Below, in pieces: positions 1-64,000 of a stretch of DNA of 64,000 nucleotides (within the stretch, counting starts at the first letter, position 1; every line of letters begins with the position of its first letter). Source of the stretch: Adlercreutzia sp. ZJ473 (lineage in GTDB: Bacteria; Actinomycetota; Coriobacteriia; Coriobacteriales; Eggerthellaceae); the NCBI RefSeq assembly GCF_013185065.1, contig NZ_JAAVTO010000002.1, positions 1 to 64,000 of the forward strand. Reading direction: 5' to 3'. The notes beneath the pieces were generated by a model. It did no database searches and was not told where the DNA came from. It saw nothing but the letters and a program-made list of their open reading frames with translations. The position numbers were made by a program, and so were the translations under genes.

Positions 1-12
1 TTCTCCGTTCAT
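1..12 (-). CDS. possible start of a gene leaving the window (partial)
   Basis: Read on the minus strand, an ATG at position 12 follows a purine-rich AGGAAAG tract at ribosome-binding distance. Only four codons lie inside the window, so nothing can be said about the product. It would be divergent from the ietAS pair. The call rests only on the start codon and upstream tract. Confidence 0.25.
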
Positions 13-483
13 GGCTCTTTCCTGTCTTCTGTGGATGGCAAGGTTTGGCGACTGGACACCATAGCTGGAAAGGGTCATTTTGTGTATTGCGGCGGGCGCT
101 CGGGCCAAAGGGCCCTCACGTCCGCCGGGGGCTTGCGCCCCGTCCCGGTTCCGGACTAACCGCAACTGTTGCGCCTGGTCTGGAAGTTTGCGGTTAGCGT
201 TGCGATGAGTATGAAAAATTTCGTTTCTTGTATCTAGGCTATGCTGCTGTCAAAGTGCGCAAGAAATTGTACGTTACCCGTGGACGTGGCTGAGTCTACG
301 AGGTTTAATCGCAGGTAAGAGCTTGTTTAGTGCATTTGTGACTGCGCCTTAGCCTATCGCTATAGGGCGAGTAACCTGTGCGCATTTCCCGAAGGTCAAG
401 TTAAAACTATGGTCATGCACACAAAATCGCCATATAATTCAAGGACACGAGAGGTGTGATTTCGAAGGGAGGATGTGAGACTT
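13..483. other. structured intergenic region upstream of ietAS
   Basis: No gene is seen. The stretch holds a GC-rich foldback around 91-130 and a perfect 10-bp inverted repeat (CTAACCGCAA at 156-165 with TTGCGGTTAG at 188-197). It also holds one copy of a repeated motif (246-274, core GTGCGCAAGAAATTGTACG) that recurs at 28356 and, diverged, at 38191. A TTTGTGAC...TTAGCCTAT segment at 335-357 resembles one just after ietS at 3916-3938. The ietAS promoter probably lies in the last 100 bases. Confidence 0.5.
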
Positions 484-1446
484 ATGGCTACAAATGACCA
501 GGCAAAGCAGCTCGCCAAAGCTCACTACTCCGGCGATGACGATGCATTCAGGTCGTGCCTATTGCAAATAGCAGCTTATGAAGCTAAGCGTGGACACGTC
601 CAAGCTGCAAGGGAATTCAAAGCCCTTGCCGAGCAGCAGCGACAAAAGGCGAAGATAGTTAACCTCACGCAAGTAGAAGGCCTTTTTCAGGTTGCCTATC
701 CCACGACATCCTTGAACAGGCTCATCGTTTCCGATGCGCTTATGGCCAAGTTGCAGCGCGTCATTGACGAATATCGCCAACGTGGCAAGCTTGCCGACTA
801 CGGATATGCCAACAGGCGGCGAATCCTCCTTGAAGGTGCTCCAGGTACGGGGAAGACCATGACGGCAGCCGTTATCGCAGCCGAGTTGTCTTTGCCGCTG
901 TTCACGGTTCAGATGGACAAGCTCATTACCAAATACATGGGTGAGACGAGCGTCAAACTCCGTCAGATATTCAGCGCCATCGAGCGCAATGTGGGCGTAT
1001 ATCTCTTTGACGAATTTGACGCTATTGGGGCGGATCGCAACCTCGATAACGAGGTTGGCGAGATGAGGCGCATCCTCAACTCGTTCTTGCAGTTCATCGA
1101 AAGCGATAGCTCAGATAGTATTATCATCGCCGCCACAAACAATAGGCAGATGTTGGATCATGCCCTATTTCGCAGGTTTGATGACGTGCTTCATTATGAG
1201 CTGCCCACAACCGAAGAGGCTAAGCACATCATCGACTCTGTTATCGGCGGCTACGATACAACTTTCTATGCCTCCGACGAGCTTGCCGAGAAGGCATCCT
1301 TGCTGTGTCAGGCGGAGATTGTGCAGGTGTGCAACGATGCCATCAAGGGTTCATTGCTCTCTAGTGAGCCTGTAACTGAGGATATACTCTCTGCGCTCCT
1401 TGGTGAGCGGCTTGATGTTTACAAAGTCGACCAGAAGGTTAGCTAG
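484..1446 (+). CDS. ietA: AAA-family ATPase, IetA-like (ietAS defense pair)
   Basis: About 320 aa. Walker A is GAPGTGKT near residues 118-125, Walker B is LFDEFD with Asp176/Glu177, and an arginine-finger region follows (FRRFD). The first 110 residues are helical and likely recognise a partner. An in-frame GTG at 475 lies only 2 nt from the GGGAGG motif (467-472), so the ATG at 484 is preferred. Three bases separate it from the subtilase gene, suggesting coupled translation. ATPase-subtilase pairs of this shape are known as ietAS, described first as a plasmid maintenance/incompatibility module and later as an anti-phage system (Gao 2020 set). That the ATPase controls the protease is family knowledge; activity here is inferred. 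Confidence 0.8.
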   Translation: MATNDQAKQLAKAHYSGDDDAFRSCLLQIAAYEAKRGHVQAAREFKALAEQQRQKAKIVNLTQVEGLFQVAYPTTSLNRLIVSDALMAKLQRVIDEYRQRGKLADYGYANRRRILLEGAPGTGKTMTAAVIAAELSLPLFTVQMDKLITKYMGETSVKLRQIFSAIERNVGVYLFDEFDAIGADRNLDNEVGEMRRILNSFLQFIESDSSDSIIIAATNNRQMLDHALFRRFDDVLHYELPTTEEAKHIIDSVIGGYDTTFYASDELAEKASLLCQAEIVQVCNDAIKGSLLSSEPVTEDILSALLGERLDVYKVDQKVS

Positions 1447-1449
1447 CCT

Positions 1450-3897
1450 ATGCTCCCAAATGTCTTTCTCGCCGATACTTCCGAATCGCGCCCTTACGAG
1501 CGGCCGAGCGGGGGTGGCGGCGAGGCCAAGCGTCCCGAGAGGGATAGAAAGGCGCATGCAGACAAGCTCGTGCGACAAATCGATGCGGCTATCGCGGAAG
1601 AGGATGAGGACGCTAAGGAACGCGGAGGTACCTATCTTCGATTCAACAGTTCCCCTCTTTTTCCACTCGATCCCGAAGCTTTCGAGAATCGCATCCATAA
1701 GGTCGTGCTTCTGCGCATGGATACCGACTTGGATACTGGCAGGATGTCGGCTACTGTATTCGTGCCGCGAGGGAAAGAGGGTTTCTTTCGCCAGAAGGTG
1801 ACGGATTATGCTGACGAATCGCAGGCAACGAGAGAGGGGCATCCACGTAATCAAGAATTCGTTGAGGATGTCGACGAAGTCTCCAAACCGACTGCGAAGT
1901 CCTTTTGGAGTGGAACGGCGGACGAGTACCCAGATGGGGTTGCCATATGGTGTGAGATCTGGATAAACACCTCTCAGACTTCTGCCGAAGATGCCCTTGG
2001 CAAGTTCGCAGCGTACTGCGACGGTCGCAATGTCCAACAATCGGCTGATTACCTCATCTTTCCGGAGTGCGTTGTCGTCATGGCAAAGCTCGACGGTAAA
2101 AGCATTGAAGAAATGCTTCGCGAGATAGGGGCTGTTTCGGAGATTCGACGGGCCGCTGAGCCGACATCAACCTTTGTCAATGCGGACGCGCGCTTTCAGA
2201 AAGAGCTCGTCGACGATCTTGTTGGGCGTTTGACCATTGATGCTACCGAAACGTCCATCTGCGTCCTAGACACAGGGGTTAACGCTAGCCACCCGTTGTT
2301 GGTGCCGGCGGTGAAGGATGGCACTGTGATTTCGGCCCGTAGCGGATGGCCCTCGTCCGATGCAGACGGACATGGGACCAGCATGGCGGGCATTGCGCTC
2401 TACAACGACTTGAAGGCATCGGTATTAGGCCAAGGGCCAGTGAGCGTAGGGCACCATATAGAGTCCGTAAGAATCTTTCCCCCTTCTGGCGCAAACGAAC
2501 AGAGCATGTACGGCGTCATAACGCGAGATGCAGTCAGCGAGATTGAGATAGCGCAGCCAGCCTCCAATAGGGTTTTCTGTATGGCAGTAACAGATGACGG
2601 CGGCATCACTGATGGTTCGCCGACTTCTTGGTCAGCAGAAGTCGATAAGTTAGCGGCTGCGGTCGGTGAAAATGAGGAGGACAAACGGCTCCTGCTTGTA
2701 AGCGCCGGTAACGTAGATACGAATGAGTTTCGTGCCGTACCCTACCCTGGAACAAACCTGACTTCAGCGGTGGAGAGTCCTGCGCAGGCGTGGAATGCAC
2801 TAACGGTCGGCGCGTATTCAGATGACGTGATGACGAATGAGGCTGGACTCGAAGGCTTTTCGGGAATGGCTGAGAAGGGTGGCCTCTGCCCGTATAGCCG
2901 AACGTCGCACATTTGGGACGACATGTGGCCGATAAAACCAGAGATTTGTTGCGATGGTGGGAATCTCGCCACTAACGGTTTCAACTGGATAGACAGCCTA
3001 GACATGAGCAAGCTGAGCACCAGTAATGACTTGCCCTCAAGCTATTTCACGAGCATTAGGGCAACGAGTTCAGCGACAGCCCAAGCGTCTTGGATGGCGG
3101 CACGTATCATGGATGCCCATCCAGGGATTTGGCCCGAAACCGTGCGCGCCCTTCTTGTGCATTCGGCACGATGGACTGACGCGATGAGGCGGCAGTTTCT
3201 CCCTGAGCACGATACAATGAAGGGACCTAGACGCGATCTTCTACGAACGTGCGGATGGGGTATTCCGAACATCGACTATGCGCTTGGTTCGCTTGACAAT
3301 CGGGTTAACCTCATCATCCAGGGCGAGATCCAGCCATTCAAGGAAGATGGAACCTGCAATGAGATGCGTGTGCACGAGCTCCCCTGGCCAAAGGAAGAGC
3401 TCCTCGGGCTTAGTGAGAAAGAAGTTGAGCTGAGGGTAACGCTCTCGTATTTCATTGAGCCAAACCCTGGCGAACGCGGCTGGACAGACAAGTTCCAATA
3501 CCAATCGTGCGGGCTGAGGTTCCAGGTAATCGGCAAGAATCAAGACTACGACGAGTTTCTCGGATTCGTTAGCAAGAAGATGCGTGATGGCGGGACAGAC
3601 TATGCCAGAGGCTCGGCTTCAAGCGAGTGGTATCTTGGTCAAGATAATCGCGACGCAGGTTCCATACACAGTGATTTCAAGCGAATAAGTGCAGCCGATC
3701 TTTGTGATGCTCGATATGTGGCCGTATATCCCGTAGGAGGCTGGTGGAAGATGCTCAAGTCTCTCGGGAAGCGCACAGAAAAGCTGCGCTATGCACTTGT
3801 TGTTTCGATTGACTCAGCGGAAGTTGAAGCTAATCTCTACAACGAGATTGTTGCGAAAATCAAGATCCCGACCGAGACAACGATACCTACGCCATAG
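1450..3897 (+). CDS. ietS: S8 subtilisin-like protease, IetS-like effector
   Basis: 815 aa with an S8 catalytic set: Asp274 (LDTG), His308 (DGHGTS), oxyanion Asn421 (SAGN) and Ser540 in ATSSATA, where the usual GTSxA glycine is replaced by alanine. The N-terminal 260 residues and the C-terminal 200 residues lie outside the protease fold and probably carry regulatory and target-binding parts. There is no signal peptide, so it should act in the cytoplasm. It directly follows the AAA ATPase, matching the two-gene ietAS architecture. The likely role is a latent protease triggered on phage infection or plasmid loss. A housekeeping subtilase is less likely given the partner and the intracellular location. 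Confidence 0.8.
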   Translation: MLPNVFLADTSESRPYERPSGGGGEAKRPERDRKAHADKLVRQIDAAIAEEDEDAKERGGTYLRFNSSPLFPLDPEAFENRIHKVVLLRMDTDLDTGRMSATVFVPRGKEGFFRQKVTDYADESQATREGHPRNQEFVEDVDEVSKPTAKSFWSGTADEYPDGVAIWCEIWINTSQTSAEDALGKFAAYCDGRNVQQSADYLIFPECVVVMAKLDGKSIEEMLREIGAVSEIRRAAEPTSTFVNADARFQKELVDDLVGRLTIDATETSICVLDTGVNASHPLLVPAVKDGTVISARSGWPSSDADGHGTSMAGIALYNDLKASVLGQGPVSVGHHIESVRIFPPSGANEQSMYGVITRDAVSEIEIAQPASNRVFCMAVTDDGGITDGSPTSWSAEVDKLAAAVGENEEDKRLLLVSAGNVDTNEFRAVPYPGTNLTSAVESPAQAWNALTVGAYSDDVMTNEAGLEGFSGMAEKGGLCPYSRTSHIWDDMWPIKPEICCDGGNLATNGFNWIDSLDMSKLSTSNDLPSSYFTSIRATSSATAQASWMAARIMDAHPGIWPETVRALLVHSARWTDAMRRQFLPEHDTMKGPRRDLLRTCGWGIPNIDYALGSLDNRVNLIIQGEIQPFKEDGTCNEMRVHELPWPKEELLGLSEKEVELRVTLSYFIEPNPGERGWTDKFQYQSCGLRFQVIGKNQDYDEFLGFVSKKMRDGGTDYARGSASSEWYLGQDNRDAGSIHSDFKRISAADLCDARYVAVYPVGGWWKMLKSLGKRTEKLRYALVVSIDSAEVEANLYNEIVAKIKIPTETTIPTP

Positions 3898-4261
3898 CCT
3901 GAATCGTTGAGTGACTTTGTGACGGCCCTTTAGCCTATTTGCAGGTTGAGGGGCCGAACTGTTTATCAGCCACGATACGAAAGGTGGTCGAAATGGCAGG
4001 TGATACACATGACGCAGAGGCACAAGAAGAGCCGCAAGCAAGTCGTCTTTGGTCAGGTTGTTTGAAGCGCAAAGCGCTATATAGGCTTGAAATCTTCATG
4101 CGTGCCTCCGGCTATATAGAGCGTTGACCTTCCTTTTTTGTCATTTATGAAATAAAATTACTTAAAAAATTGAATATATTATTTAAATATACGCAATAAA
4201 CGACTATATTATAGGAAATGAGATATTTTAACGGTAGCTTTCAAAAGTATAGGGGGTAGCA
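3898..4261. other. intergenic region after ietS, hairpin then AT-rich tract
   Basis: Just after ietS, GGCCCT and AGGGGCC (about 3923-3956) can pair into a terminator-like stem. A 44-codon reading frame (3993-4127) is listed separately. From about 4136 to 4215 the sequence is very AT-rich, unlike its surroundings, and includes TATTAT near 4207, a plausible -10 box for the gene at 4262. Confidence 0.45.
3993..4127 (+). CDS. possible small protein, 44 aa
   Basis: An ATG at 3993 follows AAAGGTGG at a good distance. The peptide is acidic at the start (DTHDAEAQEEPQ) and basic later, ending in SGYIER. No family is recognised and there is no conserved neighbour to support it. It could be a remnant or chance. 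Confidence 0.25.
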   Translation: MAGDTHDAEAQEEPQASRLWSGCLKRKALYRLEIFMRASGYIER

Positions 4262-4765
4262 ATGAAGACGTTTACTTCCGCTAGCGCAGCTAAGTACTTG
4301 AAGAGCCTTCAGGATAAAAAGGATCATCTCGTCAGCATAGAGAAGAGCAGCTGCGTGTATCAGCTCGCTCCAGGCGAGGAAGCTGATCCTCCCGAGTACG
4401 ACTATGAGGCTATGCGTCGCGAAATCGCGGAGATTGACGACCAGATGAGGGCTGTTCGCCACGCCCTGCACGTGTTCAACGCCAACGAGGTACTACCCGA
4501 GAGCGGCATAACCATCGATGAGGCGCTTATCCTGCTTGCCCAGTTGGGTGGCGAGAAAGGTCGTCTTTTCACTATGCGCTCACGGCAGTCTAAGGAGCGT
4601 GTGTCTAGCGGGTACTTCCGCAGCGACTCCATCGAGTACCGCTTCGCAAATTACGACTTGGCCAAGGCGGAGAAAGACTACCTCGAGGTGTCAGAACGGG
4701 TTTCAAATCTTCAACTCGAGCTGGATCTGTGCAATCAGACGCGAATTTTCGATGTTGACGTGTAG
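4262..4765 (+). CDS. DIP1984/septicolysin-like coiled protein
   Basis: 167 aa, rich in charged helices, with heptad-like stretches near residues 40-70 and 115-155 and no membrane segment. The pattern of an EIAEIDDQM helix, a GITIDEALILLAQL segment and an LQLELDLCNQT segment near the C-terminus resembles the small DIP1984/septicolysin-like family found in many Gram-positive genomes. The molecular function of that family is not established. The start ATG follows a G-rich ribosome-binding tract (GGGGG). It stands alone between the ietAS pair and an orphan antitoxin, in an AT-rich setting suggesting horizontal arrival. Confidence 0.5.
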   Translation: MKTFTSASAAKYLKSLQDKKDHLVSIEKSSCVYQLAPGEEADPPEYDYEAMRREIAEIDDQMRAVRHALHVFNANEVLPESGITIDEALILLAQLGGEKGRLFTMRSRQSKERVSSGYFRSDSIEYRFANYDLAKAEKDYLEVSERVSNLQLELDLCNQTRIFDVDV

Positions 4766-4862
4766 GATCGCTTTCCGAGTACAGGCGATCACTCTTTGAC
4801 GAGAGTACGCAAACTCCTTCACGCGTTGTTGTATAACGTTGGCGTTGATCGTGGTTTCGTAG

Positions 4863-5039
4863 TCTTTTGTGGGTTGGGGCAAGCCGTTACGGTACATTGG
4901 AAAAGTTGATTTTCCGCCTCTTCTCGCCTGTGCTGAAAACTTCACGGTGCCGTTCAGGTATCGTGCAGCGCTGAAGTTCGGTTTCAGGCGCTACTGCTGG
5001 GAAGTGCCTGAGGAGCTGGGTAGTTCGACAAGAGCGTAG
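4863..5039 (+). pseudogene. possible C-terminal gene remnant
   Basis: An open frame of 58 codons without a start codon reads like real protein (for example GKPLRYIGKVDFPP and FRYRAALKFGFRRY) and ends at a stop that overlaps the 3' end of dinJ on the other strand. The upstream part is missing behind a stop at 4860. The family is not recognised. It is best viewed as debris from a rearrangement that may also have removed the toxin partner of dinJ. Confidence 0.2.
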
Positions 5040-5239
5040 CTAACGTTTGGCTTGCACGCTGATTCGTGAGACTTGCGAGGTTTGGTTGTCACCTCAAAGG
5101 GGATGCGGCCTTCGCGCACAGACTGACTTACGAAAATGTTAATGGCGGTGGTCAGGCTCATGCCAAGCTGGTCAAACAGGGTTTCTGCTTCCTTCTTTAG
5201 GCCCTCGTCCATTCGGACGGTAATGTTCACATTGGCCAC
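4991..5239 (-). CDS. dinJ: RelB/DinJ-type antitoxin, orphan
   Basis: 82 aa. The first 50 residues (NITVRMDEGLKKEAE, then LGMSLTTAINIFV) are a textbook DinJ ribbon-helix-helix DNA-binding and dimerisation domain. The GTG start follows GGGAGG at 5 nt. No YafQ/RelE-like toxin gene lies downstream, and the last 30 residues do not look like a normal DinJ toxin-binding tail, so the module is probably broken. Upstream, GTTAA-GCA-TTAAC beside a TATAAT box suggests autoregulation. It may still act as a repressor or as an antidote for a toxin encoded elsewhere. Confidence 0.75.
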   Translation of the reverse strand: MANVNITVRMDEGLKKEAETLFDQLGMSLTTAINIFVSQSVREGRIPFEVTTKPRKSHESACKPNVSYALVELPSSSGTSQQ

Positions 5240-5278
5240 GGTCGCCTCCCATGATAATCGTTTTGCTCGGGTGCATTC

Positions 5279-5306
5279 AGTTAATGCTTAACTCGTGCAT
5301 TATACC
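5279..5306 (-). promoter_or_regulatory. dinJ promoter and operator
   Basis: On the minus strand a TATAAT box lies at 5299-5304, followed by the dyad GTTAA-GCA-TTAAC and flanking TGCA half sites before the gene. DinJ/RelB proteins usually repress their own promoter by binding such dyads. This is an inference from position and symmetry. Confidence 0.45.
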
Positions 5307-5436
5307 CGTTCGCGTGCATCCCTTTGATCCCGGGCGGCAAGGATCGAAATGAATTGCGCGAATTGGAGAGGGCGTGGTCGACCGCCATGGAGATCGAGGT
5401 CTGTCTAAAGACGCCGTCCGTGAAAGAAGGTTTTGA

Positions 5437-7383
5437 TCAGGAGGCATCCTTGGCGTGGTTGCTCTGGGCGATGATCTCACCAAGCTTGCAGAGCAGGGAT
5501 TCGATCGTTGGAGAAACGCCGCCTTCACCCTTTTGAGGGGAGGGGAGCAGCTCCTCTATGCTTTTTGCGATATCCAGTGCCTCTTCGCTCATGGTGTAGT
5601 GGCTCATCGCCTCGAACAGGTCTTGCTGAACGATGCTGGACATCACGCTGGCTGCGTCTGCCATGAGTGCTGCGTGCGCAGGCGTAAGAGCAATCGTCAT
5701 CAGAAGGCCATCGCCTTCTCCCTCGCAGGAACACTGAATCGGGGGGAGCGATCCATGAATCCAAGGTCTGTCGAAGTCTCGCTCTATACCTCCCTCGGTG
5801 TTCTTGTGCCAAGCGCGGGCATGCCGAACAACCTGCAAGATATCGTATGCGGTTTGGCCTCGATCGTCGGTATGCTCGCTCCAGATGCCGTGGCTTGCCT
5901 CAAGGGGCATGTCGCTCAGCTCGGGGAGGATGAGCTTTCTCATGAGAAGCCAAGCCTTCTTGCGGGCGTTTTCCTTCAGGTTAAACTCGCTGAACGCCAA
6001 CGTCAGGTTTCGGAGCTCCCATTCGATGTGGTCATACTGCCCAACCCAGATGCGCGAATAGATATTGAGCGCACTCATCAAGATGCTCGCCTCGTCGTTG
6101 TCCAGGACAACCTCCGCTAATAGCGGCTTCGGGGCGGGTACCTTCATCCATTCGGCTTGTGCGATAACTGCTTCGGCATTCTCCTCGGGGAGGTGAATGC
6201 AGCTTATCACCTCTCTTCCAAAATGACTTTTGCCTTGGTGCCAGATGCTTTCGTTGAACGGCACGATGAACAGCTCGTCTTCACCCAAGAGGGCGCGGGC
6301 AACGTCATTCGCATCGGAAAGATAGGCGGGTGTTTCTGTTTTGTTCAGGTGATGCCAGATACGGGCCATGTCAGCGGAATGCCACGTGATAGATCCGAAA
6401 AGCGACAGCAGCCAGCCTGCTTCGTCGGGCCTGGGGTAGAGGTAAACACGAGAGATGCTCGAGCCGGCAAGAATCTCAAACGTATGGTTGAAGAAGTGAT
6501 CTCCGCTGTACAGTTCGCTGAAAGCTTCGGGAGAGCCTTGGTCCATGGTGAATATGACCTCATCGCGGGCATCCCCAAAACGCTCGTACCAAGCACGTCC
6601 GTCTTCTGGGGGAACTGCGCTCCATAACCCTTCTGAGTCGTTGTGGTAACCAGCGGCTATATAAGCGTCCTTCAGAATCCTGAAATAGTCGCGAGCGCAA
6701 AGGCTGGGAATGCGAGGGATGCTTTCCTTTGCCTGCTGTCTCTTCAGTTCCGCCGCAAGAGTTCGCGCCTCTTCGTCACCCATTTTCGCATCGTCGTAGC
6801 AGTTGTCCTTGCCGCATATCTCCCAATAGTCTGAACGCTTGATGAAACCATGCCGGCAGCGCATCGGAAGCTCTTTGCTCAGATATTCCTCGTAGTCTTC
6901 ACGACAAGCCTTTTCCAAGACGAGTCCGATGCTCGCACGCATTTTTTTGAGGGTTTTGTGAATGCGAGGATCATCCCAGACATCTTCCTTGCCTTTCGCC
7001 ACCTCTATTACAACTCGGTTGTCGATGATCAGAATCATCCAGTCGTCTTCGGCATTGGAGGTGGCTTCATGCCAGTACGTTTCGTCAGGAAAGCACTGCT
7101 GCCACTCTTCGAGGCGGCGAGTGTTGACCATTTCTGCCGGCTCATCATAGAACTCAGCGTAATCTCTGTACTCATCAAGCGTCAACCAATCATCTGGCTC
7201 TCCACGCTTGACGCAAAACCAAAGGCTGCGCACGCGAGAGTCTTTCTCTTTCGGAGGGAAAGACTCCATCATCCGAAGAATATCGCGAGCTGTGCGCCAG
7301 TCCGCTTCATGACCGAAGGGGTGATTTCCCAAACTGCGCCATTCGATGTTTTCGATGTCTGCTTCACAGAGATACGATATCAT
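5437..7383 (-). CDS. large hypothetical protein, unrecognised
   Basis: About 648 aa. The frame is open further upstream, but an ATG at 7383 preceded by AGGAG begins the sequence that looks like real protein, so the longer start is rejected. It is acidic and tryptophan-rich, with no membrane segment, signal peptide or nucleotide-binding motif that I can see. Sub-regions recall separate modules: a charged N-terminal 200 residues, a middle part with aromatic-rich strands, and a helical C-terminus. It lies 82 bp downstream of a P-loop protein on the same strand, probably in one transcription unit. I do not recognise the family. Confidence 0.6.
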   Translation of the reverse strand: MISYLCEADIENIEWRSLGNHPFGHEADWRTARDILRMMESFPPKEKDSRVRSLWFCVKRGEPDDWLTLDEYRDYAEFYDEPAEMVNTRRLEEWQQCFPDETYWHEATSNAEDDWMILIIDNRVVIEVAKGKEDVWDDPRIHKTLKKMRASIGLVLEKACREDYEEYLSKELPMRCRHGFIKRSDYWEICGKDNCYDDAKMGDEEARTLAAELKRQQAKESIPRIPSLCARDYFRILKDAYIAAGYHNDSEGLWSAVPPEDGRAWYERFGDARDEVIFTMDQGSPEAFSELYSGDHFFNHTFEILAGSSISRVYLYPRPDEAGWLLSLFGSITWHSADMARIWHHLNKTETPAYLSDANDVARALLGEDELFIVPFNESIWHQGKSHFGREVISCIHLPEENAEAVIAQAEWMKVPAPKPLLAEVVLDNDEASILMSALNIYSRIWVGQYDHIEWELRNLTLAFSEFNLKENARKKAWLLMRKLILPELSDMPLEASHGIWSEHTDDRGQTAYDILQVVRHARAWHKNTEGGIERDFDRPWIHGSLPPIQCSCEGEGDGLLMTIALTPAHAALMADAASVMSSIVQQDLFEAMSHYTMSEEALDIAKSIEELLPSPQKGEGGVSPTIESLLCKLGEIIAQSNHAKDAS

Positions 7384-7465
7384 AAGCGCTCCTGCTCTGG
7401 CTTTGTGGGCGTCTTTGTGGTGGATTGGGCTTTGCAGCTGTGCGGCTGTATGTCCACTCGCAAAA

Positions 7466-7972
7466 TTAGGGTGTCTGCTCTTTCGGCGGAAACAGCCGTT
7501 GGATATGCTGCGCCGACGTGAAGCCTTCCTCGATAGTAGGCACTTCGAACTCCTCGAGGTAGATCGCCAAAGCTGTCTTGGCATGCGGTGGGTCCGGATT
7601 GTCGGGGTGCGCCGCATTCCAGCTAGCCGCGTCGCTCTCGTCATAGCGAGCGTAGGTTTCCAAGTCTGGCAAGGAATAGAAGCAGCTGATTCGTGCATCT
7701 GGACGCACCGAGCGCACCGCATTGATGTACATGGTCCGGCGCTTGGCTTTCATGAGCGTATGCCGCAGAATGACTTTGCGATGCCGCTGCAGCGCCTCAA
7801 CAAGCTCTTTCTCGCAGATTAGGTAAGAGTCCCACACGGTGCAGCTGCGCTTTTGGATCTCGTGTAGGTCGATTACCTCGTAACCGAGCAGGTTCTCTCT
7901 TATGAACGTGAGCTTGCCCGAGCAGGGCGGGCCTATAACAAATACAACATCCTCGGCTTCGATGGCGTTCAT
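7466..7972 (-). CDS. P-loop nucleotide-binding protein
   Basis: About 168 aa. Near the N-terminus it has a Walker A-like motif, GPPCSGKLT, in which the residue after Lys is Leu and the usual Ser/Thr comes one later. This resembles small kinase-like or zeta-toxin-like P-loop proteins. ATG 7972 is preferred over an upstream GTG (7999) because GAAAAGAG sits at ribosome-binding distance from it. The C-terminus contains YLEEFEVPTIEEGF. It precedes the large unknown gene, with which it may form a two-gene module. The reaction cannot be assigned; nucleic-acid or sugar kinase activity is possible. Confidence 0.55.
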   Translation of the reverse strand: MNAIEAEDVVFVIGPPCSGKLTFIRENLLGYEVIDLHEIQKRSCTVWDSYLICEKELVEALQRHRKVILRHTLMKAKRRTMYINAVRSVRPDARISCFYSLPDLETYARYDESDAASWNAAHPDNPDPPHAKTALAIYLEEFEVPTIEEGFTSAQHIQRLFPPKEQTP

Positions 7973-7999
7973 GCTGTCTCTTTTCGTAGGCGAAGGCAC

Positions 8000-8262
8000 C
8001 GCCAGAGAATAGCCCGGTATCTTCGAAAGACGATAACTTACTAATTATCGTAATGATTATTACTTCAAATACAATAAAAGCTAATTAAATTTAAGTAAAT
8101 AATCATAATAATGCTCAGATAGTCTCAAAGGAACCCTTCTCCGCTTTTCGGATTGCAAGGAGCCGAAACCAACCTCCAGGATCTTTTTGTTGAAATACCT
8201 AGACGATATGCAAGAGGCCTGACGGGGCGGACGATTAATTGCAAACCAAACAAGATGCTCCA
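8000..8262. other. AT-rich intergenic spacer with inverted repeat
   Basis: No convincing gene. From 8040 to 8115 the DNA is strongly AT-rich and carries an imperfect 14-bp inverted repeat (AATGATTATTACTT against AAGTAAATAATCAT). It could hold the promoter of the P-loop gene or the terminator of the diguanylate cyclase on the minus strand. Confidence 0.35.
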
Positions 8263-9693
8263 TCATGATGCGCTGTCGACGATCAGGAAACGGTCCTTCC
8301 CTTTTCGCTTTGCTTCGTACAAGGCTGCGTCCGTCTGCTGGTAGATTTCGTCGATCACGAGCTTCTCCGGGATGAAGGACGCGCCCGCGCTGACGGACAG
8401 CCCCTCTCCGGGGTACTCCGACTCGAAGGTTTCCCGTACCCGGTCGATGAACTTGCGCAGCATCCCCTCCGCCGCTTCAGCAGTGAGGGGGCGCCCTGCG
8501 AAGACGGCAAACTCGTCCCCGCCGAGCCGGGCTGTGATGTCACCGCTTCGGTTGAAGAATTCGTCCAGCTGCCGGGCAAAGCTCCTCAGGGCCACATCTC
8601 CCTCCGGGTGGCCGAACTTGTCGTTGATCTGCTTGAAGTTGTCCAGATCCATGATGATCAGCATGCCCTGTCCGGGGTGCGCCGCCACCGCGTTCTTCAA
8701 GGCCTGCCGAAACCCGGACCGGTTGAGCAGACCGGTGAGGTTGTCGGTTCTTTCCCGGACGTCCATGAGGGCGATCTGCTTGGCTGAGCGAAAGGTGACC
8801 AGCACCAGAAGCAGGCAGGCTGCCAGGGACGTCCCCACCATGATGACCATGATCTGGTCCAGGTTTCGCAGGGCCTCTCTGCTGCTCATGCAGGTGACGA
8901 AATACCAGTCCATCGCCTCGATGTGGATGACGTTGGTGATGTAGCTGCCGTCTTCTCCCTGGACTTCATGCTGGCCGGTCTGGTCCTGGGCAATCAGACG
9001 GTCCACGTTCTGGTACAGCGGAGCGCTCTCCTCGCTGTTCAGCGGCTGCCCCACCGTGGAGGTGTCCGAATTGGCCAGGATGATCCGACTCTGACCGGTA
9101 ACGAAGAAAGCGTAGCTGATGTTGTCTTCCGTGATGTCGGCGACTACCCTGGAGGCGTAGTCCAGGTAGACGTCCGCCGCCACCACGCTCTCCACCGGGC
9201 TGTTGTTGACCCGCGCGGAGGCGCTGACGCACACCTCTCCGGTCATCACATCCACATAGGGCTCTCCGAAGCCGAAGTGGTCCCGTGTCAGTCCCTCCCA
9301 ATACCAGTTCCGCTCCGCTGGGACATAGTCTGCATCCGGGACCCATCCGGAGGAGTCAAAGTAGTTATTCTTCCGGTCTCCCCAGTACAGGCCGTAAGGG
9401 TAAGCCTCATGGCCGGGGTAGGAGGTTCCCATCAGCTCAAAGACCTGGGGATTGTCCATCCCCACCTGCTCAATCATGTCCTTGTAGATGTCCAGCTCGC
9501 CGAGGATCTCCTCCGCCCATACGCCCACCGCTTCCGCGCCGCTCTGGGACTGAAGGGCCAGCTTCTCTTTGGAGAGATCCATAACCTCCTGCTGGACCAG
9601 AAGGAGAAGCATGATGAGCAACGGAAGCACGATGAGCATAACGGAGCAGATCAGCTTGAAGCCAACGCCGGAGATCTTCGCTTTCTTTTCCAT
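8263..9693 (-). CDS. membrane diguanylate cyclase with extracellular Cache-like sensor
   Basis: About 476 aa. A transmembrane helix near residues 12-35 and another near 280-300 bracket a 240-residue extracytoplasmic domain resembling dCache ligand sensors. The C-terminal GGDEF domain has an intact GGDEF active site at residues 391-395 and an RxxD inhibitory site five residues upstream (RSGD), so it should make cyclic di-GMP from two GTP with product inhibition. ATG 9693 is taken as start; a TTG two codons upstream is possible. It is monocistronic. A run of eight C lies in its putative promoter (see findings). The gene reads somewhat more Firmicutes-like than its neighbours. Confidence 0.85.
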   Translation of the reverse strand: MEKKAKISGVGFKLICSVMLIVLPLLIMLLLLVQQEVMDLSKEKLALQSQSGAEAVGVWAEEILGELDIYKDMIEQVGMDNPQVFELMGTSYPGHEAYPYGLYWGDRKNNYFDSSGWVPDADYVPAERNWYWEGLTRDHFGFGEPYVDVMTGEVCVSASARVNNSPVESVVAADVYLDYASRVVADITEDNISYAFFVTGQSRIILANSDTSTVGQPLNSEESAPLYQNVDRLIAQDQTGQHEVQGEDGSYITNVIHIEAMDWYFVTCMSSREALRNLDQIMVIMVGTSLAACLLLVLVTFRSAKQIALMDVRERTDNLTGLLNRSGFRQALKNAVAAHPGQGMLIIMDLDNFKQINDKFGHPEGDVALRSFARQLDEFFNRSGDITARLGGDEFAVFAGRPLTAEAAEGMLRKFIDRVRETFESEYPGEGLSVSAGASFIPEKLVIDEIYQQTDAALYEAKRKGKDRFLIVDSAS

Positions 9694-9745
9694 ATGCAAC
9701 AGCTTCTTTTTCCTTCAAGTACCTCCCAGAGAGCCATCTGTCATT

Positions 9746-9777
9746 ATATATTTATGTCTTACGGGGGGGGCTGACAA
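9746..9777 (-). promoter_or_regulatory. putative promoter with C8 tract in spacer
   Basis: On the minus strand TTGTCA is followed after exactly 17 bases, including eight consecutive C, by TAAATA and then TATAAT. Spacing between promoter elements would change if the homopolymer slipped. This is the only promoter-like pattern near the cyclase start. Confidence 0.4.
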
Positions 9778-9864
9778 ATAACTGCCGAAGGAGGCATCGG
9801 TGAAGGACGCCTGTCTCCCGAGGCGCTGTTTTCGGACTCCTTCGATAGCCCATGATCTTTTGAC

Positions 9865-10485
9865 TCAGCCCCTGAGCTCCTTGATCCTTGCCCGCATCAG
9901 CTTGGGGAAATCGCGATACCGCATGCCGACGAGCTTTGTCAGGCGGCTCTGCATGAAGGCGAAGCATGCGAAGTAGAGCACGACCGCCGCAAGGTACTCC
10001 CACCAGGCAACCGAGCAAAACGCGATCAGATAAGCCAGGCATCCCGCGCCGAGGGCGAACTCCGCGAGCGCGGTGACCATGCCGGGCGTGTAGGGGCGCG
10101 TCTGCTGCATCAGCTTGATGCCCATCACGTGGACGATTCCCTCGAAGAGGCCCAGATAGACCGGTAGCAGGACGAGGATCCAAACGCGATCGAAGAAGAA
10201 CGGAACAACCGTGAACCCGATGATGAGGGCCATGGTGGGTATGCGCGAGAGGTTCGCGATCTCTTGGCTCACCTTGCGCTTGAGCAGGTTCGCTGCCATA
10301 AGGTCGACGAAGCCGCCGGGGTACTTGCCCTCCTCCCACTCATGCAGCACGAACAACCACATGAATCCGAGCATGAAGCGCTGAACCACATCGAGGCTCG
10401 GGCAGATTGCGGCGGCGAACACGATGAACGTGCCCAGTATGAACGTGAGCACTTCCAGGTTGTATTTCGCAATCCAGTTTCTCAT
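9865..10485 (-). CDS. HXXEE domain membrane protein
   Basis: 206 aa, mostly hydrophobic, with about five or six membrane helices. The family motif is visible as HEWEE at residues 48-52 on the first loop. ATG 10485 is chosen because GGCGGGTGG precedes it and the upstream open frame is not protein-like. HXXEE proteins are often encoded beside TetR regulators, as here, where the TetR gene is divergent. The biochemical role is not firmly known. A 38-bp piece of this gene recurs at 13004-13041. Confidence 0.75.
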   Translation of the reverse strand: MRNWIAKYNLEVLTFILGTFIVFAAAICPSLDVVQRFMLGFMWLFVLHEWEEGKYPGGFVDLMAANLLKRKVSQEIANLSRIPTMALIIGFTVVPFFFDRVWILVLLPVYLGLFEGIVHVMGIKLMQQTRPYTPGMVTALAEFALGAGCLAYLIAFCSVAWWEYLAAVVLYFACFAFMQSRLTKLVGMRYRDFPKLMRARIKELRG

Positions 10486-10543
10486 AGCGAACCACCCGCC
10501 TTTTCCTGGGATCTGCGAAGGCGCGGTAAGCATGCGCGCAAAT

Positions 10544-10571
10544 CCGATATAGTGTCTGATAATAGTATCGG
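10544..10571. promoter_or_regulatory. candidate TetR operator between divergent genes
   Basis: CCGATA (10544-10549) and TATCGG (10566-10571) form a dyad in the 145-bp spacer between the HXXEE gene and the TetR gene. TetR-family repressors commonly bind such dyads to control themselves and the divergent neighbour. Assignment is by position only. Confidence 0.4.
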
Positions 10572-10630
10572 GGTGCTGCCCGCCAGCATCAACCGACACA
10601 GCAGGCTGTTTTGTAGGAAAGAAGAAAGCC

Positions 10631-11176
10631 ATGGCCAAGAAGAACCTCGAGAAACGAGCTGCCACGCGAAAGAGGATCATGGACTCATGTTGGGACGTCT
10701 ACGTCGAGAAGGGCGCAAGCGGGTTGACCGTGAAGGAGATAATCACCCGCGCGAAGGTCCACAGGAGCACGTTCTACGAGTACTTCGATTCGGCTCAGGA
10801 CGCATTCGACGCCCTTGAAGACGAACTCATAGCTCTTATCCAGGCGGAGGCGCTCCTTGCCATGAAAAACGACGCGAACGACCCGGCGTCATTGGTTCGG
10901 CATGTGTACGTGGAGCACCAAGAGAGGCTTTCCGTCTTGCTCGGATCCCAAGGGGATCCCTCGTTTTCAAGGAGGATCGCGGATACCATCATCTGCTCAG
11001 TCGTAGGCTCGCTGGACCTGGGCGAACCGGACGACCAGGTGCCGTATGTACTGGAGTTCGCCCTCGTCGGAGCCCTTTCCGCCATTACGCTGTGGTATGA
11101 GCGCGGCTGCGATCTCTCGTCGGATGAGCTGGGCGCACTCGTCGCAAGAATGCTCAGGGCGGTCACGGCATCGTAA
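10631..11176 (+). CDS. TetR/AcrR-family transcriptional regulator
   Basis: 181 aa. Residues 8-55 form the helix-turn-helix (TVKEIITRAKVHRSTFYEYF). The remaining helical domain should bind a small ligand and mediate dimerisation. ATG 10631 follows a GGAAAGAAG tract. It is divergent from the HXXEE membrane protein, its most likely target. A CCCAC/GTGGG stem just after the stop may end transcription. Confidence 0.9.
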   Translation: MAKKNLEKRAATRKRIMDSCWDVYVEKGASGLTVKEIITRAKVHRSTFYEYFDSAQDAFDALEDELIALIQAEALLAMKNDANDPASLVRHVYVEHQERLSVLLGSQGDPSFSRRIADTIICSVVGSLDLGEPDDQVPYVLEFALVGALSAITLWYERGCDLSSDELGALVARMLRAVTAS

Positions 11177-11481
11177 AAGAGAGGCATTTCACCTGCTGCA
11201 ACCTGCGGTAGGCGAATAATCCCACAGAGGGTGGGCTGTTCGGATGGCTGCATGCTATAATCCCGCTATCAGCCATTCGGCGGGGCCAGCGGATGCGCGC
11301 CGCTTCGAGTTAGGTAAGGTTAGATGAAGAACTAGCGATGCCCGTTACGGGCGCCCATACGACCACTTCACACGTCCGGTCGCGCTTTTGAGGGTGCCGC
11401 ATCGCTTCAACGTCCTTTCGCTTCAGAACCAATACATCGCGTGCCTAGCCCCTGCGCGACCTCCTTTTAAAGGAGCTCGCC
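11177..11481 (+). promoter_or_regulatory. long leader of the ABC-F gene with short upstream ORFs
   Basis: TATAAT at 11256-11261 would start transcription about 210 nt before the ABC-F start. The leader contains a three-codon frame (11324-11335), then a 17-codon frame (11338-11391, peptide MPVTGAHTTTSHVRSRF) and a GCCCG-TTA-CGGGC hairpin inside it. Antibiotic-protection ABC-F genes are often controlled by ribosome-stalling attenuation in such leaders; this is inference here. Confidence 0.45.
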
Positions 11482-12969
11482 ATGCAACTGAATCTCTCAC
11501 ATGTCAGCTACACCTATTCTGGGGCGGCGTCACCTGCGTTCAGCGATGTCAGCGTCACGTTCCCGTCAGGTTGGACGGGCGTCATCGGCGACAACGGGTG
11601 CGGCAAGAGCACGCTCGCCCAAGTTGCTGCGCGCCTTATCAAGCCCGATTCCGGAACGGTGAGCCCGCAGCTGTTCTCGGCTTACTGCCAGCAAGACTCG
11701 ACCCGAGCGCCGAAGAGCCTCCTCGACCTCGCTTCTGACTGGGGGCGGGAAGGCCGACGGGCAAGGGCGCTGCTGCGCATCGAGGACGACTGGTTCTGGC
11801 GCTACGAGACGCTCTCGGGCGGTCAGCGAAAGCGGCTCCAGATCGCATGCGCGCTCTACGCGCGCCCTGACGTCCTCGTCATGGACGAGCCGACGAACGA
11901 CCTCGACGGCGAAACGCGCGACGTCGTGAAGGCAGCCCTCGCCTCGTTCGACGGCATAGGCATCCTCATCTCGCACGACAGGGATCTGCTGGACGCCCTC
12001 GTGAGCCAGAGCCTGCTGTGCGAGGGGGATCGCTGGGCCATGCGTCCCGGCGGGTACTCGAAGGCGAGCAGCCAGGTGGCAAGCGAGCGTGCTTCTGCCA
12101 TGAGGGATCGGGAGAAGGCGGCCCGCGAAGTTGAGCGCCTGAAGGCGGAGGCCCGGCGCAGGAGCGAGGAAGCCGCCCGACAGAAGGGCAAGCGAAGCAA
12201 GCGCGGCCTTGGCAAGGACGACAGCGACGCACGCGAGAAGATCGGCCGCGCCGTAATCTCTGGTAAGGACGGTGTCGCGGGGAGGCTGTCGTCGACCATG
12301 GGCAAGCGGCTCGCCAAGGCCGAATCCGAGCTTTCGGGAAAATCCGTCTCGAAGCGATACGACCACCGCATCGGCGAGTTTGGAGTGACAGCCAGGTCGA
12401 GCCATGTGGCGCACTTGGAGGCGACGCGGCTGCGGACAGGCGAGTTCTCCGTCAAGGTGCCGGAGCTTTGGATATCTCCTGCTGACCACGTGGTTCTCAC
12501 CGGGGCAAACGGTACGGGCAAGAGCCTCGTGGTGCGAAACGTCATCGAATCGGTTCCGGACAGCGTCAAGGTGGCGTACGTGCCCCAAGACGTCTCGCCC
12601 AGGGAGCGGGAAGGAGCCTTGCGGTCGCTTCGCGCTCAGGCGCAGGGGCAGAGGGGCCACGTCCTCTCCATCGTGGCGCGCCTGAACTCCGACCCCGGCA
12701 GGCTTCTCGACGGCAATGACCTCAGCCCGGGCGAGCTTCGCAAGCTCATGCTCGCCGAGCAGCTCGTCGCAGATCCGAGCTTCCTCGTGCTTGACGAGCC
12801 GACCAACCATCTCGACGTCGGCTCGATCGAGGCTCTCCAGAACATGCTCGTCGGCTTTCCCGGCGCAATCCTCCTGGTGACGCACGACAGGCAGCTGGCG
12901 AATGCGGTGGCGCAAACGGAGTGGAGGATAGAGCGGAGCGAAGATGCCTTTGAGTTGAGAGTCAAATGA
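11482..12969 (+). CDS. ABC-F family ATPase (ribosome-associated)
   Basis: 495 aa, two ABC cassettes in one chain without membrane domains. The first Walker A is GDNGCGKS at residues 36-43, with LSGGQ and MDEPTNDLD. The second is GANGTGKS at 341-348, with LSPGE and LDEPTNHLD. A charged linker rich in Arg/Lys/Glu near 200-270 would reach the ribosomal tRNA site. ABC-F proteins act on ribosomes, either in translation quality control or in antibiotic target protection. The long regulated-looking leader favours a resistance-type role, but the drug class cannot be told. AAAGGAGC precedes the ATG. A 75-bp degraded echo of the linker is at 39855-39929. Confidence 0.85.
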   Translation: MQLNLSHVSYTYSGAASPAFSDVSVTFPSGWTGVIGDNGCGKSTLAQVAARLIKPDSGTVSPQLFSAYCQQDSTRAPKSLLDLASDWGREGRRARALLRIEDDWFWRYETLSGGQRKRLQIACALYARPDVLVMDEPTNDLDGETRDVVKAALASFDGIGILISHDRDLLDALVSQSLLCEGDRWAMRPGGYSKASSQVASERASAMRDREKAAREVERLKAEARRRSEEAARQKGKRSKRGLGKDDSDAREKIGRAVISGKDGVAGRLSSTMGKRLAKAESELSGKSVSKRYDHRIGEFGVTARSSHVAHLEATRLRTGEFSVKVPELWISPADHVVLTGANGTGKSLVVRNVIESVPDSVKVAYVPQDVSPREREGALRSLRAQAQGQRGHVLSIVARLNSDPGRLLDGNDLSPGELRKLMLAEQLVADPSFLVLDEPTNHLDVGSIEALQNMLVGFPGAILLVTHDRQLANAVAQTEWRIERSEDAFELRVK

Positions 12970-13003
12970 AGGGCGGCGCGGACGAGGTCCCGGGCTCGAC
13001 GCA

Positions 13004-13041
13004 GAAGGCGGAGCATGCGAAATAGAGCACGACCGCCGCAA
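13004..13041 (-). pseudogene. HXXEE gene fragment (echo copy)
   Basis: This 38-bp stretch matches positions 9955-9992 inside the HXXEE gene with two mismatches and in the same strand sense; both encode the peptide AAVVLYFAC. It lies just after the ABC-F gene with no other HXXEE sequence around it. It is a leftover of a second copy or of a recombination event. Confidence 0.55.
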
Positions 13042-13105
13042 CCCGCTGCCGCCGCAACCCTGCCCGTGTCGCAACCTGCTGCCGTTGCAACCCGCCCGCG
13101 CCACC
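13033..13105. repeat. degenerate short tandem repeat, GCAACC-rich
   Basis: About four imperfect copies of a 15-18-nt unit with the core CCGCAACCCGCTG follow the HXXEE fragment. The repeats lie between convergent genes (ABC-F and yjdF). They look like replication-slippage products without obvious coding role. Confidence 0.4.
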
Positions 13106-13221
13106 TCCCAGCGCTTCGCGCGGCGCAAGCCTGCATTGACGATCCCGATGTGCTGAAGGCCGTCGATTGGGCCATTGTGCGACTCGGAAACAAGGCGTTT
13201 CGCCCATAACATCCTCCGTCT

Positions 13222-13641
13222 TCAATGGCCTTTCCTTTTCAGCTTCTTCTTAGCAACGCGCTGTGCGTAGCGTCTGTCCTCTGATTGCTCTTTTTCGGTA
13301 GAGCGACGGTGGGCTGCCGCTTTCTTATGCGCCTCTCTTTCCTGCGAGAGAGCGCGTTGCGCTTTGGTGCTCATGGTTGGCCTCTTGAGCGCCTTCGCCG
13401 CGTCTCGCATGCGGCGCTTGGGGTTCTTCGCCAACGGCTTCGGATCGGCATCCAGGTCATCTCGGAACGACAACGTCTGCCATTTCTCTACGACGAATCG
13501 GAGCACCTCCTCGTTCGACGGCTCCGCACCGAACACGATTCGGGCAGCTCCGAACCCTCCGTCTTCGACATGCTCGACGATGCCCACCCAAAACTGGCCG
13601 TCGTGGTATACGGTCAGGGTGGATGACACGCTGATCTGCAT
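13222..13641 (-). CDS. yjdF: YjdF-family RNA-binding-like protein (DUF2992)
   Basis: 139 aa. The N-terminal half (TLTVYHDGQFWVGIVE, then FGAEPSNEEVLRFV) is typical of YjdF. The C-terminal half is strongly basic and helical (AHKKAAAHRRSTEKEQSE), a usual feature of the family. Function is not firmly known; in Firmicutes the gene is controlled by the yjdF riboswitch that senses azaaromatic compounds. AAAGGAGG precedes the ATG. The 120-nt leader upstream is annotated separately. Confidence 0.85.
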   Translation of the reverse strand: MQISVSSTLTVYHDGQFWVGIVEHVEDGGFGAARIVFGAEPSNEEVLRFVVEKWQTLSFRDDLDADPKPLAKNPKRRMRDAAKALKRPTMSTKAQRALSQEREAHKKAAAHRRSTEKEQSEDRRYAQRVAKKKLKRKGH

Positions 13642-13798
13642 GGACGCTTCCTCCTTTATGTAGACAGACCATGCAGAGAAGGGACAACCAAGGAGGCAGG
13701 TTACTGATGCGGCAGAACCGCACGCCCACGACTACCCGACGGGGACTGTGTTTTCATCTCTGGTAGATTGATTATACCCTGCTGCCAAGGTGCTTCAA
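13642..13798 (-). promoter_or_regulatory. yjdF promoter and structured leader, candidate yjdF riboswitch
   Basis: On the minus strand TTGAAG (13793-13798) and TATAAT (13771-13776) are 16 bp apart, giving a start near 13764 and a leader of about 120 nt. The leader contains a GCGG-TTCT-GCCGC hairpin and GC-rich pairing segments before the GGAGG site. yjdF genes are classically preceded by the yjdF RNA motif. I cannot align the consensus from memory, so the riboswitch is inferred from gene identity, leader length and structure. Confidence 0.5.
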
Positions 13799-13878
13799 GA
13801 GATCCGCGATGCGACATCCTCAAAGCGGCTGATCTCCAGCGGGAGACAGCCGATCAGCTCCTATTCTCAAGAATGCAC

Positions 13879-13950
13879 GAAACATGTCATCTAGACGTGA
13901 CAATGACACCTGAGATATGCCACCCTGACATGGTAGATAAGCTTGTCGAG
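13879..13950 (+). promoter_or_regulatory. candidate operator region of the XRE/AbrB gene
   Basis: TGTCA (13885) and TGACA (13897) form a dyad, followed by further TGACA copies near 13903 and 13926. Such repeated half sites shortly upstream of a DNA-binding regulator suggest autoregulation. There is no independent support. Confidence 0.3.
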
Positions 13951-13983
13951 TCCAAATATACTGAGCTTGGAGGTATGAAAGAT

Positions 13984-14418
13984 ATGATCAGTCAGAACAT
14001 ACTTTCGCTGAGAATGCGCTCTGGCATGACGCAAGAGGAGCTCGCCCAGAGAATAGGCGTGGCTCGGCAGACCGTCGCGAAATGGGAGGCAGGCGCTGCC
14101 GTCCCCGACCTTGACAACGCGACGCGCCTCGCGCAGCTGTTCGGCGTGAGTCTCGATGCGCTCGTCCACCACGACGAGGAGCAGGTCGGGTACCCTGTCG
14201 CCCCTCGCGGCCTGCACATCTTCGGCGTCGTTCGCATGGGCGAGCGCGGCCAGGTGGTCATCCCGAAGAAGGCTCGTGACATCTTCGAGCTGCATGCTGG
14301 AAGCGAGCTTCTGGTGCTGGGCGACGAGTCGCAAGGGCTTGCGCTTCAGCGCATCGAGGATGCGGCGGCCATGTTGGAGAGCTACGGACGCGCCGTGAAC
14401 GAGAGGCTTTCTGACTGA
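13984..14418 (+). CDS. XRE helix-turn-helix regulator fused to an AbrB-like domain
   Basis: 144 aa. Residues 4-60 are a Cro/XRE helix-turn-helix (SGMTQEELAQRIGVARQTVA). Residues 75-125 resemble an AbrB/SpoVT swapped-hairpin DNA-binding domain (GQVVIPKKARDIFELHAGSE). Two DNA-binding modules in one chain are seen in a recognised group of Gram-positive regulators. GGAGG sits 10 nt before ATG 13984 and only 1 nt before an ATG three codons upstream, so 13984 is used. It heads a likely operon with a 32-aa protein and an alpha/beta hydrolase. Confidence 0.8.
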   Translation: MISQNILSLRMRSGMTQEELAQRIGVARQTVAKWEAGAAVPDLDNATRLAQLFGVSLDALVHHDEEQVGYPVAPRGLHIFGVVRMGERGQVVIPKKARDIFELHAGSELLVLGDESQGLALQRIEDAAAMLESYGRAVNERLSD

Positions 14419-14439
14419 TCCAAGGAAAGGATCTACGCC

Positions 14440-14538
14440 ATGGACAACAAGGGCTACGCCTGCAGAGGACTCATCTCCGTGAAGCTCGGCCCCGCCGGCA
14501 AGCTGCTCGTCAGTGACCTTGTCTTCCAGGAGCTCTGA
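14440..14538 (+). CDS. small protein, 32 aa, in XRE/AbrB operon
   Basis: The ATG follows AGGAAAGG at good spacing. The peptide (MDNKGYACRGLISVKLGPAG and 12 more residues) has alternating hydrophobic residues suggesting two beta strands, and it ends 6 nt before the hydrolase start. The tight packing between two recognised genes and the strong ribosome-binding site support translation. It could help couple the regulator and hydrolase. I do not recognise a family. Confidence 0.45.
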   Translation: MDNKGYACRGLISVKLGPAGKLLVSDLVFQEL

Positions 14539-14544
14539 TGCAAA

Positions 14545-15480
14545 ATGCGCAGTATCGAAGAAAAGGCCGGGCAGCCTGCGCTTTCTTTCACAAAGCACGA
14601 AGGTGGCGCGCGCTCCTTGGTCCTCGTTCACGCGCAGAGCACCGATCAGCACAGCTTCGACAAAGTGATCAGGCCGCTGTCAAAAGATTTCACCGTGTAT
14701 ACCGTGGACTGCTTTGGGCATGGGAAGAGCGCCCACGATCCAAGCTTGTACAACATCGTCTCGCTGGGAGACGCCCTCGTCAGGTTCATCGAGGATGTGG
14801 TCGGCAGACCGTGTGCGCTGCTCGGGCACTCATCGGGCGGGCTGATCGCCGCATACGCCGCCGGGAAGACGCAGCTGTGCGAACTGCTCATCCTTGAGGA
14901 CCCGCCCTTCTTCTCGTGCCAGGGCGAGCGAAGAAAAAAGACGTTCAACTATCTGGATCTCTCGTCGATATGCCATGAGTACCTGCAGGGCCCGGCGGAT
15001 GAGAGCTTCGTGTTGTTCTACTTCGAGAACCAGTACGCTTGGAAATTCTTTCCGGAAAAGGCGCGCGAGAAGATGCGTCCGAAAAGCATTGCGTCGGCCA
15101 GAAAGTTTTTACAGAAGCATCCTGAGAAAGACCTGAAGGTCCCCTTCTGGCCAAAGACCGCCTTGGCGGCGTTTGTTGGGATGGGGAGCTACGATCCGCG
15201 ATTCGGGGAGGCGTTCTATGACGACAGCTTCCACTGCGGGATTCCCCATGAGGAGCTGCTTAGTGAAATCAGGTGCCCGGCCCTGTTCATGAAGGCGAAG
15301 ACGGATTGGTCTGACGACGGCGTTCTTTTCGCCGCGCTCGATGAAGACGACCTTGCGAAGTGCTTGGGGCTTATCTCCGACTGCGAGCTCGTTCGGTTCG
15401 ACTGCGGTCACGGGATCCATGTTGAGAAGTCCAGGGATTTCGTCTCGGCCATCAAGGATTCAATCTCGCGCGTCAGGTGA
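14545..15480 (+). CDS. alpha/beta hydrolase
   Basis: 311 aa, cytoplasmic. The nucleophile elbow is GHSSGG (Ser near residue 95), the oxyanion strand is LVLVHAQ, and the catalytic His is in CGHGIHVEK near the C-terminus. A cap domain of about 100 residues, rich in aromatics, lies between strands 6 and 7. AGGAG precedes the ATG. It is third in the XRE/AbrB transcription unit, so expression is probably under that regulator. Substrate is unknown; esterase, epoxide hydrolase-like and C-C hydrolase functions are all possible. Confidence 0.85.
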   Translation: MRSIEEKAGQPALSFTKHEGGARSLVLVHAQSTDQHSFDKVIRPLSKDFTVYTVDCFGHGKSAHDPSLYNIVSLGDALVRFIEDVVGRPCALLGHSSGGLIAAYAAGKTQLCELLILEDPPFFSCQGERRKKTFNYLDLSSICHEYLQGPADESFVLFYFENQYAWKFFPEKAREKMRPKSIASARKFLQKHPEKDLKVPFWPKTALAAFVGMGSYDPRFGEAFYDDSFHCGIPHEELLSEIRCPALFMKAKTDWSDDGVLFAALDEDDLAKCLGLISDCELVRFDCGHGIHVEKSRDFVSAIKDSISRVR

Positions 15481-15551
15481 TGACAGCGGCGGGGCAGGCA
15501 ATTCTGCACTGGCACGTCAGGGTGTGTATGTCGTAGCCTTCAAGTACAAGA

Positions 15552-15596
15552 AACCCCCGTACTGTCTTCCGTTGCTAGAAAGATGGTACGGGGGTT
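15552..15596. terminator. bidirectional terminator-like hairpin
   Basis: AACCCCCGTAC (15552-15562) pairs perfectly with GTACGGGGGTT (15586-15596) around a 23-nt loop. It lies 70 bp after the hydrolase stop and just after the small minus-strand gene at 15623. On the minus strand the stem is followed by TTTCTT. It probably separates two convergent units. Confidence 0.5.
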
Positions 15597-15622
15597 AAAA
15601 ATGCGCCTGGCGATCGAGCAGG

Positions 15623-15757
15623 CTACATCAGCGCCTTGCCTGCATCCCAGGCATCGCCGACTTCTTCGCCGACCTCAGCAAACTCCTTGAGCGCGCACTG
15701 GATTGCGATGCGCGAGTCCTTCGCCAACAAGATGCCGTCCACGTCTGATCCTTTCAT
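15623..15757 (-). CDS. small acidic protein, 44 aa
   Basis: Read on the minus strand from ATG 15757 the peptide is MKGSDVDGILLAKDSR followed by an acidic helix containing KEFAEVGEEVGDAW. It has good codon quality, an AT-rich promoter-like region upstream with dyad AAGATAG-ATA-CTATCTT (15838-15854), and a terminator-like stem downstream. The ribosome-binding site is weak. No family is recognised. It lies downstream of the P-type ATPase on the same strand but has its own AT-rich upstream region. Confidence 0.4.
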   Translation of the reverse strand: MKGSDVDGILLAKDSRIAIQCALKEFAEVGEEVGDAWDAGKALM

Positions 15758-15837
15758 CTTGCATGCCGAGTAACCTTACGTGCGTGATCGATATGAAGTA
15801 TGATTCAAAGGCGAAGTTGCGACTAGTACTATTATTA

Positions 15838-15863
15838 AAGATAGATACTATCTTGAAAGATAG
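15838..15863. promoter_or_regulatory. AAGATAG/CTATCTT operator-like dyad
   Basis: A perfect 7-bp dyad with 3-bp centre, plus a third AAGATAG half site, sits in an AT-rich stretch. Directly after it a frame on the plus strand begins MRLSKRGS, which resembles the first eight residues of Rrf2-family regulators and then degenerates. A lost Rrf2-like gene next to its operator is one reading; control of the small minus-strand gene is another. Confidence 0.3.
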
Positions 15864-15944
15864 CCATGAGATTGTCTAAAAGAGGATCGGAGAAGCCAAG
15901 TTCCAGATCACGGGCCCTAGCCCGGTCGACAACGTTTCTTGCCG

Positions 15945-18068
15945 TCACCGTGGGGCACTTGTATGAAAACGCTCCGTTGTCCCATTTGGGGCGGACAGAT
16001 AGGGGCACGCACTTGCCGCTGAAAGCACAATGGTTGACGCGTTGTGGAAGAGCGCAGATTGCTGCGGCGTAAGGACACCTGCAATGCTCAGGGCCAGCAA
16101 CAGGCTGTTGAATCCGATTGCGAAGCGGTATCCGCGATTCATGCGTCGTTGCAAGGTGCGGGATAATGTACGCAAGTACACGATGGAATGCAGGTCATCG
16201 GAGGTTAATGCGATGTCTGCCGCTTCGCGTGCGACCGCAGATCCAGCCGACATGGCGATTGACACGTCGGCTGTGGCCAAGGCGGGCGAGTCGTTGACGC
16301 CGTCACCTACCATGCACACCTTGCAACCTTCTGCCTGTAATTTGCGAACGAATCGGTGCTTGTCTTCGGGCAGCAGGTCAGCGTGGCATTCGTCTATGCC
16401 CGCCTCTTCGGCGATCCGTCGCGCGGTGCGGTCGGCGTCGCCCGTCAACATGATCACGCGCCGGAATCCTTCGGCGTGCAGGTTCTCAATGACGCTGCGC
16501 GCTTCTTCTTTTAACGGGTCATCAATGTAGATGACGCCGCGAAGCTGATGGTCGACTGCCAAAAACAGCGGTGACGTTCCAAGCGCCAAGCTGTGAATAT
16601 GCTCCAGTTGCTGTGCGTCAATCTGGACAGCTTCGTCTTCCAGCACGAAATGCTGACTGCCGATAACAACGCGCTTGCCGTTTTCGAGCGAGCTTACGAT
16701 ACCGTGGGCGACCACGTACTCGACGTCGGAGTGTAGTTTGCGGTGTTCCAGGTGCTCCTCTAGTGCGGCGTTTACCACAGCACGTGCGACAGGGTGCGGG
16801 AAGTGCTCTTCGAGACAAGCTGCAAGGCGTAGTACCTCTTTGCGCGAGAACCCGTTATACGGTTCCACGTGGTGCACCGCAGGTGTGGCGGCTGTCAACG
16901 TACCTGTCTTGTCGAACACGAGGGTGTCGGCTTTTGCGATGGCGTCGAAATACCGCGAGCCTTTTACCAGAAATCCATGCCGTGCGCCTTCGCGCTGTGC
17001 GGCCATGACGGCGATGGCGCCGGACATCTTGAGCGCGCATGAGTAATCAACCATAAGGCACGCCGCCGTTTTCGAGAGCGAGCGCGTTGCCAGCGCCACC
17101 GCGCCCGCTAGCGCGAAGTTCCACGGCACCAGCTTGTCGGCTATGTTTTCGATGCGTTTCTGTTCGGACGACTTCGCAGCGTTCGTGTCTTGCATCATGG
17201 CGAGGATCGAGTTGATCTTGCTTTGCGCAGGGTCGCTGGTCACGCGCACGCAGATCTCTCCTTCTTCCACGGCGGTTCCGGCATACACGCTGTCGCCCAT
17301 CTGCCGCATGACGGGTAGCGGTTCGCCGGTCAGCGACGACTGGTTCACCATCGCTTCGCCGGACACGATGGTGCCGTCAACGGGCATCGCATCGCCGGTG
17401 CGCACGATTACGTGCTCGCCGATCTGCAGGTCGGAAAGATCCACTTCCACTTCTACGTCGTTGCGGTTTGCTCTTGCCGTAGTGGGAATGCCCAGCAGCG
17501 ACTGTGCCAAACTGGATTCGGAGCGCTTGCGGGTGTAGTCTTCCAGGATCTCTCCCACATGCAGCAGAAGCATGGTTTCACCGGCGTTGCTTGCTCCTTG
17601 TGTGAAGCCCATGGCAATAGCTGCGCCGTCGAGCACGGGCACATCGAGTCGTCTGTGGCGCAGAGATCCAAGGCTTGCCTTCCAGAAGGGGAGGGCGCGC
17701 CGAAACCACACGATGGTTTTCAACGGCTTAGGCATGAAGAGGCGAAGGATAAACCATGCCGTAAGGTTGGCTAGTTTCGCATACAGCTCGCGACTGCGCG
17801 GTGCAAGTGCGAAAGCGTCGCTCGGGCGCCATGCGTTCAATTCGGCGAAGGTGGTCTTCGCTATACGTCCCACGACGGCGTTGCGTGATGATTTCGTTGG
17901 CTCGAACTCAACGGCGAAGCTGGCTGCGTGAGGGTATGCTGTGGCTTTGCGAACGAAAGTCATCTCAAGAAACGTTTCCTCGAGCGCCATCGCCTCATGG
18001 TCGGTCAAGTTGCGGGGCAGCTGCAAACGCAGGCGTCCGGGTAGGGAGTGCTTGATGACGCAACGCAC
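15945..18068 (-). CDS. P1B-type (heavy metal) ATPase
   Basis: 707 aa. A short HMA2-like N-terminal region begins HSLPGRLRLQLP. Actuator motif is SLTGEPLP, phosphorylation site DKTGTLT with Asp386, then HP and GDGVNDSPAL. The metal-site helix carries DYSCALK instead of CPC, as in a subgroup believed to move Mn, Fe or related ions out of the cell. The start is GTG 18068; spacing from the DUF6110 gene is 10 bp, so the two are cotranscribed. Substrate is inferred, and DtxR-like repeats upstream of the operon support a transition-metal role. ATP-driven export across the membrane is family knowledge. Confidence 0.85.
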   Translation of the reverse strand: MRCVIKHSLPGRLRLQLPRNLTDHEAMALEETFLEMTFVRKATAYPHAASFAVEFEPTKSSRNAVVGRIAKTTFAELNAWRPSDAFALAPRSRELYAKLANLTAWFILRLFMPKPLKTIVWFRRALPFWKASLGSLRHRRLDVPVLDGAAIAMGFTQGASNAGETMLLLHVGEILEDYTRKRSESSLAQSLLGIPTTARANRNDVEVEVDLSDLQIGEHVIVRTGDAMPVDGTIVSGEAMVNQSSLTGEPLPVMRQMGDSVYAGTAVEEGEICVRVTSDPAQSKINSILAMMQDTNAAKSSEQKRIENIADKLVPWNFALAGAVALATRSLSKTAACLMVDYSCALKMSGAIAVMAAQREGARHGFLVKGSRYFDAIAKADTLVFDKTGTLTAATPAVHHVEPYNGFSRKEVLRLAACLEEHFPHPVARAVVNAALEEHLEHRKLHSDVEYVVAHGIVSSLENGKRVVIGSQHFVLEDEAVQIDAQQLEHIHSLALGTSPLFLAVDHQLRGVIYIDDPLKEEARSVIENLHAEGFRRVIMLTGDADRTARRIAEEAGIDECHADLLPEDKHRFVRKLQAEGCKVCMVGDGVNDSPALATADVSIAMSAGSAVAREAADIALTSDDLHSIVYLRTLSRTLQRRMNRGYRFAIGFNSLLLALSIAGVLTPQQSALFHNASTIVLSAASACPYLSAPNGTTERFHTSAPR

Positions 18069-18078
18069 GAGCCGCTCG

Positions 18079-18357
18079 CTATTCTTCCGGTTCTTTCGAG
18101 TCTTCTACAGCTTCTTCGATGATCATGTCGTCGACGTCGTGCGCGGCATCCTCTTCGTTTCTCAGTACTTTCGCTTCGGCCATGATGTCATCGCACTGAG
18201 CTTTTGCTTCGTCCACAACATGCTCGACGTAGCCCTTGCACTCAAGTCCACATGCCGTCGCACGCACGCATGCCTGATGAACTGGGCGGCTTTTCGCAGC
18301 TTTTATGCCAACGGTTCCAAGAAGAAAACCTCCGATAACCAATAATCCGGGATGCAT
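18079..18357 (-). CDS. DUF6110 family protein
   Basis: 92 aa. The N-terminal hydrophobic segment (LLVIGGFLLGTVGIKAA) is a glycine-rich membrane anchor or insertion helix. A helical part with two Cys (ACGLECKGYV) and an acidic tail follow. DUF6110 proteins are repeatedly encoded just before HMA2/P1B ATPases of this type, as here. AGGAGG precedes the ATG at good distance. A role as accessory or metal-handling partner of the pump is inferred from context. Confidence 0.75.
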   Translation of the reverse strand: MHPGLLVIGGFLLGTVGIKAAKSRPVHQACVRATACGLECKGYVEHVVDEAKAQCDDIMAEAKVLRNEEDAAHDVDDMIIEEAVEDSKEPEE

Positions 18358-18436
18358 GATGACCTCCTAAAATTGAATACGTTTTCATCTGTCGGATTAA
18401 GGAGCGCCTTTCCGGCTGTTTGCATTTCTTCGTAAT

Positions 18437-18485
18437 TTACCTTAGTCCTCAATAATTAGCCTTAGCATACTTAATGTTATCCTAA
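18437..18485. promoter_or_regulatory. three phased DtxR-like half sites
   Basis: TTACCTTAG (18437), TTAGCCTTAG (18456) and TTATCCTAA (18477) are near-direct repeats about 20 bp apart, close to two helical turns. They resemble halves of the DtxR/IdeR/MntR box (TTAGGxTAGCCTAA type). Position about 80-130 bp upstream of the DUF6110-ATPase operon fits metal-dependent control. Confidence 0.4.
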
Positions 18486-18500
18486 TATAACTTTTGAGCG

Positions 18501-18541
18501 AGAGCCAGCGGTATGAAATAAGAGAGCCAGCGGCACGAAAT
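18501..18541. repeat. 19-bp direct repeat, candidate AraC-type site
   Basis: AGAGCCAGCGGTATGAAAT (18501-18519) recurs at 18523-18541 with two mismatches, 22 bp apart. Direct repeats at two-turn spacing upstream of a -35 box are typical of AraC-family binding. An AraC tail survives 240 bp downstream. Confidence 0.4.
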
Positions 18542-18632
18542 GCACCGACATGGTCATTGCTCTCTCCAGCGTAGTTAATGAACGATTGATACGAATGGAG
18601 CATTGAAAAACGAATGGGCTAACAGGAATTGC

Positions 18633-18666
18633 TTGACATCGCATAAAAATGTTAGCCATAATTAAC
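18633..18666 (+). promoter_or_regulatory. promoter with overlapping dyad before the MptD remnant
   Basis: TTGACA (18633-18638) and CATAAT (18657-18662) are 18 bp apart. GTTA and TAAC at 18651-18666 form a dyad across the -10 region. This promoter now reads into the truncated MptD frame and probably onward into the ABC exporter genes. Confidence 0.5.
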
Positions 18667-18687
18667 ATCGTTGAAAGGTTGGTTGTT

Positions 18688-18785
18688 TTGAATAGTCAGA
18701 GAGCAGAGCAGGGATTAAAACCGAAGGACCTCATCAACGTAGGCATTTTCAGTGCGATTTATTTCATCATCTGTATGGCGGTGGC
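18688..18785 (+). pseudogene. MptD-family ECF substrate-binding component, N-terminal remnant
   Basis: A TTG start after GAAAGGTTGG begins MNSQRAEQGLKPKDLINVG and continues FSAIYFIICMAVAM, the typical first helix of MptD (Trep_Strep) S components of ECF importers. The frame leaves the family after about 32 residues, where an AraC tail begins in another frame. Around 150 residues of MptD are missing. The original gene would have supplied substrate binding for an import system linked to the following ABC genes. Confidence 0.6.
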
Positions 18786-18878
18786 TATGCGAACGCATCC
18801 AAGTTCTCATCGGCATTCAAGGAGGCGACAGGCTTCACGCCACGTGAGTTTCGTGCGCGTGCGCTATCTGAGGTTTAA
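18774..18878 (+). pseudogene. AraC-family regulator, C-terminal remnant
   Basis: In the frame of position 18786 the sequence reads YANASKFSSAFKEATGF, then TPREFRARALSEV and a stop, which is the second helix-turn-helix and end of an AraC-family regulator. Nothing of the rest of the gene is present. It joins the MptD remnant directly, so one deletion removed the intervening DNA. Confidence 0.65.
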
Positions 18879-18972
18879 TTCCCCGTATCCGTCAGCCTTG
18901 CGCGGATGGGCTGATGTCTTTCCGGTCACGTCTCAAAGGATCTTCCTGGTGTATTGAAAGGAGTTTGCTCAT

Positions 18973-20898
18973 ATGCAACATGATGAATCGTATCAAGAAT
19001 CATCTCTGAAGGCGCCCGTATCTCCCTCCGACGACGCAAGCGAGCCGTCAAGTAAGCTGGGGTTCGCCTATCTTCTCGGATTCGCGGGGCGCAAGCGCTG
19101 GCTGCTCTATTTCGGATGCGCTCTGTCGGCAGTGGCTATGCTGCTTTCATTTGGACCTTATATCTGCATCTGGCTCGTCGCGCGCGACCTCATCGCGGTT
19201 GCTCCCGATTGGACGGAGGCGGAAAACCTCGCCTTGCATGGTTGGCTTGCGCTCTTCCTGGCCGTCGTGAGCCTCGTGCTGTACTTCTTCGCGCTGCTCT
19301 GCACCCATGCGTGCGCCTTCCATACGGCGAGCAACTTGCGCAAAGCCTGCCTGAGCCACCTCATGAAGGTGCAGCTCGGCTACTTCGACACGCATGCTTC
19401 GGGTGCGCTTCGTCGCGTCATCGACGGATGCGCCGGTTCTACTGAGGGCCTCATCGCGCACAAGACGCCCGACACGGCGGGCTCGCTCGCCATGGTGTTA
19501 GGCCTCGTTGTCACGCTGTTCGTGTTCGACTGGCGCATGGGGCTTGCATGTCTGATGTCCGCGATCCTATCTATCGCTTGCATGTTTGCCATGATGGGCG
19601 GCAAGAACGCTCACTTCATGCAGCGCTACATGCAGGCGCAGGTGAACATGTCGAAGGCCGGAACGGAGTACGTGCGCGGCATTCCCGTCGTGAAGGTGTT
19701 CCAGCAGACTGTCTACTCGTTCAAGGCATTCCACGACGCCATAATCGAATACTCGGAAATGGCCGAGAAGTATGCGGTGAAGACATGCGCCAAGCCGCAG
19801 GTGACAGCGCTCACCGTCATCACGGGCGTCGCCATCTTCCTTGTGCCGGTGGCCATCTTTCTCGCGCCAGGTGCGCAGGCGGAAGGCTTCGCCGCGTTCG
19901 CGGGCTTCATAGCCGACTTCGCGTTTTATGCGATCTTCTCTGCCATCATCGCCACGGCCGTTACGCGCCTCATGTTCGTGATGGAAGAGTTTGAAATCTC
20001 TTCTGATGCAGCGAAGAGGACGTACGACATTCTGAACTCGCCGATCCTTGCCGAACCCGAACATCCCGAAACTCCGTTCGCCTACGATATCGCCTTCGAT
20101 CATGTCAGCTTTCGCTACGAGGGCGCAGACCGTGACGCTTTGTCTGACGTGAGCTTCGAGGTTCCTCAAGGCGCGACGGTTGCCTTGGTGGGACCTTCTG
20201 GCGGTGGCAAGACCACGGCGGCGAGCTTGGTCCCGCGCTTCTGGGATGTCGCTGCTGGCTCGGTGCGCATCGGCGGCATTGACGTGCGTGCGATCGATGC
20301 GGATGAACTCATGCAAAGCATCGCTTTCGTGTTCCAGGACAACCGACTGTTCAAGAAGTCCATCTACGAGAACGTCGCTGCAGCGCGCCTCGATGCTACG
20401 CGCGAAGACGTGATGTCTGCGCTCGCTGCCGCCCAATGCGATGACATCTTGGCTAAGCTTCCCAACGGCGTTGACACGGTGGTGGGAACGGCTGGCATCC
20501 ATCTTTCCGGGGGCGAGAAACAGCGCATCGCGCTTGCTCGCGCCATCTGCAAGCAGGCGCCCATCGTGGTGCTCGACGAGGCGACCGCCTTCGCCGATCC
20601 GGAGAACGAGGCGCTCATTCAAAAGGGCTTTGCCGAACTCGCCCGTGGCCGCACCGTGCTCATGATCGCGCACAGGCTTTCCACGGTGGTAGGCGCCGAC
20701 AAGATCGTGGTCATCGACGACGGACGCGCTGTAGAACAGGGAACGCACGACGAGCTCGTTGCATTCGGCGGACTGTATGCGCGCATGTGGGAAGAGTACC
20801 AACACGCTGCGCTTTGGCGCATCAAGTCCGATGCGCCGGCTCGGGATGGGGCTGCGGTCGTGGGCGAAGCATCTGCGTTAGAAGGAGGCGCGCGATGA
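18973..20898 (+). CDS. ABC exporter half-transporter (membrane plus ATPase), first subunit
   Basis: 641 aa. Six membrane helices in residues 30-320, then a nucleotide-binding domain with GPSGGGKT, LSGGE and VVLDEAT motifs and the H-loop AHRLS. It overlaps the next gene by 4 bp (ATGA), so the pair surely forms a heterodimer. Such YbtP/Q-like pairs beside MptD and AraC genes are linked to siderophore or metallophore traffic in Gram-positive bacteria. With the MptD importer lost, present function is uncertain. Expression may come from the promoter at 18633. Confidence 0.85.
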   Translation: MQHDESYQESSLKAPVSPSDDASEPSSKLGFAYLLGFAGRKRWLLYFGCALSAVAMLLSFGPYICIWLVARDLIAVAPDWTEAENLALHGWLALFLAVVSLVLYFFALLCTHACAFHTASNLRKACLSHLMKVQLGYFDTHASGALRRVIDGCAGSTEGLIAHKTPDTAGSLAMVLGLVVTLFVFDWRMGLACLMSAILSIACMFAMMGGKNAHFMQRYMQAQVNMSKAGTEYVRGIPVVKVFQQTVYSFKAFHDAIIEYSEMAEKYAVKTCAKPQVTALTVITGVAIFLVPVAIFLAPGAQAEGFAAFAGFIADFAFYAIFSAIIATAVTRLMFVMEEFEISSDAAKRTYDILNSPILAEPEHPETPFAYDIAFDHVSFRYEGADRDALSDVSFEVPQGATVALVGPSGGGKTTAASLVPRFWDVAAGSVRIGGIDVRAIDADELMQSIAFVFQDNRLFKKSIYENVAAARLDATREDVMSALAAAQCDDILAKLPNGVDTVVGTAGIHLSGGEKQRIALARAICKQAPIVVLDEATAFADPENEALIQKGFAELARGRTVLMIAHRLSTVVGADKIVVIDDGRAVEQGTHDELVAFGGLYARMWEEYQHAALWRIKSDAPARDGAAVVGEASALEGGAR

Positions 20899-22637
20899 TG
20901 AGCATGAAAGAGAAGTATGCGCTCACTGATGAGGGTGCAAAAAACGTCCGTCTTGGCGCTTTCTGGACCGTGGTGGTGAACATCGTTGCCATGTTCGGCA
21001 TCGGGTTCTTCTTCATTTTGATGGATCAGCTTGTCGGGGCACTCACGCAAGGCGAGCCCTTGCCCGATATGCTGCCGTATGCGATAGGGCTTGTTGTGTT
21101 CGCCATTGCTCTTTGGATAGCGCACTGGTTCCAATATGACCACACCTACGGCAAAACCTATCGCGAGAGCGGAAAACAACGTATTGGCCTGGCCGAACGT
21201 TTGCGCGAGTTGCCGCTGTCGTTCTTCGGCAAGCGAGACTTAGCGGATCTTACCGAAACGATCATGACCGACGCAACCACGATGGAACACGTTTACTCCC
21301 ATGTGCTGCCTTACCTTTACGGTACCTATATATCGACGGGAATCATCGCCGCGTGCCTTTTGGTTTCCAACTGGCAGTTGGCTCTTGCGGCTCTCTGGTC
21401 GGTACCGGTCGCTTTTGCCATCCTGTTTTGGTCGCGCCGCTTTTCTGCTCCGCTCATGCGCAAGACTCGCTCACACGCGCTTGACATGACGGAGAACACC
21501 CAGGAGATGTTGGAGTGTGTTCGTGAGATTCGCGCGACAAACCAAGTCGATGCGTATCTCAAGCAGGCTGACAGCCTTATTGACCGCCACGAGAAGTCGA
21601 TGTTCAGATCGGAGGTGGGGATGGGCATCCCGGTACAGTCCACTCAAGTCATTATGCGCTTCGGCATTGCAACAACCATTCTTGCAGGTTCGCTCATGCT
21701 CGCCGACGGATCCATCGGATTCATGGTTATGTTCGGGTTTTTGCTCGTGGTCTCGCGCATCTATGCCCCCTTTGACCAGTCGATGCTCATGCTCGCCGAG
21801 TTGTTCATGGCTACCGAGGTAGCTGCGCCCCGCATGAAGGCACTCTACGACGAGCCGGTGGCCACGGGCAGCAAAACGTTCGAACCTTGCGGGTACGATG
21901 TGACGTTCGAAGATGTCACCTTCTCATATGGCGATGGTGGCGAGCCAGTCGTGAGCAACGTCTCCTTCGTTGCCTCAGAAGGCAAGGTGACGGCGTTGGT
22001 CGGTCCGTCCGGATCGGGCAAATCGACCCTCACCAAGCTGGCGGCGCGCTTCTGGGATGCCGACAGTGGACGTGTGCTTGTAGGCGGCGTTGACGTCTCC
22101 ACTATCGACCCCGAAACGCTTTTGAAGGATTACTCAGTTGTCTTTCAGGATGTGCTGCTCTTCGACGACACGGTGATGGGCAACATTCGCCTTGGCCGCC
22201 GCGATGCGACCGACGAAGAGGTGCTGGCTGCCGCCAAGGCCGCCATGTGCGATGACTTCGTGCGCAAGCTCCCGCAAGGCTATGACACCATGATCGGCGA
22301 GAATGGGAGCAAGCTCTCCGGCGGCGAGCGCCAGCGCATATCGATCGCCCGGGCGCTTCTGAAGGGCTCGCCCATAGTCTTGCTCGACGAAGCAACTGCT
22401 TCGCTTGATGTGGAGAACGAGTCGCAGGTGCAACAAGCGCTATCGAACCTGCTTGCAGGAAAGACCGTCATCGTCATCGCGCACCGCATGCGCACGGTGA
22501 TGAACGCTGACAAGATCGTGGTGCTCGACGAAGGCCGCGTGGTGGAAGAGGGATCGCCGAACAGCCTCCTTGCGGAAAACGGTTTGTTCGCCCGCATGGT
22601 GAACCTGCAAAGCCAGTCCTCTGCTTGGACGCTCTAG
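20895..22637 (+). CDS. ABC exporter half-transporter, second subunit
   Basis: 580 aa. The start is ATG 20895 after GAAGGAGG; an upstream frame overlapping the first subunit is rejected. Six membrane helices are followed by [17 protein letters not shown] and LLDEATASLD. It forms a heterodimer with the previous gene, one full exporter-type transporter in the cytoplasmic membrane. Both ATP sites look complete. The original locus probably also contained MptD and its ECF energising parts, which have been deleted. Confidence 0.85.
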   Translation: MMSMKEKYALTDEGAKNVRLGAFWTVVVNIVAMFGIGFFFILMDQLVGALTQGEPLPDMLPYAIGLVVFAIALWIAHWFQYDHTYGKTYRESGKQRIGLAERLRELPLSFFGKRDLADLTETIMTDATTMEHVYSHVLPYLYGTYISTGIIAACLLVSNWQLALAALWSVPVAFAILFWSRRFSAPLMRKTRSHALDMTENTQEMLECVREIRATNQVDAYLKQADSLIDRHEKSMFRSEVGMGIPVQSTQVIMRFGIATTILAGSLMLADGSIGFMVMFGFLLVVSRIYAPFDQSMLMLAELFMATEVAAPRMKALYDEPVATGSKTFEPCGYDVTFEDVTFSYGDGGEPVVSNVSFVASEGKVTALVGPSGSGKSTLTKLAARFWDADSGRVLVGGVDVSTIDPETLLKDYSVVFQDVLLFDDTVMGNIRLGRRDATDEEVLAAAKAAMCDDFVRKLPQGYDTMIGENGSKLSGGERQRISIARALLKGSPIVLLDEATASLDVENESQVQQALSNLLAGKTVIVIAHRMRTVMNADKIVVLDEGRVVEEGSPNSLLAENGLFARMVNLQSQSSAWTL

Positions 22638-22697
22638 CGATGACAAGCGCCTTGCCTCGTATTCCATAATCTCGCGTCTACTTAGACTTTGGCAGCA

Positions 22698-22850
22698 CGC
22701 CAAGTCTTTCGCATTGCCTTTGAGCCACAAAAGCGCATCGTAGCAGTCATCAAGCGCGGCAGGGTAGGGATGCACTGGTGCCAAACGATAGCCAGGAGAC
22801 ACGATCATGCAGCCAAACTTTTCGACCAAATGCCTTTGCTCATGGCTAGA
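22698..22850 (-). pseudogene. alpha/beta hydrolase fragment (lipase/esterase HSL type)
   Basis: On the minus strand 51 codons read like the middle of an HSL-type alpha/beta hydrolase: GCMIVSPGYRLAPVHPYPAA then LDDCYDALLWL. The oxyanion loop upstream and the GDSAGG nucleophile downstream are absent. The fragment abuts the 3' end of the MBL gene, so it is a deletion remnant. Confidence 0.6.
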
Positions 22851-23655
22851 TTTCAAACGTTGCGCCAGCGACAAATGCTGAGAGCTTATCTCCCAAGGTT
22901 TCAGCAAGTTGGGGCATGTAGGGGCCTGTGCAATGTCCCGTGATCACGCGGGATACGCCTGTATCTGCAAGCTTCTTAGCAAAGGAATAGACGAATTCCT
23001 CGTTACGATCGAATAAGTGAAGACCACCAATAACGGCTTTGACGGGCTTGCCGGGAAATGCGCGACGGGCCTCCTCGACGACGACGTCGGCTCCTGCGTG
23101 GCAGCATCCGTTGACCACGACTATGCCGTCGCCATCAATCAAAATGAGTGACTGCTCGTGCGTGAAATCATCGGCCACAAGTTCGTCGTCGACTTTGATA
23201 AGCATCTTTTGCGCGGCACCTGCATCCGCATAGCCTGATACGTCATGTCCCAGGATGTATGCACCCTTACCGATTTGCTCTAGGTTAGAAGTGGGGCGGA
23301 TACGGTCTTCCAGCAGGCTCATCAACCCAGGCTCAATGCCGATGTATTCAAGATCGCCTTTGGCGCGTGAGTAGCAATTCTCCTTGGCGGCGCTGGCGAT
23401 ATAGATCGGGGCATCAGTGTTTGTATCGGCAAAGGACTTGAGTCCACCTGCGTGGTCGAAATGCGCATGGGACAGGATGCATGCGTCGACGTTCGCAAGG
23501 TCGACCCCTAGGACTTTGGCGTTCGCGACGAAGGCACCGGTGGCTCCTGTGTCATAGAGGTAGGTCGTACCCGCATGCTCGACCAGGAGTGATAAGCCCC
23601 ACTCACAGGTCAGGCCCTCGTCTGCATTGTTGTCTATCAGCACGCGAATTCGCAT
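22846..23655 (-). CDS. metallo-beta-lactamase-fold hydrolase
   Basis: 269 aa. The metal motif HAHFDH (His63, His65, Asp67, His68) is complete, with later metal ligands in NGCCHAG and ITGHC. It resembles the soluble group that includes the beta-ribofuranosylaminobenzene phosphate synthase-like and 7,8-dihydropterin-phosphate enzymes. ATG 23655 follows GAGGGG. A striking 15-bp inverted repeat lies about 50-95 bp upstream. Substrate is not known. It is monocistronic. Confidence 0.8.
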   Translation of the reverse strand: MRIRVLIDNNADEGLTCEWGLSLLVEHAGTTYLYDTGATGAFVANAKVLGVDLANVDACILSHAHFDHAGGLKSFADTNTDAPIYIASAAKENCYSRAKGDLEYIGIEPGLMSLLEDRIRPTSNLEQIGKGAYILGHDVSGYADAGAAQKMLIKVDDELVADDFTHEQSLILIDGDGIVVVNGCCHAGADVVVEEARRAFPGKPVKAVIGGLHLFDRNEEFVYSFAKKLADTGVSRVITGHCTGPYMPQLAETLGDKLSAFVAGATFEI

Positions 23656-23703
23656 GATGCCCCTCGCTTTCTCCTGCATACATTGATCACGTTAATCCAT
23701 CCA

Positions 23704-23749
23704 ATTCCATTTCGCAAATTTGCAAATTGCTATGTTTGCGAAATGGAAT
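23704..23749. promoter_or_regulatory. 15-bp inverted repeat, operator candidate for the MBL gene
   Basis: Two perfect inverted 15-bp arms flank a 16-bp centre that itself contains TTTGCAAATT-like symmetry. The site is AT-rich and lies just upstream of the MBL start on the minus strand. It looks like a regulator binding site rather than a terminator because no T-run follows. Confidence 0.5.
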
Positions 23750-23883
23750 AATGTCCGCAAGTATTCTTCTCGCACTTGTCGCGAATTCGACAGCCAGGCC
23801 ACGCTCCAATCGCCTGTTTCGTCAACAGTTTAGCCATTGTTCGATTGAAATATACAAACAAACATTCTAATAGGGGAGTGCAC

Positions 23884-24117
23884 TTGCGGGTCGAGCTCAT
23901 ATCGATGGGTCCAGCAGATGGGACGCTGTACATGGTGTTCAGGTCCCCTGCGCTTATCTCCGAGTCGGGTCGCGCGGAGATGCTGTCCAATCTTGAGCGG
24001 GTAGCTGATCCTGGCAGCTGGATTAGGACTCCAGAACCCCTCACGTCAACTCGTGCCGTGGCGATGCTGCGCTATCGCGGTGAGCTTATGAGGGCGGGAC
24101 CCGGCAAGTTGAACTGA
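23884..24117 (+). CDS. possible small protein, 77 aa
   Basis: A TTG at 23884 follows AGGGGAG at normal spacing. The frame encodes MRVELISMGPADGTLYMVF and continues to a basic C-terminus. No family or neighbour supports it and it could be a decayed gene. Confidence 0.3.
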   Translation: MRVELISMGPADGTLYMVFRSPALISESGRAEMLSNLERVADPGSWIRTPEPLTSTRAVAMLRYRGELMRAGPGKLN

Positions 24118-24181
24118 ACACCTAATGTGCAGTTTTGGGACGCAGTTCAGAATGGCGCGGGCTTTTTGTAGCGAAATCAAG

Positions 24182-25036
24182 CTACCCTGCTATGCGAATC
24201 GATAGCGTACACCTGAACCTGTCTTTTTCGCCATGATCGAGAAACCATAGCGATGCGGTTTCATAATACGGTTCTTCGAGGATCAGATTTTCTCTTTGGA
24301 CAAATCTCCTTGCGGCTTTGTACGCCTTACCAACTTCAGGCCACTCCTCGTTGAATATGACGACAACGTAATCGCCTTCAGGTTTTGTGTCTATTTTGAA
24401 TTCGTTTCGAGACACTTCTTCAAGTGCGTCTTCTGGGATTTCTATTCCCTGTGGCAAAAGAAGATACGAGGACTGGTAAAGCGGTTTGCCGTCCACGAAG
24501 TTTGCAGTCAACCCATATGGAGACAGCTGCGCTGCAGGTCCGATGCTCTTTGTGAGCATCATGGCTTTGCCTAATGCCGGCCACAATAATTCAAAGGAAT
24601 CACCAGGGTGTTTGACTTGGGCGGGTCCGTCAACAAGGAGCAGCCTTTCGGGAAGGTGCTTCACGCGAACATCGACAACCCCTTCCGCTTCTAGGCCGTC
24701 TTGCACTGCTTTTTCTGACTGACGTGCAATCTCCGCCAAGAGTTCTTTTGATCGCTCCAGTTCGCGGATGCGTTGCAAAATGGCTTCTTGCGTTTCTTTG
24801 ACGGTGTTGTGAAAAAGCAGGAGGTCGTCTTTGTCGCAGCGTTCTTTGATTTCTGCGAGCGACATCCCGGCGTCTACTAGGGCGCGGATGGTTACGAAAA
24901 CGCCATAGTCATCCATGGTGTAATCGCGATAGCCATTTGCTTTCTTCGAAGAGGGTTTCACCAAGCCGATTTGGTCGTAATGGATAAGCGTGTCCTTGCT
25001 CGTGTCGCATAGTTTTGCGAATTCGCCAGACTTCAT
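24182..25036 (-). CDS. MerR-family regulator with GyrI-like effector domain
   Basis: 284 aa. Residues 1-70 are a MerR winged helix (SGEFAKLCDTSKDTLIHYDQ), 75-130 a coiled-coil dimer helix, and 140-284 a GyrI/AraC-E-like small-molecule binding domain. ATG 25036 follows AAGGAGCG; the upstream extension is rejected. It is divergent from Moco locus 1, whose promoter carries a MerR-type dyad, so it most likely activates that operon when an aromatic or other small ligand binds. Confidence 0.85.
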   Translation of the reverse strand: MKSGEFAKLCDTSKDTLIHYDQIGLVKPSSKKANGYRDYTMDDYGVFVTIRALVDAGMSLAEIKERCDKDDLLLFHNTVKETQEAILQRIRELERSKELLAEIARQSEKAVQDGLEAEGVVDVRVKHLPERLLLVDGPAQVKHPGDSFELLWPALGKAMMLTKSIGPAAQLSPYGLTANFVDGKPLYQSSYLLLPQGIEIPEDALEEVSRNEFKIDTKPEGDYVVVIFNEEWPEVGKAYKAARRFVQRENLILEEPYYETASLWFLDHGEKDRFRCTLSIRIAG

Positions 25037-25086
25037 GGGCTCGCTCCTTGTTTTTTCGGTTTTATTCCATTGGTAAAAATAAGCTG

Positions 25087-25115
25087 TTGACTCTGGGGTT
25101 ACCCTACAGTTTAGC
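25087..25115 (+). promoter_or_regulatory. MerR-type promoter of Moco locus 1
   Basis: TTGACT (25087-25092) and TTTAGC (25110-25115) bracket an imperfect 21-bp dyad centred at 25100, with core GGGTTACCC. A regulator dyad lying between -35 and -10 is the hallmark of MerR-activated promoters. It points rightward, to the Moco gene at 25171. Confidence 0.65.
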
Positions 25116-25170
25116 ATCCTCCCATCGAGACATTCAATATGGGTGTCTATACGAAGAGAGAGGATGAGAT

Positions 25171-27474
25171 ATGCCAACGTATAACCCTGAGCTATACCGC
25201 AAGGAAAAGCACTGGAAAGAAGGCGAATTCGATGTCTATCGAAATGCTCATTGGTCGGGTCCCGGATGCCATGAGGGCTGCGGTCTTCTGTGGTATGTGA
25301 AGGACGGCAAGGTTGACCATATTGAGGGCGATCCGAATGACGCTTTCAACAGAGGTCGTCTGTGCATGCGTTGCCTGAACATGGTGGATGAGGGTATCAA
25401 CAATACTGAGCAGCGACTGAAGCGCCCTCTGAAGCGCGTTGGTAAGCGCGGCGAGAACAAGTGGGAAGAGATTTCCTGGGATGAGGCTTACAGCATCATC
25501 GAAGAGCACGTGCATGATGCATGGGATACCGTGGGTCCGCTGTCCATCATCGTGATGGAGGGTACCGGCCGTAACGTATGCTGGCAGGTTCCGCTGCTTG
25601 GCTTCTCCGCCTTCAGGACCCCGCAGTTCTCCTGTGGCTTCCTTTCTGGCGACTCTTGCTATCTGCCTCGTTGCTCGTCTTCGGTGCTCATCATGGGCGG
25701 TCCTGCAGTTGTTGATTGCGGTCAGTTCAGCCAGGAGCGATATGATCATCCCGAGTACGAGTATCCGGAGGTCATCCTTTCTTGGGGCTCCAACTCTCTG
25801 GTCAGCAACAAAGAGGCGCTTCTGGGCCACTGGTTCATCGACTGCGCACGTAATGGCGGCACGAAGTTCCTCAACGTCGACACGCGTGTTACCTGGCTCA
25901 GCGCTCATTCTGAGGCTTACCTGCAGCCGCGTCCTGGCACCGACGGCGCGCTTGCCATGGCAATGCTGAATGTCATCATCAGCGAAGATCTTTATGATCA
26001 TGAGTTCGTCGAGAAGTGGTGCTTCGGCTTCGATGATCTTAGGGAGTGCGTAAAGGATTGGACTCCTGAGCGAGCTGGCGAAATCGCTGGTTGCGATCCC
26101 GAGGACATCAAAATGATTGCCCGCATATACGCTACCGCTAAAACCGCTGCATTTGACTGGGGCGTTGCAACCGACCAGAACGTCAACGGCATGGCTCAAA
26201 CCCATGCTTTCATGATCATGGAAGCTATCACGGGTAACGTGGATGTGCCCGGTGGCAACTACTTGGCAGGAGGTGCCTTCGGCGTAAACGCAATGTGCGC
26301 TTGCGGTCTTGATCAGTTCATCTCGAAGGATCTCCAGGACCAGCGTATCGGCCTCGATAAATATCCGATGCATCAGTACGGCATGGTGCCGACTGTGGTA
26401 CCCGACCTGCTCCTTGAGCAGATCGAAACTGGTGAGCCCTACCCAATTAAGATGCTCTACATGGCAGGCACCAATCCTATCGCCTGCATGGGCGCAGAGG
26501 CCCCGCGCGTTGTTGAGGCGTTGCAGAAGGTTCCGTTCGTTGTAATTGCCGACCTGTGGATGACGCCGACTGCCGTTGCAGCTGCCGACCTTGTACTCCC
26601 CGTAGCTATGAGCTGCGAGCGCAACTCCTATCGCGAGTGGTATCAGCCGAGCCGTGCCATGACCAAGCTGACCCAGTACGGAGAGTGCAAGTCCGACGAA
26701 CAGATTCTAGCCGATTTGTCCATTCGACTGAATGGCGAAAACGTGCCGTGGACCAATGAGAAGGAGATGCTCGAATGGGTTCTGGCCAAGGACAACGCTC
26801 CTATCACTTGGGAAGACCTTTCCAAGAACCCCGATGGCGCATGGGCCTTCCCGGGTTATCGTCGCTATGAGACGGGCAAGCTCCGCGGCGACGGCAAGCC
26901 TGGCTTCAACACGCCGACGGGACTGATCGAGCTTCGCAGCACCATGATGGAAGCTATGGGCTACCATGATCTGCCCTACTTCCAGGAGCCGCCGGAGTCC
27001 CCCGTGACTCGCCCCGACCTCTTTGAGGAATATCCCCTGGTTTGCACTTCAGGCAAGCGCCACGATGAGTTCTTCCATTCTGAGCACAGGAACATGCCCA
27101 CTATGCGTGAATTCCGTCCTAATCCTGAGGTTGACATCCATCCGAACGATGCCGAGAAGTATGGCATCAAGCATGGTGATTGGGTTTGGATCGAAAATCA
27201 TCGCGGTCGCTGCAAGCAGACGGCAAACGTTACGCCGACTATCAAGGAAGGCGTGGTTTGCGCTGACCATGGTTGGTGGTTCCCCGAGAATGACCCTGCC
27301 GAACTCTACAATGTCTTTGACGTGAACATTAACAACCTCACCACTCAGGGTGTTTTTGGTGAGGCTGGCTATGGCGCACCGTACCGCACCATTCTCTGCA
27401 AGGTTTACAAGTGCACGTCTGAGAACAGCAAGGTCACTCCTAACCAGATCATAGTCGAGAGCCTGAAGAAGTAG
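25171..27474 (+). CDS. molybdopterin oxidoreductase, catechol dehydroxylase/acetylene hydratase-like (locus 1)
   Basis: 767 aa DMSO-reductase-family catalytic subunit with bis-MGD cofactor domains. The N-terminal iron-sulfur site shows PGCHEGCG (Cys33, Cys37) and GRLCMRC (Cys65, Cys68). The molybdopterin-binding region runs through GWWFPEND near the C-terminus. There is no Tat signal, so it is cytoplasmic. A 112-aa ferredoxin-like partner follows 12 bp later, the arrangement described for Gordonibacter catechol dehydroxylases and related soluble Moco enzymes. MerR control suggests induction by the substrate. The exact substrate cannot be read from sequence. GAGAGAGGATGAG precedes the ATG. Confidence 0.8.
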   Translation: MPTYNPELYRKEKHWKEGEFDVYRNAHWSGPGCHEGCGLLWYVKDGKVDHIEGDPNDAFNRGRLCMRCLNMVDEGINNTEQRLKRPLKRVGKRGENKWEEISWDEAYSIIEEHVHDAWDTVGPLSIIVMEGTGRNVCWQVPLLGFSAFRTPQFSCGFLSGDSCYLPRCSSSVLIMGGPAVVDCGQFSQERYDHPEYEYPEVILSWGSNSLVSNKEALLGHWFIDCARNGGTKFLNVDTRVTWLSAHSEAYLQPRPGTDGALAMAMLNVIISEDLYDHEFVEKWCFGFDDLRECVKDWTPERAGEIAGCDPEDIKMIARIYATAKTAAFDWGVATDQNVNGMAQTHAFMIMEAITGNVDVPGGNYLAGGAFGVNAMCACGLDQFISKDLQDQRIGLDKYPMHQYGMVPTVVPDLLLEQIETGEPYPIKMLYMAGTNPIACMGAEAPRVVEALQKVPFVVIADLWMTPTAVAAADLVLPVAMSCERNSYREWYQPSRAMTKLTQYGECKSDEQILADLSIRLNGENVPWTNEKEMLEWVLAKDNAPITWEDLSKNPDGAWAFPGYRRYETGKLRGDGKPGFNTPTGLIELRSTMMEAMGYHDLPYFQEPPESPVTRPDLFEEYPLVCTSGKRHDEFFHSEHRNMPTMREFRPNPEVDIHPNDAEKYGIKHGDWVWIENHRGRCKQTANVTPTIKEGVVCADHGWWFPENDPAELYNVFDVNINNLTTQGVFGEAGYGAPYRTILCKVYKCTSENSKVTPNQIIVESLKK

Positions 27475-27486
27475 AGGAGGACGATA

Positions 27487-27825
27487 ATGAGCAAAATGGG
27501 TCTTTTCATCAATTACGAGTACTGCACGGGTTGCCACGCGTGCGAAGTAGCATGCAAGAAGCACCTGAATCTGGAGAAGGGCCAGTTCGGCATGCATGTT
27601 CTCCAGGATGGACCGCGCCTGTTGCCTGACGGCAAGAAGTGGGAGTACACGTATCTGCCTTATCCGTCTCATCTGTGCGATATGTGCGCAGATCGCACAA
27701 AGGAAGGTCGCCTTCCCACTTGCGCGCATCATTGCCAGGGCGGTGTTATCGAGTATGGTCCGCTTGAGGAGTTGGTAAAGCTTGCCGCCGAACAGCCCCA
27801 CTCTGTTATTTACGCCCTGCAGTAA
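27487..27825 (+). CDS. small iron-sulfur electron-transfer subunit (locus 1)
   Basis: 112 aa. CTGCHACEVACK near residue 13 and CDMCADRTKEGRLPTCAHHC near 64 could bind two [4Fe-4S] clusters. It is the short partner seen with soluble dehydroxylase-type Moco enzymes, much smaller than DmsB. GGAGG precedes the ATG. A terminator-like stem follows at 27866. It should pass electrons from an unknown cytoplasmic donor to the Moco subunit. Confidence 0.8.
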   Translation: MSKMGLFINYEYCTGCHACEVACKKHLNLEKGQFGMHVLQDGPRLLPDGKKWEYTYLPYPSHLCDMCADRTKEGRLPTCAHHCQGGVIEYGPLEELVKLAAEQPHSVIYALQ

Positions 27826-27865
27826 TTCGAGTGGCGTAACAAAAAGAGCTAGCGAAGCATCTTAG

Positions 27866-27903
27866 GCACCACCCTTGTTCGCGAGAATCCAGGGTGGTGC
27901 TTT
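27866..27903 (+). terminator. terminator hairpin after locus 1 ferredoxin
   Basis: GCACCACCCT (27866-27875) pairs perfectly with AGGGTGGTGC (27891-27900) and is followed by TTT. It should reduce transcription into the zinc-ribbon gene downstream, which may therefore be expressed at lower level. Confidence 0.65.
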
Positions 27904-27926
27904 ACGTATACGAAGGGAGGACATCC

Positions 27927-28211
27927 GTGGCGTGTCCAATTTGCAATCCAATGTGTGGAAAATGCCGGCCTCCGCAGCCGAAGCCGATGAGATGCGAGTC
28001 ATGTGGAAAGCTTGCCATGCGTTCGCGCACGCAGCCTTGGGAATGTAACCACTGTGGAGCGCCCTTGCCCGAACGCCCTAAGGTCAAGTGTGCATGGGCG
28101 GGTCGTATGTGCGACATCCCTTGCGCGTTTGTTGCGACATCTCATGAATCGGGCAAGCTTCAGCCATGCAAATGGCCGCCAAGGAAGCCCAGCAAAGTCT
28201 GGAGCAAGTGA
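27927..28211 (+). CDS. cysteine-rich zinc-ribbon protein
   Basis: 94 aa from a GTG that follows GGGAGG at 6 nt. It contains CPICNPMCGKC at the start, CESCGK, CNHCG and later CAWAGRMCDIPC, giving several paired Cys typical of zinc ribbons or iron-sulfur sites. It is basic and ends PRKPSKVWSK. It follows the locus 1 terminator on the same strand. Possible roles are regulation or cofactor/metal delivery to the Moco enzyme, but none is shown. I do not recognise a named family. Confidence 0.6.
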   Translation: MACPICNPMCGKCRPPQPKPMRCESCGKLAMRSRTQPWECNHCGAPLPERPKVKCAWAGRMCDIPCAFVATSHESGKLQPCKWPPRKPSKVWSK

Positions 28212-28580
28212 TCATTGAGCTTGAAAAGCGAGGGTCGAGACTATTCATGACAAGCCTGCTGTTCCCATTTGGGGGTCTAGTTCAAAGCCGGGCCCTTTAG
28301 CCGTCGTGGCGGTTCGTAGGTCTCGAGGAAGGGAAGCCGCTATCTAGCTATGTTCGCTGTCAAAGTGCGCAAGAAATTGTACGTCATCAGCGCCATCGCC
28401 GACGACGTGCAGCCTCCGGCCGCTACATTCACCTCAACCCCCGGATATCGGGCGACGCCCGATAGGCCGAGGGCTTCCGCATGCCAGGGAGCGCGCGTCA
28501 AAGCACCCGACCCCCGACATGCCGAACATGCCATGGAAGCCGAATGCGAAGAAGCTCTCCCTTCTTCAAACTCCGCGCAG
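28212..28580. other. intergenic region between convergent units
   Basis: It contains the second copy of the GTGCGCAAGAAATTGTACG repeat (28356-28384), with its preceding TATCTAG-CTATG segment also shared with the copy at 246. An ATCGGGC-GAC-GCCCGAT stem (28447-28463) lies 120 bp after the MacB-like permease stop on the minus strand. A plus-strand frame starting at 28350 is not protein-like and is rejected. Confidence 0.5.
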
Positions 28581-31046
28581 CTACTCCTGCGCTTTCAGCG
28601 CTATAGAGAGCGGCACGTTCCTGATGTGGCGTACATGCAGGAAAGCAACCGCGACATAGCAGACGATGCCCACGCACACCTCGAGCACTAGCTGGGAAGC
28701 AGGAATGACTACCTCGAAGTTGCCGTTGTACCCCATGAAAACGAACTTGACGAGCCATGTGAGGAACAGCACGATCACCGGGAGGCACAGCAGAAGCGAC
28801 GCGACCACGGTAATGGTGATGGAGCGGATATAGAGCCTGTTCACCTCGCGAGGACGGTACCCGAACACCTTCATGTACGAAATCGAGCGCGCGCTGCGAT
28901 CGATGACCGTCTTCGTGAGCAGGTACATGAGCACCACGTAGATAATGGCCGCCAGCGCCACCAGCAGGCCGGTCATGGATCCCATCGAGTCCGAGAGCTG
29001 CGCGACGATTTTATCCATAGCGTCAGGCGTCAGGTCGCTCATGACGTAGAGCGCATCTATCGCAAGCGGCATGTCGGAGGCGTATCCGTTGAAGTATCCG
29101 TCCGCGTTTCCGAACAGCCTGTTGAACTCCGCTATGGGCAGGTACGCATTCATGTTCGAAGCACTCCCGCACGTGCCGCTGATGCGAAGTTCGTAGGTTT
29201 TGTCGCTCAGAGGATCGCTCAGCTCGACGTTTCCGCCGATAGAAAGTCCGCATTTTTCGGCAAGCCCCCGGCCCACAACGACGCTCCCCTCGGCTGTGTC
29301 GACGTCGCTCCAATAGGCGGAACCCTGCTGGATGCCGTACATGCTCACGTCCTCCATGCCGAAGTCTCCCGGACGCGCCGTCTCAAGCGAGGCGACGGCG
29401 AACTTCTCGGCCTGGGCAACGGCCTCATCCGAATTCGCCAGCGTGTTCCAAACGACGTCGGAGTCGGGGTCGACGCGCGAGGCGTCTGCGGCAAGCTGTA
29501 TGAGCTCCGATGCGCCCATCGCCTCCAGCTCGCCAGGCGGCGTCATGGAAAGCTTCTCGGCGGCGGCTTGCGCCACGCGCTCGCTCTCGTCGACGTCTAT
29601 CTCAACCGGCGTCTTCAGGATGTACTGGTGTTCGGCCACCATGTCGGACTTCAGGTTCTCGGCGTAGTGGTCCACGACCGGCATCATGCACAGCCCGAAC
29701 ACGAGCAGAAGGCTGGCAAAGGCTATTCCGCAAAACAGCGTGAGGAAGCTCGGAAGGTTGCAGAGCAGGATGCGCAGGCGGAAACGCGCCGTGAACGGCA
29801 GGCGTTCCGGCAGGGCCACGCCGCGTCTGCGGCTTCGCTTCGTGGTCTCGCGGCGCAGAAACTCCAGAGGGGTGCACCTCAGCTTCCGCATGAGCCCGAC
29901 GAGGTTCACCAGCACAAGCAGCACGACCGGAACGACGGTGCACATGAAGAAGACGCGCCAGTTCCAGAACATCTCAAACGGCGGCAGGCTGTAGGAGTTG
30001 TAGTACAGGTCGCGCATCGGCGCGTATAGAACCTGGTAGCCGACGAGATTGCCCGCCACGGCCGCCAGGATGCCGACGAGCGCCGGAAGCGCCATATAGT
30101 GGGCGACGAGCTCGCGCTTGCGATAGCCCGAGGCGAGCAGCGTGCCGATGATGGCGCTCTCCGCCTCGATGCTCGAGCCCGCAAGGACGACGAACACGAA
30201 CGCCATGATCACAATGAGCAGGACGAGCATCACCTCCCACATCAACTGGTCGCCTTCCACGTCGTCAGCCGCGTAGCTGATGGCGCTGTTCGAGGCCGCG
30301 TCCATGAGCGACGTGGGCATAGCCCTGTTCTCGTGCAGCGCCGTGGCTATGTCCTCCAGGAGGTCGGCCGCTTCCGCGCGGTCTAAGCCCGCTTCGTCGG
30401 CGCGATAGGCGTAGGTGTAGGTGAGCGGCGCATCCACCGAGGCGAATCCCTCGGGCGTCGCCATGCCGATGGTGAAGGTGATGGAGTTGAAGACGAAATC
30501 GCTTGGGTCCTCGAAGAGCGACGAATAGTCCGGCAGCGTGCAGATGCCGGAAATCTCGAAGGCGCTTCCCCCTATTTGCACCGTGTCGCCGACGGCGAGG
30601 TCGTGATGAGCGCAGAAGACGCGGTCGAGCGCCACCTCGTCAGGGGAGTCGGGCGCCTCGCCCTCGGCGTAGCTGGCCAGGTCGAAGGTGTCACGCTCTT
30701 TGAAGAGCCGCACGGTGGCGGAATCGGCAGAATCGGCGGCATCGTCGCCGGATGCGCCTTCCCACGTCATCTCGGCCTCGCGGCTGAACTCCTCCTCCAC
30801 GGAAACGCCCAGCTCCTCCACCGCCTCTATCGCCTCGTCGGGCGCTTCGAAGGCGCAGGTGAACTGGCCGTCTTGCATGCGGTAGTCCTCGGGCATGTCG
30901 GCAACGATGCGCTCGATCGACGAGGCTGCCACAAGAAAACCCGAAACGAAGGCGATAGACACGGAGATGAGAGCGAAAATGCCCAGATAGCGCCCGGCAT
31001 TGTGGACAAGCTGGCGCGGGATGCGACGAATGAGAGGACTCGACAT
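28581..31046 (-). CDS. FtsX/MacB-like ABC transporter permease
   Basis: 821 aa. One N-terminal membrane helix, a large extracytoplasmic domain of about 200 residues, a three-helix FtsX block near 255-380, a second extracytoplasmic domain, and a final three-helix block near 690-810. This duplicated layout is typical of LolE/MacB-type mechanotransmission permeases in Gram-positive bacteria. It starts 3 bp after the ATPase gene, so the two are cotranscribed and form one transporter. Cargo is unknown; peptide or lipoprotein-linked functions are common for the group. Confidence 0.85.
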   Translation of the reverse strand: MSSPLIRRIPRQLVHNAGRYLGIFALISVSIAFVSGFLVAASSIERIVADMPEDYRMQDGQFTCAFEAPDEAIEAVEELGVSVEEEFSREAEMTWEGASGDDAADSADSATVRLFKERDTFDLASYAEGEAPDSPDEVALDRVFCAHHDLAVGDTVQIGGSAFEISGICTLPDYSSLFEDPSDFVFNSITFTIGMATPEGFASVDAPLTYTYAYRADEAGLDRAEAADLLEDIATALHENRAMPTSLMDAASNSAISYAADDVEGDQLMWEVMLVLLIVIMAFVFVVLAGSSIEAESAIIGTLLASGYRKRELVAHYMALPALVGILAAVAGNLVGYQVLYAPMRDLYYNSYSLPPFEMFWNWRVFFMCTVVPVVLLVLVNLVGLMRKLRCTPLEFLRRETTKRSRRRGVALPERLPFTARFRLRILLCNLPSFLTLFCGIAFASLLLVFGLCMMPVVDHYAENLKSDMVAEHQYILKTPVEIDVDESERVAQAAAEKLSMTPPGELEAMGASELIQLAADASRVDPDSDVVWNTLANSDEAVAQAEKFAVASLETARPGDFGMEDVSMYGIQQGSAYWSDVDTAEGSVVVGRGLAEKCGLSIGGNVELSDPLSDKTYELRISGTCGSASNMNAYLPIAEFNRLFGNADGYFNGYASDMPLAIDALYVMSDLTPDAMDKIVAQLSDSMGSMTGLLVALAAIIYVVLMYLLTKTVIDRSARSISYMKVFGYRPREVNRLYIRSITITVVASLLLCLPVIVLFLTWLVKFVFMGYNGNFEVVIPASQLVLEVCVGIVCYVAVAFLHVRHIRNVPLSIALKAQE

Positions 31047-31049
31047 GAG

Positions 31050-31751
31050 CTACCACTCCAAGGAAAGCGCCGGCACGCGCTCCTCGTTCACGGAATCTTC
31101 CACGAGTATGCCGTCATGCAGGCGCATGATGCGGTTCGACATGCGCGCGATGGCGTCGTTGTGCGTGACCACGACAACGGTGCAGCCGTACTCGCGGTTG
31201 ACCTCTTCCATCAGCGTCAATATCTCGAGGGACGTCTGGTAGTCGAGCGCGCCCGTCGGCTCGTCACATAAAAGCAGCTTCGGGTTCTTGACGAGCGCGC
31301 GGCCGATGGCACAGCGCTGCTGCTGGCCGCCCGACATCTGCCGCGGGAACTTGCGGCGCTGATCCCACAATCCAAGGGAGCGCAGCAGGTCATCGAGCGG
31401 AAGAGGGTCTTCGCTCAGATGTGCGCACACCTCGATGTTCTCGCGAACCGTGAGGTCGGGAATCAGATTGTAGAACTGGAGGACGAAGCCGAGCTCGGCG
31501 CGCCGATACTCACCCACCTCCCTGTCGGAGAGGCCCGTTATGTCCACACCGTCGACGACGACTCTCCCGCCGTCGCAGGGCTCCAGGCCGCCCACGATGT
31601 TCAAGAAGGTGGACTTCCCCGACCCGGAAGGCCCGAGCAGGGACGCGAAGTCACCCTTCTCAAGAGAGGTCGAGACGCCCTTGATCACCTCGATGTGCGC
31701 GTCTCCCTCGCCGTATCCTTTGCGAACGTCTGTTACCTCCAAGAATGCCAT
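31050..31751 (-). CDS. MacB/LolD-type ABC ATPase
   Basis: 233 aa. GPSGSGKST, then the LolD-type MSGGQQQR signature and CDEPTGALD, plus VVVTHND. It energises the FtsX-like permease encoded directly downstream. The start ATG 31751 follows AAGGAGAC on the minus strand. Confidence 0.9.
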
Positions 31752-32067
31752 AGCATGTCTCCTTGTGATTCGCTTCCTGAATCGATCGATACCCTCTAGG
31801 GAAACACTGATTTATGCTCGCATCGCTTACTTATGCGTTCGCCCTTACGAAGCCCAGTCTTTCTTGAGGTTTTTGTCAATAATAACCCAAATTAGTTAGT
31901 ATTGGTAAACTTATTGACGGCGAGCGGCGCAGGCTACGGCGTATCTGAGCAGAGCTCTTGCCACAGTCAGCCAGCACAACACCCCTGCGACCACTGTTGC
32001 TGGGGAAACGGGGAGTGGATCAAGGGAGTAGTCGCGCTTTTCGGGTTAAAAAGGCTTGCAAAGCAAA

Positions 32068-32093
32068 TTTGTAATCACCCCAGTGATTACAAA
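32068..32093. promoter_or_regulatory. perfect 11-bp inverted repeat
   Basis: TTTGTAATCAC and GTGATTACAAA are separated by only CCCA. The site is upstream of the 19-codon frame at 32128 and could be an operator or a hairpin in an RNA leader. No T-run follows on the plus strand. Confidence 0.45.
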
Positions 32094-32127
32094 GTGATTC
32101 GGACTCGGTGATAAGGAACGTACTTCG

Positions 32128-32187
32128 ATGAACTACATAACACGCAACGGTACGTATTTGAATGACTCCTCCATCGAGGAGGAATAA
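32128..32187 (+). CDS. possible 19-aa peptide or truncated gene start
   Basis: ATG after AAGGAACG encodes MNYITRNGTYLNDSSIEEE and stops. The strong start context after an operator-like dyad suggests the beginning of a gene whose remainder was lost. Confidence 0.25.
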   Translation: MNYITRNGTYLNDSSIEEE

Positions 32188-32501
32188 ATCTTTGAGAAAC
32201 GGAAGTTCTCCTTCTGGCCGTGAACTCAGATGGCGGGAGGGCGCGATAGAATACCGGTTCAAAGAACTGGTGTCGGCGTCTGGGATTTATTCCTTTGCCG
32301 GGCTTTCCCCATCGGTTGATCTAGGTGAGTTCAAAACGATACTGCAATACCCGGCTGTTCAGCTAGCCCCGCAAATTGACTACTGCTGGAATAGCGTCTA
32401 TGCCTAGACCTACGAGGCGCGATCTAACGGGGGTGGGTGGGGGTCGGCTCTTTCCCTGGGTGCCGCCAGATAGTAGAATGGCGGGAAAAGAGAAAGAGGA
32501 C

Positions 32502-32690
32502 ATGATGACTTCTGCCGAGATGGAAGACATAATCAAAGAAGTCGAGCACAGCTTGGCCGTGGAGCATATGCGCATGTCCGATGCGGAGAAGGAGAACCTC
32601 CGCAGGGTTGGTCGGGGCGAGTTGACGTATCGCGACCTCATCGGTGAATACGTGGCGGATGCCAAGCGCCTGGCGGCTTCGCATGCCTAA
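32502..32690 (+). CDS. VbhA-like antitoxin of a Fic toxin
   Basis: 62 aa, all helical. The motif region SAEMEDIIKEVEHSLAVEHM then ELTYRDLIGEY fits VbhA-type antitoxins, which block Fic AMP-transferases with an inhibitory helix. AAAGAGGA precedes the double ATG. The fic reading frame begins inside its last codons, the usual overlapping arrangement. Because fic is truncated the antitoxin is now without a visible local target. Confidence 0.65.
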   Translation: MMTSAEMEDIIKEVEHSLAVEHMRMSDAEKENLRRVGRGELTYRDLIGEYVADAKRLAASHA

Positions 32691-32841
32691 CCCCAAGGTC
32701 TACGGCTATCAATACGACCCCGACGATCTCTACGTGTACAAGGGCACCAACGTCCTCGTAAACAAGTTCGGGCTGACGGACTTCGATGAGCTTTGGAAGG
32801 TTGAGAGAGCTGTAACCGGCGTTGCTGCGGCCGAGTTTTAG
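32683..32841 (+). pseudogene. Fic toxin, N-terminal fragment
   Basis: 52 aa beginning MPNPKVYGYQYDPDDLYVYK, then LVNKFGLTDFDELWKVERA, the normal N-terminus of small Fic AMPylases. It stops before the catalytic HPFxxGNGR motif; nothing downstream resembles the missing 140 residues. The module is therefore antitoxin plus disabled toxin. Confidence 0.7.
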
Positions 32842-32979
32842 GCATTTGCGGTCGCTCGACAGCTCCTAATGGGTTCGCCGCCGGGATGATCTTTGCCCCG
32901 GGGCGCTTTTCGGCTTCACCGTTGCTCGTTTTGTGGCATTATGATGTGCGTGTTCAACAGTTCTGGGCGGTGCTTGCGT

Positions 32980-33059
32980 GAAGCTGGCCTGCGGAGAAGC
33001 TTGCCTGTGGGAAAGTTGCCTACCAGGAAGCGGGCCTTTCGGAGAAGCCAGCGGGAAGG
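32980..33059. repeat. five degenerate 16-bp tandem repeats
   Basis: Units start at 32980, 32996, 33012, 33028 and 33044, for example GAAGCTGGCCTGCGGA and GAAGCTTGCCTGTGGG, becoming less alike to the right. They end 6 bp before the ArsC-like gene, so they lie in its leader. Confidence 0.5.
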
Positions 33060-33065
33060 GGATCC

Positions 33066-33428
33066 ATGTCAGTGCTCTTCATCGAGTATCCCAAGTGCTC
33101 GACGTGCAAGAAAGCCAAGAAGTGGCTTGAGGATAACGGAATCGCGTTCGAGGATCGCGACATCGTCGCGCAGAACCCGACAGCGGGGGAGCTGAGGACG
33201 TGGCACGAGGTGTCCGGGCTGCCCATCAGGCGATTTTTCAATACATCGGGGATGCTCTACCGCGAGCAGGGCATCAAGCAGAAGCTCGATGGCGGCATGA
33301 CCGACGAGGAAGCCTATGCGTTGCTGGCAAGCAACGGCATGCTGGTGAAGCGGCCTTTGCTGATCGTCGACGGCGTGCCGGCGACGCCGGGCTTCAAAGA
33401 GGCCGACTGGAGGGCCGTCCTCGGCTAG
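33066..33428 (+). CDS. ArsC/Spx-family thioredoxin-fold protein
   Basis: 120 aa, ArsC/YffB/Spx length. CSTC at residues 11-14 gives the usual first Cys plus a second, and the C-terminal VKRPLLIVDG is typical of the family. Members include glutaredoxin-linked arsenate reductases and RNA polymerase-binding Spx; no arsenic genes are nearby, so a YffB-like unassigned role is most cautious. GGGAAGGGG precedes the ATG. Confidence 0.85.
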   Translation: MSVLFIEYPKCSTCKKAKKWLEDNGIAFEDRDIVAQNPTAGELRTWHEVSGLPIRRFFNTSGMLYREQGIKQKLDGGMTDEEAYALLASNGMLVKRPLLIVDGVPATPGFKEADWRAVLG

Positions 33429-33464
33429 CTCTCCCCGTTCCCCAGTTGAAAGGAGGGGAGGCTC

Positions 33465-33992
33465 GTGCGGGCATTCATAGCACTCGAACTGCCGGAGGCG
33501 TTTGTCGATGAGGTGGCGGGCATGGCGCGCACGTTGGGCGGTGCCGTCAAAGGGCGGTTCGTCTCGAGGGAGAACTACCACATAACCCTCGCTTTTCTCG
33601 GAGAAGCGGACGACGTGGCTGTGGGGCAGGCCATGAGCGTGCTCGACGAAGCATGCGCAAGCGCAGCCCCGGTGCGCCTGGCGGCTGACGGGCTGGGGAA
33701 GTTCGGGCGCGCCTCGGATGCCACCCTGTGGCTGGGCGTTGCCGAGGATGCCGGGCTGATGGCGCTTGCGGCGTCGGTGCGCGAAGGTTTGGCCTCTCGC
33801 GGAATCCCGTTCGATCCCAAGCCCTTCAAGCCGCATATCACCTTGGCGCGTCGCGCGCACATTCCGAACGGATCGCTTCCGCTCGTCCCCTTCCCGGAGC
33901 CGGTTCTCGCTACCAAAGCCACGCTCTTCAAGAGCACGCTGGACCGGCAAGGCGCCATCTACAAGCCGCTGTATGAAGTCGAGTGGCGATAG
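33465..33992 (+). CDS. thpR: RNA 2',3'-cyclic phosphodiesterase
   Basis: 175 aa of the 2H phosphoesterase fold. The two catalytic HxT motifs are His39-Thr41 (HITLAFLGE) and His124-Thr126 (HITLARR). ThpR opens 2',3'-cyclic phosphate ends of RNA and has ligase-like activity in vitro. The start is GTG after AAAGGAGGGGAGG. It follows the ArsC-like gene by 36 bp and may be cotranscribed. Confidence 0.9.
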   Translation: MRAFIALELPEAFVDEVAGMARTLGGAVKGRFVSRENYHITLAFLGEADDVAVGQAMSVLDEACASAAPVRLAADGLGKFGRASDATLWLGVAEDAGLMALAASVREGLASRGIPFDPKPFKPHITLARRAHIPNGSLPLVPFPEPVLATKATLFKSTLDRQGAIYKPLYEVEWR

Positions 33993-34152
33993 CCGGGGCC
34001 TTTCGCTGAGTTTCAATTCTTGTCCAGGAAATCGTCCGGGCCTCGAATCGTCCGGGGCTTCTTTCGTGACACGTCTGTTTGCAGAACGCCTGTCGTTTCT
34101 AAATTGTACACTTTGCGCTTCCAGCCCTCGCATGCGATGTCGCGAGGGCACG

Positions 34153-34293
34153 CCTTACTCCGCTTTACTCCGCCTTACTCCGTCATTTGGGGATTAGCCA
34201 GCGCAGTAGGCGCAGCAACGAAACGCGGTAGCGACCGTTCTGTGCTATCGCTGCCGTCGTTACTCCGCCTTACTCCGCCTTACTCCGTCATTT
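34153..34293. repeat. 36-bp direct repeat made of TTACTCCGCC decamers
   Basis: Three 10-bp units plus TCATTT occupy 34153-34188, and nearly the same 36 bp recur at 34258-34293 (three mismatches). In the second copy TCATTT includes the stop codon of the AlbA_2 gene on the minus strand. The 3' end of that gene seems to have been duplicated or to slip. Confidence 0.6.
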
Positions 34294-35730
34294 CGCGAGC
34301 GTATAGTGTTGGGAGGGGTCATTTGGTGCCGTCCCGTGCCAGACGAGGATCTGCTTATCAACAAGCCCCCGCAAGGTTCGGGCGCAGAGCTTGCTGCCCT
34401 TGCCGATCCGGTCGACGAGTCCCTTCGTCGTGACGCGCCCTTGCGCCATGGCAAGCTGCACTGCGGCGATTTCGTACTCGTTGAGCGTCTCGAGCACGTC
34501 AACGCCTACAACCTCCTCCAAGCTACCGCCGCGCCAGAGCATGCGAGACGAGATGCTGTTCTCGAGCGTCAGCATCACCGATGCGTTGTTCGGCTCCGAG
34601 AACATCGGAGGGTTCAGCAGGTAGGCGTCCATGTCCCCGTAGATGCGGTCGACGCCCTCGTTGAGCTCCCTCACCCAGCCTAGCTCAACGAGCGTCCTTG
34701 CTATGACGGGGTTTCGCGACCAGCGCGTGTGGCGAAGGTTCTCCAAGGTCACCAGGTTCGGAAGCTTGCCCGGGCTTTGTATCTCCATGCGGTCGTCGAA
34801 GATCGACACGCGGATGTAGTCGCCGCTGTACCCGTAGTTCCTGTGAGTAACGGCATTTACCACGCCTTCGAGCCAGGCGAACTCGGGGTATTCGGGAACT
34901 ACCTGGAACAAGCCGTCGTCCCCCAGCGACTGGAAATCTCGTAGTTGTTCGGAGACCATCGCCTTCACGCCGTCGAGGACCTTGGGGATGGGGCCGTCGA
35001 AGGTGCGGTCCTTGACGATGTTGAGCCTGCGCCCCGTTTCCCTCCCTATGCCATCGTAGCGCAGCACGCGAACGCGCGCCCAGGGCAAGTACTTCGGCGG
35101 GTACTCGGCGAACAGCAGGACGCCGGCGTTCGTCAGGTGCCCGTCGACGAGGAAGCCCCGGCTGCGAAGCACCTGCTCGTCTGAGGATCTGGTTCCCAGC
35201 GCGGCTTTGTAGCGCGCCATCACCTCCGGGTCAACGTCCTCGATAGAAGAGCGGTCGGCGATCTCGTCCTCGTAGCGACGTTGGTTCTTGTCGTACTCGA
35301 GCGCCGTCACCTGCTCGCGGTCAAGGCTGACGCTCTTGTCCTTCTGGCGGAGGAAGACAGCCTTGTCCCTCCGGCGGGCTATCACCCTCTCAGCGGACGG
35401 CTCGACGTCGATGACCAGGATAAGGTCGTCTTCGCCGTTCGAGTTGACGACGGGGATCTCTGCATATTTAACCCGAGGCGAGGGCTCACAACACGTGATG
35501 GCCGTCTGCCTGAAGCCCTCGATGTCATGCGCCTTGTCTCGTTTGAAGCCGGTGATCTCGCCGTCGTCCTCGATGCCGATGACGAGCTTGCCGCCCGCGA
35601 AGTTGGCGAAGGCGATGATGTGCTTCGCGATCTCGTCGGTGTCCTTGCGTGCGCTCTTCCGGTCGAAGTACTGGTTTTCCTTGACCGTGGCGAACACCTG
35701 CGGGTCGTTGGTGTCGATGGGCTGCTGCAT
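34288..35730 (-). CDS. AlbA_2 (Schlafen-like) ATP-binding-type regulator
   Basis: 480 aa. The N-terminal 120 residues (ENQYFDRKSARK, then IAFANFAGGKLVIGIEDDG) are the AlbA_2 domain. A middle part (VVNAVTHRNYGYSG) resembles the HATPase-like region of this family, and a winged helix sits at the C-terminus. Such proteins occur in many copies in Eggerthellaceae and are thought to be transcriptional regulators or part of conflict systems. ATG 35730 with GGAG upstream is preferred over 35760. It is divergent from an Abi gene only 46 bp away. Confidence 0.8.
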   Translation of the reverse strand: MQQPIDTNDPQVFATVKENQYFDRKSARKDTDEIAKHIIAFANFAGGKLVIGIEDDGEITGFKRDKAHDIEGFRQTAITCCEPSPRVKYAEIPVVNSNGEDDLILVIDVEPSAERVIARRRDKAVFLRQKDKSVSLDREQVTALEYDKNQRRYEDEIADRSSIEDVDPEVMARYKAALGTRSSDEQVLRSRGFLVDGHLTNAGVLLFAEYPPKYLPWARVRVLRYDGIGRETGRRLNIVKDRTFDGPIPKVLDGVKAMVSEQLRDFQSLGDDGLFQVVPEYPEFAWLEGVVNAVTHRNYGYSGDYIRVSIFDDRMEIQSPGKLPNLVTLENLRHTRWSRNPVIARTLVELGWVRELNEGVDRIYGDMDAYLLNPPMFSEPNNASVMLTLENSISSRMLWRGGSLEEVVGVDVLETLNEYEIAAVQLAMAQGRVTTKGLVDRIGKGSKLCARTLRGLVDKQILVWHGTAPNDPSQHYTLAK

Positions 35731-35776
35731 CCGTTCTCCGTTCCTTGTGCTCTCGTCCATTGTACCAGTGCCGAAT

Positions 35777-36451
35777 ATGGGAGGACGAACGTGCGGTTTC
35801 GAATACGGCGGCGATGACAATGCTGTGCTCGATCTGTATCTATGGAACATCGGTCTCGCTCAATCGGTACTGCGGGATGCTTCTTTTTTCGAGGTCGCTC
35901 TCAGGAATGCTTACGATCGCGCCATCACGGCAGCCCTTGATGGTGACGGTCACTGGTTGTTCGATGGATCGCCTCCCGTCAGACGACCGATTCTTAGAAC
36001 ATATAGGCGCAGGCAGGCCAATGATGCCAACAGGATCAATCGCGACGTCATCGACCACTTGAGAGCTGGTCTCAGGGGAAATGCCACATCTGATGATGCC
36101 ATATCTAATCTGACCTTGGGCTTCTGGGCGCACATGACCGATCGAAACCATGAACGCGATCTGTGGATTCCAGCCCTTCATAAGGTGTGGCCAAAGGGCA
36201 CTTCTCGCAGCGACATCAACAATCGCATCTCGGAGATAAACATAGTTCGCAACCGTGCCGCCCATCATGAGCATTTGTTTGCTCCTGCTGGTTCTGTTTG
36301 CTCGACGTTGGAATCATGCCAAGAGGCAGTCTTGCTGTTTTCGCAACTGGAGCCAGAAGCTTACGGCTACATATACGGAAACAATGATGGAGAATGCTCT
36401 GTGAGCGAGTTCGCTGGCAATAATCCCGCACCCTGCAGCATCGTGATTTAG
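35777..36451 (+). CDS. Abi-like abortive-infection protein, slightly short N-terminus
   Basis: 224 aa of the Abi_2 family: YLWNIGLAQSVLRDASFFEV, ALRNAYDRAI, and near the C-terminus RNRAAHHEHLFAP with the conserved RNxxxHHE of the HEPN-like RNase site. It starts about 10-15 residues later than is usual and has no clear ribosome-binding site, so the N-terminus may have been lost when it met the AlbA_2 gene. HEPN RNases of this group act in anti-phage abortive infection. Lower GC than neighbours suggests transfer. Confidence 0.75.
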   Translation: MGGRTCGFEYGGDDNAVLDLYLWNIGLAQSVLRDASFFEVALRNAYDRAITAALDGDGHWLFDGSPPVRRPILRTYRRRQANDANRINRDVIDHLRAGLRGNATSDDAISNLTLGFWAHMTDRNHERDLWIPALHKVWPKGTSRSDINNRISEINIVRNRAAHHEHLFAPAGSVCSTLESCQEAVLLFSQLEPEAYGYIYGNNDGECSVSEFAGNNPAPCSIVI

Positions 36452-36534
36452 CCTGTTCGCCTCACCAGGCGCCGCTTCTTTTTTGCTGCCTTTGCCGCGT
36501 TTTCGTTGGTGCTTCTGAGCTCGCACATGAATCG

Positions 36535-36816
36535 TTAAGCGGTGGTTACGTCCAGCTTCAACCCGAAGGCCCTTACAACCTTTTGAACTGTGTCAAACGA
36601 TGGGTTTCCCGTAGGCGAAAGCGCTTTGTAGAGGCCATCGCGAGTGACTCCGGTCTCTTTAGAGAGCTGGGTCATACCCTTTGCACGAGCGATGTCGCCA
36701 AGGGCAGCTGCGATCACTGACGTGTCGCCATCTTCCAGAGCAGCATTAAGGTAGGCGGCCATGTCCTCATCTGTTGCAAGGTATTCGGACACATCCCATT
36801 TCGTAGCTTTTTTCAT
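36535..36816 (-). CDS. higA: HigA-like antitoxin (HI1420 family)
   Basis: 93 aa with a helix-turn-helix near residues 45-75 (KGMTQLSKETGVTRDGLYKA) and the VVRAFGLKLDV tail of the addiction-module antidote family. It follows the toxin gene by 8 bp, matching the toxin-first order of HigBA. It should neutralise the toxin and repress the promoter. Confidence 0.85.
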   Translation of the reverse strand: MKKATKWDVSEYLATDEDMAAYLNAALEDGDTSVIAAALGDIARAKGMTQLSKETGVTRDGLYKALSPTGNPSFDTVQKVVRAFGLKLDVTTA

Positions 36817-36824
36817 CCTTGCTC

Positions 36825-37124
36825 CTATTGCTCATATTCAGCATTGAGTCTCTTGGCTTTCTCTATATCCTTCTCCTGCGATGATTTGTCTCCACCGATC
36901 AGGAGCAGAAGAATCTCCCTGCCATGTTGCGAGTAATACACGCGATAGCCTGGACCATAATCGATTCGAAGTTCGTGCACGCCATCGCCGACGGGCTTAG
37001 TATCGCCAAGGTTCCCCGTCAGAGAGATTCGCTTGAGCCGCACGTTGATGCGCGCTCGAGCATCGACGTCTTTCAGACGCTTGAGCCATTTTGCGAATTC
37101 GTCTGTTTGCCGGATGCTGATCAT
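36825..37124 (-). CDS. higB: HigB/RelE-like toxin (HI1419 family)
   Basis: 99 aa, RelE fold: DEFAKWLKRLKDVDARARIN, GDGVHELRIDYGPGYRVYY, and the basic C-terminal region. It is predicted to be a ribosome-dependent mRNA endonuclease. The ATG lies at the expected transcription start and no Shine-Dalgarno motif is present, so the mRNA looks leaderless. Confidence 0.85.
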   Translation of the reverse strand: MISIRQTDEFAKWLKRLKDVDARARINVRLKRISLTGNLGDTKPVGDGVHELRIDYGPGYRVYYSQHGREILLLLIGGDKSSQEKDIEKAKRLNAEYEQ

Positions 37125-37130
37125 TTTTGA

Positions 37131-37159
37131 ATTGTATACTGTATTCTACGTTTTGTCAA
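37131..37159 (-). promoter_or_regulatory. higBA promoter
   Basis: On the minus strand TTGACA (37154-37159) and TACAAT (37131-37136) are exactly 17 bp apart. Initiation about 7 nt after the -10 box falls on the toxin ATG at 37124. GTATAC and GAATAC/GTATTC symmetry inside it may be the HigA operator. Confidence 0.7.
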
Positions 37160-37176
37160 TTGTCTAGAAGGTGCTA

Positions 37177-37392
37177 TCAGATCGCATGCGCACGGACGAC
37201 GGACCCCTCCTCTCCGTACCAGCGCAAGCGGTACTCCCAGGTGTCCATGGTGACGCCGACCTCTGCCGTGCCCTGCACCTTCTCGGCCATCGTGTCCTGG
37301 ATGATGCTGTCATCGAACTGGATGCGGACCTCGCCCTCGTCGGAGATGGGCTCGCTCACGCCGACGCCTCCATACATCGCACCAATATGCAT
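37177..37392 (-). CDS. hypothetical protein, 71 aa
   Basis: The minus-strand frame from ATG 37392 reads like a real acidic protein (MHIGAMYGGVGVSEPISDEG, then IQFDDSIIQDTMAEKV and DTWEYRLRWYGEEG). No family is recognised. It is divergent from the TIGR04076 gene 79 bp away. It could also be the C-terminal part of a lost larger gene. Confidence 0.35.
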   Translation of the reverse strand: MHIGAMYGGVGVSEPISDEGEVRIQFDDSIIQDTMAEKVQGTAEVGVTMDTWEYRLRWYGEEGSVVRAHAI

Positions 37393-37471
37393 GACAAAGC
37401 ATCCGCCCTCGTCACAACCCTGCCCATGCCTTAAAATGCTTGATACGAAGAGTTGCGGAAGGAGACGGGCC

Positions 37472-37882
37472 ATGCGGCACGAATGCAGGATCACGGTTTT
37501 GGAGACCAAGTGCTTCGAGGACTACCAGGAGAAGTATTTGGCCGACCCCAAGTCGGGCCCGTGTCCGTTCTTCAAGCCGGGAGACACCTTCCTGCTTAAG
37601 CGCACGCCCCAGCAAGATGACTTCTACCACCTGATGAACGGGAAGTTCTGCGGCGAGGCGTGGGATGCCGTAAGCCGCTACGTGTACGCCGCTCTGCAGG
37701 GTGGCTCCATCATGAAAAGCTGGACGAACGACGACCGCATGATGATTGCCTGCTGCAACGATGGCACGCGCCCTGTCATCTTTAAGATCGAGCGCATCGA
37801 CATACCCGAGAACGTCGAAGAGGAAGAGTGGCTGGCTAAGCAGGACTTCACGAACGCTGAAGAGGACGCCTACACCGGATAA
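37472..37882 (+). CDS. TIGR04076 family protein
   Basis: 136 aa. CRITVLETKCFEDYQEKYL at the start, GPCPFFKPGDTFLL, GEAWDAVSRYVYAALQGG and later CCNDGTRPVIFKIE are the conserved blocks of TIGR04076. The paired Cys suggest metal binding or redox activity, but function is unknown. GGAAGGAG precedes the ATG. Confidence 0.8.
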   Translation: MRHECRITVLETKCFEDYQEKYLADPKSGPCPFFKPGDTFLLKRTPQQDDFYHLMNGKFCGEAWDAVSRYVYAALQGGSIMKSWTNDDRMMIACCNDGTRPVIFKIERIDIPENVEEEEWLAKQDFTNAEEDAYTG

Positions 37883-38238
37883 CGATGCTCCAGCTGCCTA
37901 GGGCTCATGCGCTGATAGGGACGAGAAGGCATAGCGTGGCAAATCGCGCTAGACGTTCGTCTTGGCGTCTTATCGCTATCGCAATTATGTTAAAGCTGCT
38001 TTGACATAATTGCATCATGAAGGTGATGACCGACACAGAGAAGCCCTGCGAGGTCGGGGAGGTTCGATAGGCTGACTCCCTGTTTTGACTTTTCCAAATG
38101 CGGGTACAATCAAATGGTCAATAGATGTACGCATTATCATGAGGCTTGAGTCAGGTGTTTTTGACGTGATTTGACGTGTTGGGAGCGCCCGCTTTAAGGT
38201 GCGCAAAGAATTGTACGATACCGGAGGTGGAGAGGGCT
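37883..38238. other. intergenic region with long palindrome and repeat copy 3
   Basis: It contains a 33-bp palindrome (37981-38013), a possible TTGACT/TACAAT pair near 38089-38112 with tight spacing, an 11-codon frame near 38139, and the diverged third copy of the GTGCGCAA-ATTGTACG repeat (38191-38217). No gene is recognised. Confidence 0.45.
37981..38013. promoter_or_regulatory. 33-bp near-perfect palindrome
   Basis: GCAATTATGTTAAAGC is followed by one T and then by its reverse complement with a single mismatch. Such size and symmetry point to an operator or recombination site; it contains TTGACAT that could serve as -35. Confidence 0.55.
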
Positions 38239-38733
38239 TTGGCGAACGCGCTTACCGTAGGCAGGATCGCGCTCAGCGTCGCCCTGCTCATACCGGTTGC
38301 GCTCTCGCCGGCCTTCCTCGCCATCTACGTCCTTGCCGGCCTGACAGACATGCTCGATGGCTTCGTGGCGAGGAGGACGGGGACGGAAAGCGAGCTCGGC
38401 GCCAGGCTCGACAGCGTTGCGGATGCCGCTCTCGTCATCGTCTGCCTGGTGAAGATACTGCCCGCCGTCTCGGCGCCGCCGTGGCTGTGGGCTTGGATCG
38501 CGGCGATAGCCATGGTGAAGGCGGCGAATGTGATAAGCGGCCTTGTGGTGGCGAAGCGCCTGGTCATGCCTCACACCGTCGCCAACAAGGCCGCAGGGCT
38601 CGTGACGTTCCTCGTGCCGTTCGCCATCCCGTTCTTGGGCATCGCCGTCCCAGCTGTTCCCGCGTGCGTCGTGGCGACGTTCGCGGCAGTCCAGGAAGGG
38701 CATCTCATCAGGACAGGCTCCGTCGACCTATGA
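38239..38733 (+). CDS. CDP-alcohol phosphatidyltransferase
   Basis: 164 aa from a TTG start behind GGAGGTGGAGAGGG. The family signature D-G-x2-A-R-x8-G-x3-D-x3-D is complete (Asp40, Gly41, Ala44, Arg45, Gly54, Asp58, Asp62), followed by four further membrane helices. It should swap CMP of a CDP-alcohol for an alcohol in the membrane, in phospholipid or related synthesis. It is shorter than typical PgsA and its acceptor is unknown. It stands alone, convergent to the flavodoxin gene. Confidence 0.85.
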   Translation: MANALTVGRIALSVALLIPVALSPAFLAIYVLAGLTDMLDGFVARRTGTESELGARLDSVADAALVIVCLVKILPAVSAPPWLWAWIAAIAMVKAANVISGLVVAKRLVMPHTVANKAAGLVTFLVPFAIPFLGIAVPAVPACVVATFAAVQEGHLIRTGSVDL

Positions 38734-38738
38734 TGCCC

Positions 38739-39239
38739 TTAGTTCCACGTCCCTGCGTATTCTGCCAAGGGCTCAAGCTGCGCCTTGTCGGAATGGTCGA
38801 ACGATGTTCCCAGCATCTCGACCATGAAGTCCCCCTGGCGGTCGCGGTCGCTCTTCTTGGCCGTGGACTTCTTCACCGCCTTCAAGATCATTCTTTGGGG
38901 CAGCCCGAGCTTGTCGAGGCGGAGGCCGCCCTCCAGATAGAAGAGCGGAGTGTCCGCCAGCTTGTTCTGCTCTCGAATGCTGGCGACAACCTCTTCGAAG
39001 GGGGGAGTGCAGCCGACGGCGAACACGGCGTCAGGCGTTGCGATGTCGCGCAGCTTGTCCAGCCCCATGATCGCGTTTCCCATGACCCAACCGCCGAAGA
39101 TGATCCGATCGTATGCGCCAAGCTCGGCTTTGCCGAGCTTTTTCAGCGATACGCAAGGGCAGCTTAGGCGCTCGGATAGCTCAAGCGCATACTGCTCAGT
39201 GAATCCAGTGTTGGAGCTATAGATTACGATCGTCCCCAT
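38739..39239 (-). CDS. flavodoxin-like protein
   Basis: 166 aa. The phosphate loop for FMN is YSSNTGFTEQYA near residue 7, followed by flavodoxin strands (RIIFGGWVMG, AVFAVGCTPP). Length and the long C-terminal tail resemble protoporphyrinogen-oxidase-like flavodoxins, but the function is uncertain. It overlaps the MarR gene by 23 bp and must be cotranscribed. Confidence 0.8.
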   Translation of the reverse strand: MGTIVIYSSNTGFTEQYALELSERLSCPCVSLKKLGKAELGAYDRIIFGGWVMGNAIMGLDKLRDIATPDAVFAVGCTPPFEEVVASIREQNKLADTPLFYLEGGLRLDKLGLPQRMILKAVKKSTAKKSDRDRQGDFMVEMLGTSFDHSDKAQLEPLAEYAGTWN

Positions 39240-39714
39240 GCTCTCCTCCTCTGAGCTTCTCGGTGTTTTCGATAAGCTGCATGAATGTTCGAGCCATGCT
39301 GCTGATCACGTCATCGGGAGTATCCGCGAAAATCTGCCGCATTGCCTGATCGCTTGCCTGCTCATGCTGGCTTCTGAACTGCAGGGCTTTCTCGGTCAGG
39401 GTTATTCGCTGCTTGCGCTTGTCTGCTTCGTCCTGCTGAAACTGCAGGTAGCCGGCCGACTTCAGCTTGGACAAAACCTGCTTTGCGTTTTGGTGTGAGC
39501 AGCCGAGCAGGTCGGCCATGTCCTTGATGGTCGGCGGCTCCGGAAACAAGGTGACGCAGTTCATGAAGAAGACCTGCTTCCAGCTCAGCTCCGCAAAATA
39601 AGCGTCTGCCGCCGCTTGGAAGCTGTTGTTGAAGCGGTTGATCAGGCCGATGAGGAAGTAGCTTTCTCCTATCTGCTCAGAATCGATCCCCGCAAAGACG
39701 TTGCCCATGTCCAT
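39217..39714 (-). CDS. MarR-family regulator
   Basis: 165 aa with a winged helix (PPTIKDMADLLGCSHQNAKQ, wing EADKRKQRITLTEKA). It overlaps the flavodoxin gene downstream, so it likely controls itself and a redox response. GAGGAACGG precedes the ATG. Confidence 0.85.
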   Translation of the reverse strand: MDMGNVFAGIDSEQIGESYFLIGLINRFNNSFQAAADAYFAELSWKQVFFMNCVTLFPEPPTIKDMADLLGCSHQNAKQVLSKLKSAGYLQFQQDEADKRKQRITLTEKALQFRSQHEQASDQAMRQIFADTPDDVISSMARTFMQLIENTEKLRGGEHGDDRNL

Positions 39715-39752
39715 CCGTTCCTCAAGATATGGAAGATATTACCTACCATGTC

Positions 39753-39781
39753 ATTATACAAGAGGTTACCTTTATTGTTAA
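39753..39781 (-). promoter_or_regulatory. MarR-flavodoxin promoter
   Basis: On the minus strand TTAACA (39776-39781) and TATAAT (39753-39758) are 17 bp apart. Direct repeats AGGTAA flank the -10 region and may be the MarR operator. Confidence 0.6.
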
Positions 39782-39854
39782 GGCGCTTTTTTTGCAAGAT
39801 GGTAGAGCTGTGTTGATGACGGCATGGTCCTGCTACGAGCTGTTGCGTCCCCCT

Positions 39855-39929
39855 ATGAGGGGCTGAGGGAAGGCCGCCTGCGAAGCGATGCGTCTGAAGA
39901 CGGAGGCCCAGCGCAGGAGCGAGGAGGCC
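39855..39929 (+). pseudogene. ABC-F linker fragment (echo copy)
   Basis: This 75-bp stretch aligns end to end with positions 12100-12174 of the ABC-F gene; the right half reads RLKTEAQRRSEEA against RLKAEARRRSEEA there. Stop codons and indels disable the left half. It lies alone between the MarR and acetyltransferase genes. Confidence 0.6.
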
Positions 39930-40045
39930 GGGTGGCTCTCCTTGGTATGCCCCATGGGCATGATGCAAATTGCATTATAGGTAATGAGGATTTCCTGCTT
40001 GCTGATGCATACTTGAGCGAAAGAGAATCAAGAGAAGGGGCCGTC

Positions 40046-40690
40046 ATGGAGCTTGAAGACTACCTTGACCATTTGAGCAGCGGAAAGACGGTTGACGGCG
40101 GATCGGAGATGCACGAGTTCATGCACCTGGTCAGCCAAGAGGCCATTCGCATCTGCGCCGACATCAACTCCTCCTACCACACGCCCGAAGAGCTCACGAT
40201 GCTCTTCGCGGAGCTGACGGGCCGCCCTGTCCCAGAGGGCTTTGCCCTGTTCCCGCCGTTCAACGCGGACTGCGGGAAGAACATCCATCTGGGGAGGAAC
40301 GTGTTCGTCAACAGCGGCTGCAAGTTCCAGGACCAGGGCGGCATCTACATCGGCGACCGCGCGCTCATCGGGCACAACGTGGTCCTGGCAACGCTCAACC
40401 ACCCGCTCGACCCTGCCAGGCGCTCAAGCCTCGAGCCTGCGCCCATACGCATCGAAGAGGACGTCTGGATCGGGTCGGGCGCCATCGTGCTGCCCGGCGT
40501 TCGCATCGGACGCGGTTCGGTGGTTGCGGCGGGCGCGGTCGTCACGAAGGACGTCCCGGCCATGACCGTGGTCGGCGGCGTCCCCGCCAAGCCCATCAAG
40601 AAGATCGACGCGCCTTCGGGCTTCCAGGAGCCGCTGCCTCCCTCTTCGGCGCCGGGAAGAGACGCGGCAGCTCGGCCGCAAGCCGTCTGA
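40046..40690 (+). CDS. maltose/galactoside O-acetyltransferase-like (left-handed beta helix)
   Basis: 214 aa. After a helical N-terminus come hexapeptide repeats (IGDRALIGHNVVLATLNH, VWIGSGAIVLPGVRIGRGSV, TVVGGVPAKPI), with His in LNHP as catalytic base. The enzyme should move acetyl from acetyl-CoA to a sugar or other hydroxyl. ATG 40046 follows GAAGGGG; the upstream open frame is the ABC-F echo and is rejected. The C-terminal 35 residues are extended and low-complexity. Confidence 0.85.
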   Translation: MELEDYLDHLSSGKTVDGGSEMHEFMHLVSQEAIRICADINSSYHTPEELTMLFAELTGRPVPEGFALFPPFNADCGKNIHLGRNVFVNSGCKFQDQGGIYIGDRALIGHNVVLATLNHPLDPARRSSLEPAPIRIEEDVWIGSGAIVLPGVRIGRGSVVAAGAVVTKDVPAMTVVGGVPAKPIKKIDAPSGFQEPLPPSSAPGRDAAARPQAV

Positions 40691-40710
40691 CGGGGGCGTG
40701 GGTGAGCACC

Positions 40711-41265
40711 ATGGCCAAGGCAGTCACGCGCATCATCTCAGCCGCTCTCCTTCTCGGCGCTCTCGCTCTCGCGGGATGCGCGGGATCCGGCAGCGAAGGC
40801 GGCGGCAGCCCGACTGACAGCCAGTCCTCTGGCGTGCATGCGGAAGCGCAAGAAGGCGAGCGCGAAGAGCTGAAAAGCGCTGGGCAGAAGGAGGAGCCTC
40901 CGATGCGGCGGTCGGCTGCAACAGCGATGATGGCGATTGGCGACGCGCAGTTCAGCATCGATCTGGCTGACAACGAGACGGCGGCGGCCTTCGCGGCAAC
41001 GCTCCCCATGGAAGCGGAGATGTCCGAGCTGAACGGCAACGAGAAGTACGTCTACCTCGATGCGGCATTACCTGCGAGTCCGGCAAGTCCGGGCGCCATA
41101 GAGGCGGGCGACGTGATGCTCTATGGCGACAACTGTCTCGTTGTGTTCTACGAGCCGCATCAGACCGCGTACTCCTATACGAGGATCGGCAGAGTCTCCG
41201 ACGCGTCGGGCTTGGCTGCTGCGGTTGGAAGCGAATCGGTAAGCGCAAGATTCACGCTGGCCTGA
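40711..41265 (+). CDS. lipoprotein with cyclophilin-like domain
   Basis: About 184 aa. A signal peptide ends in lipobox LAGC near residue 23, followed by a Gly/Ser-rich linker and a C-terminal domain (FAATLPMEAEMSELNGNEKY, ending SVSARFTLA) typical of the cyclophilin-like fold family. It should be anchored outside the membrane. A GTG three codons upstream (40702) is also possible. It sits between an acetyltransferase and a CMD-cupin enzyme, a grouping seen in Eggerthellaceae. Function is unknown. Confidence 0.75.
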   Translation: MAKAVTRIISAALLLGALALAGCAGSGSEGGGSPTDSQSSGVHAEAQEGEREELKSAGQKEEPPMRRSAATAMMAIGDAQFSIDLADNETAAAFAATLPMEAEMSELNGNEKYVYLDAALPASPASPGAIEAGDVMLYGDNCLVVFYEPHQTAYSYTRIGRVSDASGLAAAVGSESVSARFTLA

Positions 41266-41494
41266 TGCAATGGCAACCAGGCTAGGCAGAGCCCGCGGAA
41301 AAGGATGAGAGACGGTTGCGCAGGTTTCCCCTGCCCAGATCCACGGGGATGATGCCTGGCGGGCTTTCGCGCCTCTAGCTCTAGAGCTTGTGCTTGCCGA
41401 GCTCGTCGAAGGGGGCCTATGAAGCGCTCGACGGAGCACGGCGCAGCCTTATAATGGTGGCTGGCAGATAATAGCGTCACAAGGGAAGGAAGAG

Positions 41495-42259
41495 ATGGTA
41501 GCCATGGCAATCAAGCAGACCGCAGGGCGCGAGCAGCTGGGGGATTTCGCGCCTGAGTTCGCGCGCCTGAACGACGACGTCTTGTTCGGCGAGGTGTGGA
41601 ACCGGCAGGACAGGCTCTCCCTCCGCGACCGCAGCCTGGTGACCGTGGTGTCGCTCATGGCGCAGGGCCTCGTTGACCCGTCTTTCGAGTATCACCTGAT
41701 CAGCGCCAAGAACAACGGCATCACGAAATCCGAGATAGCCGAGATACTCACCCATGCCGCCTTCTACGCCGGTTGGCCCAAGGCATGGGCCGCCTTCCGC
41801 ATGGCTGCGAAGGTCTGGGCCGAAGAGCCTGCGGACGAAGAGGGCGGACGTGCCGCCCATGAGCGCACCTGCATCTTCCCCGTCGGCGAGCCCAATGCGG
41901 CGTATGCCCAGTATTTCGTCGGGAACAGCTACCTCGCGCCCATCTCCACGGAGCAGGTGGCGTTCTTCAACGTGACCTTCGAGCCGGGGTGCCGCAACAA
42001 CTGGCATGTCCATCATGCGAGCGAGGGCGGCGGGCAGATGCTCGTCTGCGTCGCTGGTCGCGGCTGGTACCAGGAATGGGGGAAGCCTGCCCAGAAGATG
42101 CTGCCGGGCGACGTCATCCACATCCCTGCGAACGTGAAGCACTGGCACGGCGCGGCTGCTGACAGCTGGTTCTCGCACCTGGCCTTCGAGATCGAGGGGG
42201 CTGACGCGTCCAACGAGTGGCTCGAGCCGGTAGGCGAAGCTGACTACGAAAACCTCTGA
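41495..42259 (+). CDS. carboxymuconolactone decarboxylase-like plus cupin protein
   Basis: 254 aa. Residues 20-105 are a CMD/AhpD-like helical domain (RSLVTVVSLMAQGL, THAAFYAGWPKAW) without the CxxC of AhpD. Residues 150-240 are a cupin with metal ligands in NNWHVHH and VKHWHGA. The fused form is common in anaerobes beside flavodoxin and aldo-keto genes; substrate unknown. AAGGAAGGAAGAG precedes the ATG. Confidence 0.8.
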   Translation: MVAMAIKQTAGREQLGDFAPEFARLNDDVLFGEVWNRQDRLSLRDRSLVTVVSLMAQGLVDPSFEYHLISAKNNGITKSEIAEILTHAAFYAGWPKAWAAFRMAAKVWAEEPADEEGGRAAHERTCIFPVGEPNAAYAQYFVGNSYLAPISTEQVAFFNVTFEPGCRNNWHVHHASEGGGQMLVCVAGRGWYQEWGKPAQKMLPGDVIHIPANVKHWHGAAADSWFSHLAFEIEGADASNEWLEPVGEADYENL

Positions 42260-42513
42260 GGAAGCCTCTGAGAAAACCTCTGCGAAAGCCTCAAGGGAGG
42301 TGACGCCGCTGCGCCCTTTCCTCGTCCCTTTCGCGATTGCCGCAGAATCGGGCTTTGCGGGCGAAGCCCGACTTTGTCCTTCGACGCTGAAAATGATCGC
42401 ATGTGCCGGGTTCCTTTGCCCCTCCATGAATAGTAAGATTTGGAGCGGCTTGTTCTCAAGCGCATGCGCTGTTCGTAATCTTTGTCGCAAAGGACGCGTG
42501 GAGGTCAGCTCAG

Positions 42514-43197
42514 GTGGCGTTTTTCGAGGTAAGAGGGCTCACGGTATCCTATAGGCGAAACGGCATCCCGTTCGAGCCTTTCAACGGCATCAGCTTCGAG
42601 CTTTCAGAGGGGCAGGTCGCAGACCTCGTGGGCCCTTCGGGGTCGGGCAAGTCGAGCCTGCTCTGCGCTTGCGCGCGCCTCCTTCCCAGGGCGAGCGGCG
42701 CCCTTTCGCTCAAGGGGGTTGACGCGGGCTCGCTCTCGCCGGAGGAGTGGCGAAGGCGCGTCTGCTACGTGCCGCAGAAGCCCACCGTTATCCCCGGCAC
42801 CGTGCGCGACAACCTCCTGCTGCCCTGGAGCCTGCGGGTCCGCCGAAGCGACGACCCGCCCAGTGACGAGGCGCTTCGCTCGCTCATGGGCGAAGCCTCC
42901 CTCGGCGACGTGGGCCTCGACCGGGATGCTGCGCAGCTGTCGGGCGGCGAGCTCGCCCGGGTCGCGCTCCTGCGCGCCTTCGCGACCAAGCCGGACGTCC
43001 TCTTGCTCGACGAGGTCGACGCCGCGCTCGACGACGGCACGGCGCGGTCGGTTTCCCGCCTCACGCGCAGGCTGGTTCGCGACAGCACGACGTGCCTGCG
43101 CATCCGCCACAGGCCCCCTGATGGCGCGGCCGACAGGACGCTGAAGTTGGAGCGCGGCAAGATCACTCAGCTCGACCACGTGGAAGAGGGGGCGTAA
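42514..43197 (+). CDS. fetA: iron export ABC ATPase FetA
   Basis: 227 aa, start GTG after GGAGG. Walker [10 protein letters not shown] (residues 40-48), LSGGE signature, LLLDEVDAALDD Walker B. The last part (RIRHRPPDGAADRTL) keeps the H-loop His. It lies 1 bp before fetB. FetAB is a broadly conserved pair connected with iron efflux and oxidative stress resistance. Confidence 0.8.
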   Translation: MAFFEVRGLTVSYRRNGIPFEPFNGISFELSEGQVADLVGPSGSGKSSLLCACARLLPRASGALSLKGVDAGSLSPEEWRRRVCYVPQKPTVIPGTVRDNLLLPWSLRVRRSDDPPSDEALRSLMGEASLGDVGLDRDAAQLSGGELARVALLRAFATKPDVLLLDEVDAALDDGTARSVSRLTRRLVRDSTTCLRIRHRPPDGAADRTLKLERGKITQLDHVEEGA

Positions 43198-43198
43198 G

Positions 43199-43999
43199 GT
43201 GGACGCAGGCGTCATCGACATCGGGTATCTGGAGCTCTTCGGAGCCGCGGCCTTCATGCTCGTGGCGGCCGTCGTCGCGTGGTCGCTCAGGCTCAGGCAG
43301 ACCAAGGCCATCGTGGTCGCCACCGCCCGCTGCTTCCTGCAGCTTCTGGCGATGGGGCTGCTCCTCGTCTACCTGTTCAAGTACCAGTCGTGGTGGCTCG
43401 TCTGCCTCGTGCTCGTGGGGATGGCGCTTGCCGCCACGCAGATCGCCATGGGGCGCGTGAAGGGCAAGGCGCTGCGCATCTGGCCGGAGGTGTTCGGCTC
43501 GATCTTCCTGTCGTCGATGATCGTGGCGTTCACCGTGGTCGAGGCCATCGTCCACGCCTCGCCCTGGTATGACGCGCGCGTGCTCGTGCCGATATCGGGA
43601 ATGGTGCTCGGCAACACCCTGAGCGCGACCGCCGTGGCGATCGACCGGCTCTTCTCGGACATGGACGCGCGCTCCGACGAGATCATGGCGTATCTGGCGC
43701 TCGGCTCCACGCCGAGGGAGGCGGCGTTCCCCTCGATCCGCTCGGCGATAGGGTCGGGCCTCACCCCCGCCCTCGCCACCATGTCGGCAGCGGGGATCGT
43801 CCAGATCCCCGGCATGATGTCCGGGCAGGTGCTTGCCGGCGCCGACCCCATGATCGCGGCGAAGTACCAGATCGTCGTCTTGCTCATGATCTCTGCGGCC
43901 ACGACCTTGGCCATCGTCGCGATCTGCTTCACCACCTATCGCAAGCGCTTCACGCCAGACGGGTGCTTCCTCTCTCCCGCGCTGCGCGACGAGCAGTAG
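43199..43999 (+). CDS. fetB: iron export ABC permease FetB
   Basis: 266 aa with about seven membrane helices. The FetB/YbbM family hallmarks PISGMVLGNTLSATAVAIDR and IQIPGMMSGQVLAGADP-like segments are present. GTG start directly after fetA. The pair likely exports iron (inferred from family). Confidence 0.85.
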   Translation: MDAGVIDIGYLELFGAAAFMLVAAVVAWSLRLRQTKAIVVATARCFLQLLAMGLLLVYLFKYQSWWLVCLVLVGMALAATQIAMGRVKGKALRIWPEVFGSIFLSSMIVAFTVVEAIVHASPWYDARVLVPISGMVLGNTLSATAVAIDRLFSDMDARSDEIMAYLALGSTPREAAFPSIRSAIGSGLTPALATMSAAGIVQIPGMMSGQVLAGADPMIAAKYQIVVLLMISAATTLAIVAICFTTYRKRFTPDGCFLSPALRDEQ

Positions 44000-44005
44000 C
44001 TTTCG

Positions 44006-44827
44006 CTACGCTTGGGGCTCTGCGGTCTTGCGGATGGGGATCTGGACCTCGGTCAGCCACTCGGATACGTCGTCCTTGTTCCAGATGCCGTCGATGTAGC
44101 TCGTGCGGGGGTCGCCGGCGACCTCGTATCCGTTCTGCTCGACCCATTCGAGCGCGTGGGCGAACGCAGGCCCCATGTCCTCGTAGGGACCCTGGTGCAT
44201 CACCGACGCCACGTCGAGCGCGGGCGCCACCATGAAGCGGATCCCGTCGAAGTCGTCCTTCAGCTCGGTCACGGCCTCGCAGTAGAGGATGTGGTTGTCC
44301 GTCTCGCGCCACTCGCGGTCGAGGTTCACCGTGTAGCAGTACTTGGGCGTGGCGCACCTGAGGTCGGGATACTTCGCGCGCAGCTTCTCGCCGAGCGCCG
44401 GCATCTCCCTGAAGTAGTCCGCGAACGTGCGCATCGTGTACTCCTTGCAGTAGATGATCTGCTCGGGGATGTGCTTCACCGTCGTCGTGTATGGCATGGT
44501 GCCCTCCTTGTTCTCCTTCAGAATGAACTGGACGCGAGAGAGCATGGCCTGCCGCTCGGCGATCTCCTGCTCGAGCTCCGTGGCGTGACGCTGCAGTATC
44601 TCCTCCGCATCGCCTCCGGATGCGATGCGGGCGACCTGGCCGATGGGAAGCCCCGCCTGGCGAAGCGACTGGATGCGGTGCAGGTCCACGAGCTGCGCCG
44701 CGTCGTAGAGCCGGTAGCCTGTGAACCGGTCCACCGCGCGCGGCTTCAGAAGCCCCACCTCGTCGTAGTAGCGCAGCGTCTTCACCGTGGTCATGGCCAT
44801 CTTCGAGAACTCGCCGATGCGGAACAT
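44006..44827 (-). CDS. MerR-family regulator with GyrI-like domain
   Basis: 273 aa. N-terminal MerR winged helix (GEFSKMAMTTVKTLRYYDEV), dimer coiled coil near 75-105, then a GyrI-like effector domain with HQGPYEDMG. It is convergent with fetB. It probably responds to a bulky organic ligand and may control a multidrug or detox gene elsewhere. Confidence 0.85.
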   Translation of the reverse strand: MFRIGEFSKMAMTTVKTLRYYDEVGLLKPRAVDRFTGYRLYDAAQLVDLHRIQSLRQAGLPIGQVARIASGGDAEEILQRHATELEQEIAERQAMLSRVQFILKENKEGTMPYTTTVKHIPEQIIYCKEYTMRTFADYFREMPALGEKLRAKYPDLRCATPKYCYTVNLDREWRETDNHILYCEAVTELKDDFDGIRFMVAPALDVASVMHQGPYEDMGPAFAHALEWVEQNGYEVAGDPRTSYIDGIWNKDDVSEWLTEVQIPIRKTAEPQA

Positions 44828-44964
44828 GCCTTGCCTTTCTCTCGCGATGCCACCAGTCTCATCCCTCCCGCAACGGGAGAGTCAAGGAGCGTTTTTTAAT
44901 TATCTCTTATTCGTGCGGAGCGGCGGCGGCCGGCGACGAGGCGCGCCGGCCGCCGGGCTTTTCC

Positions 44965-45687
44965 CTACAGCCTTCTCAGCACGATGCCGATGCTGTTCAG
45001 CAGCCTGCCCGCGCCGGCCTCCATCGAGGCGCGGTCGCCGGCGGCGTACTCGTTGTCGCAGGCGAGCCAATCCGCCCACGCCTCATCATGGCAGCTCAAG
45101 GGGGCTATGCGCTCGATGCGCACGCCGCGCGTGGACTCGATCATGGCGCGCCACCAGTCCATGTCATGCATGTACTCCAGCTGCTCGGGCGTCCAGCTCA
45201 GCAGCAGCTCAGGAGGCAGGTTGTCGTGGCAGTCTCGCACCATGCCGGGGATGGCGAAGTACAGAAGCCCGCCGCGCTTGACGTGCGGCAGGAGCTTCTC
45301 GCCCAGGTACGCGGAGTCGCGGCCGAAGTAGTTGTAGGAGTCGATGCTGACGACTGCGTCGAAGAACTCCGTGGCGAAGGGCAGCCCCTGCGAGGCGTCG
45401 GCCTTGACGGGGCAGATCTGCCGGTTGGACAGCCCCATCTCCTCGAAGAAGCGCATGTTCTCGCCGGGGTCGCTCCACAGGTCGACGGCATAGGTGGCAA
45501 AGCCGTACTCGCGGGCCAGCATGCACGAGGTGATGCCCGTGCCCGAGCCGAGGTCGAGCACCACGGCGCCTTGCGGGATCTCATGCTCGCGAAGGAGCTC
45601 CTCGCAGAGCTTCAGGGGGTTGGGGCCCATGATCTTGGACTTGACGACGCTTGGAGGGAACGTCCCTGATTTGGGGAAGTGGTTCAT
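44965..45687 (-). CDS. class I SAM-dependent methyltransferase
   Basis: 240 aa. Motif I VLDLGSGTGITS near residue 43, acidic end of strand 2 in YAVDLW, motif II region FDAVVSIDSYNYFG. ATG 45687 follows AAAGAGAC. It stands alone with no biosynthetic neighbours, so the methyl acceptor is unknown. Confidence 0.85.
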   Translation of the reverse strand: MNHFPKSGTFPPSVVKSKIMGPNPLKLCEELLREHEIPQGAVVLDLGSGTGITSCMLAREYGFATYAVDLWSDPGENMRFFEEMGLSNRQICPVKADASQGLPFATEFFDAVVSIDSYNYFGRDSAYLGEKLLPHVKRGGLLYFAIPGMVRDCHDNLPPELLLSWTPEQLEYMHDMDWWRAMIESTRGVRIERIAPLSCHDEAWADWLACDNEYAAGDRASMEAGAGRLLNSIGIVLRRL

Positions 45688-45924
45688 CGTTGTCTCTTTC
45701 TGTAGTTTCGAATGAATGGAGTCGAATGAGGCGAACACCAACCATGCGGCCTGACGGCCGTTCTCGATAAGAGCTATTCGGTTGGCGTTCTTCTACAGAA
45801 CAATGACCAAAAAGACATCCCCTTGAAGGACTTGGTTTTACAACGGCCCTATTCTACGGCGGGACGCGGCGGTTTTCAAGGGCGCGCTGCGTCTTGGGTC
45901 AGCTTTCGCGCCTGCGCCGCCACG

Positions 45925-45954
45925 TTCAGAATCTTTTCTGAAACGTGCTACACT
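45925..45954 (+). promoter_or_regulatory. Phd/RelE module promoter and operator
   Basis: TTCAGAA-TCTT-TTCTGAA (45925-45942) is a perfect dyad that extends outward as CACGT/ACGTG with one indel. TACACT (45949-45954) is a likely -10 box. The Phd antitoxin should bind here. Confidence 0.6.
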
Positions 45955-45989
45955 GACCACATGGCAAGCGCGGCGAAGGAAGGTGCACC

Positions 45990-46268
45990 ATGCCCATTAC
46001 GCGAACCTCATCCGACCTACAGCGAAACATCAGCGAAGTGTATGAGCTGTGCGAGCAGCATGACCAGCCCGTCTACATCACGCGCAACGGCCATGCCGAC
46101 CTCGTTGTCATGAGCGCCCGCGCCTACGAGCGGCAGGCCCTTTTGAGCCGGCAGGTATACGAGTACGAGATGGAGCTGCGCGACCGCGCCAACCGCGCCT
46201 ACGAGGACATGAAGGCCGGGAGAGAGAAGTCGCTCAAGCAGATCAACCGCGAGATGGGTCTGGCATGA
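45990..46268 (+). CDS. Phd/YefM-family antitoxin
   Basis: 92 aa. SSDLQRNISEVYELCEQHDQ and PVYITRNGHADLVVMSARAY are typical of Phd/YefM N-terminal DNA-binding folds; the C-terminal helix carries the toxin-binding region. It overlaps the toxin start by 4 bp (ATGA). GGAAGG precedes the ATG. Confidence 0.9.
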   Translation: MPITRTSSDLQRNISEVYELCEQHDQPVYITRNGHADLVVMSARAYERQALLSRQVYEYEMELRDRANRAYEDMKAGREKSLKQINREMGLA

Positions 46269-46687
46269 GCGCCAGCGACGAAGGTCACGGCAACGGTGCG
46301 GGTTGTGTCGGCGGCGCGGGTTGCGGAAGCGGCGAAGGCTGCGCCAGCGAAGAGATTCGCGGTAACGGTGAGGAGCCTCCCTACGAGGTGAGGCTCTCCG
46401 AAGCCGCCGAAGTCGCGTATCGAGATCTCGCCCCGAGCGCCGCCTTCCCGAAGCTCAGGAAGATGCTCGACCTTCTTGACACCGTTCCTGAAATCGGGCG
46501 AATCTACGACCCTGACTATCCGGCTGCGCTTCCTGATATGAAGATGCGCGTCACCTATGCGGGGCGTTACGGCATCTACTACGTAGTCGAGGAGCGCCTT
46601 CGGCTGGTGCGCGTGCTGTTCATAGAGGATCAGCGTCGCGACCCGCTCAATCGCTTCTACGGCATATATCCCTACGAAGAAGAGTAG
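46265..46687 (+). CDS. RelE/ParE-family toxin with Gly/Cys-rich N-terminal extension
   Basis: 140 aa. Residues about 38-135 are a RelE-type fold (EVRLSEAAEVAYRDLAPSA, YAGRYGIYYVVEERLRLVR). The first 37 residues are low-complexity, containing GAGCVGGAGCGSGEGC, and are absent in usual RelE toxins. The start overlaps the antitoxin stop, so the extension is translated unless an internal start is used. A bidirectional terminator follows. Confidence 0.8.
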   Translation: MSASDEGHGNGAGCVGGAGCGSGEGCASEEIRGNGEEPPYEVRLSEAAEVAYRDLAPSAAFPKLRKMLDLLDTVPEIGRIYDPDYPAALPDMKMRVTYAGRYGIYYVVEERLRLVRVLFIEDQRRDPLNRFYGIYPYEEE

Positions 46688-46806
46688 AGTGCTCGGCAAG
46701 GGAATTTTTCGCAGCACGCCCCTGGAGTATCTTGATTTGCCAGTTGAGGTGATAAGCTGGGCGGCGCAGAGAGCCGACAAAGCCTGGATATTGGATGAAA
46801 AGCCGA

Positions 46807-46842
46807 CAGAGACGCGGTCCTGCGTGTGCGGCCGCGTCTCTG
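46807..46842. terminator. bidirectional terminator-like stem
   Basis: CAGAGACGCGG (46807-46817) pairs perfectly with CCGCGTCTCTG (46832-46842). It lies between the convergent RelE and alcohol dehydrogenase genes. Confidence 0.6.
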
Positions 46843-46888
46843 TACGCGGATCGCAACTTAAGGTTGTAGCCCGCTCAGCCGCAGTCCA

Positions 46889-47950
46889 CTAGCCAATCGG
46901 ACCGTAGTAAACGACTGGCTTGATGCAGTCCCGGTTGGCCCCATTCATCATATGTAAGGCTTCCTCAGTGCTCTCGATGCCCTCGAGGCGATGTGTAACC
47001 AACTTTTCGGGCGAAAAGCGTCCCAGCTCTACCAAGGTAAGGAGCCGCTCCAAGATCTCGCGGTTGACGTCGACCAGCACGCTCTTGAACGTTTTGTCCA
47101 TGAGGAATCCGTAGTAAGCCAAAGGCTTCGCCTCCTCTCCCATGAAGCTTGCGAGGTTGATGACGGTTCCGTTCTTCTTGGTCATGAACAGGCCCTGGTT
47201 GATCGTGCTGGAGTCCTTGCCGCCGCATACGATGGCGCTGTCGACAGGACCATCGTTAGCTGTGACCACTTGCTGTACGATATCGCCATCACGGTAGGAG
47301 ATGAAGTCGGTTGCCCCGTATTCCTTGGCGATATCGAAGCACAGCTGGCGCGATCCTATGGCATAAATTCGACCTGCGCCCGCAAGCGCTGCGGCTGCAA
47401 CCGCCATGAGGCCGATCGCTCCGATGCCGATTACGGCAACTGAATCACCGAATCTGATGTTGGCGTTGCGAATGCCCTCGAAAGAGGTTGAGGCCATGTC
47501 CGTCAGCATGACTGCTTGCTCCCAGGTGATGGACTCGGGGATCTTCGCTAAGTTCATGTCAGCGTCAAATACGAAGTACTTCTCTGCGAATGCTCCCTGC
47601 TGCCAGTTTTCAGCCTTGCCGTAGACGGTCATGTTGTGAGCTCGGGCGTATCCCGCCTGGGCTTCCTTGGTTCGGAAATTATTGATAGCTGCGCCAACAG
47701 CCACTCGGTCACCTATCTTGAAGTCCTTAACCTCAGATCCAACCTCCACGACATAGCCGCAGGTCTCATGGCCTATGGCTTTGCCCAGGCACCCGGGTAC
47801 GGCATGGGGGTTCTCTATGATATGGGTATCGGACGTGCACGGTGCTACGATGTGGGGCTTGATGATTGCGTCATACGGCCCGCATTTTGGCTCAGGAAGG
47901 TTGTCTCCCATCTCAACCCGTCCCTTTTCAACGAGAACCAGTCCCTTCAT
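46889..47950 (-). CDS. zinc-dependent secondary alcohol dehydrogenase
   Basis: 353 aa, close in layout to the clostridial/Thermoanaerobacter NADP-linked secondary ADH. Zn ligands Cys38 (APCTSD) and His61-Glu62 (GHE) are visible, and the nucleotide fold is GIGAIGLMAV. GSRQ at the end of strand 2 matches the GSR that binds the NADP phosphate in those enzymes. ATG 47950 follows GGGAGC. It is cotranscribed with a VOC gene and lies beside Moco locus 2, suggesting an alcohol/ketone linked to that enzyme. Confidence 0.85.
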   Translation of the reverse strand: MKGLVLVEKGRVEMGDNLPEPKCGPYDAIIKPHIVAPCTSDTHIIENPHAVPGCLGKAIGHETCGYVVEVGSEVKDFKIGDRVAVGAAINNFRTKEAQAGYARAHNMTVYGKAENWQQGAFAEKYFVFDADMNLAKIPESITWEQAVMLTDMASTSFEGIRNANIRFGDSVAVIGIGAIGLMAVAAAALAGAGRIYAIGSRQLCFDIAKEYGATDFISYRDGDIVQQVVTANDGPVDSAIVCGGKDSSTINQGLFMTKKNGTVINLASFMGEEAKPLAYYGFLMDKTFKSVLVDVNREILERLLTLVELGRFSPEKLVTHRLEGIESTEEALHMMNGANRDCIKPVVYYGPIG

Positions 47951-48045
47951 CTTTGCTCCCTCGCTTTCTTTGAGTACGCTGACCAAGCAGGCTTGGACCT
48001 TTTTGGGCCCCTGCCTTTGTCTAGGTGATCATCGAGCCACGTTGG

Positions 48046-48468
48046 TTACTTTTCGATGAGCTCGACCATGTATCCGTCGGGATCGAAGACGTAGGAGAAG
48101 CGATATCCGCTCGAACCGCACAGGGGGATATCGATCTCAGTACCAGCATCGACGACCTTCTGATATGCCTCGTCAATGTTGTCGTAAAGAAGAGCGACGT
48201 GGCTCGACCAGAAGTCTTCGTGCTTGACCTTGCCCTCCATCCTGCGCTGTTCAATGTTGAAGAACTGGAACAGCTCGACGCACTCAAGGCCGTCTTCTGC
48301 GGCCAGAAGCACGATGCGCATCTTTGACTCCTCGTCGCGGGTGAGGCTTTTCGCGGGAATCACTCCGAAGTCCTTGGAAACGCGAAGTCCCAAGACGTTG
48401 CAGTAGAAGTCAATTGATCGGTCCATGTCGATGACGCAAATTGAGGTATGTCCGGTGTATGCTGCCAT
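48046..48468 (-). CDS. VOC (glyoxalase/dioxygenase superfamily) protein
   Basis: 140 aa, two beta-alpha-beta-beta-beta repeats. Metal ligands are likely His7 (GHTSICV), Glu near 70, His near 91 (SSHVALLY) and Glu137 (YMVELIE). Close in form to lactoylglutathione lyase and methylmalonyl-CoA epimerase relatives. It precedes the ADH gene with a 95-bp gap. The substrate is not known but may be a ketone-type intermediate. Confidence 0.85.
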   Translation of the reverse strand: MAAYTGHTSICVIDMDRSIDFYCNVLGLRVSKDFGVIPAKSLTRDEESKMRIVLLAAEDGLECVELFQFFNIEQRRMEGKVKHEDFWSSHVALLYDNIDEAYQKVVDAGTEIDIPLCGSSGYRFSYVFDPDGYMVELIEK

Positions 48469-48784
48469 GCATTTCTCCTCTCTCTATTTTCTCGCGTGTA
48501 CGCGGCTTATTGCGACCGTCATGCTGCGCTAGCTTTGGTGGAGTGCGGGTCAGCTTGGCGATCGCCATCATTTAACCAAACGTCGGAGATCTCAATTGTG
48601 GTGTTAAGCGCAATTGCGTGTCCGCATTCTAGGCGACTCCGCCGATGGTCCAGATGGGCCGCAATTCGCGTGATGTTGCTCGCCTGCCGTGTTTGTCGGT
48701 GAGGAGCTGATCTCCGGGAGCGTGGCTATCGGACACGATGCGCTCGCGTCGCAGGAGCGGGATCTCACAGTTTCCGAGGATTCT
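48469..48784. other. intergenic region between VOC gene and SDR remnant
   Basis: No gene is recognised. CAATTG occurs twice near 48593 and 48612 around the likely VOC/ADH promoter. The remaining sequence may be decayed coding DNA. Confidence 0.35.
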
Positions 48785-48994
48785 TTAGACCGAAAGGAAG
48801 CCGCCGCCCGTGACGTAAGCCTGGCCCGTAGCGAAGGGATGCTCGTCGGACAGCAGGAAGAGGGTCATGCGAGCGTTCTCTTCCGCGTTGGAAAGTCGGC
48901 CCATAGGGATCTGGCTGCAAGCCGTTTTTTGGAAGGCCGACTCCATAGAATAGCGCAGTTTCGTTCGGCTTTGGCCGCAGGGGATTAATCCTTC
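48785..48994 (-). pseudogene. short-chain dehydrogenase, C-terminal remnant
   Basis: The minus strand reads PMGRLSNAEENARMTLFLLS, then DEHPFATGQAYVTGGGFLSV and a stop, the standard C-terminus of a classical SDR. The Rossmann and YxxxK parts are absent because the Moco gene begins in opposite direction at 49124. The frame stays open upstream only as the shadow of that gene. It likely belonged to the VOC/ADH operon. Confidence 0.65.
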
Positions 48995-49123
48995 GAATGG
49001 TGTGACCGACCACAGTTCATCGATCGGACGGCAAGTATATTCCTTTGCAACGGACGAACTGGCATGGGCACTGATGCCAGGTTCTCCGCGAGAACGAGAG
49101 GCAGGAAATGGCAGGAGGAGAAT

Positions 49124-51706
49124 ATGACGAACAAATGGGCTCCTGAAGAGGGCCAGCTCGAGCGCGTAACAGCCAAAATCGTCGAGCGTCATGCTGAAGA
49201 CGAGATCTTCACCGGCGTATGCTCGAAGAACGGCTGCTGGGACGTTTGCCTGCTCAAGGGACATGTCGGCAAAGACGGCAAGGTCAACGCCGTTGAGACC
49301 GACAACTCCATTCATCCCAACTGTGGTCGCGAGGACGAGTACTGCGACTTCGACGATTTCGTGAAGGGCATGTATCAGAAGCGTGCCTGCACGCGTGGCC
49401 GCCTGATTCGCTCCGACGTCGAGTCCCCGACCCGCATCACGCAGCCAATGCGTCGCGTCGGGCCCAAAGGTCCTGGCGCTACCTTCGAGCCGATCAGCTG
49501 GGATGAGGCTCTCGATGAGATTGCGCGTATGTACTCTGAGACTCGCGAGAAGTACGGCCCTCTTTCCGTTTATTGCGACGGCATGATGGGCAAGTCCTGG
49601 GACCCGTGGGGAAGCTGGCTTCCCGGTGGCTCCGTTGCGTGTTGGGGCGAGGACTCCTACGAGTCTACAAACTTCGCCGATGACATCATGTACGGCCACA
49701 GCGCTGACTGGATCGACCAAGTTGACGGCATCGCCGAGGTGCAGACTTTTTTCGATTCCAAGCTGATGATCCTGTTCGGTCTGGATACCGCCAATAACTT
49801 CACCGAGCGCACCTACTACCAACTGCTTGCGAAGGAGAAGGGCATCCCCATCATCTACATCGACCCGCGTTTTTCCTGGACCGCTCAGGCTATTGCGACC
49901 CAGTGGATTCCAATCAAGCCGGGTACCGACATCGCGCTCATCTTTGCAATGACCTATGTTCTCATCGAGGAAGATCTCGTTGATCATGAGTTCATCGAGA
50001 AGTTCGTTGAGCCTGAGGGCTACCGCAAGTACGTCGACATGATCATGGGGAACGAGCCCGAGTGGTATTGCCAGGGCATGGCTTCCATGGAAGAGCCGAA
50101 GACCCCCGAATGGGCCGAGCAGATCTGCGGCATTCCCGCTGAGACTATTCGCGAGCTTGCTCGCCTTTATGGCAAGACCAGCCAGGAAGGCCCTGTATAC
50201 ATTCGCATGATTTGGGCAGCCACCCGTGCCATCTACGGAAAGGACACGGCACGTGCGTTCAACGTCTTGCAGACGATTTGTGGCAATTTCGGCAAGAAGG
50301 GTTGCGCGGGTAACGGCACTGGCTTCGGCCGTCGCAAGGGTACTCATGCTCCCTATTCGTTGATGTACGTGGCAAACGGTACCGGCCCCTACGGCGAGAC
50401 CATCTGCATGGAGGCCGAGGCCTATAACAAGGCCGTCCTGCTTCACCCGAAGATGGAAGCTGGCGAGATCACCAAGGAAGAGTACTGCTACGAAATCGGT
50501 TGCTCTGCCACTGGCCCTATGCCCAACATTCACATGATTTGCGACATTCCGTCAAATCGCAATCTTGCTGCTGGCTGGTACGGTGTCAACGAGCGCCTCG
50601 AAGCACTCAAACAGGTCGATTATTTCGTGTACATGCACTGGAATCTGAAGAATGCCACCTGCTGCTATGCTGACATCGTGTTGCCGCAGACCAGCTCCTC
50701 CATGGAGTCCCCGTGGAACAGCCTTGTGTACAACCTCAGCCTCTGCAACGGCATCAACCCCGGTACCCACAATCACTTCATCTTGGGCGACGGCAGGAGT
50801 AAGGCTCCCGAGAACACCCGCTACACCTGGTGGATCGTCAAGGAGATTGCTGTCCGTCTCGGCATCGCCGATGAGTTCTGCCCCAACATCAAGGACATGG
50901 ACAACGACGAGCTTGAAGAGTACATCATCAAGGATGCAAGTCGTATTGCATATGAGGCATGGTGCGGATACAGCCCCAATGCCAAGAACGCACCGTCTTG
51001 GGAAGAGTTCATGGCTCAGGATGAGCAGATTTTCCGCTGGCCCATGGACGACTACTTCGTATACGGCATGGACCACATCCAGAACGGCAAGCCCTTCAAC
51101 ACCAGGTCGGGCAAGATCGAGTACTACAACGAGTTCATCGCCGATCATGATATGCGCAAAGCAAAGATCGGCGCATCCCAGCGCCAGCTCGGCTGCAACG
51201 ACATCAAGGCACTGCCGTTCTACCGCAAGTCGCCACAGGGTATGCAGTCCCCGCGCACGAAGCAGTTCCCGCTGTACATGATTACCCCGCACTCTCCCTA
51301 TCGTCAGCACACCGCTTTCGACCATAGCGACTGGGTGAGAGACGAGCATCGTGCATCCATATGGTTGTCAGTCGCAGACGCTAAGTCCCGCGGCATTAAA
51401 GATGGCGATCCTGTGCGCGTGCACAGTGATTGCGGCGAGGTCCAGGTTACTGCTTACGTCACGTCCCGTGTGACCCCAGGCGTAACCGTTCTGCCCTTTG
51501 GCCGTTGGTACGAGCCGAACGGCATCAAAACTGAGCTCATGCCCGACGGAATCGATACGCGCGGAGACTGTAATTTTCTGATCTCCGACGACCATTATGG
51601 TGATGTGAAAGGCTCCATCCTGTGCAACGCCCTCGTCCAGGTCGAGAAGCTTGCTCCTGCAGCCCTCATCGCCAACGCCAGCCAGTTTATCCAGGGAGGG
51701 GAGTAA
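49124..51706 (+). CDS. molybdopterin oxidoreductase catalytic subunit, soluble type (locus 2)
   Basis: 860 aa DMSO-reductase-family protein with no Tat signal. Iron-sulfur Cys are C33, C38, C42 and C89 (TGVCSKNGCWDVC, KRACTRGR). MGD-binding regions include FEPISWDEALDEIAR, IIYIDPRF and FNVLQTICGNFGKKG, and the C-terminal barrel ends VKGSILCNALVQV. The preferred start has GGAGGAG 5 nt upstream. Directly followed by a four-cluster B subunit and NuoE/NuoF-like genes, with no membrane anchor, so electrons likely come from or go to NAD(P)H. The substrate is not recognisable. Confidence 0.85.
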   Translation: MTNKWAPEEGQLERVTAKIVERHAEDEIFTGVCSKNGCWDVCLLKGHVGKDGKVNAVETDNSIHPNCGREDEYCDFDDFVKGMYQKRACTRGRLIRSDVESPTRITQPMRRVGPKGPGATFEPISWDEALDEIARMYSETREKYGPLSVYCDGMMGKSWDPWGSWLPGGSVACWGEDSYESTNFADDIMYGHSADWIDQVDGIAEVQTFFDSKLMILFGLDTANNFTERTYYQLLAKEKGIPIIYIDPRFSWTAQAIATQWIPIKPGTDIALIFAMTYVLIEEDLVDHEFIEKFVEPEGYRKYVDMIMGNEPEWYCQGMASMEEPKTPEWAEQICGIPAETIRELARLYGKTSQEGPVYIRMIWAATRAIYGKDTARAFNVLQTICGNFGKKGCAGNGTGFGRRKGTHAPYSLMYVANGTGPYGETICMEAEAYNKAVLLHPKMEAGEITKEEYCYEIGCSATGPMPNIHMICDIPSNRNLAAGWYGVNERLEALKQVDYFVYMHWNLKNATCCYADIVLPQTSSSMESPWNSLVYNLSLCNGINPGTHNHFILGDGRSKAPENTRYTWWIVKEIAVRLGIADEFCPNIKDMDNDELEEYIIKDASRIAYEAWCGYSPNAKNAPSWEEFMAQDEQIFRWPMDDYFVYGMDHIQNGKPFNTRSGKIEYYNEFIADHDMRKAKIGASQRQLGCNDIKALPFYRKSPQGMQSPRTKQFPLYMITPHSPYRQHTAFDHSDWVRDEHRASIWLSVADAKSRGIKDGDPVRVHSDCGEVQVTAYVTSRVTPGVTVLPFGRWYEPNGIKTELMPDGIDTRGDCNFLISDDHYGDVKGSILCNALVQVEKLAPAALIANASQFIQGGE

Positions 51707-51709
51707 ACT

Positions 51710-52459
51710 ATGACCCAGTATGGATTCTTCTTCGACCAGAGTCGCTGCACTAATTGCCATGCGTGCGCGATCGCCTGCCGCGATTGGAACGACATCAAGG
51801 GTGGCAGCCCTGTCAAGTTTCTTCGCATGATGCAGTGGGAGAAGGGCGCTTTCCCGAACCTGCGCATGCACGTTCTGTTCGCTACGTGCTACCACTGTGA
51901 GGTGCCGGTGTGCGCCGATGCCTGCGAGCACAAGGCCATCTTTAAAGAGGACAAGTACGGTGCGGTTTTAGTGGATCCCGACCTTTGCGAAGGTGATCGT
52001 AACTGTTGGAAGGCCTGCCCTTATGGAGCTCCCGCTTATGAGGACGATGCGCCTGGCACCCCCATGCAGAAGTGCACCATGTGCTATGACAAGCTGGAGA
52101 TTGGCGAGCTTCCCATTTGCGTCTCCTCCTGCCCGCAGCGCGCCCTTGACTTCGGTCCTCTCGAGGAGATGATCGAGCGTTACGGCGACTGCCGCGCTCT
52201 TGAGGATATGCCCTCTGGCGACGCAGTAAAGCCAGCTGCTGTGTTTAAACCCATGCATGAGCACAAGCAGGTCGTTCCCTACGATGCCGACCGTGCGCTC
52301 GGGCTGTTGGCAAACCGCGGCGAATACCTTGATCCGGTTTTTGACTGCGCCGAGGATGCGACCGAGGTTTATGAGGGCCTCGTTGGTTACAGCAAGCTGG
52401 TGATGAAGGCCTCCACCGTGACGGAGACGCTGGCTCGTTCGAAGAACGAAGAGGGTTAG
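51710..52459 (+). CDS. four-cluster ferredoxin subunit, DmsB-like (locus 2)
   Basis: 249 aa. CTNCHACAIAC, CYHCEVPVCADAC, CEGDRNCWKAC and CTMCYDKL...CVSSC give ligands for four [4Fe-4S] clusters. The last 80 residues are an extra C-terminal segment without Cys pairs. It begins 3 bp after the catalytic gene. In DmsABC-type enzymes this subunit links the catalytic subunit to the electron donor; here the donor side is the NuoEF pair. Confidence 0.9.
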   Translation: MTQYGFFFDQSRCTNCHACAIACRDWNDIKGGSPVKFLRMMQWEKGAFPNLRMHVLFATCYHCEVPVCADACEHKAIFKEDKYGAVLVDPDLCEGDRNCWKACPYGAPAYEDDAPGTPMQKCTMCYDKLEIGELPICVSSCPQRALDFGPLEEMIERYGDCRALEDMPSGDAVKPAAVFKPMHEHKQVVPYDADRALGLLANRGEYLDPVFDCAEDATEVYEGLVGYSKLVMKASTVTETLARSKNEEG

Positions 52460-52520
52460 GATTGACGAGCTTTACGCCTTATTGAACCTCGACGTGAGCT
52501 TATAGCCCAAGGCTCTTGGC

Positions 52521-52573
52521 GTGAGCCGGGGTGCTCACCTGATGCGACGCCCTGCCTTCGCGGGGCGTCGCAT
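52521..52573 (+). terminator. two intercistronic hairpins between B subunit and NuoE-like gene
   Basis: GTGAGC/GCTCAC (52521-52538) and then ATGCGACGCCC/GGGCGTCGCAT (52542-52573) form consecutive stems within the 135-bp gap. There is no T-run, so they may act as partial terminators or mRNA-stability elements that set subunit ratio. Confidence 0.5.
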
Positions 52574-52594
52574 GGTTATTGAGGAGCTTGCAGC

Positions 52595-53086
52595 ATGGTC
52601 GTACCAAAACTCAAACAGTCCTTTGCCGCCGAGGTTGTAACGCTTTGGGAAGAGCATTGCGATCCAGCGGGAAGACTCTTCTTCATTCTAAACACCTTGC
52701 AGGAACGCCATCGTTACATTCCTGCAGAGGCCATTGAAGAACTGGCCCAAATAATGGGTTCTGATTTTGGCGAGATTGAGGACTTCGTTCGGTTTTTCGA
52801 TGTGTACTCGCTTTCGAAATTGGGGGAGTGTGTTATCGAGGTGTGTGACGGTACGGCCTGCCACGCTTGCGGATCAGACCGACTTCTGCGCAAGTTCGAA
52901 TCTATTCTCGGGATTCCCGAAGGGGAAACGACTCCTGATGGACGTATCAGCCTCAAGCGAGTACACTGCGTTGGATCATGCTCTTCCGCCCCCGTCGTAG
53001 TCATGGGAGAGGAGTCTTTTGGCAGGGTGAGGGTGTCGCGCGTAGGCGACATCGTGGAGAAGGCGGTGGGGCGTGATGGAGCTTAG
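52595..53086 (+). CDS. NuoE-like [2Fe-2S] subunit (locus 2)
   Basis: 163 aa, thioredoxin-like [2Fe-2S] fold of the 24-kDa complex I subunit: Cys84-x4-Cys89 and Cys125-x3-Cys129. The N-terminal helical bundle (RLFFILNTLQERHRYIP) is typical. It overlaps the NuoF-like gene. With it, it makes the NADH-oxidising module used in formate dehydrogenases and bifurcating hydrogenases. Confidence 0.9.
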   Translation: MVVPKLKQSFAAEVVTLWEEHCDPAGRLFFILNTLQERHRYIPAEAIEELAQIMGSDFGEIEDFVRFFDVYSLSKLGECVIEVCDGTACHACGSDRLLRKFESILGIPEGETTPDGRISLKRVHCVGSCSSAPVVVMGEESFGRVRVSRVGDIVEKAVGRDGA

Positions 53087-54908
53087 GATTGTCGAAGAGC
53101 TGGAGAAAAAGGGCTCGCGGCAGCTGGAGTCATACCCGCGCGTTGCTGTCGGTATGGGTACATGCGGCATCGCCGCCGGTTCGCAAGCTGTCTGCCAAGC
53201 TTTTTCGGAAGCCCTCGATGCATGCGAGGATGTGAGGCTTGACGAGGTGGGTTGCCGCGGAACATGCTGGGCTGAGCCCCTTGTCGAAGTGCACATGGCA
53301 AAGGGATCCTCCGTTTTGTTGGGCTCGATGACGCCGTTCAAGGCAAAGAGGCTTGCGGCGAACCTGCAAGCCTGCAAGGGCTCGGAGCTGAGTATTGAAA
53401 AGGTGAGCAAGGGTCTCTCGTCTTGCGTCCTTGATTATTCCGACATCGACGCCTATCAAACACGCGTTCTCCTTGCCGACTGCGGAAAGGTCGACCCGCT
53501 ATCGTTGCCGCAGTACTGCGCCATCGGGGGATTCGCCGCCTTTGAGAGGGCTCTGCTCAAGAAAGACCCAACCGCCCTCATCGGGGAGCTTGAGCGATCG
53601 GACTTGCGCGGTCGTGGCGGCGCAGGCTTTTCCACGGGAGCGAAATGGCGCGCAGTTGCCGAGGCGAGCGCAAGGCGAGGGGAAAGCCCTGTGGTCATCG
53701 TCAATGCTGATGAGGGCGATCCCGGTGCCTACATGGACCGCAACCTGCTGGAAAGCCTCCCTTTTCGCGTTCTCGAGGGAGCCATGCTCGCCCTCGTTGC
53801 GCTGGGCGCAAGCCAAGCATACGTTTTTATTCGCAAGGAATACCCACTCGCATGCTCGATCTTGCGCAAGGCGGTTTCTGCTCTCGAAAACGCAGGGCTT
53901 TTGGGTGATGACGTGCTGGGGTCGGGAAGATCCTTGCGCATAGGCATCATTCAAAGCGCAGGTTCCTACGTGTGTGGCGAGGAGACATCCCTCATCGCAG
54001 CCATCGAGGGTCGCGTGCCCCGTCCGCGCAAGCGTCCGCCATACCCTTCGGAGCAAGGTCTCTGGGGGCTTCCCACCTTGGTGGGAAATGTCGAAACTTT
54101 CGCGAATGTTTCGCTTGTGTTCCTGCGGGGCGCCGAGTGGTTTTCGTCGATTGGCGCTTGGGGTAATTCGGGAACTAAAGTGTTTTCTCTCACGGGAGAC
54201 GCCATGCGTGTTGGTTTGGTCGAGGTAGAGCTCGGTACGCCCGTCTCTCGCGTCGTAGACGAAATAGGCCGAGCGGAAAACGTAAAGGCGGTTCAAATCG
54301 GAGGTCCTTCGGGTGCCTTCCTGCCCAATTGGAAGCTCGACGTGCTACTCGAGTATGAGAGCCTTGCCGAGGCCGGCGCCGTCATGGGATCGGGCGGGCT
54401 CGTCGTGCTTGGAGAAGATCGATGCATGGTCGAGCTAACCCGATACCTTGCAGACTTTTCCGCAAAAGCTTCGTGCGGCCGCTGCTTGGCATGCAGGGAC
54501 GGCTTGCGCGAGTGTGCCGCCCTTCTCGAAAAGCTGACAGAAGGAAGCATCGCTGCGGATGCTTTGTCTGAAGTTGCGACCTTGATTCAGCGTATAGAAA
54601 AGGGATCTCTTTGCAATCTGGGCAAGTTCTCTATTAGACCCATTGCTTCCGCTTTGGTGTACTTTGAAGACGAGTTCGTCGAGCATGGGGCAGGGCTTTG
54701 CAGAGGCCGTGCATGTCGAGACCTCATTCGGTTGGAGATCGACAAGGCGAAATGCCAAGGCGAACGATGCTGTCTGCAGACATGCCCGGGTACGGCGATC
54801 AAAGGTAGATTCGGAAAGCCCGGAACCATAGATCAAGACCTGTGCCTTAAGTGCTTTACGTGCATTGACGTGTGCCCCTACAACGCGGTTGTCATTATTG
54901 GTCGATGA
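53076..54908 (+). CDS. NuoF-like NAD(P)H/FMN subunit with extra ferredoxin domains (locus 2)
   Basis: 610 aa. The N-terminus is a [2Fe-2S] thioredoxin-like domain (TCGIAAGSQAVC, GCRGTCWAEP). FMN/NADH site GRGGAGFSTGAKW and NADEGDPGAYMDR, SLBB region, then SCGRCLACRDGL for the N3 [4Fe-4S] cluster. The C-terminal two-cluster ferredoxin has a normal CLKCFTCIDVC and an odd first half CQGERCCLQTC. This is the HndC/HydB layout of soluble bifurcating or NAD-linked enzymes. ATG 53076 or the GTG before it are both possible starts. Confidence 0.9.
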   Translation: MELRIVEELEKKGSRQLESYPRVAVGMGTCGIAAGSQAVCQAFSEALDACEDVRLDEVGCRGTCWAEPLVEVHMAKGSSVLLGSMTPFKAKRLAANLQACKGSELSIEKVSKGLSSCVLDYSDIDAYQTRVLLADCGKVDPLSLPQYCAIGGFAAFERALLKKDPTALIGELERSDLRGRGGAGFSTGAKWRAVAEASARRGESPVVIVNADEGDPGAYMDRNLLESLPFRVLEGAMLALVALGASQAYVFIRKEYPLACSILRKAVSALENAGLLGDDVLGSGRSLRIGIIQSAGSYVCGEETSLIAAIEGRVPRPRKRPPYPSEQGLWGLPTLVGNVETFANVSLVFLRGAEWFSSIGAWGNSGTKVFSLTGDAMRVGLVEVELGTPVSRVVDEIGRAENVKAVQIGGPSGAFLPNWKLDVLLEYESLAEAGAVMGSGGLVVLGEDRCMVELTRYLADFSAKASCGRCLACRDGLRECAALLEKLTEGSIAADALSEVATLIQRIEKGSLCNLGKFSIRPIASALVYFEDEFVEHGAGLCRGRACRDLIRLEIDKAKCQGERCCLQTCPGTAIKGRFGKPGTIDQDLCLKCFTCIDVCPYNAVVIIGR

Positions 54909-54919
54909 TTGCCGCGATA

Positions 54920-55657
54920 CTACTCTTCTGGGCCTGTGTTGGGAAACAGCCAGGTGGGGTAGGGAACCAGGTCGTTGTGACGCTTTGCGTCATGGTAGTC
55001 GGGGGAAAGCACCACCGCACGATAGCGCAGTTTGATTCGGCCGTCCTTCTCGAGTTTTTTGAGGGCGTGTGTTACCGACGTGCGTTCGGAATTGATCAGC
55101 TGCGCGATGTCATTATGCGTGAGCTCGACGAGGAAACCCTCGTCAGTCTGAGGGCACAGCCAGGCGATGTTGAGGAACAAGCGGTGGATTCTCTCCTTGA
55201 GAGACGTTGTCGAGAGCATCCAGATCTGCCTGTTCATGACGTTGTAGTTGAAATTGGTGGAGTTGATCAGGCTTATCGTGAACTGAGGGTTTTCCTGCGC
55301 TGCTTTAAGGATCCTTGCGGCGGGGATCTTGCATATGTCGCATGGCGTGTAAGCCGTCAGGAGATACTCCGCATGGTGATTTTGAGCGAAAGGCTCAGTC
55401 TCTCCAAGCGCACATCCCCGACCAAATATGCCCATCGTGACGTTCTTGCCGTCTTTCTCGATGGTTGACATAGCCAGTAGGCCACTTAATATGACATAGG
55501 TGTTTTTGCGGTCGGACGAGTCACGGTAGAGAAAGTCGCCGCGCTTGACATGGATGATTTTGCTGCAGGACGTATTCGCCTTCTGATCGCTAAGGCATAG
55601 GTCAGCCAAGTGACACTTGAATAAAATCGGACAAAAAGATCCATTGTGATCTTCCAT
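54920..55657 (-). CDS. Crp/Fnr-family regulator with N-terminal cysteines
   Basis: 245 aa from ATG 55657. Cyclic-nucleotide-fold domain at 30-130, then HTH near 180-215 (ELTHNDIAQLINSERTSVTH). Cys9, Cys15, Cys21 and Cys31 lie before the fold and could bind an iron-sulfur cluster, as in FNR oxygen sensors. It is convergent with the NuoF-like gene, only 11 bp away. A regulator of redox genes, probably including locus 2. Confidence 0.8.
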   Translation of the reverse strand: MEDHNGSFCPILFKCHLADLCLSDQKANTSCSKIIHVKRGDFLYRDSSDRKNTYVILSGLLAMSTIEKDGKNVTMGIFGRGCALGETEPFAQNHHAEYLLTAYTPCDICKIPAARILKAAQENPQFTISLINSTNFNYNVMNRQIWMLSTTSLKERIHRLFLNIAWLCPQTDEGFLVELTHNDIAQLINSERTSVTHALKKLEKDGRIKLRYRAVVLSPDYHDAKRHNDLVPYPTWLFPNTGPEE

Positions 55658-56101
55658 CGCCGCCCCCACTCTTTATTGGCTTGATTCAGCCTATACGGAT
55701 GTAGGTATTGTAATTGTGGTGATGCACACAATGTTGAGTTGCTCCGATTCGATACGAGTCGGAATAATGCCGTTATTAGCGCTAGGTCGAAGCAGCCGCT
55801 CAAAGGACCGACTGTGGAACATGCGTGATAGGCAGGTGGTTTGGCTCTGACGCGGCGCAAGGCGGCATCGGCAACTCCGCGACGGGTTCGCCGGAAGCGC
55901 CTCACCTCGCCTCGCCCTCCGCGCCCGCCATGCGCTGGCCTGCCCAGGCAATTCCACGATCAGCCCATCCTCTTTGATGCGCGCATCGCAACCGTGCTAG
56001 ACTGCTCAAGTGACTTCCGTTTGTCTTGATTCATCGCCGTGGAGGTTCTCGTTTTCCGGCAACTCGGCTTTCCTGGTCCGCGAGCTTATGGAGGGGTGTC
56101 C
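55658..56101. other. intergenic region between Crp/Fnr and LysR genes
   Basis: No gene is seen. A 21-bp dyad with arms TCCGATTCG and CGAGTCGGA (55743-55763) is operator-like. The Crp/Fnr gene promoter on the minus strand and the LysR promoter on the plus strand must lie here. GC rises sharply from about 55840 on, marking the border between locus 2 and locus 3 DNA. Confidence 0.45.
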
Positions 56102-57070
56102 ATGCGCGTTGAGACGTTGGCGTTGTTTCTTTCCGTAGCCCAGTATCGGTCCATCTCCCATGCGGCTCGCCAGCATTACATCTCCCAGCAAGGCGCCTCG
56201 GCCGCCATCAAGGGCCTTGAGGCGGAGCTGGAGGTTGCGCTGTTCGACCGCACGCCGACGGGGCTTCAGCTTACGGGCGCGGGCCAGGCCATTGCCAAGG
56301 AGGTCCAAGCTCTCCTCGACGCCTATCGACGGGTGCAGGTGGCGGCGGCGCTGGGGGACCAGAGGTGGGAGGGCGAGCAGCTCACCGTCGTGTCCATGCC
56401 CTTCGTCACCAACCGCCTGGATGCGATGTTCTCCGAGTACGACTCCATGGCGGTCGGTCCTCGGCTGCGCATCGTGGAGCAGAGCCTGCTCGAGATCGCC
56501 CGCATGTACGCCCAAGACGAATCGGGCGCGTTGTTCCTGGTGGCGCTTCCCTCGTTTGCGGAGGGCATCGACCGGCGGGTGGTGGACGATTTCAGCCCGT
56601 TGGTGGAGTGCGAGCTCATGGTGGCGTGCGCTGCCTCCCACCCCCTCGCCAGCCGGGGGTGCGCGACGCCCGAAGACCTGGGCTCCATGCCGATTGCCTG
56701 CTATTGCGAGGAGTTCCTCATGCGCATCCTCACCCACATCATGGCGGGAGGCCACCCCAACATCCAGCTGCTGACGTCTAACCTCGCCATGATCGGGCGA
56801 GCCGTTGCTTCCGGCGAGATGATAACGTTCACCGACTCGCTCTCGACGTTCCTCGACCGTCCGGATCCCAACACCGTGGTGCGGCCCATTCGCCCGGAGG
56901 TCCTGTTCCGGGTGGGGATGCTGGGAGTTGCCGACGAAAGCGGGCCGGCGGCGCGCTTCGCTCGGTTCATGCGGCAGTATCTGAGCCTGTCCTGCTCAAC
57001 CTACCTCGAGCGTCACGGGACGGCGTCGGCGCTCGCGGCGGACGCGTCAGGTGGGGAGGAGAATTCGTGA
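56102..57070 (+). CDS. LysR-family regulator (locus 3)
   Basis: 322 aa. HTH ALFLSVAQYRSISHAARQHY, then the inducer-binding domain with two Rossmann-like halves. ATG 56102 follows GGAGGGG. Its stop overlaps the ferredoxin start, so it is transcribed with locus 3 and likely activates it in response to a substrate. Confidence 0.9.
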   Translation: MRVETLALFLSVAQYRSISHAARQHYISQQGASAAIKGLEAELEVALFDRTPTGLQLTGAGQAIAKEVQALLDAYRRVQVAAALGDQRWEGEQLTVVSMPFVTNRLDAMFSEYDSMAVGPRLRIVEQSLLEIARMYAQDESGALFLVALPSFAEGIDRRVVDDFSPLVECELMVACAASHPLASRGCATPEDLGSMPIACYCEEFLMRILTHIMAGGHPNIQLLTSNLAMIGRAVASGEMITFTDSLSTFLDRPDPNTVVRPIRPEVLFRVGMLGVADESGPAARFARFMRQYLSLSCSTYLERHGTASALAADASGGEENS

Positions 57071-57267
57071 AGGCGTTTCGCTACGTAATCGACCAGGGGA
57101 TATGCCGCGCGTGCGGGTCGTGCGCGAAGGCGTGCCCCGCCGGCGCGGTCCTTCGGAACGCGGATCGGAGCTTCGAGATAGACCAGGCGCTCTGCGATCG
57201 CTGCGGCGCGTGCGTCCAGGCGTGCAAGCTGCGGGCGATCGTGAAGAGGCGCGGCCTCTTCCGCTAG
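57067..57267 (+). CDS. 2[4Fe-4S] ferredoxin
   Basis: 66 aa. CRACGSCAKACP and CDRCGACVQAC bind two cubane clusters. GTG start overlaps the LysR stop by 4 bp, behind GGGGAGGAG. It lies between the regulator and the Moco genes and may feed electrons to the A/B subunits or to a biosynthetic step. Confidence 0.85.
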   Translation: MKAFRYVIDQGICRACGSCAKACPAGAVLRNADRSFEIDQALCDRCGACVQACKLRAIVKRRGLFR

Positions 57268-57445
57268 GAATTCCTCTAAGGGCGGCTTTGCCTGGCGCGC
57301 AGCGCGCGGTCTCAGGCTCGCCTGCGTCTGCCGAGGCCATCCCATACAACATTTCCTTGTGGGGCCAACCGCTGCTCGTTGTTTGTCGCCGATTCTCGTC
57401 CCCTCGATAATGCTCGTCAAGGGCATTTCGACGAGAGGAGGACGG

Positions 57446-59782
57446 ATGGGCTCGGTAATCCCATTGCCCGACGGGGGCAAACTGGTGAAGACCAACTGCT
57501 TCGAATGCCATGCCAAATGCGGGGTCCTGTGCGAGGTGAACAAGGACGGGGAGCTTGTGAGCGTGAAGGGCAACCCCGAAGACCCGCGAAGCGAGGGGAG
57601 GCTGTGCAGCAAAGGCCTGTCGGCGAAGAAGATTCTCTACGATCCGGAGCGCTTGCGCTGGCCGCTGAGGCGCAAGGGCGAGCGCGGCGCAGGAGACTGG
57701 GAGCGGATCACCTGGGACGAGGCGCTTGACTGGCTGGAGGGGCGCATCCGCGCCATCACCGACGAGCACGGCGCCGAGGCGATAGCCTTCGGCCAGGGCA
57801 CCGGCCGCGGCACGAACCAGTGGACGGCCCGCATGGGCAATGCGGGCGGGCGCGTGCACCACAGCCTGGCCCCGGGCAACATCTGCCTGGTGCCCATGAT
57901 GGTGCAGTCCATCGTGCAGCTGGGGTGCTTCCCCATCTTCGACGGCTGCGACTTCGACCACGCCGACTGCATCGTGTTCTGGGGAGCCAACTCGGTGTGG
58001 ACCGAGGCCACCTACAGCTCGGGGCAGATCGGCCGCTCGCGCGACCGCGGCGCCAAGCTCATCGTCATCGACCCGTTCTTCGAGCACCCGCTGGCTGCGA
58101 AAGCCGACCACTTCCTTGGCGTGCGCCCGGGGGCGGACACCTATGTCGCCATGGCGTGGCTCAACGTGATCATCAGCGAGGACCTGTACGACCACGAGTT
58201 CACCCGGAAGCACACCAACGCCCCCATGCTGCTCATCGACGGGCCGGACGTGCCCCTCAACGGCCAGCTCATCGACCCTGAGGGCAATCCCCAGAGCATG
58301 CTCGTGTTCGACAGGGCCAGCGGGCAGCTGGTGGACACCCATGTCAAGGGCGTTGACGAGGACATGGAGTACCGCGGCATGGTGACGCTTGCCGACGGAA
58401 GCGAAGTGCCGGTGAAGACCGTCTGGGCGGCTCTCAAGGACCTGGTCGCCGAGTGGACGCCCGAGCGGGCGAGCGAGATGAGCTGGGTGCCGGCTGACGT
58501 CATTCGCGAGTCCGCGCGCACCTACGCCAACGCGCCTGCTGCCACCATCAACGTGTTCCAGGGCGTGGAGGAGCAGACCAACTGCCGCGACACCATCCAG
58601 CTGATCCTCATGATCATAGCCATCTGCGGCAACTTGGAGAAGAAGGGCGGAAACCTGAGCATGCCCTTCTGGAACCAGATGTTCGCGCTGTCCGGCCCCA
58701 GCCCCGAGACGGCGGTCGAGCTCCGCATGGTTGACGAGCGGGCGCCGGGGTACCTGAACGGCTCGGGCAACACCAACATGATCTTCAACGCCATGCTGAC
58801 CGACGAGCCGTATCCCGTGCGCGGGTACATCATGGTCCAAGGCAACCCGCTCTCCTGGTCGGAGGACACGAAGTTCGTTCGCCGCGCCCTCATGAGCCTG
58901 GATCTGCTCGTGTGCATGGACTACTACATGTCGCCTACCTGCGAGCTGGCTGACCTGGTCCTGCCCTCCACGCACTGGACCGAGCGCGACTACCTGGCCG
59001 ACGAGGTGTGCAGCGAGTGGGTGTTCGCCCAGCAGAAGGCCGTGGAGCCGCTTTACGAGCGCAAAAGCGACGTGTGGTTCTTCCGCACGCTGGGGCATCG
59101 GCTGAATCCCGAGTGGTGGCCGTGGGAGACTGACGAGGAGCTGTTCGACTGGCAGCTTGAGCAGACGCACGCGGGCATCACCTGGGATGCGCTCAAGGAG
59201 CAGTGGATCCATCATCTGCCCATGATGCCGTCGCGCCATTTCGAGGAGAACGGCTTCGCCACGCCGTCGGGCCGTGCTGAGCTGTACTGCGTGGCTGAGC
59301 TGGCCGTGGGGGCGGGCCCCTTCCCGAAGGCAAGCGAGCCGAAGGAGAGCCCGTATGCCACGCCTGAGGTCGCCAAGGAGTACCCGCTGATCGGCGTGAC
59401 CGGCCGACGCTATCCGGTGTACTACCACTCCGCCTACCGCGGCATTCCGCACCTGCGGGAGATCGTGCCCGAGCCCCAGGTCATGTTCCATACCTCCGTC
59501 GCCCGCGAGCTGGGTGTCGAGTACGGCGAATGGGTGTGGATCGAGTCGCCGACCGGCCGCATCACCATGAAGGCGCGGCCGACCGACGGCGTGGACCCGC
59601 GCGTGTGCGTGATCCCCCATGGCTGGTGGCAGGGCTGCGCGGCGATCGGGGCGGAGGCGTATCCCGACGACATGTGCAACGTGAACGTCATCACCGGAGC
59701 GCGCACCTACAACGACGAGTTCATGACGCCTGGCCTGCGCAGTACGCTGTGCCGTATCGTGAAGAAGGAGGGCGGTGAGTAG
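57446..59782 (+). CDS. molybdopterin oxidoreductase catalytic subunit, DmsA-like (locus 3)
   Basis: 778 aa. [4Fe-4S] Cys18, Cys21, Cys25 and Cys54 (CFECHAKCG, GRLCSKG). MGD regions follow (GTGRGTNQWTARMGNAGG, VVIDPFFEHP-type segment, GYIMVQGNPLSW). No Tat signal is present, although the operon encodes a membrane anchor. ATG 57446 follows GAGGAGGACG. GC is higher than in loci 1 and 2. E. lenta dehydroxylase loci show a similar LysR-A-B-C-MFS order. Substrate not assignable. Confidence 0.85.
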   Translation: MGSVIPLPDGGKLVKTNCFECHAKCGVLCEVNKDGELVSVKGNPEDPRSEGRLCSKGLSAKKILYDPERLRWPLRRKGERGAGDWERITWDEALDWLEGRIRAITDEHGAEAIAFGQGTGRGTNQWTARMGNAGGRVHHSLAPGNICLVPMMVQSIVQLGCFPIFDGCDFDHADCIVFWGANSVWTEATYSSGQIGRSRDRGAKLIVIDPFFEHPLAAKADHFLGVRPGADTYVAMAWLNVIISEDLYDHEFTRKHTNAPMLLIDGPDVPLNGQLIDPEGNPQSMLVFDRASGQLVDTHVKGVDEDMEYRGMVTLADGSEVPVKTVWAALKDLVAEWTPERASEMSWVPADVIRESARTYANAPAATINVFQGVEEQTNCRDTIQLILMIIAICGNLEKKGGNLSMPFWNQMFALSGPSPETAVELRMVDERAPGYLNGSGNTNMIFNAMLTDEPYPVRGYIMVQGNPLSWSEDTKFVRRALMSLDLLVCMDYYMSPTCELADLVLPSTHWTERDYLADEVCSEWVFAQQKAVEPLYERKSDVWFFRTLGHRLNPEWWPWETDEELFDWQLEQTHAGITWDALKEQWIHHLPMMPSRHFEENGFATPSGRAELYCVAELAVGAGPFPKASEPKESPYATPEVAKEYPLIGVTGRRYPVYYHSAYRGIPHLREIVPEPQVMFHTSVARELGVEYGEWVWIESPTGRITMKARPTDGVDPRVCVIPHGWWQGCAAIGAEAYPDDMCNVNVITGARTYNDEFMTPGLRSTLCRIVKKEGGE

Positions 59783-59784
59783 CT

Positions 59785-60384
59785 ATGTCCGATAAACGCT
59801 ATGGAATGGTCATTGACCTTGACAAATGCACGGGATGCCAGGCATGCGCGGTGGCCTGCAAGATGGAGAACGACGTAGACCTGGGCGTGTTCTGGGAGCG
59901 CGTCTACCGCATGGGGCCCATCGGCGAGTTCCCTGACAAGCTGGAGATGTTCTACTTCCCGAACCAGTGCATGCACTGCGAGAACCCCAGCTGCATCGAC
60001 GTGTGTCCCACGAAGGCGACCTATCAGACCGACGAGGGCGTCGTGCTGGTGGATGCGAGCTTGTGCTTCGGCTGCCAGTACTGCATCTGGGCCTGCCCCT
60101 ACGAGGCTCGCACGCTGAATCCCCATACCAAGATCGTGGAGAAGTGCATCCTGTGCGTCCACCGCTTGGAGAAGGGCGAGCAGCCCCTGTGCGCCTACAC
60201 CTGCACGACGGGATGCCGCGTGGCGGGGGACTTGGGCGATCCGGAAAGCCAGGTGTCCCAGGTCCTCGCGCAGAACGAGGATCGAGCCTATCGGGTGCAC
60301 CCTGAGTTCGGCAACAAGCCCTCGGTCGTGTACCTCCTGCCTCGGAAGGGAGCTGAGACGCTATGCAAATCCATTGGCCGCTAA
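59785..60384 (+). CDS. four-cluster ferredoxin subunit, DmsB-like (locus 3)
   Basis: 199 aa. CTGCQACAVAC, CMHCENPSCIDVC, CFGCQYCIWAC and CILCVHRLEKGEQPLCAYTC give four cluster sites. It starts 2 bp after the A subunit and overlaps the anchor gene by 22 bp. It transfers electrons between quinol-reactive anchor and catalytic subunit. Confidence 0.9.
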   Translation: MSDKRYGMVIDLDKCTGCQACAVACKMENDVDLGVFWERVYRMGPIGEFPDKLEMFYFPNQCMHCENPSCIDVCPTKATYQTDEGVVLVDASLCFGCQYCIWACPYEARTLNPHTKIVEKCILCVHRLEKGEQPLCAYTCTTGCRVAGDLGDPESQVSQVLAQNEDRAYRVHPEFGNKPSVVYLLPRKGAETLCKSIGR

Positions 60385-61211
60385 TCGTGTCAACTACGTG
60401 CCAGCGCGTGGGCTTGGGCCTGTTCATCTGCGCGTTCCTTGGCTTCGTCTGCGTGGGGTCCCCCGTTGGCCTCTCCGTGGTAGCGTGGATCACGCTGGTC
60501 TTGCTGGCGGTGGGGGGCGTCGCCTCCGTCTTCCACCTGCAGCGCCCGAAGCGCTTCTTCAACGCCTTCAAGAACCCGAAGTCGCACCTCACCCAGGAGG
60601 CGATCGTCACGCCGTTTCTGGGGGCTGCCCTCTTGGCCTGCGGGCTTGACGGCGTGCTGTATGACCTGGGCGAAGCGAGCCTTCTCGCAGGCGCCGTCGC
60701 CGCCGCCCTGGCCGCGGCGTTCCTCGTCTGCACCGGCTTGGCCTACCAGATGGGCTCGCGTCCGGCTTGGAACACGCCCTTCGTGCTGGTGCTGTTCCTG
60801 CTCACGGCGCTCTCGGCGGGCACCATCGGCGTGGTGGTGCTGTGGCTCGTCTCGGTGGGATTGGTCCCCGTCGTCTTCGTGTGGGCGGCCGTCGCGTCGA
60901 CCGCCGTCTGCGTTGCGTGCCAGATCGCTTACGTGGCGCGCATGCGCTCGGTCGGCTACGGGGTGAACGTCGAGGCCACGAAGGAGCCCTATCGGCCTTA
61001 CTTCATCGCATGGGTCGTTATGGGGGCCGCCGTCCCGCTGACCATGCTGCTCTCGCTCTTCATCATCCCCTTGGCCCCCGTGATCTCGTGCGTCATCGCA
61101 TGGTTGAGCTGCGCGTGCGGCATTGCCGCCTGGACCATGCTGTTCTTCAGGGGCGCTCACAAGGTGAAGATGTTCCCCATGTATCCAGTTGACCTGAATC
61201 TCGACATGTAG
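60363..61211 (+). CDS. DmsC-like membrane anchor (locus 3)
   Basis: 282 aa with eight predicted helices. HWPLIVSTTCQRVGLGLF at the start and SVFHLQRPKRFFNAFKNP in the first loop are typical of DmsC-type quinol-reacting anchors. It overlaps the B subunit gene, so the three form one complex on the cytoplasmic membrane. Confidence 0.85.
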   Translation: MQIHWPLIVSTTCQRVGLGLFICAFLGFVCVGSPVGLSVVAWITLVLLAVGGVASVFHLQRPKRFFNAFKNPKSHLTQEAIVTPFLGAALLACGLDGVLYDLGEASLLAGAVAAALAAAFLVCTGLAYQMGSRPAWNTPFVLVLFLLTALSAGTIGVVVLWLVSVGLVPVVFVWAAVASTAVCVACQIAYVARMRSVGYGVNVEATKEPYRPYFIAWVVMGAAVPLTMLLSLFIIPLAPVISCVIAWLSCACGIAAWTMLFFRGAHKVKMFPMYPVDLNLDM

Positions 61212-61307
61212 GAATCGCCGCAACTGCGGGCTCTGCGAGGGGACGGCGCGGCCTTTTCGCCCTTCCCCTCGCCCTTGAAGACAACTCTCCTCGAAAGAAG
61301 GAATCTT

Positions 61308-62609
61308 ATGGCAGAGAAGAAGTTCTATGGTTGGAAGGTCGTGGTGGTAACCGCAGTGCTGTACGCCCTGCTGGGAAACTTCGGCCTGGCCGCAGCGCAG
61401 ATCACCATTCCCGTCATGGCGCTGGACCCCACGGTGGGAATGGATCGCACCATGATAGGCATCGGGTTCACGGTGTTCATCCTCATGCAGGGTCTGCCCG
61501 GGCCGCTCATCGGCAAGTTCGTCGAGAAGTACGGGGCTAAGAACGCGTTTCTCGCCAGCTCGGTCCTCATCATAGCCACGGGCATCCTGCTCGGGCTCTT
61601 CGCCGGAGCCTCCACCGCCGCGTACATCGTGCTGTTCGGCGTGCTGCTCAGCTTCTCGAGCACGCTTGGCGGCCAGGTGGCGACGCAGACCACCATCGGC
61701 AGCTGGTTCGTCATGAAGCGCGGCCTGGCCATGGCGGTGACCATGGGCCTGGGAGGCGTGGTCGCGTTCTCGTTCCCGCTCATCACCAACGCCGCCATAG
61801 GCGAGGCGGGGAACTGGCCCATGGGCTTCTTCCTCATCTCCGTCATGGGCGCCGTGTCGCTCGTCGTGGCGTTCTTGCTCATGCGCAACAAGCCTGCTGA
61901 CATGGGCCAGAACCCCGACGGGATGACCGACGCGCAGCTGCAGGAGGCAACGGCCGCCGCGGGAGACGCCCCGGCTGATGCGGGCGCAGCTGCGAAGAAG
62001 GGCGGCGTGTTCAAGAACGCGCAGTCCATGACGCAGGGCCAGGCGTTTCGCACCCCGGCGTTCTGGCTCATCCTGACTGCGGCGCTCTCCATCTTCGTGG
62101 CGCTGAACATGGCCGTGTCTTCCGGAGTGCTGCATTTCAGCGGGCTGGGCATCGACGCCACGGTCATCGCCGGCGCCGTGGCCGTGCAGGGGATCGCGGC
62201 CGTCGCGGTGAACCTGGTCATCGCGCCTCTGGCCGACCGTATCGAGCCCGCCCGCATCCTGGGCGTCTGCGCCGGCCTCACCGCCGCCGGCGCCCTGTGC
62301 GCGGCGTTCGCGCAGCCGGGCGACGTGGTCATGCTGTACCTGTACTACATCCTGTTGGGCCTCGGGTTCGGGGGGAACACCAGCGTCATGCCCACGGCGT
62401 TTGCCAACTACTTCGGCATCGCCAACTTCCCGAAGATCATCGGCACGGTGCTGCTTCTGCTCTCGCTGCTCTCGGGGCTCGTGCCCACCATCGCCGGCAT
62501 CGCGTTTGACGCGACGGGCACGTATGTGACCATGTTCGCGGTCATCGCCGCCATCTGCGCCGTCGGCGCGCTGGCAGGCTTCCTCGTTCGCTTTCCCAAG
62601 CGCGTCTAG
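61308..62609 (+). CDS. MFS transporter, OFA-like
   Basis: 433 aa, twelve helices with a central cytoplasmic loop rich in Ala (residues about 205-250). YGWKVVVVTAVLYALLGNFG is typical of the oxalate/formate antiporter-like group. AAGGA precedes the ATG. It probably carries the substrate or product of the locus 3 enzyme. Confidence 0.85.
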   Translation: MAEKKFYGWKVVVVTAVLYALLGNFGLAAAQITIPVMALDPTVGMDRTMIGIGFTVFILMQGLPGPLIGKFVEKYGAKNAFLASSVLIIATGILLGLFAGASTAAYIVLFGVLLSFSSTLGGQVATQTTIGSWFVMKRGLAMAVTMGLGGVVAFSFPLITNAAIGEAGNWPMGFFLISVMGAVSLVVAFLLMRNKPADMGQNPDGMTDAQLQEATAAAGDAPADAGAAAKKGGVFKNAQSMTQGQAFRTPAFWLILTAALSIFVALNMAVSSGVLHFSGLGIDATVIAGAVAVQGIAAVAVNLVIAPLADRIEPARILGVCAGLTAAGALCAAFAQPGDVVMLYLYYILLGLGFGGNTSVMPTAFANYFGIANFPKIIGTVLLLLSLLSGLVPTIAGIAFDATGTYVTMFAVIAAICAVGALAGFLVRFPKRV

Positions 62610-62639
62610 CCAAGACGCCTGAGGGCACATGAAGGGGAG

Positions 62640-62667
62640 GGGCGGGCGCCTTGCCGGGCGCCCGCCC
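62640..62667 (+). terminator. GC-rich terminator stem after the MFS gene
   Basis: GGGCGGGCGCC (62640-62650) pairs with GGCGCCCGCCC (62657-62667). It lies 31 bp after the MFS stop; a T-run is weak. Confidence 0.6.
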
Positions 62668-62882
62668 TGTCGTCTGCCTTCCGAGCATTGCTTCTCGCGA
62701 AAGGCGTCGTATTCGCGCCAAGATGACCTCGGAGGAACGGCGGGCGGCTTTTGGCCGGGCGGGGGCTGCGGAAAACCCTGGACGGCGGGAGCTGCATCGT
62801 TGATCTTGGGTGGGCGAGCTGGCGTGCCGTCGAACCGGCGTGCCGTCGGGGTATAATCACCTCACGTTCTGGGGAGGCTGAC

Positions 62883-63338
62883 ATGCTCAGAGTTCAAGGG
62901 AAATATCTGCTGACCATCGCTTCCGCGGTGTGGTTTCTCGCTGGGCTGAACATCCTTCGCCTGGGAGTCTCGGCTTGCCTGGAGGGGAGCACCCCGACCT
63001 GGGTCATGGCGGCGGGCATCCCGCTCATCTTCCTGGTATTTCACCTGATGTTCTCGAAGCTCGTCGGCAAGCACTCCGACCGCATCCGCGGCTACGGTGA
63101 GGAGAGGACGCACGTCCTGAGGTTCTTCGACGTGAAGGGATACGTCATCATGGCCGTCATGATGGGCGGCGGAATCTCGATGCGCGCCTTCGGGCTGGTT
63201 CCGACGTGGTTCGTCGCCTTCTTCTACACGGGGCTGGGAATCGCCCTCGCGCTTGCCGGCATCGGGTTCATGATTCACTTCGCGAAGCGCGGCGGCTACG
63301 TCGTGTGTCCCGTCACGAAGAAGACGCGGCTGGCGTAG
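62883..63338 (+). CDS. small integral membrane protein
   Basis: 151 aa with four predicted helices (near 10-30, 42-60, 85-105 and 115-135). GGGGAGG precedes the ATG. The ends are charged. No family is recognised; no partner in the immediate context. Confidence 0.65.
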   Translation: MLRVQGKYLLTIASAVWFLAGLNILRLGVSACLEGSTPTWVMAAGIPLIFLVFHLMFSKLVGKHSDRIRGYGEERTHVLRFFDVKGYVIMAVMMGGGISMRAFGLVPTWFVAFFYTGLGIALALAGIGFMIHFAKRGGYVVCPVTKKTRLA

Positions 63339-63408
63339 GCTGCGAGGCGGGGCGGGGCCTGCTGGATTTCGCCCTGGCTTTCGATTCTGGATTTGAGGAG
63401 GATGCGCG

Positions 63409-63957
63409 ATGGTTTTGACGACGGAGCGCCTGGTCCTTCGCCCTTGGGAGGAAGGCGACGCCGAGGATCTCTATCGCTTCGCGAAGGATCCGGCGGTGGG
63501 GCCCATTGCCGGATGGCCACCGCATACGAGCGTCGAGAACAGCCGCGAGGTCATTCGCGACGTCCTCTCCGTCGAGGAGACTTACGCCGTGGTGCTGAAG
63601 GAGACGGCCAGGCCCGTCGGCAGCATAGGCCTGCTGTTCGGGGAGAGCGGGACCGTTCCGCTGTCGGAAGGGGAGGCCGAGCTCGGCTACTGGATCGGGG
63701 TGCCCTATTGGGGGCGCGGCCTCATTCCCGAGGCGGCTCGCGAGCTCCTTCGCCATGCGTTCGAGGACCTGGGGCTTGACGACGTCTGGTGCGGCAGCTA
63801 CGAGGGGAACGCGAACTCCCAGCGGGTGCAGGAGAAGCTGGGCTTCGTCTTCGACCGCAACGTGCAGGGCGTTCTCTGCAAGCCCATGGGCGAAACCCGC
63901 AACGCGCGCATAACCTACCTGAGCAGGGAGCGGTGGGCTGACGGGCAGTCGGCGTGA
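63409..63957 (+). CDS. GNAT acetyltransferase, RimJ-like
   Basis: 182 aa. The pattern [20 protein letters not shown] at the start, [19 protein letters not shown] for acetyl-CoA binding and [13 protein letters not shown] near the end are typical of RimJ/RimL acetyltransferases. GAGGAGG precedes the ATG. It acetylates an N-terminal or small amine; exact substrate unknown. Confidence 0.9.
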
Positions 63958-64000
63958 GGCCTTGAGCTGCATAATCATCGAGTTAGGGGCATTTGCGATC

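Follow-up and report, generated by a model that had tools for sequence, protein, structure and literature searches.

Introduction

Gut Coriobacteriia have dozens of molybdenum enzymes that act on dietary and host compounds. How the soluble gut enzymes are tied to energy metabolism is unsettled, and for the ellagic-acid dehydroxylases the link to anaerobic respiration has been stated to be currently unknown (PMC12771579). Enzymes of the bifurcating Bfu family are marked by a B2 cluster with a diagnostic histidine, which is missing in non-bifurcating homologues (Schut et al. 2022, PMC9304861), and Bfu Type 4 has been defined as BfuBC without BfuA (PMC9304861). The cassette described here links a soluble molybdenum enzyme genetically to NAD(H) through a core of this family.

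Layout of the locus

The window, the whole stretch of 64,000 nucleotides that was analysed, lies on contig C41 of an Eggerthellaceae genome of 2.63 Mb (G000, the window genome). The following features were assigned:

46889-47986, minus strand: ADH, NADP-type secondary alcohol dehydrogenase of the TbADH/EhADH family, accessory cassette member
48046-48468, minus strand: VOC protein, glyoxalase-like, adjoining A
49124-51706, plus strand: A, soluble bis-MGD molybdoenzyme catalytic subunit, 860 aa, without Tat signal
51710-52459, plus strand: B, DmsB-like polyferredoxin, 249 aa
52543-52572, plus strand: intercistronic hairpin directly 5' of nuoE, arms TGCGACGC/GCGTCGCA, without T-run
52595-53086, plus strand: NuoE, BfuC-like thioredoxin-fold [2Fe-2S] subunit, 163 aa
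53073-54908, plus strand: NuoF, BfuB-like FMN/NAD(H) subunit, 611 aa, with the B2-cluster Cys/His set
54920-55669, minus strand: CRP/FNR-type regulator

Coordinates and domains agreed with the first-pass annotation in placing the four molybdenum-cofactor and NuoEF genes on one strand in the order A, B, NuoE, NuoF. Pfam and NCBIfam models assigned Fer4 domains to B, 2Fe-2S_thioredx to NuoE, and Complex1_51K, NADH_4Fe-4S and Fer4 to NuoF; the NuoE and NuoF genes overlap by 14 bp. A starts with MTNKWAPEEG and has no Tat motif, and no membrane-anchor gene was found beside A-B-NuoE-NuoF, both as had been claimed. The nearest anchor gene is DmsC-like (60408-61211) and lies 3' of a second molybdenum gene pair. 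The description of the neighbouring genes as a secondary alcohol dehydrogenase with an NADP-type GSR motif and a VOC protein was likewise borne out, the dehydrogenase matching TbADH/EhADH-type NADP enzymes with an E value of 1e-80 and carrying the GSR motif.

The second molybdenum system of the window (57359-62609, plus strand) consists of a catalytic subunit, a four-cluster B subunit, the DmsC-like anchor and an MFS transporter; a LysR gene (56039-57070) lies 5' of it. At 45990-46687 (plus strand), a Phd/YefM-type antitoxin gene is followed by a small gene without Pfam match, possibly coding for a toxin.

Catalytic subunit A

A has the Molybdopterin and Molydop_binding domains as its sole Pfam matches and the fold of the DMSO reductase superfamily, to which it is assigned on these grounds. 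The best NCBIfam model was DmsA/YnfE (TIGR02166, DMSO/selenate reductase A) with 363.9 bits, which is below its cut-off of 777.7. A rapidly computed tree, whose outgroups have long branches, was based on A with E. coli DmsA, YnfF, TorA, NapA and FdhF and with molybdenum enzymes of the same genome; pyrogallol transhydroxylase was left out. Six cassette A proteins formed one clade (SH-aLRT 100). It belongs to the DmsA-like part of the tree and lies inside a Coriobacteriia clade (100) in which a single Syntrophomonas sequence is also found. The window genome's own FdhA grouped with FdhF (100), far from A.

In a Foldseek search with the predicted structure of A (pLDDT 84), MtsZ, DMSO reductase and TorA were nearest, and pyrogallol transhydroxylase, formate dehydrogenase and acetylene hydratase first appeared at ranks 18, 23 and 34, respectively. 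Sequence scores were 133 bits for MtsZ, 123 for DMSO reductase, 97 for pyrogallol transhydroxylase and 68 for acetylene hydratase. Of the DmsA/pyrogallol-type layout claimed at first, the DmsA group was retained on the basis of the tree and the best model, and the pyrogallol type was given up, MtsZ and the DMSO and TMAO reductases being nearer. The same scores and ranks led to rejection of pyrogallol-phloroglucinol transhydroxylase as the closest kin of A. Kinship with catechol dehydroxylases (Cdh) was also rejected, with acetylene hydratase serving as proxy for Dadh and Cldh. Hydroxyl transfer, proposed earlier as one possible activity, is unsupported; transhydroxylation involves no net redox change that would call for an NADH module.

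S178 of A aligns with the serine metal-ligand position of the family, is nearly invariant and is a candidate molybdenum ligand. The supposedly extra site formed by C33, C38, C42 and C89 (C33-x4-C38-x3-C42...C89) turned out to be the ordinary FS0 [4Fe-4S] site, which is present in other DmsA-type relatives.

The known soluble molybdenum enzymes with NuoEF are formate dehydrogenases of the FdsABG type, and NuoF partly resembles FdsB, but to read the cassette as a soluble NAD-linked formate dehydrogenase is practically untenable. A stands apart from FdhF and FdhA in the tree and does not nest among formate dehydrogenases, it scored 150.7 bits against a cut-off of 666 with the formate dehydrogenase alpha model TIGR01591, and it has Ser, not Cys or Sec, at the molybdenum-ligand position. 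The sequence thus argues strongly against this identity, which was rejected; the fold agrees with the tree and the model scores, and the earlier view that the catalytic subunit is not a formate dehydrogenase stands.

Subunit B

B is a polyferredoxin with a third motif CEGDRNC (CEGDRNCWKACP) that is one Cys short. This suggests three [4Fe-4S] clusters and possibly one [3Fe-4S] cluster, as a correction to the four-cluster subunit described at first. The CxGDRNC motif was considered as a mark of the cassette and rejected, as paralogues without NuoEF carry it too.

NuoE and NuoF as a BfuBC core

The best matches of NuoF were the bifurcating NfnB, NiFe-HydB, HydB and StnB (E < 1e-130). Alignment to 9n5u, 7t2r, 8a6t and 8oh5 revealed the motifs of the FMN/NAD site, the B1 [4Fe-4S] cluster and the N-terminal [2Fe-2S] cluster. 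The predicted fold (pLDDT 88) matches HydB, NfnB, StnB and the B subunit of the tungstopterin aldehyde oxidoreductase Bfu (9mqx). The B2-cluster residues C451, H538, C543 and C548 were invariant across 26 sequences, and the fifth B2 ligand is Thr, like in FeFe enzymes. Four Cys of NuoE align with NfnC and HydC, as in a BfuC with one [2Fe-2S] cluster. NuoEF of the complex I type was therefore rejected in favour of a Bfu-type core, the best PDB matches being bifurcating enzymes.

The NuoF proteins of the cassettes form one clade (SH-aLRT 88). The NuoF of Adlercreutzia ZJ176 (G029; L127, 11914-13962) contains a long low-complexity insert rich in Ala, Gly and Asp, which is absent from near relatives.

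No BfuA gene was found in the locus, which sets it apart from Bfu Types 1-3. By gene content (BfuBC, no BfuA, an unrelated partner adjacent) the locus corresponds to Bfu Type 4. Most comparator NuoF genes of the family have a NuoG/BfuA-like gene adjacent; none was detected by a weak test in loci L184 and L187.

A search for PF10588 (NuoG/BfuA) gave nothing in the single-contig genome G138 (97% complete), in G084 or in G126. In the window genome, the sole match was a formate dehydrogenase on the same contig (C41, 89.7-92.6 kb), an FdhA with a NuoG-like N-terminus. Its position as the only PF10588 protein of the genome, on the contig of the cassette, speaks for it as a possible BfuA-like partner of NuoEF. 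However, an NADH_4Fe-4S/GltD-like flavoprotein of its own is encoded next to it, and the three genomes without a PF10588 match keep the cassette, so this pairing is disfavoured and regarded as very unlikely. The region itself (L197, 3905-8591; C41, about 87.9-92.6 kb), in which the FDH-like protein lies beside the GltD-like flavoprotein, likely codes for an NAD(P)-linked formate dehydrogenase.

Altered ferredoxin motif of NuoF

In the C-terminal ferredoxin domain of NuoF, the counterpart of the 2[4Fe-4S] domain with B3 and B4 in Bfu enzymes, the second motif is canonical. The first motif, CQGERCCLQTCP, comprises C561, E564, C566, C567 and C571, with E564 in place of the second Cys and an extra Cys, C566, two positions on. 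Every cassette NuoF with its C-terminus available has CQGERCC-x3-CP here, except that of G116, and other family members and PDB relatives have CxxCxxC-x3-CP. A G116 copy reads CPGCRCC and, from the sequence, looks like an intermediate. The CQGERCC-x3-CP signature was absent from all other loci examined. When 400 genomes of the class were scanned with a degenerate DNA pattern encoding the motif, five matched, each a cassette genome, and the reversed control pattern matched none.

With Glu at the second Cys position and a new Cys two positions on, cluster type and potential at the first motif are uncertain. In known Bfu enzymes, the side of the first ferredoxin motif serves ferredoxin. Taken together with the missing BfuA, this suggests that the altered domain of NuoF may dock on B rather than on free ferredoxin.

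The first-pass annotation had considered the system possibly bifurcating because NuoF carries extra ferredoxin domains. NuoF does belong to a bifurcating family; bifurcation itself does not follow, given the missing BfuA and the altered first motif. A full bifurcating or confurcating "Mo-Bfu" of Type 4, in which the molybdenum site would be the third substrate site besides those for NAD(H) and ferredoxin, is possible but rather improbable. It would be a more far-going version of the NADH-linked reading given below and overlaps with it. The BfuBC core retains B1, B2 (His/Cys) and the N-terminal and second ferredoxin motifs, Type 4 members without BfuA have been described (PMC9304861), and Bfu cores are known in pterin enzymes (9mqx). 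Against these points stand the lack of BfuA and the loss of the second Cys from the first ferredoxin motif (CxGE), seen, G116 apart, in the cassette members whose sequence covers this end; the change may raise the potential or alter the partner.

Conservation of the linkage

A set of 140 Eggerthellaceae genomes was searched, and proteins with at least 42% identity to A were taken as orthologues; many paralogues with 34-37% identity were present besides. Orthologues were found in eight genomes (G000, G084, G085, G116, G126, G029, G137 and G138). The NuoF lineage of the window occurred in 8/8 of these versus 1/132 of the others. In this single case (G124), NuoEF reaches the contig end, where A would come next, and A matched fragments of only 32-40%.

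A and genes of the NuoF lineage adjoin in all eight genomes, in three arrangements. The order ADH<VOC< A>B>E>F> was found in G000 and G084, and G085 is alike as far as its contigs reach. The order (PucR)>E>F>A>B>(ADH)>TorD> occurs in G029 (Adlercreutzia sp. ZJ176, L041), G137 and G138, and a divergent layout, <VOC<B<A / E>F>, in G116. In G126, a fused E-F gene is followed by the beginning of A. NuoE and NuoF form one open frame of about 860-920 aa in two species (L142 of G124; L139 and L195 of G126).

The cassette genomes are related, so the eight cases are not eight independent events. Occurrence of the same partners in three arrangements nevertheless favours function rather than accident, and the linkage of A with NuoEF, which recurs in eight species, is not due to chance. 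Conservation of NuoEF independently of the molybdenum genes, named by the first-pass annotation as an outcome that would speak against the proposed system, did not occur for the NuoF lineage of the window; nor did the other such outcome it named, firm nesting of the catalytic subunit inside formate dehydrogenases.

Two findings count against a strict functional unit. Compared with the closest relative of the window, NuoEF is 72-75% identical versus 94-96% for A and B, so that NuoEF has diverged further, and G116 has a second NuoEF copy without A, located behind an ADH gene whose product is 78% identical to the window ADH.

The nearest A/B paralogues are without NuoEF. One such A-B pair of the window genome (contig C108, L135) adjoins its own VOC-like and MFS-like genes; judging from this pair, the VOC association may predate the link to NuoEF. 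A Deltaproteobacteria contig (L045) carries two A-like genes and one B-like gene.

Accessory genes and intercistronic hairpin

A TbADH-type ADH above a strict threshold was found in 7 of the 140 genomes, six of them cassette genomes. In G138, no ADH gene lies beside the set, and none was found genome-wide at E 1e-75. ADH was therefore rejected as an essential subunit and is taken as a metabolic partner, which probably acts on a related alcohol or ketone metabolite rather than in electron transfer. The VOC gene is common to the window, G084 and G116, and adjoins A or B in the latter two. A copy of the CRP/FNR-type regulator (76% identical) follows NuoF in G085, and a CRP-like gene lies beside the set in G116. 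Different branches of the cassette are accompanied by a TorD-like chaperone (in the Adlercreutzia-type set), PucR or CRP-type regulators.

The gap of 135 bp between B and NuoE contains a strong hairpin (z -3.8). Its 8-bp arms are identical in G084, a similar stem is present in G085, and one further copy occurs in the window genome. The stem-loops 5' of nuoE are located at 52543-52572 in the window, at 2431-2460 in L128 and near 2711-2740 in L130. Between B and NuoE, G084 has a small Zn-ribbon-like ORF together with a terminator-like element; a shorter version is present in G085. The hairpin may control the dosage of NuoEF versus AB or bind a regulator, and with the gap, the hairpin and the terminator-like element a single four-gene transcript cannot be assumed.

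These elements, the divergent AB and EF genes of G116 and its ADH-NuoE-NuoF set without A would fit two separate enzymes sharing a pathway or regulon, in which NuoEF (possibly together with ADH) acts as an independent NADH diaphorase. The paralogues of A and B that do without NuoEF make another electron donor for AB conceivable. We consider this arrangement of mere neighbours doubtful in view of the adjacency in 8/8 genomes through three arrangements, the NuoF signature specific to the lineage, and G138, in which no BfuA for NuoEF was found.

Proposed electron path

The reading preferred here, to which we assign a probability of roughly 60%, is that A and B form a cytosolic molybdenum oxidoreductase of the DmsA group which is linked to NAD(H) via a Bfu-family core lacking BfuA. 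It is favoured by the co-occurrence and adjacency of the genes, the Bfu-type NuoF with its B2 His/Cys set, the genomes without PF10588, the clade and signature of the cassette NuoF proteins, the A clade (100), and the TorD-like chaperone. A, B, NuoE and NuoF would form a physical complex in which B may stand in for BfuA. NADH, the presumed electron donor, would reduce the FMN of NuoF; electrons would then pass through the Fe-S clusters of NuoEF to those of B, and from there via the FS0 [4Fe-4S] cluster of A to the bis-MGD molybdenum with its putative Ser ligand. An organic or S/N-oxide-type substrate would be reduced at A. This reductive direction appears the more plausible one, and the reverse, with electrons delivered to NAD(H), would also be possible. 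Among substrate classes, the kin of A point first to S/N-oxide-type or hydroxylated organic compounds, and the presence of the ADH suggests that the pathway involves a secondary alcohol or ketone.

A further-reaching proposal, which we put forward only tentatively, is that the cassette represents a class of gut reductases in which a DMSOR-superfamily enzyme sits on a bifurcating core without BfuA, the ferredoxin domain of BfuB being remodelled (CxxC to CxGERCC) and B replacing BfuA, so that reduction of dietary or host compounds would be coupled to NADH and ferredoxin. If true, this would be an energy-conserving gut reductase.

Comparison with known systems

No system matching the cassette was found in the open-licence literature on 21-dehydroxylation, catechol dehydroxylases, Adlercreutzia molybdenum clusters and bifurcating DMSOR enzymes. 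Nor did searches of this literature turn up a DMSOR-superfamily AB pair combined with a Bfu core without BfuA and with a changed ferredoxin motif, and the main text of Schut et al. (2022, PMC9304861) mentions neither molybdopterin nor Coriobacteriia.

The Type 4 enzyme Rub-Bfu (PMC9304861) resembles the cassette in having BfuBC with FMN, B1, B2 (His/Cys) and C1, no BfuA, and an unrelated redox partner adjacent. This partner is rubrerythrin in Rub-Bfu and a DMSOR-superfamily AB pair in the cassette, whose first ferredoxin motif is CxGERCC. Wor-Bfu (tungstopterin aldehyde oxidoreductase BfuABCSL, 9mqx) likewise places a pterin enzyme on a Bfu core, but its enzyme belongs to the aldehyde oxidoreductase family and BfuA is present, whereas the cassette has a DMSOR-superfamily enzyme and no BfuA. 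FdsABG and FDH1 share with the cassette a soluble molybdenum (or tungsten) enzyme with NuoE- and NuoF-like subunits, and differ in their FdhA-type catalytic subunit with Cys or Sec at the metal and in a NuoF-like subunit without C-terminal ferredoxin domain.

DmsABC/YnfEFGH, MtsZ, DMSOR and TorA agree with the cassette in superfamily, fold of A, Ser at the molybdenum position and a DmsB-like B; compared with this group, the cassette has no Tat signal and no anchor, an identity of about 30%, and an NADH core replacing the quinol module. The soluble catechol dehydroxylases of the Gordonibacter type come from the same bacterial family, lack Tat signals and have a 4Fe-4S partner; MFS-like transporter genes adjoin them, as they do the A paralogues without NuoEF. 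Their closest kin is acetylene hydratase (PMC7028382); the nearest relatives of A are DMSOR/MtsZ and DmsA. The component parts of the cassette are known, and their combination appears to be new. With BfuA gone and one ferredoxin motif rebuilt, it is a natural test of which Bfu parts are needed for bifurcation.
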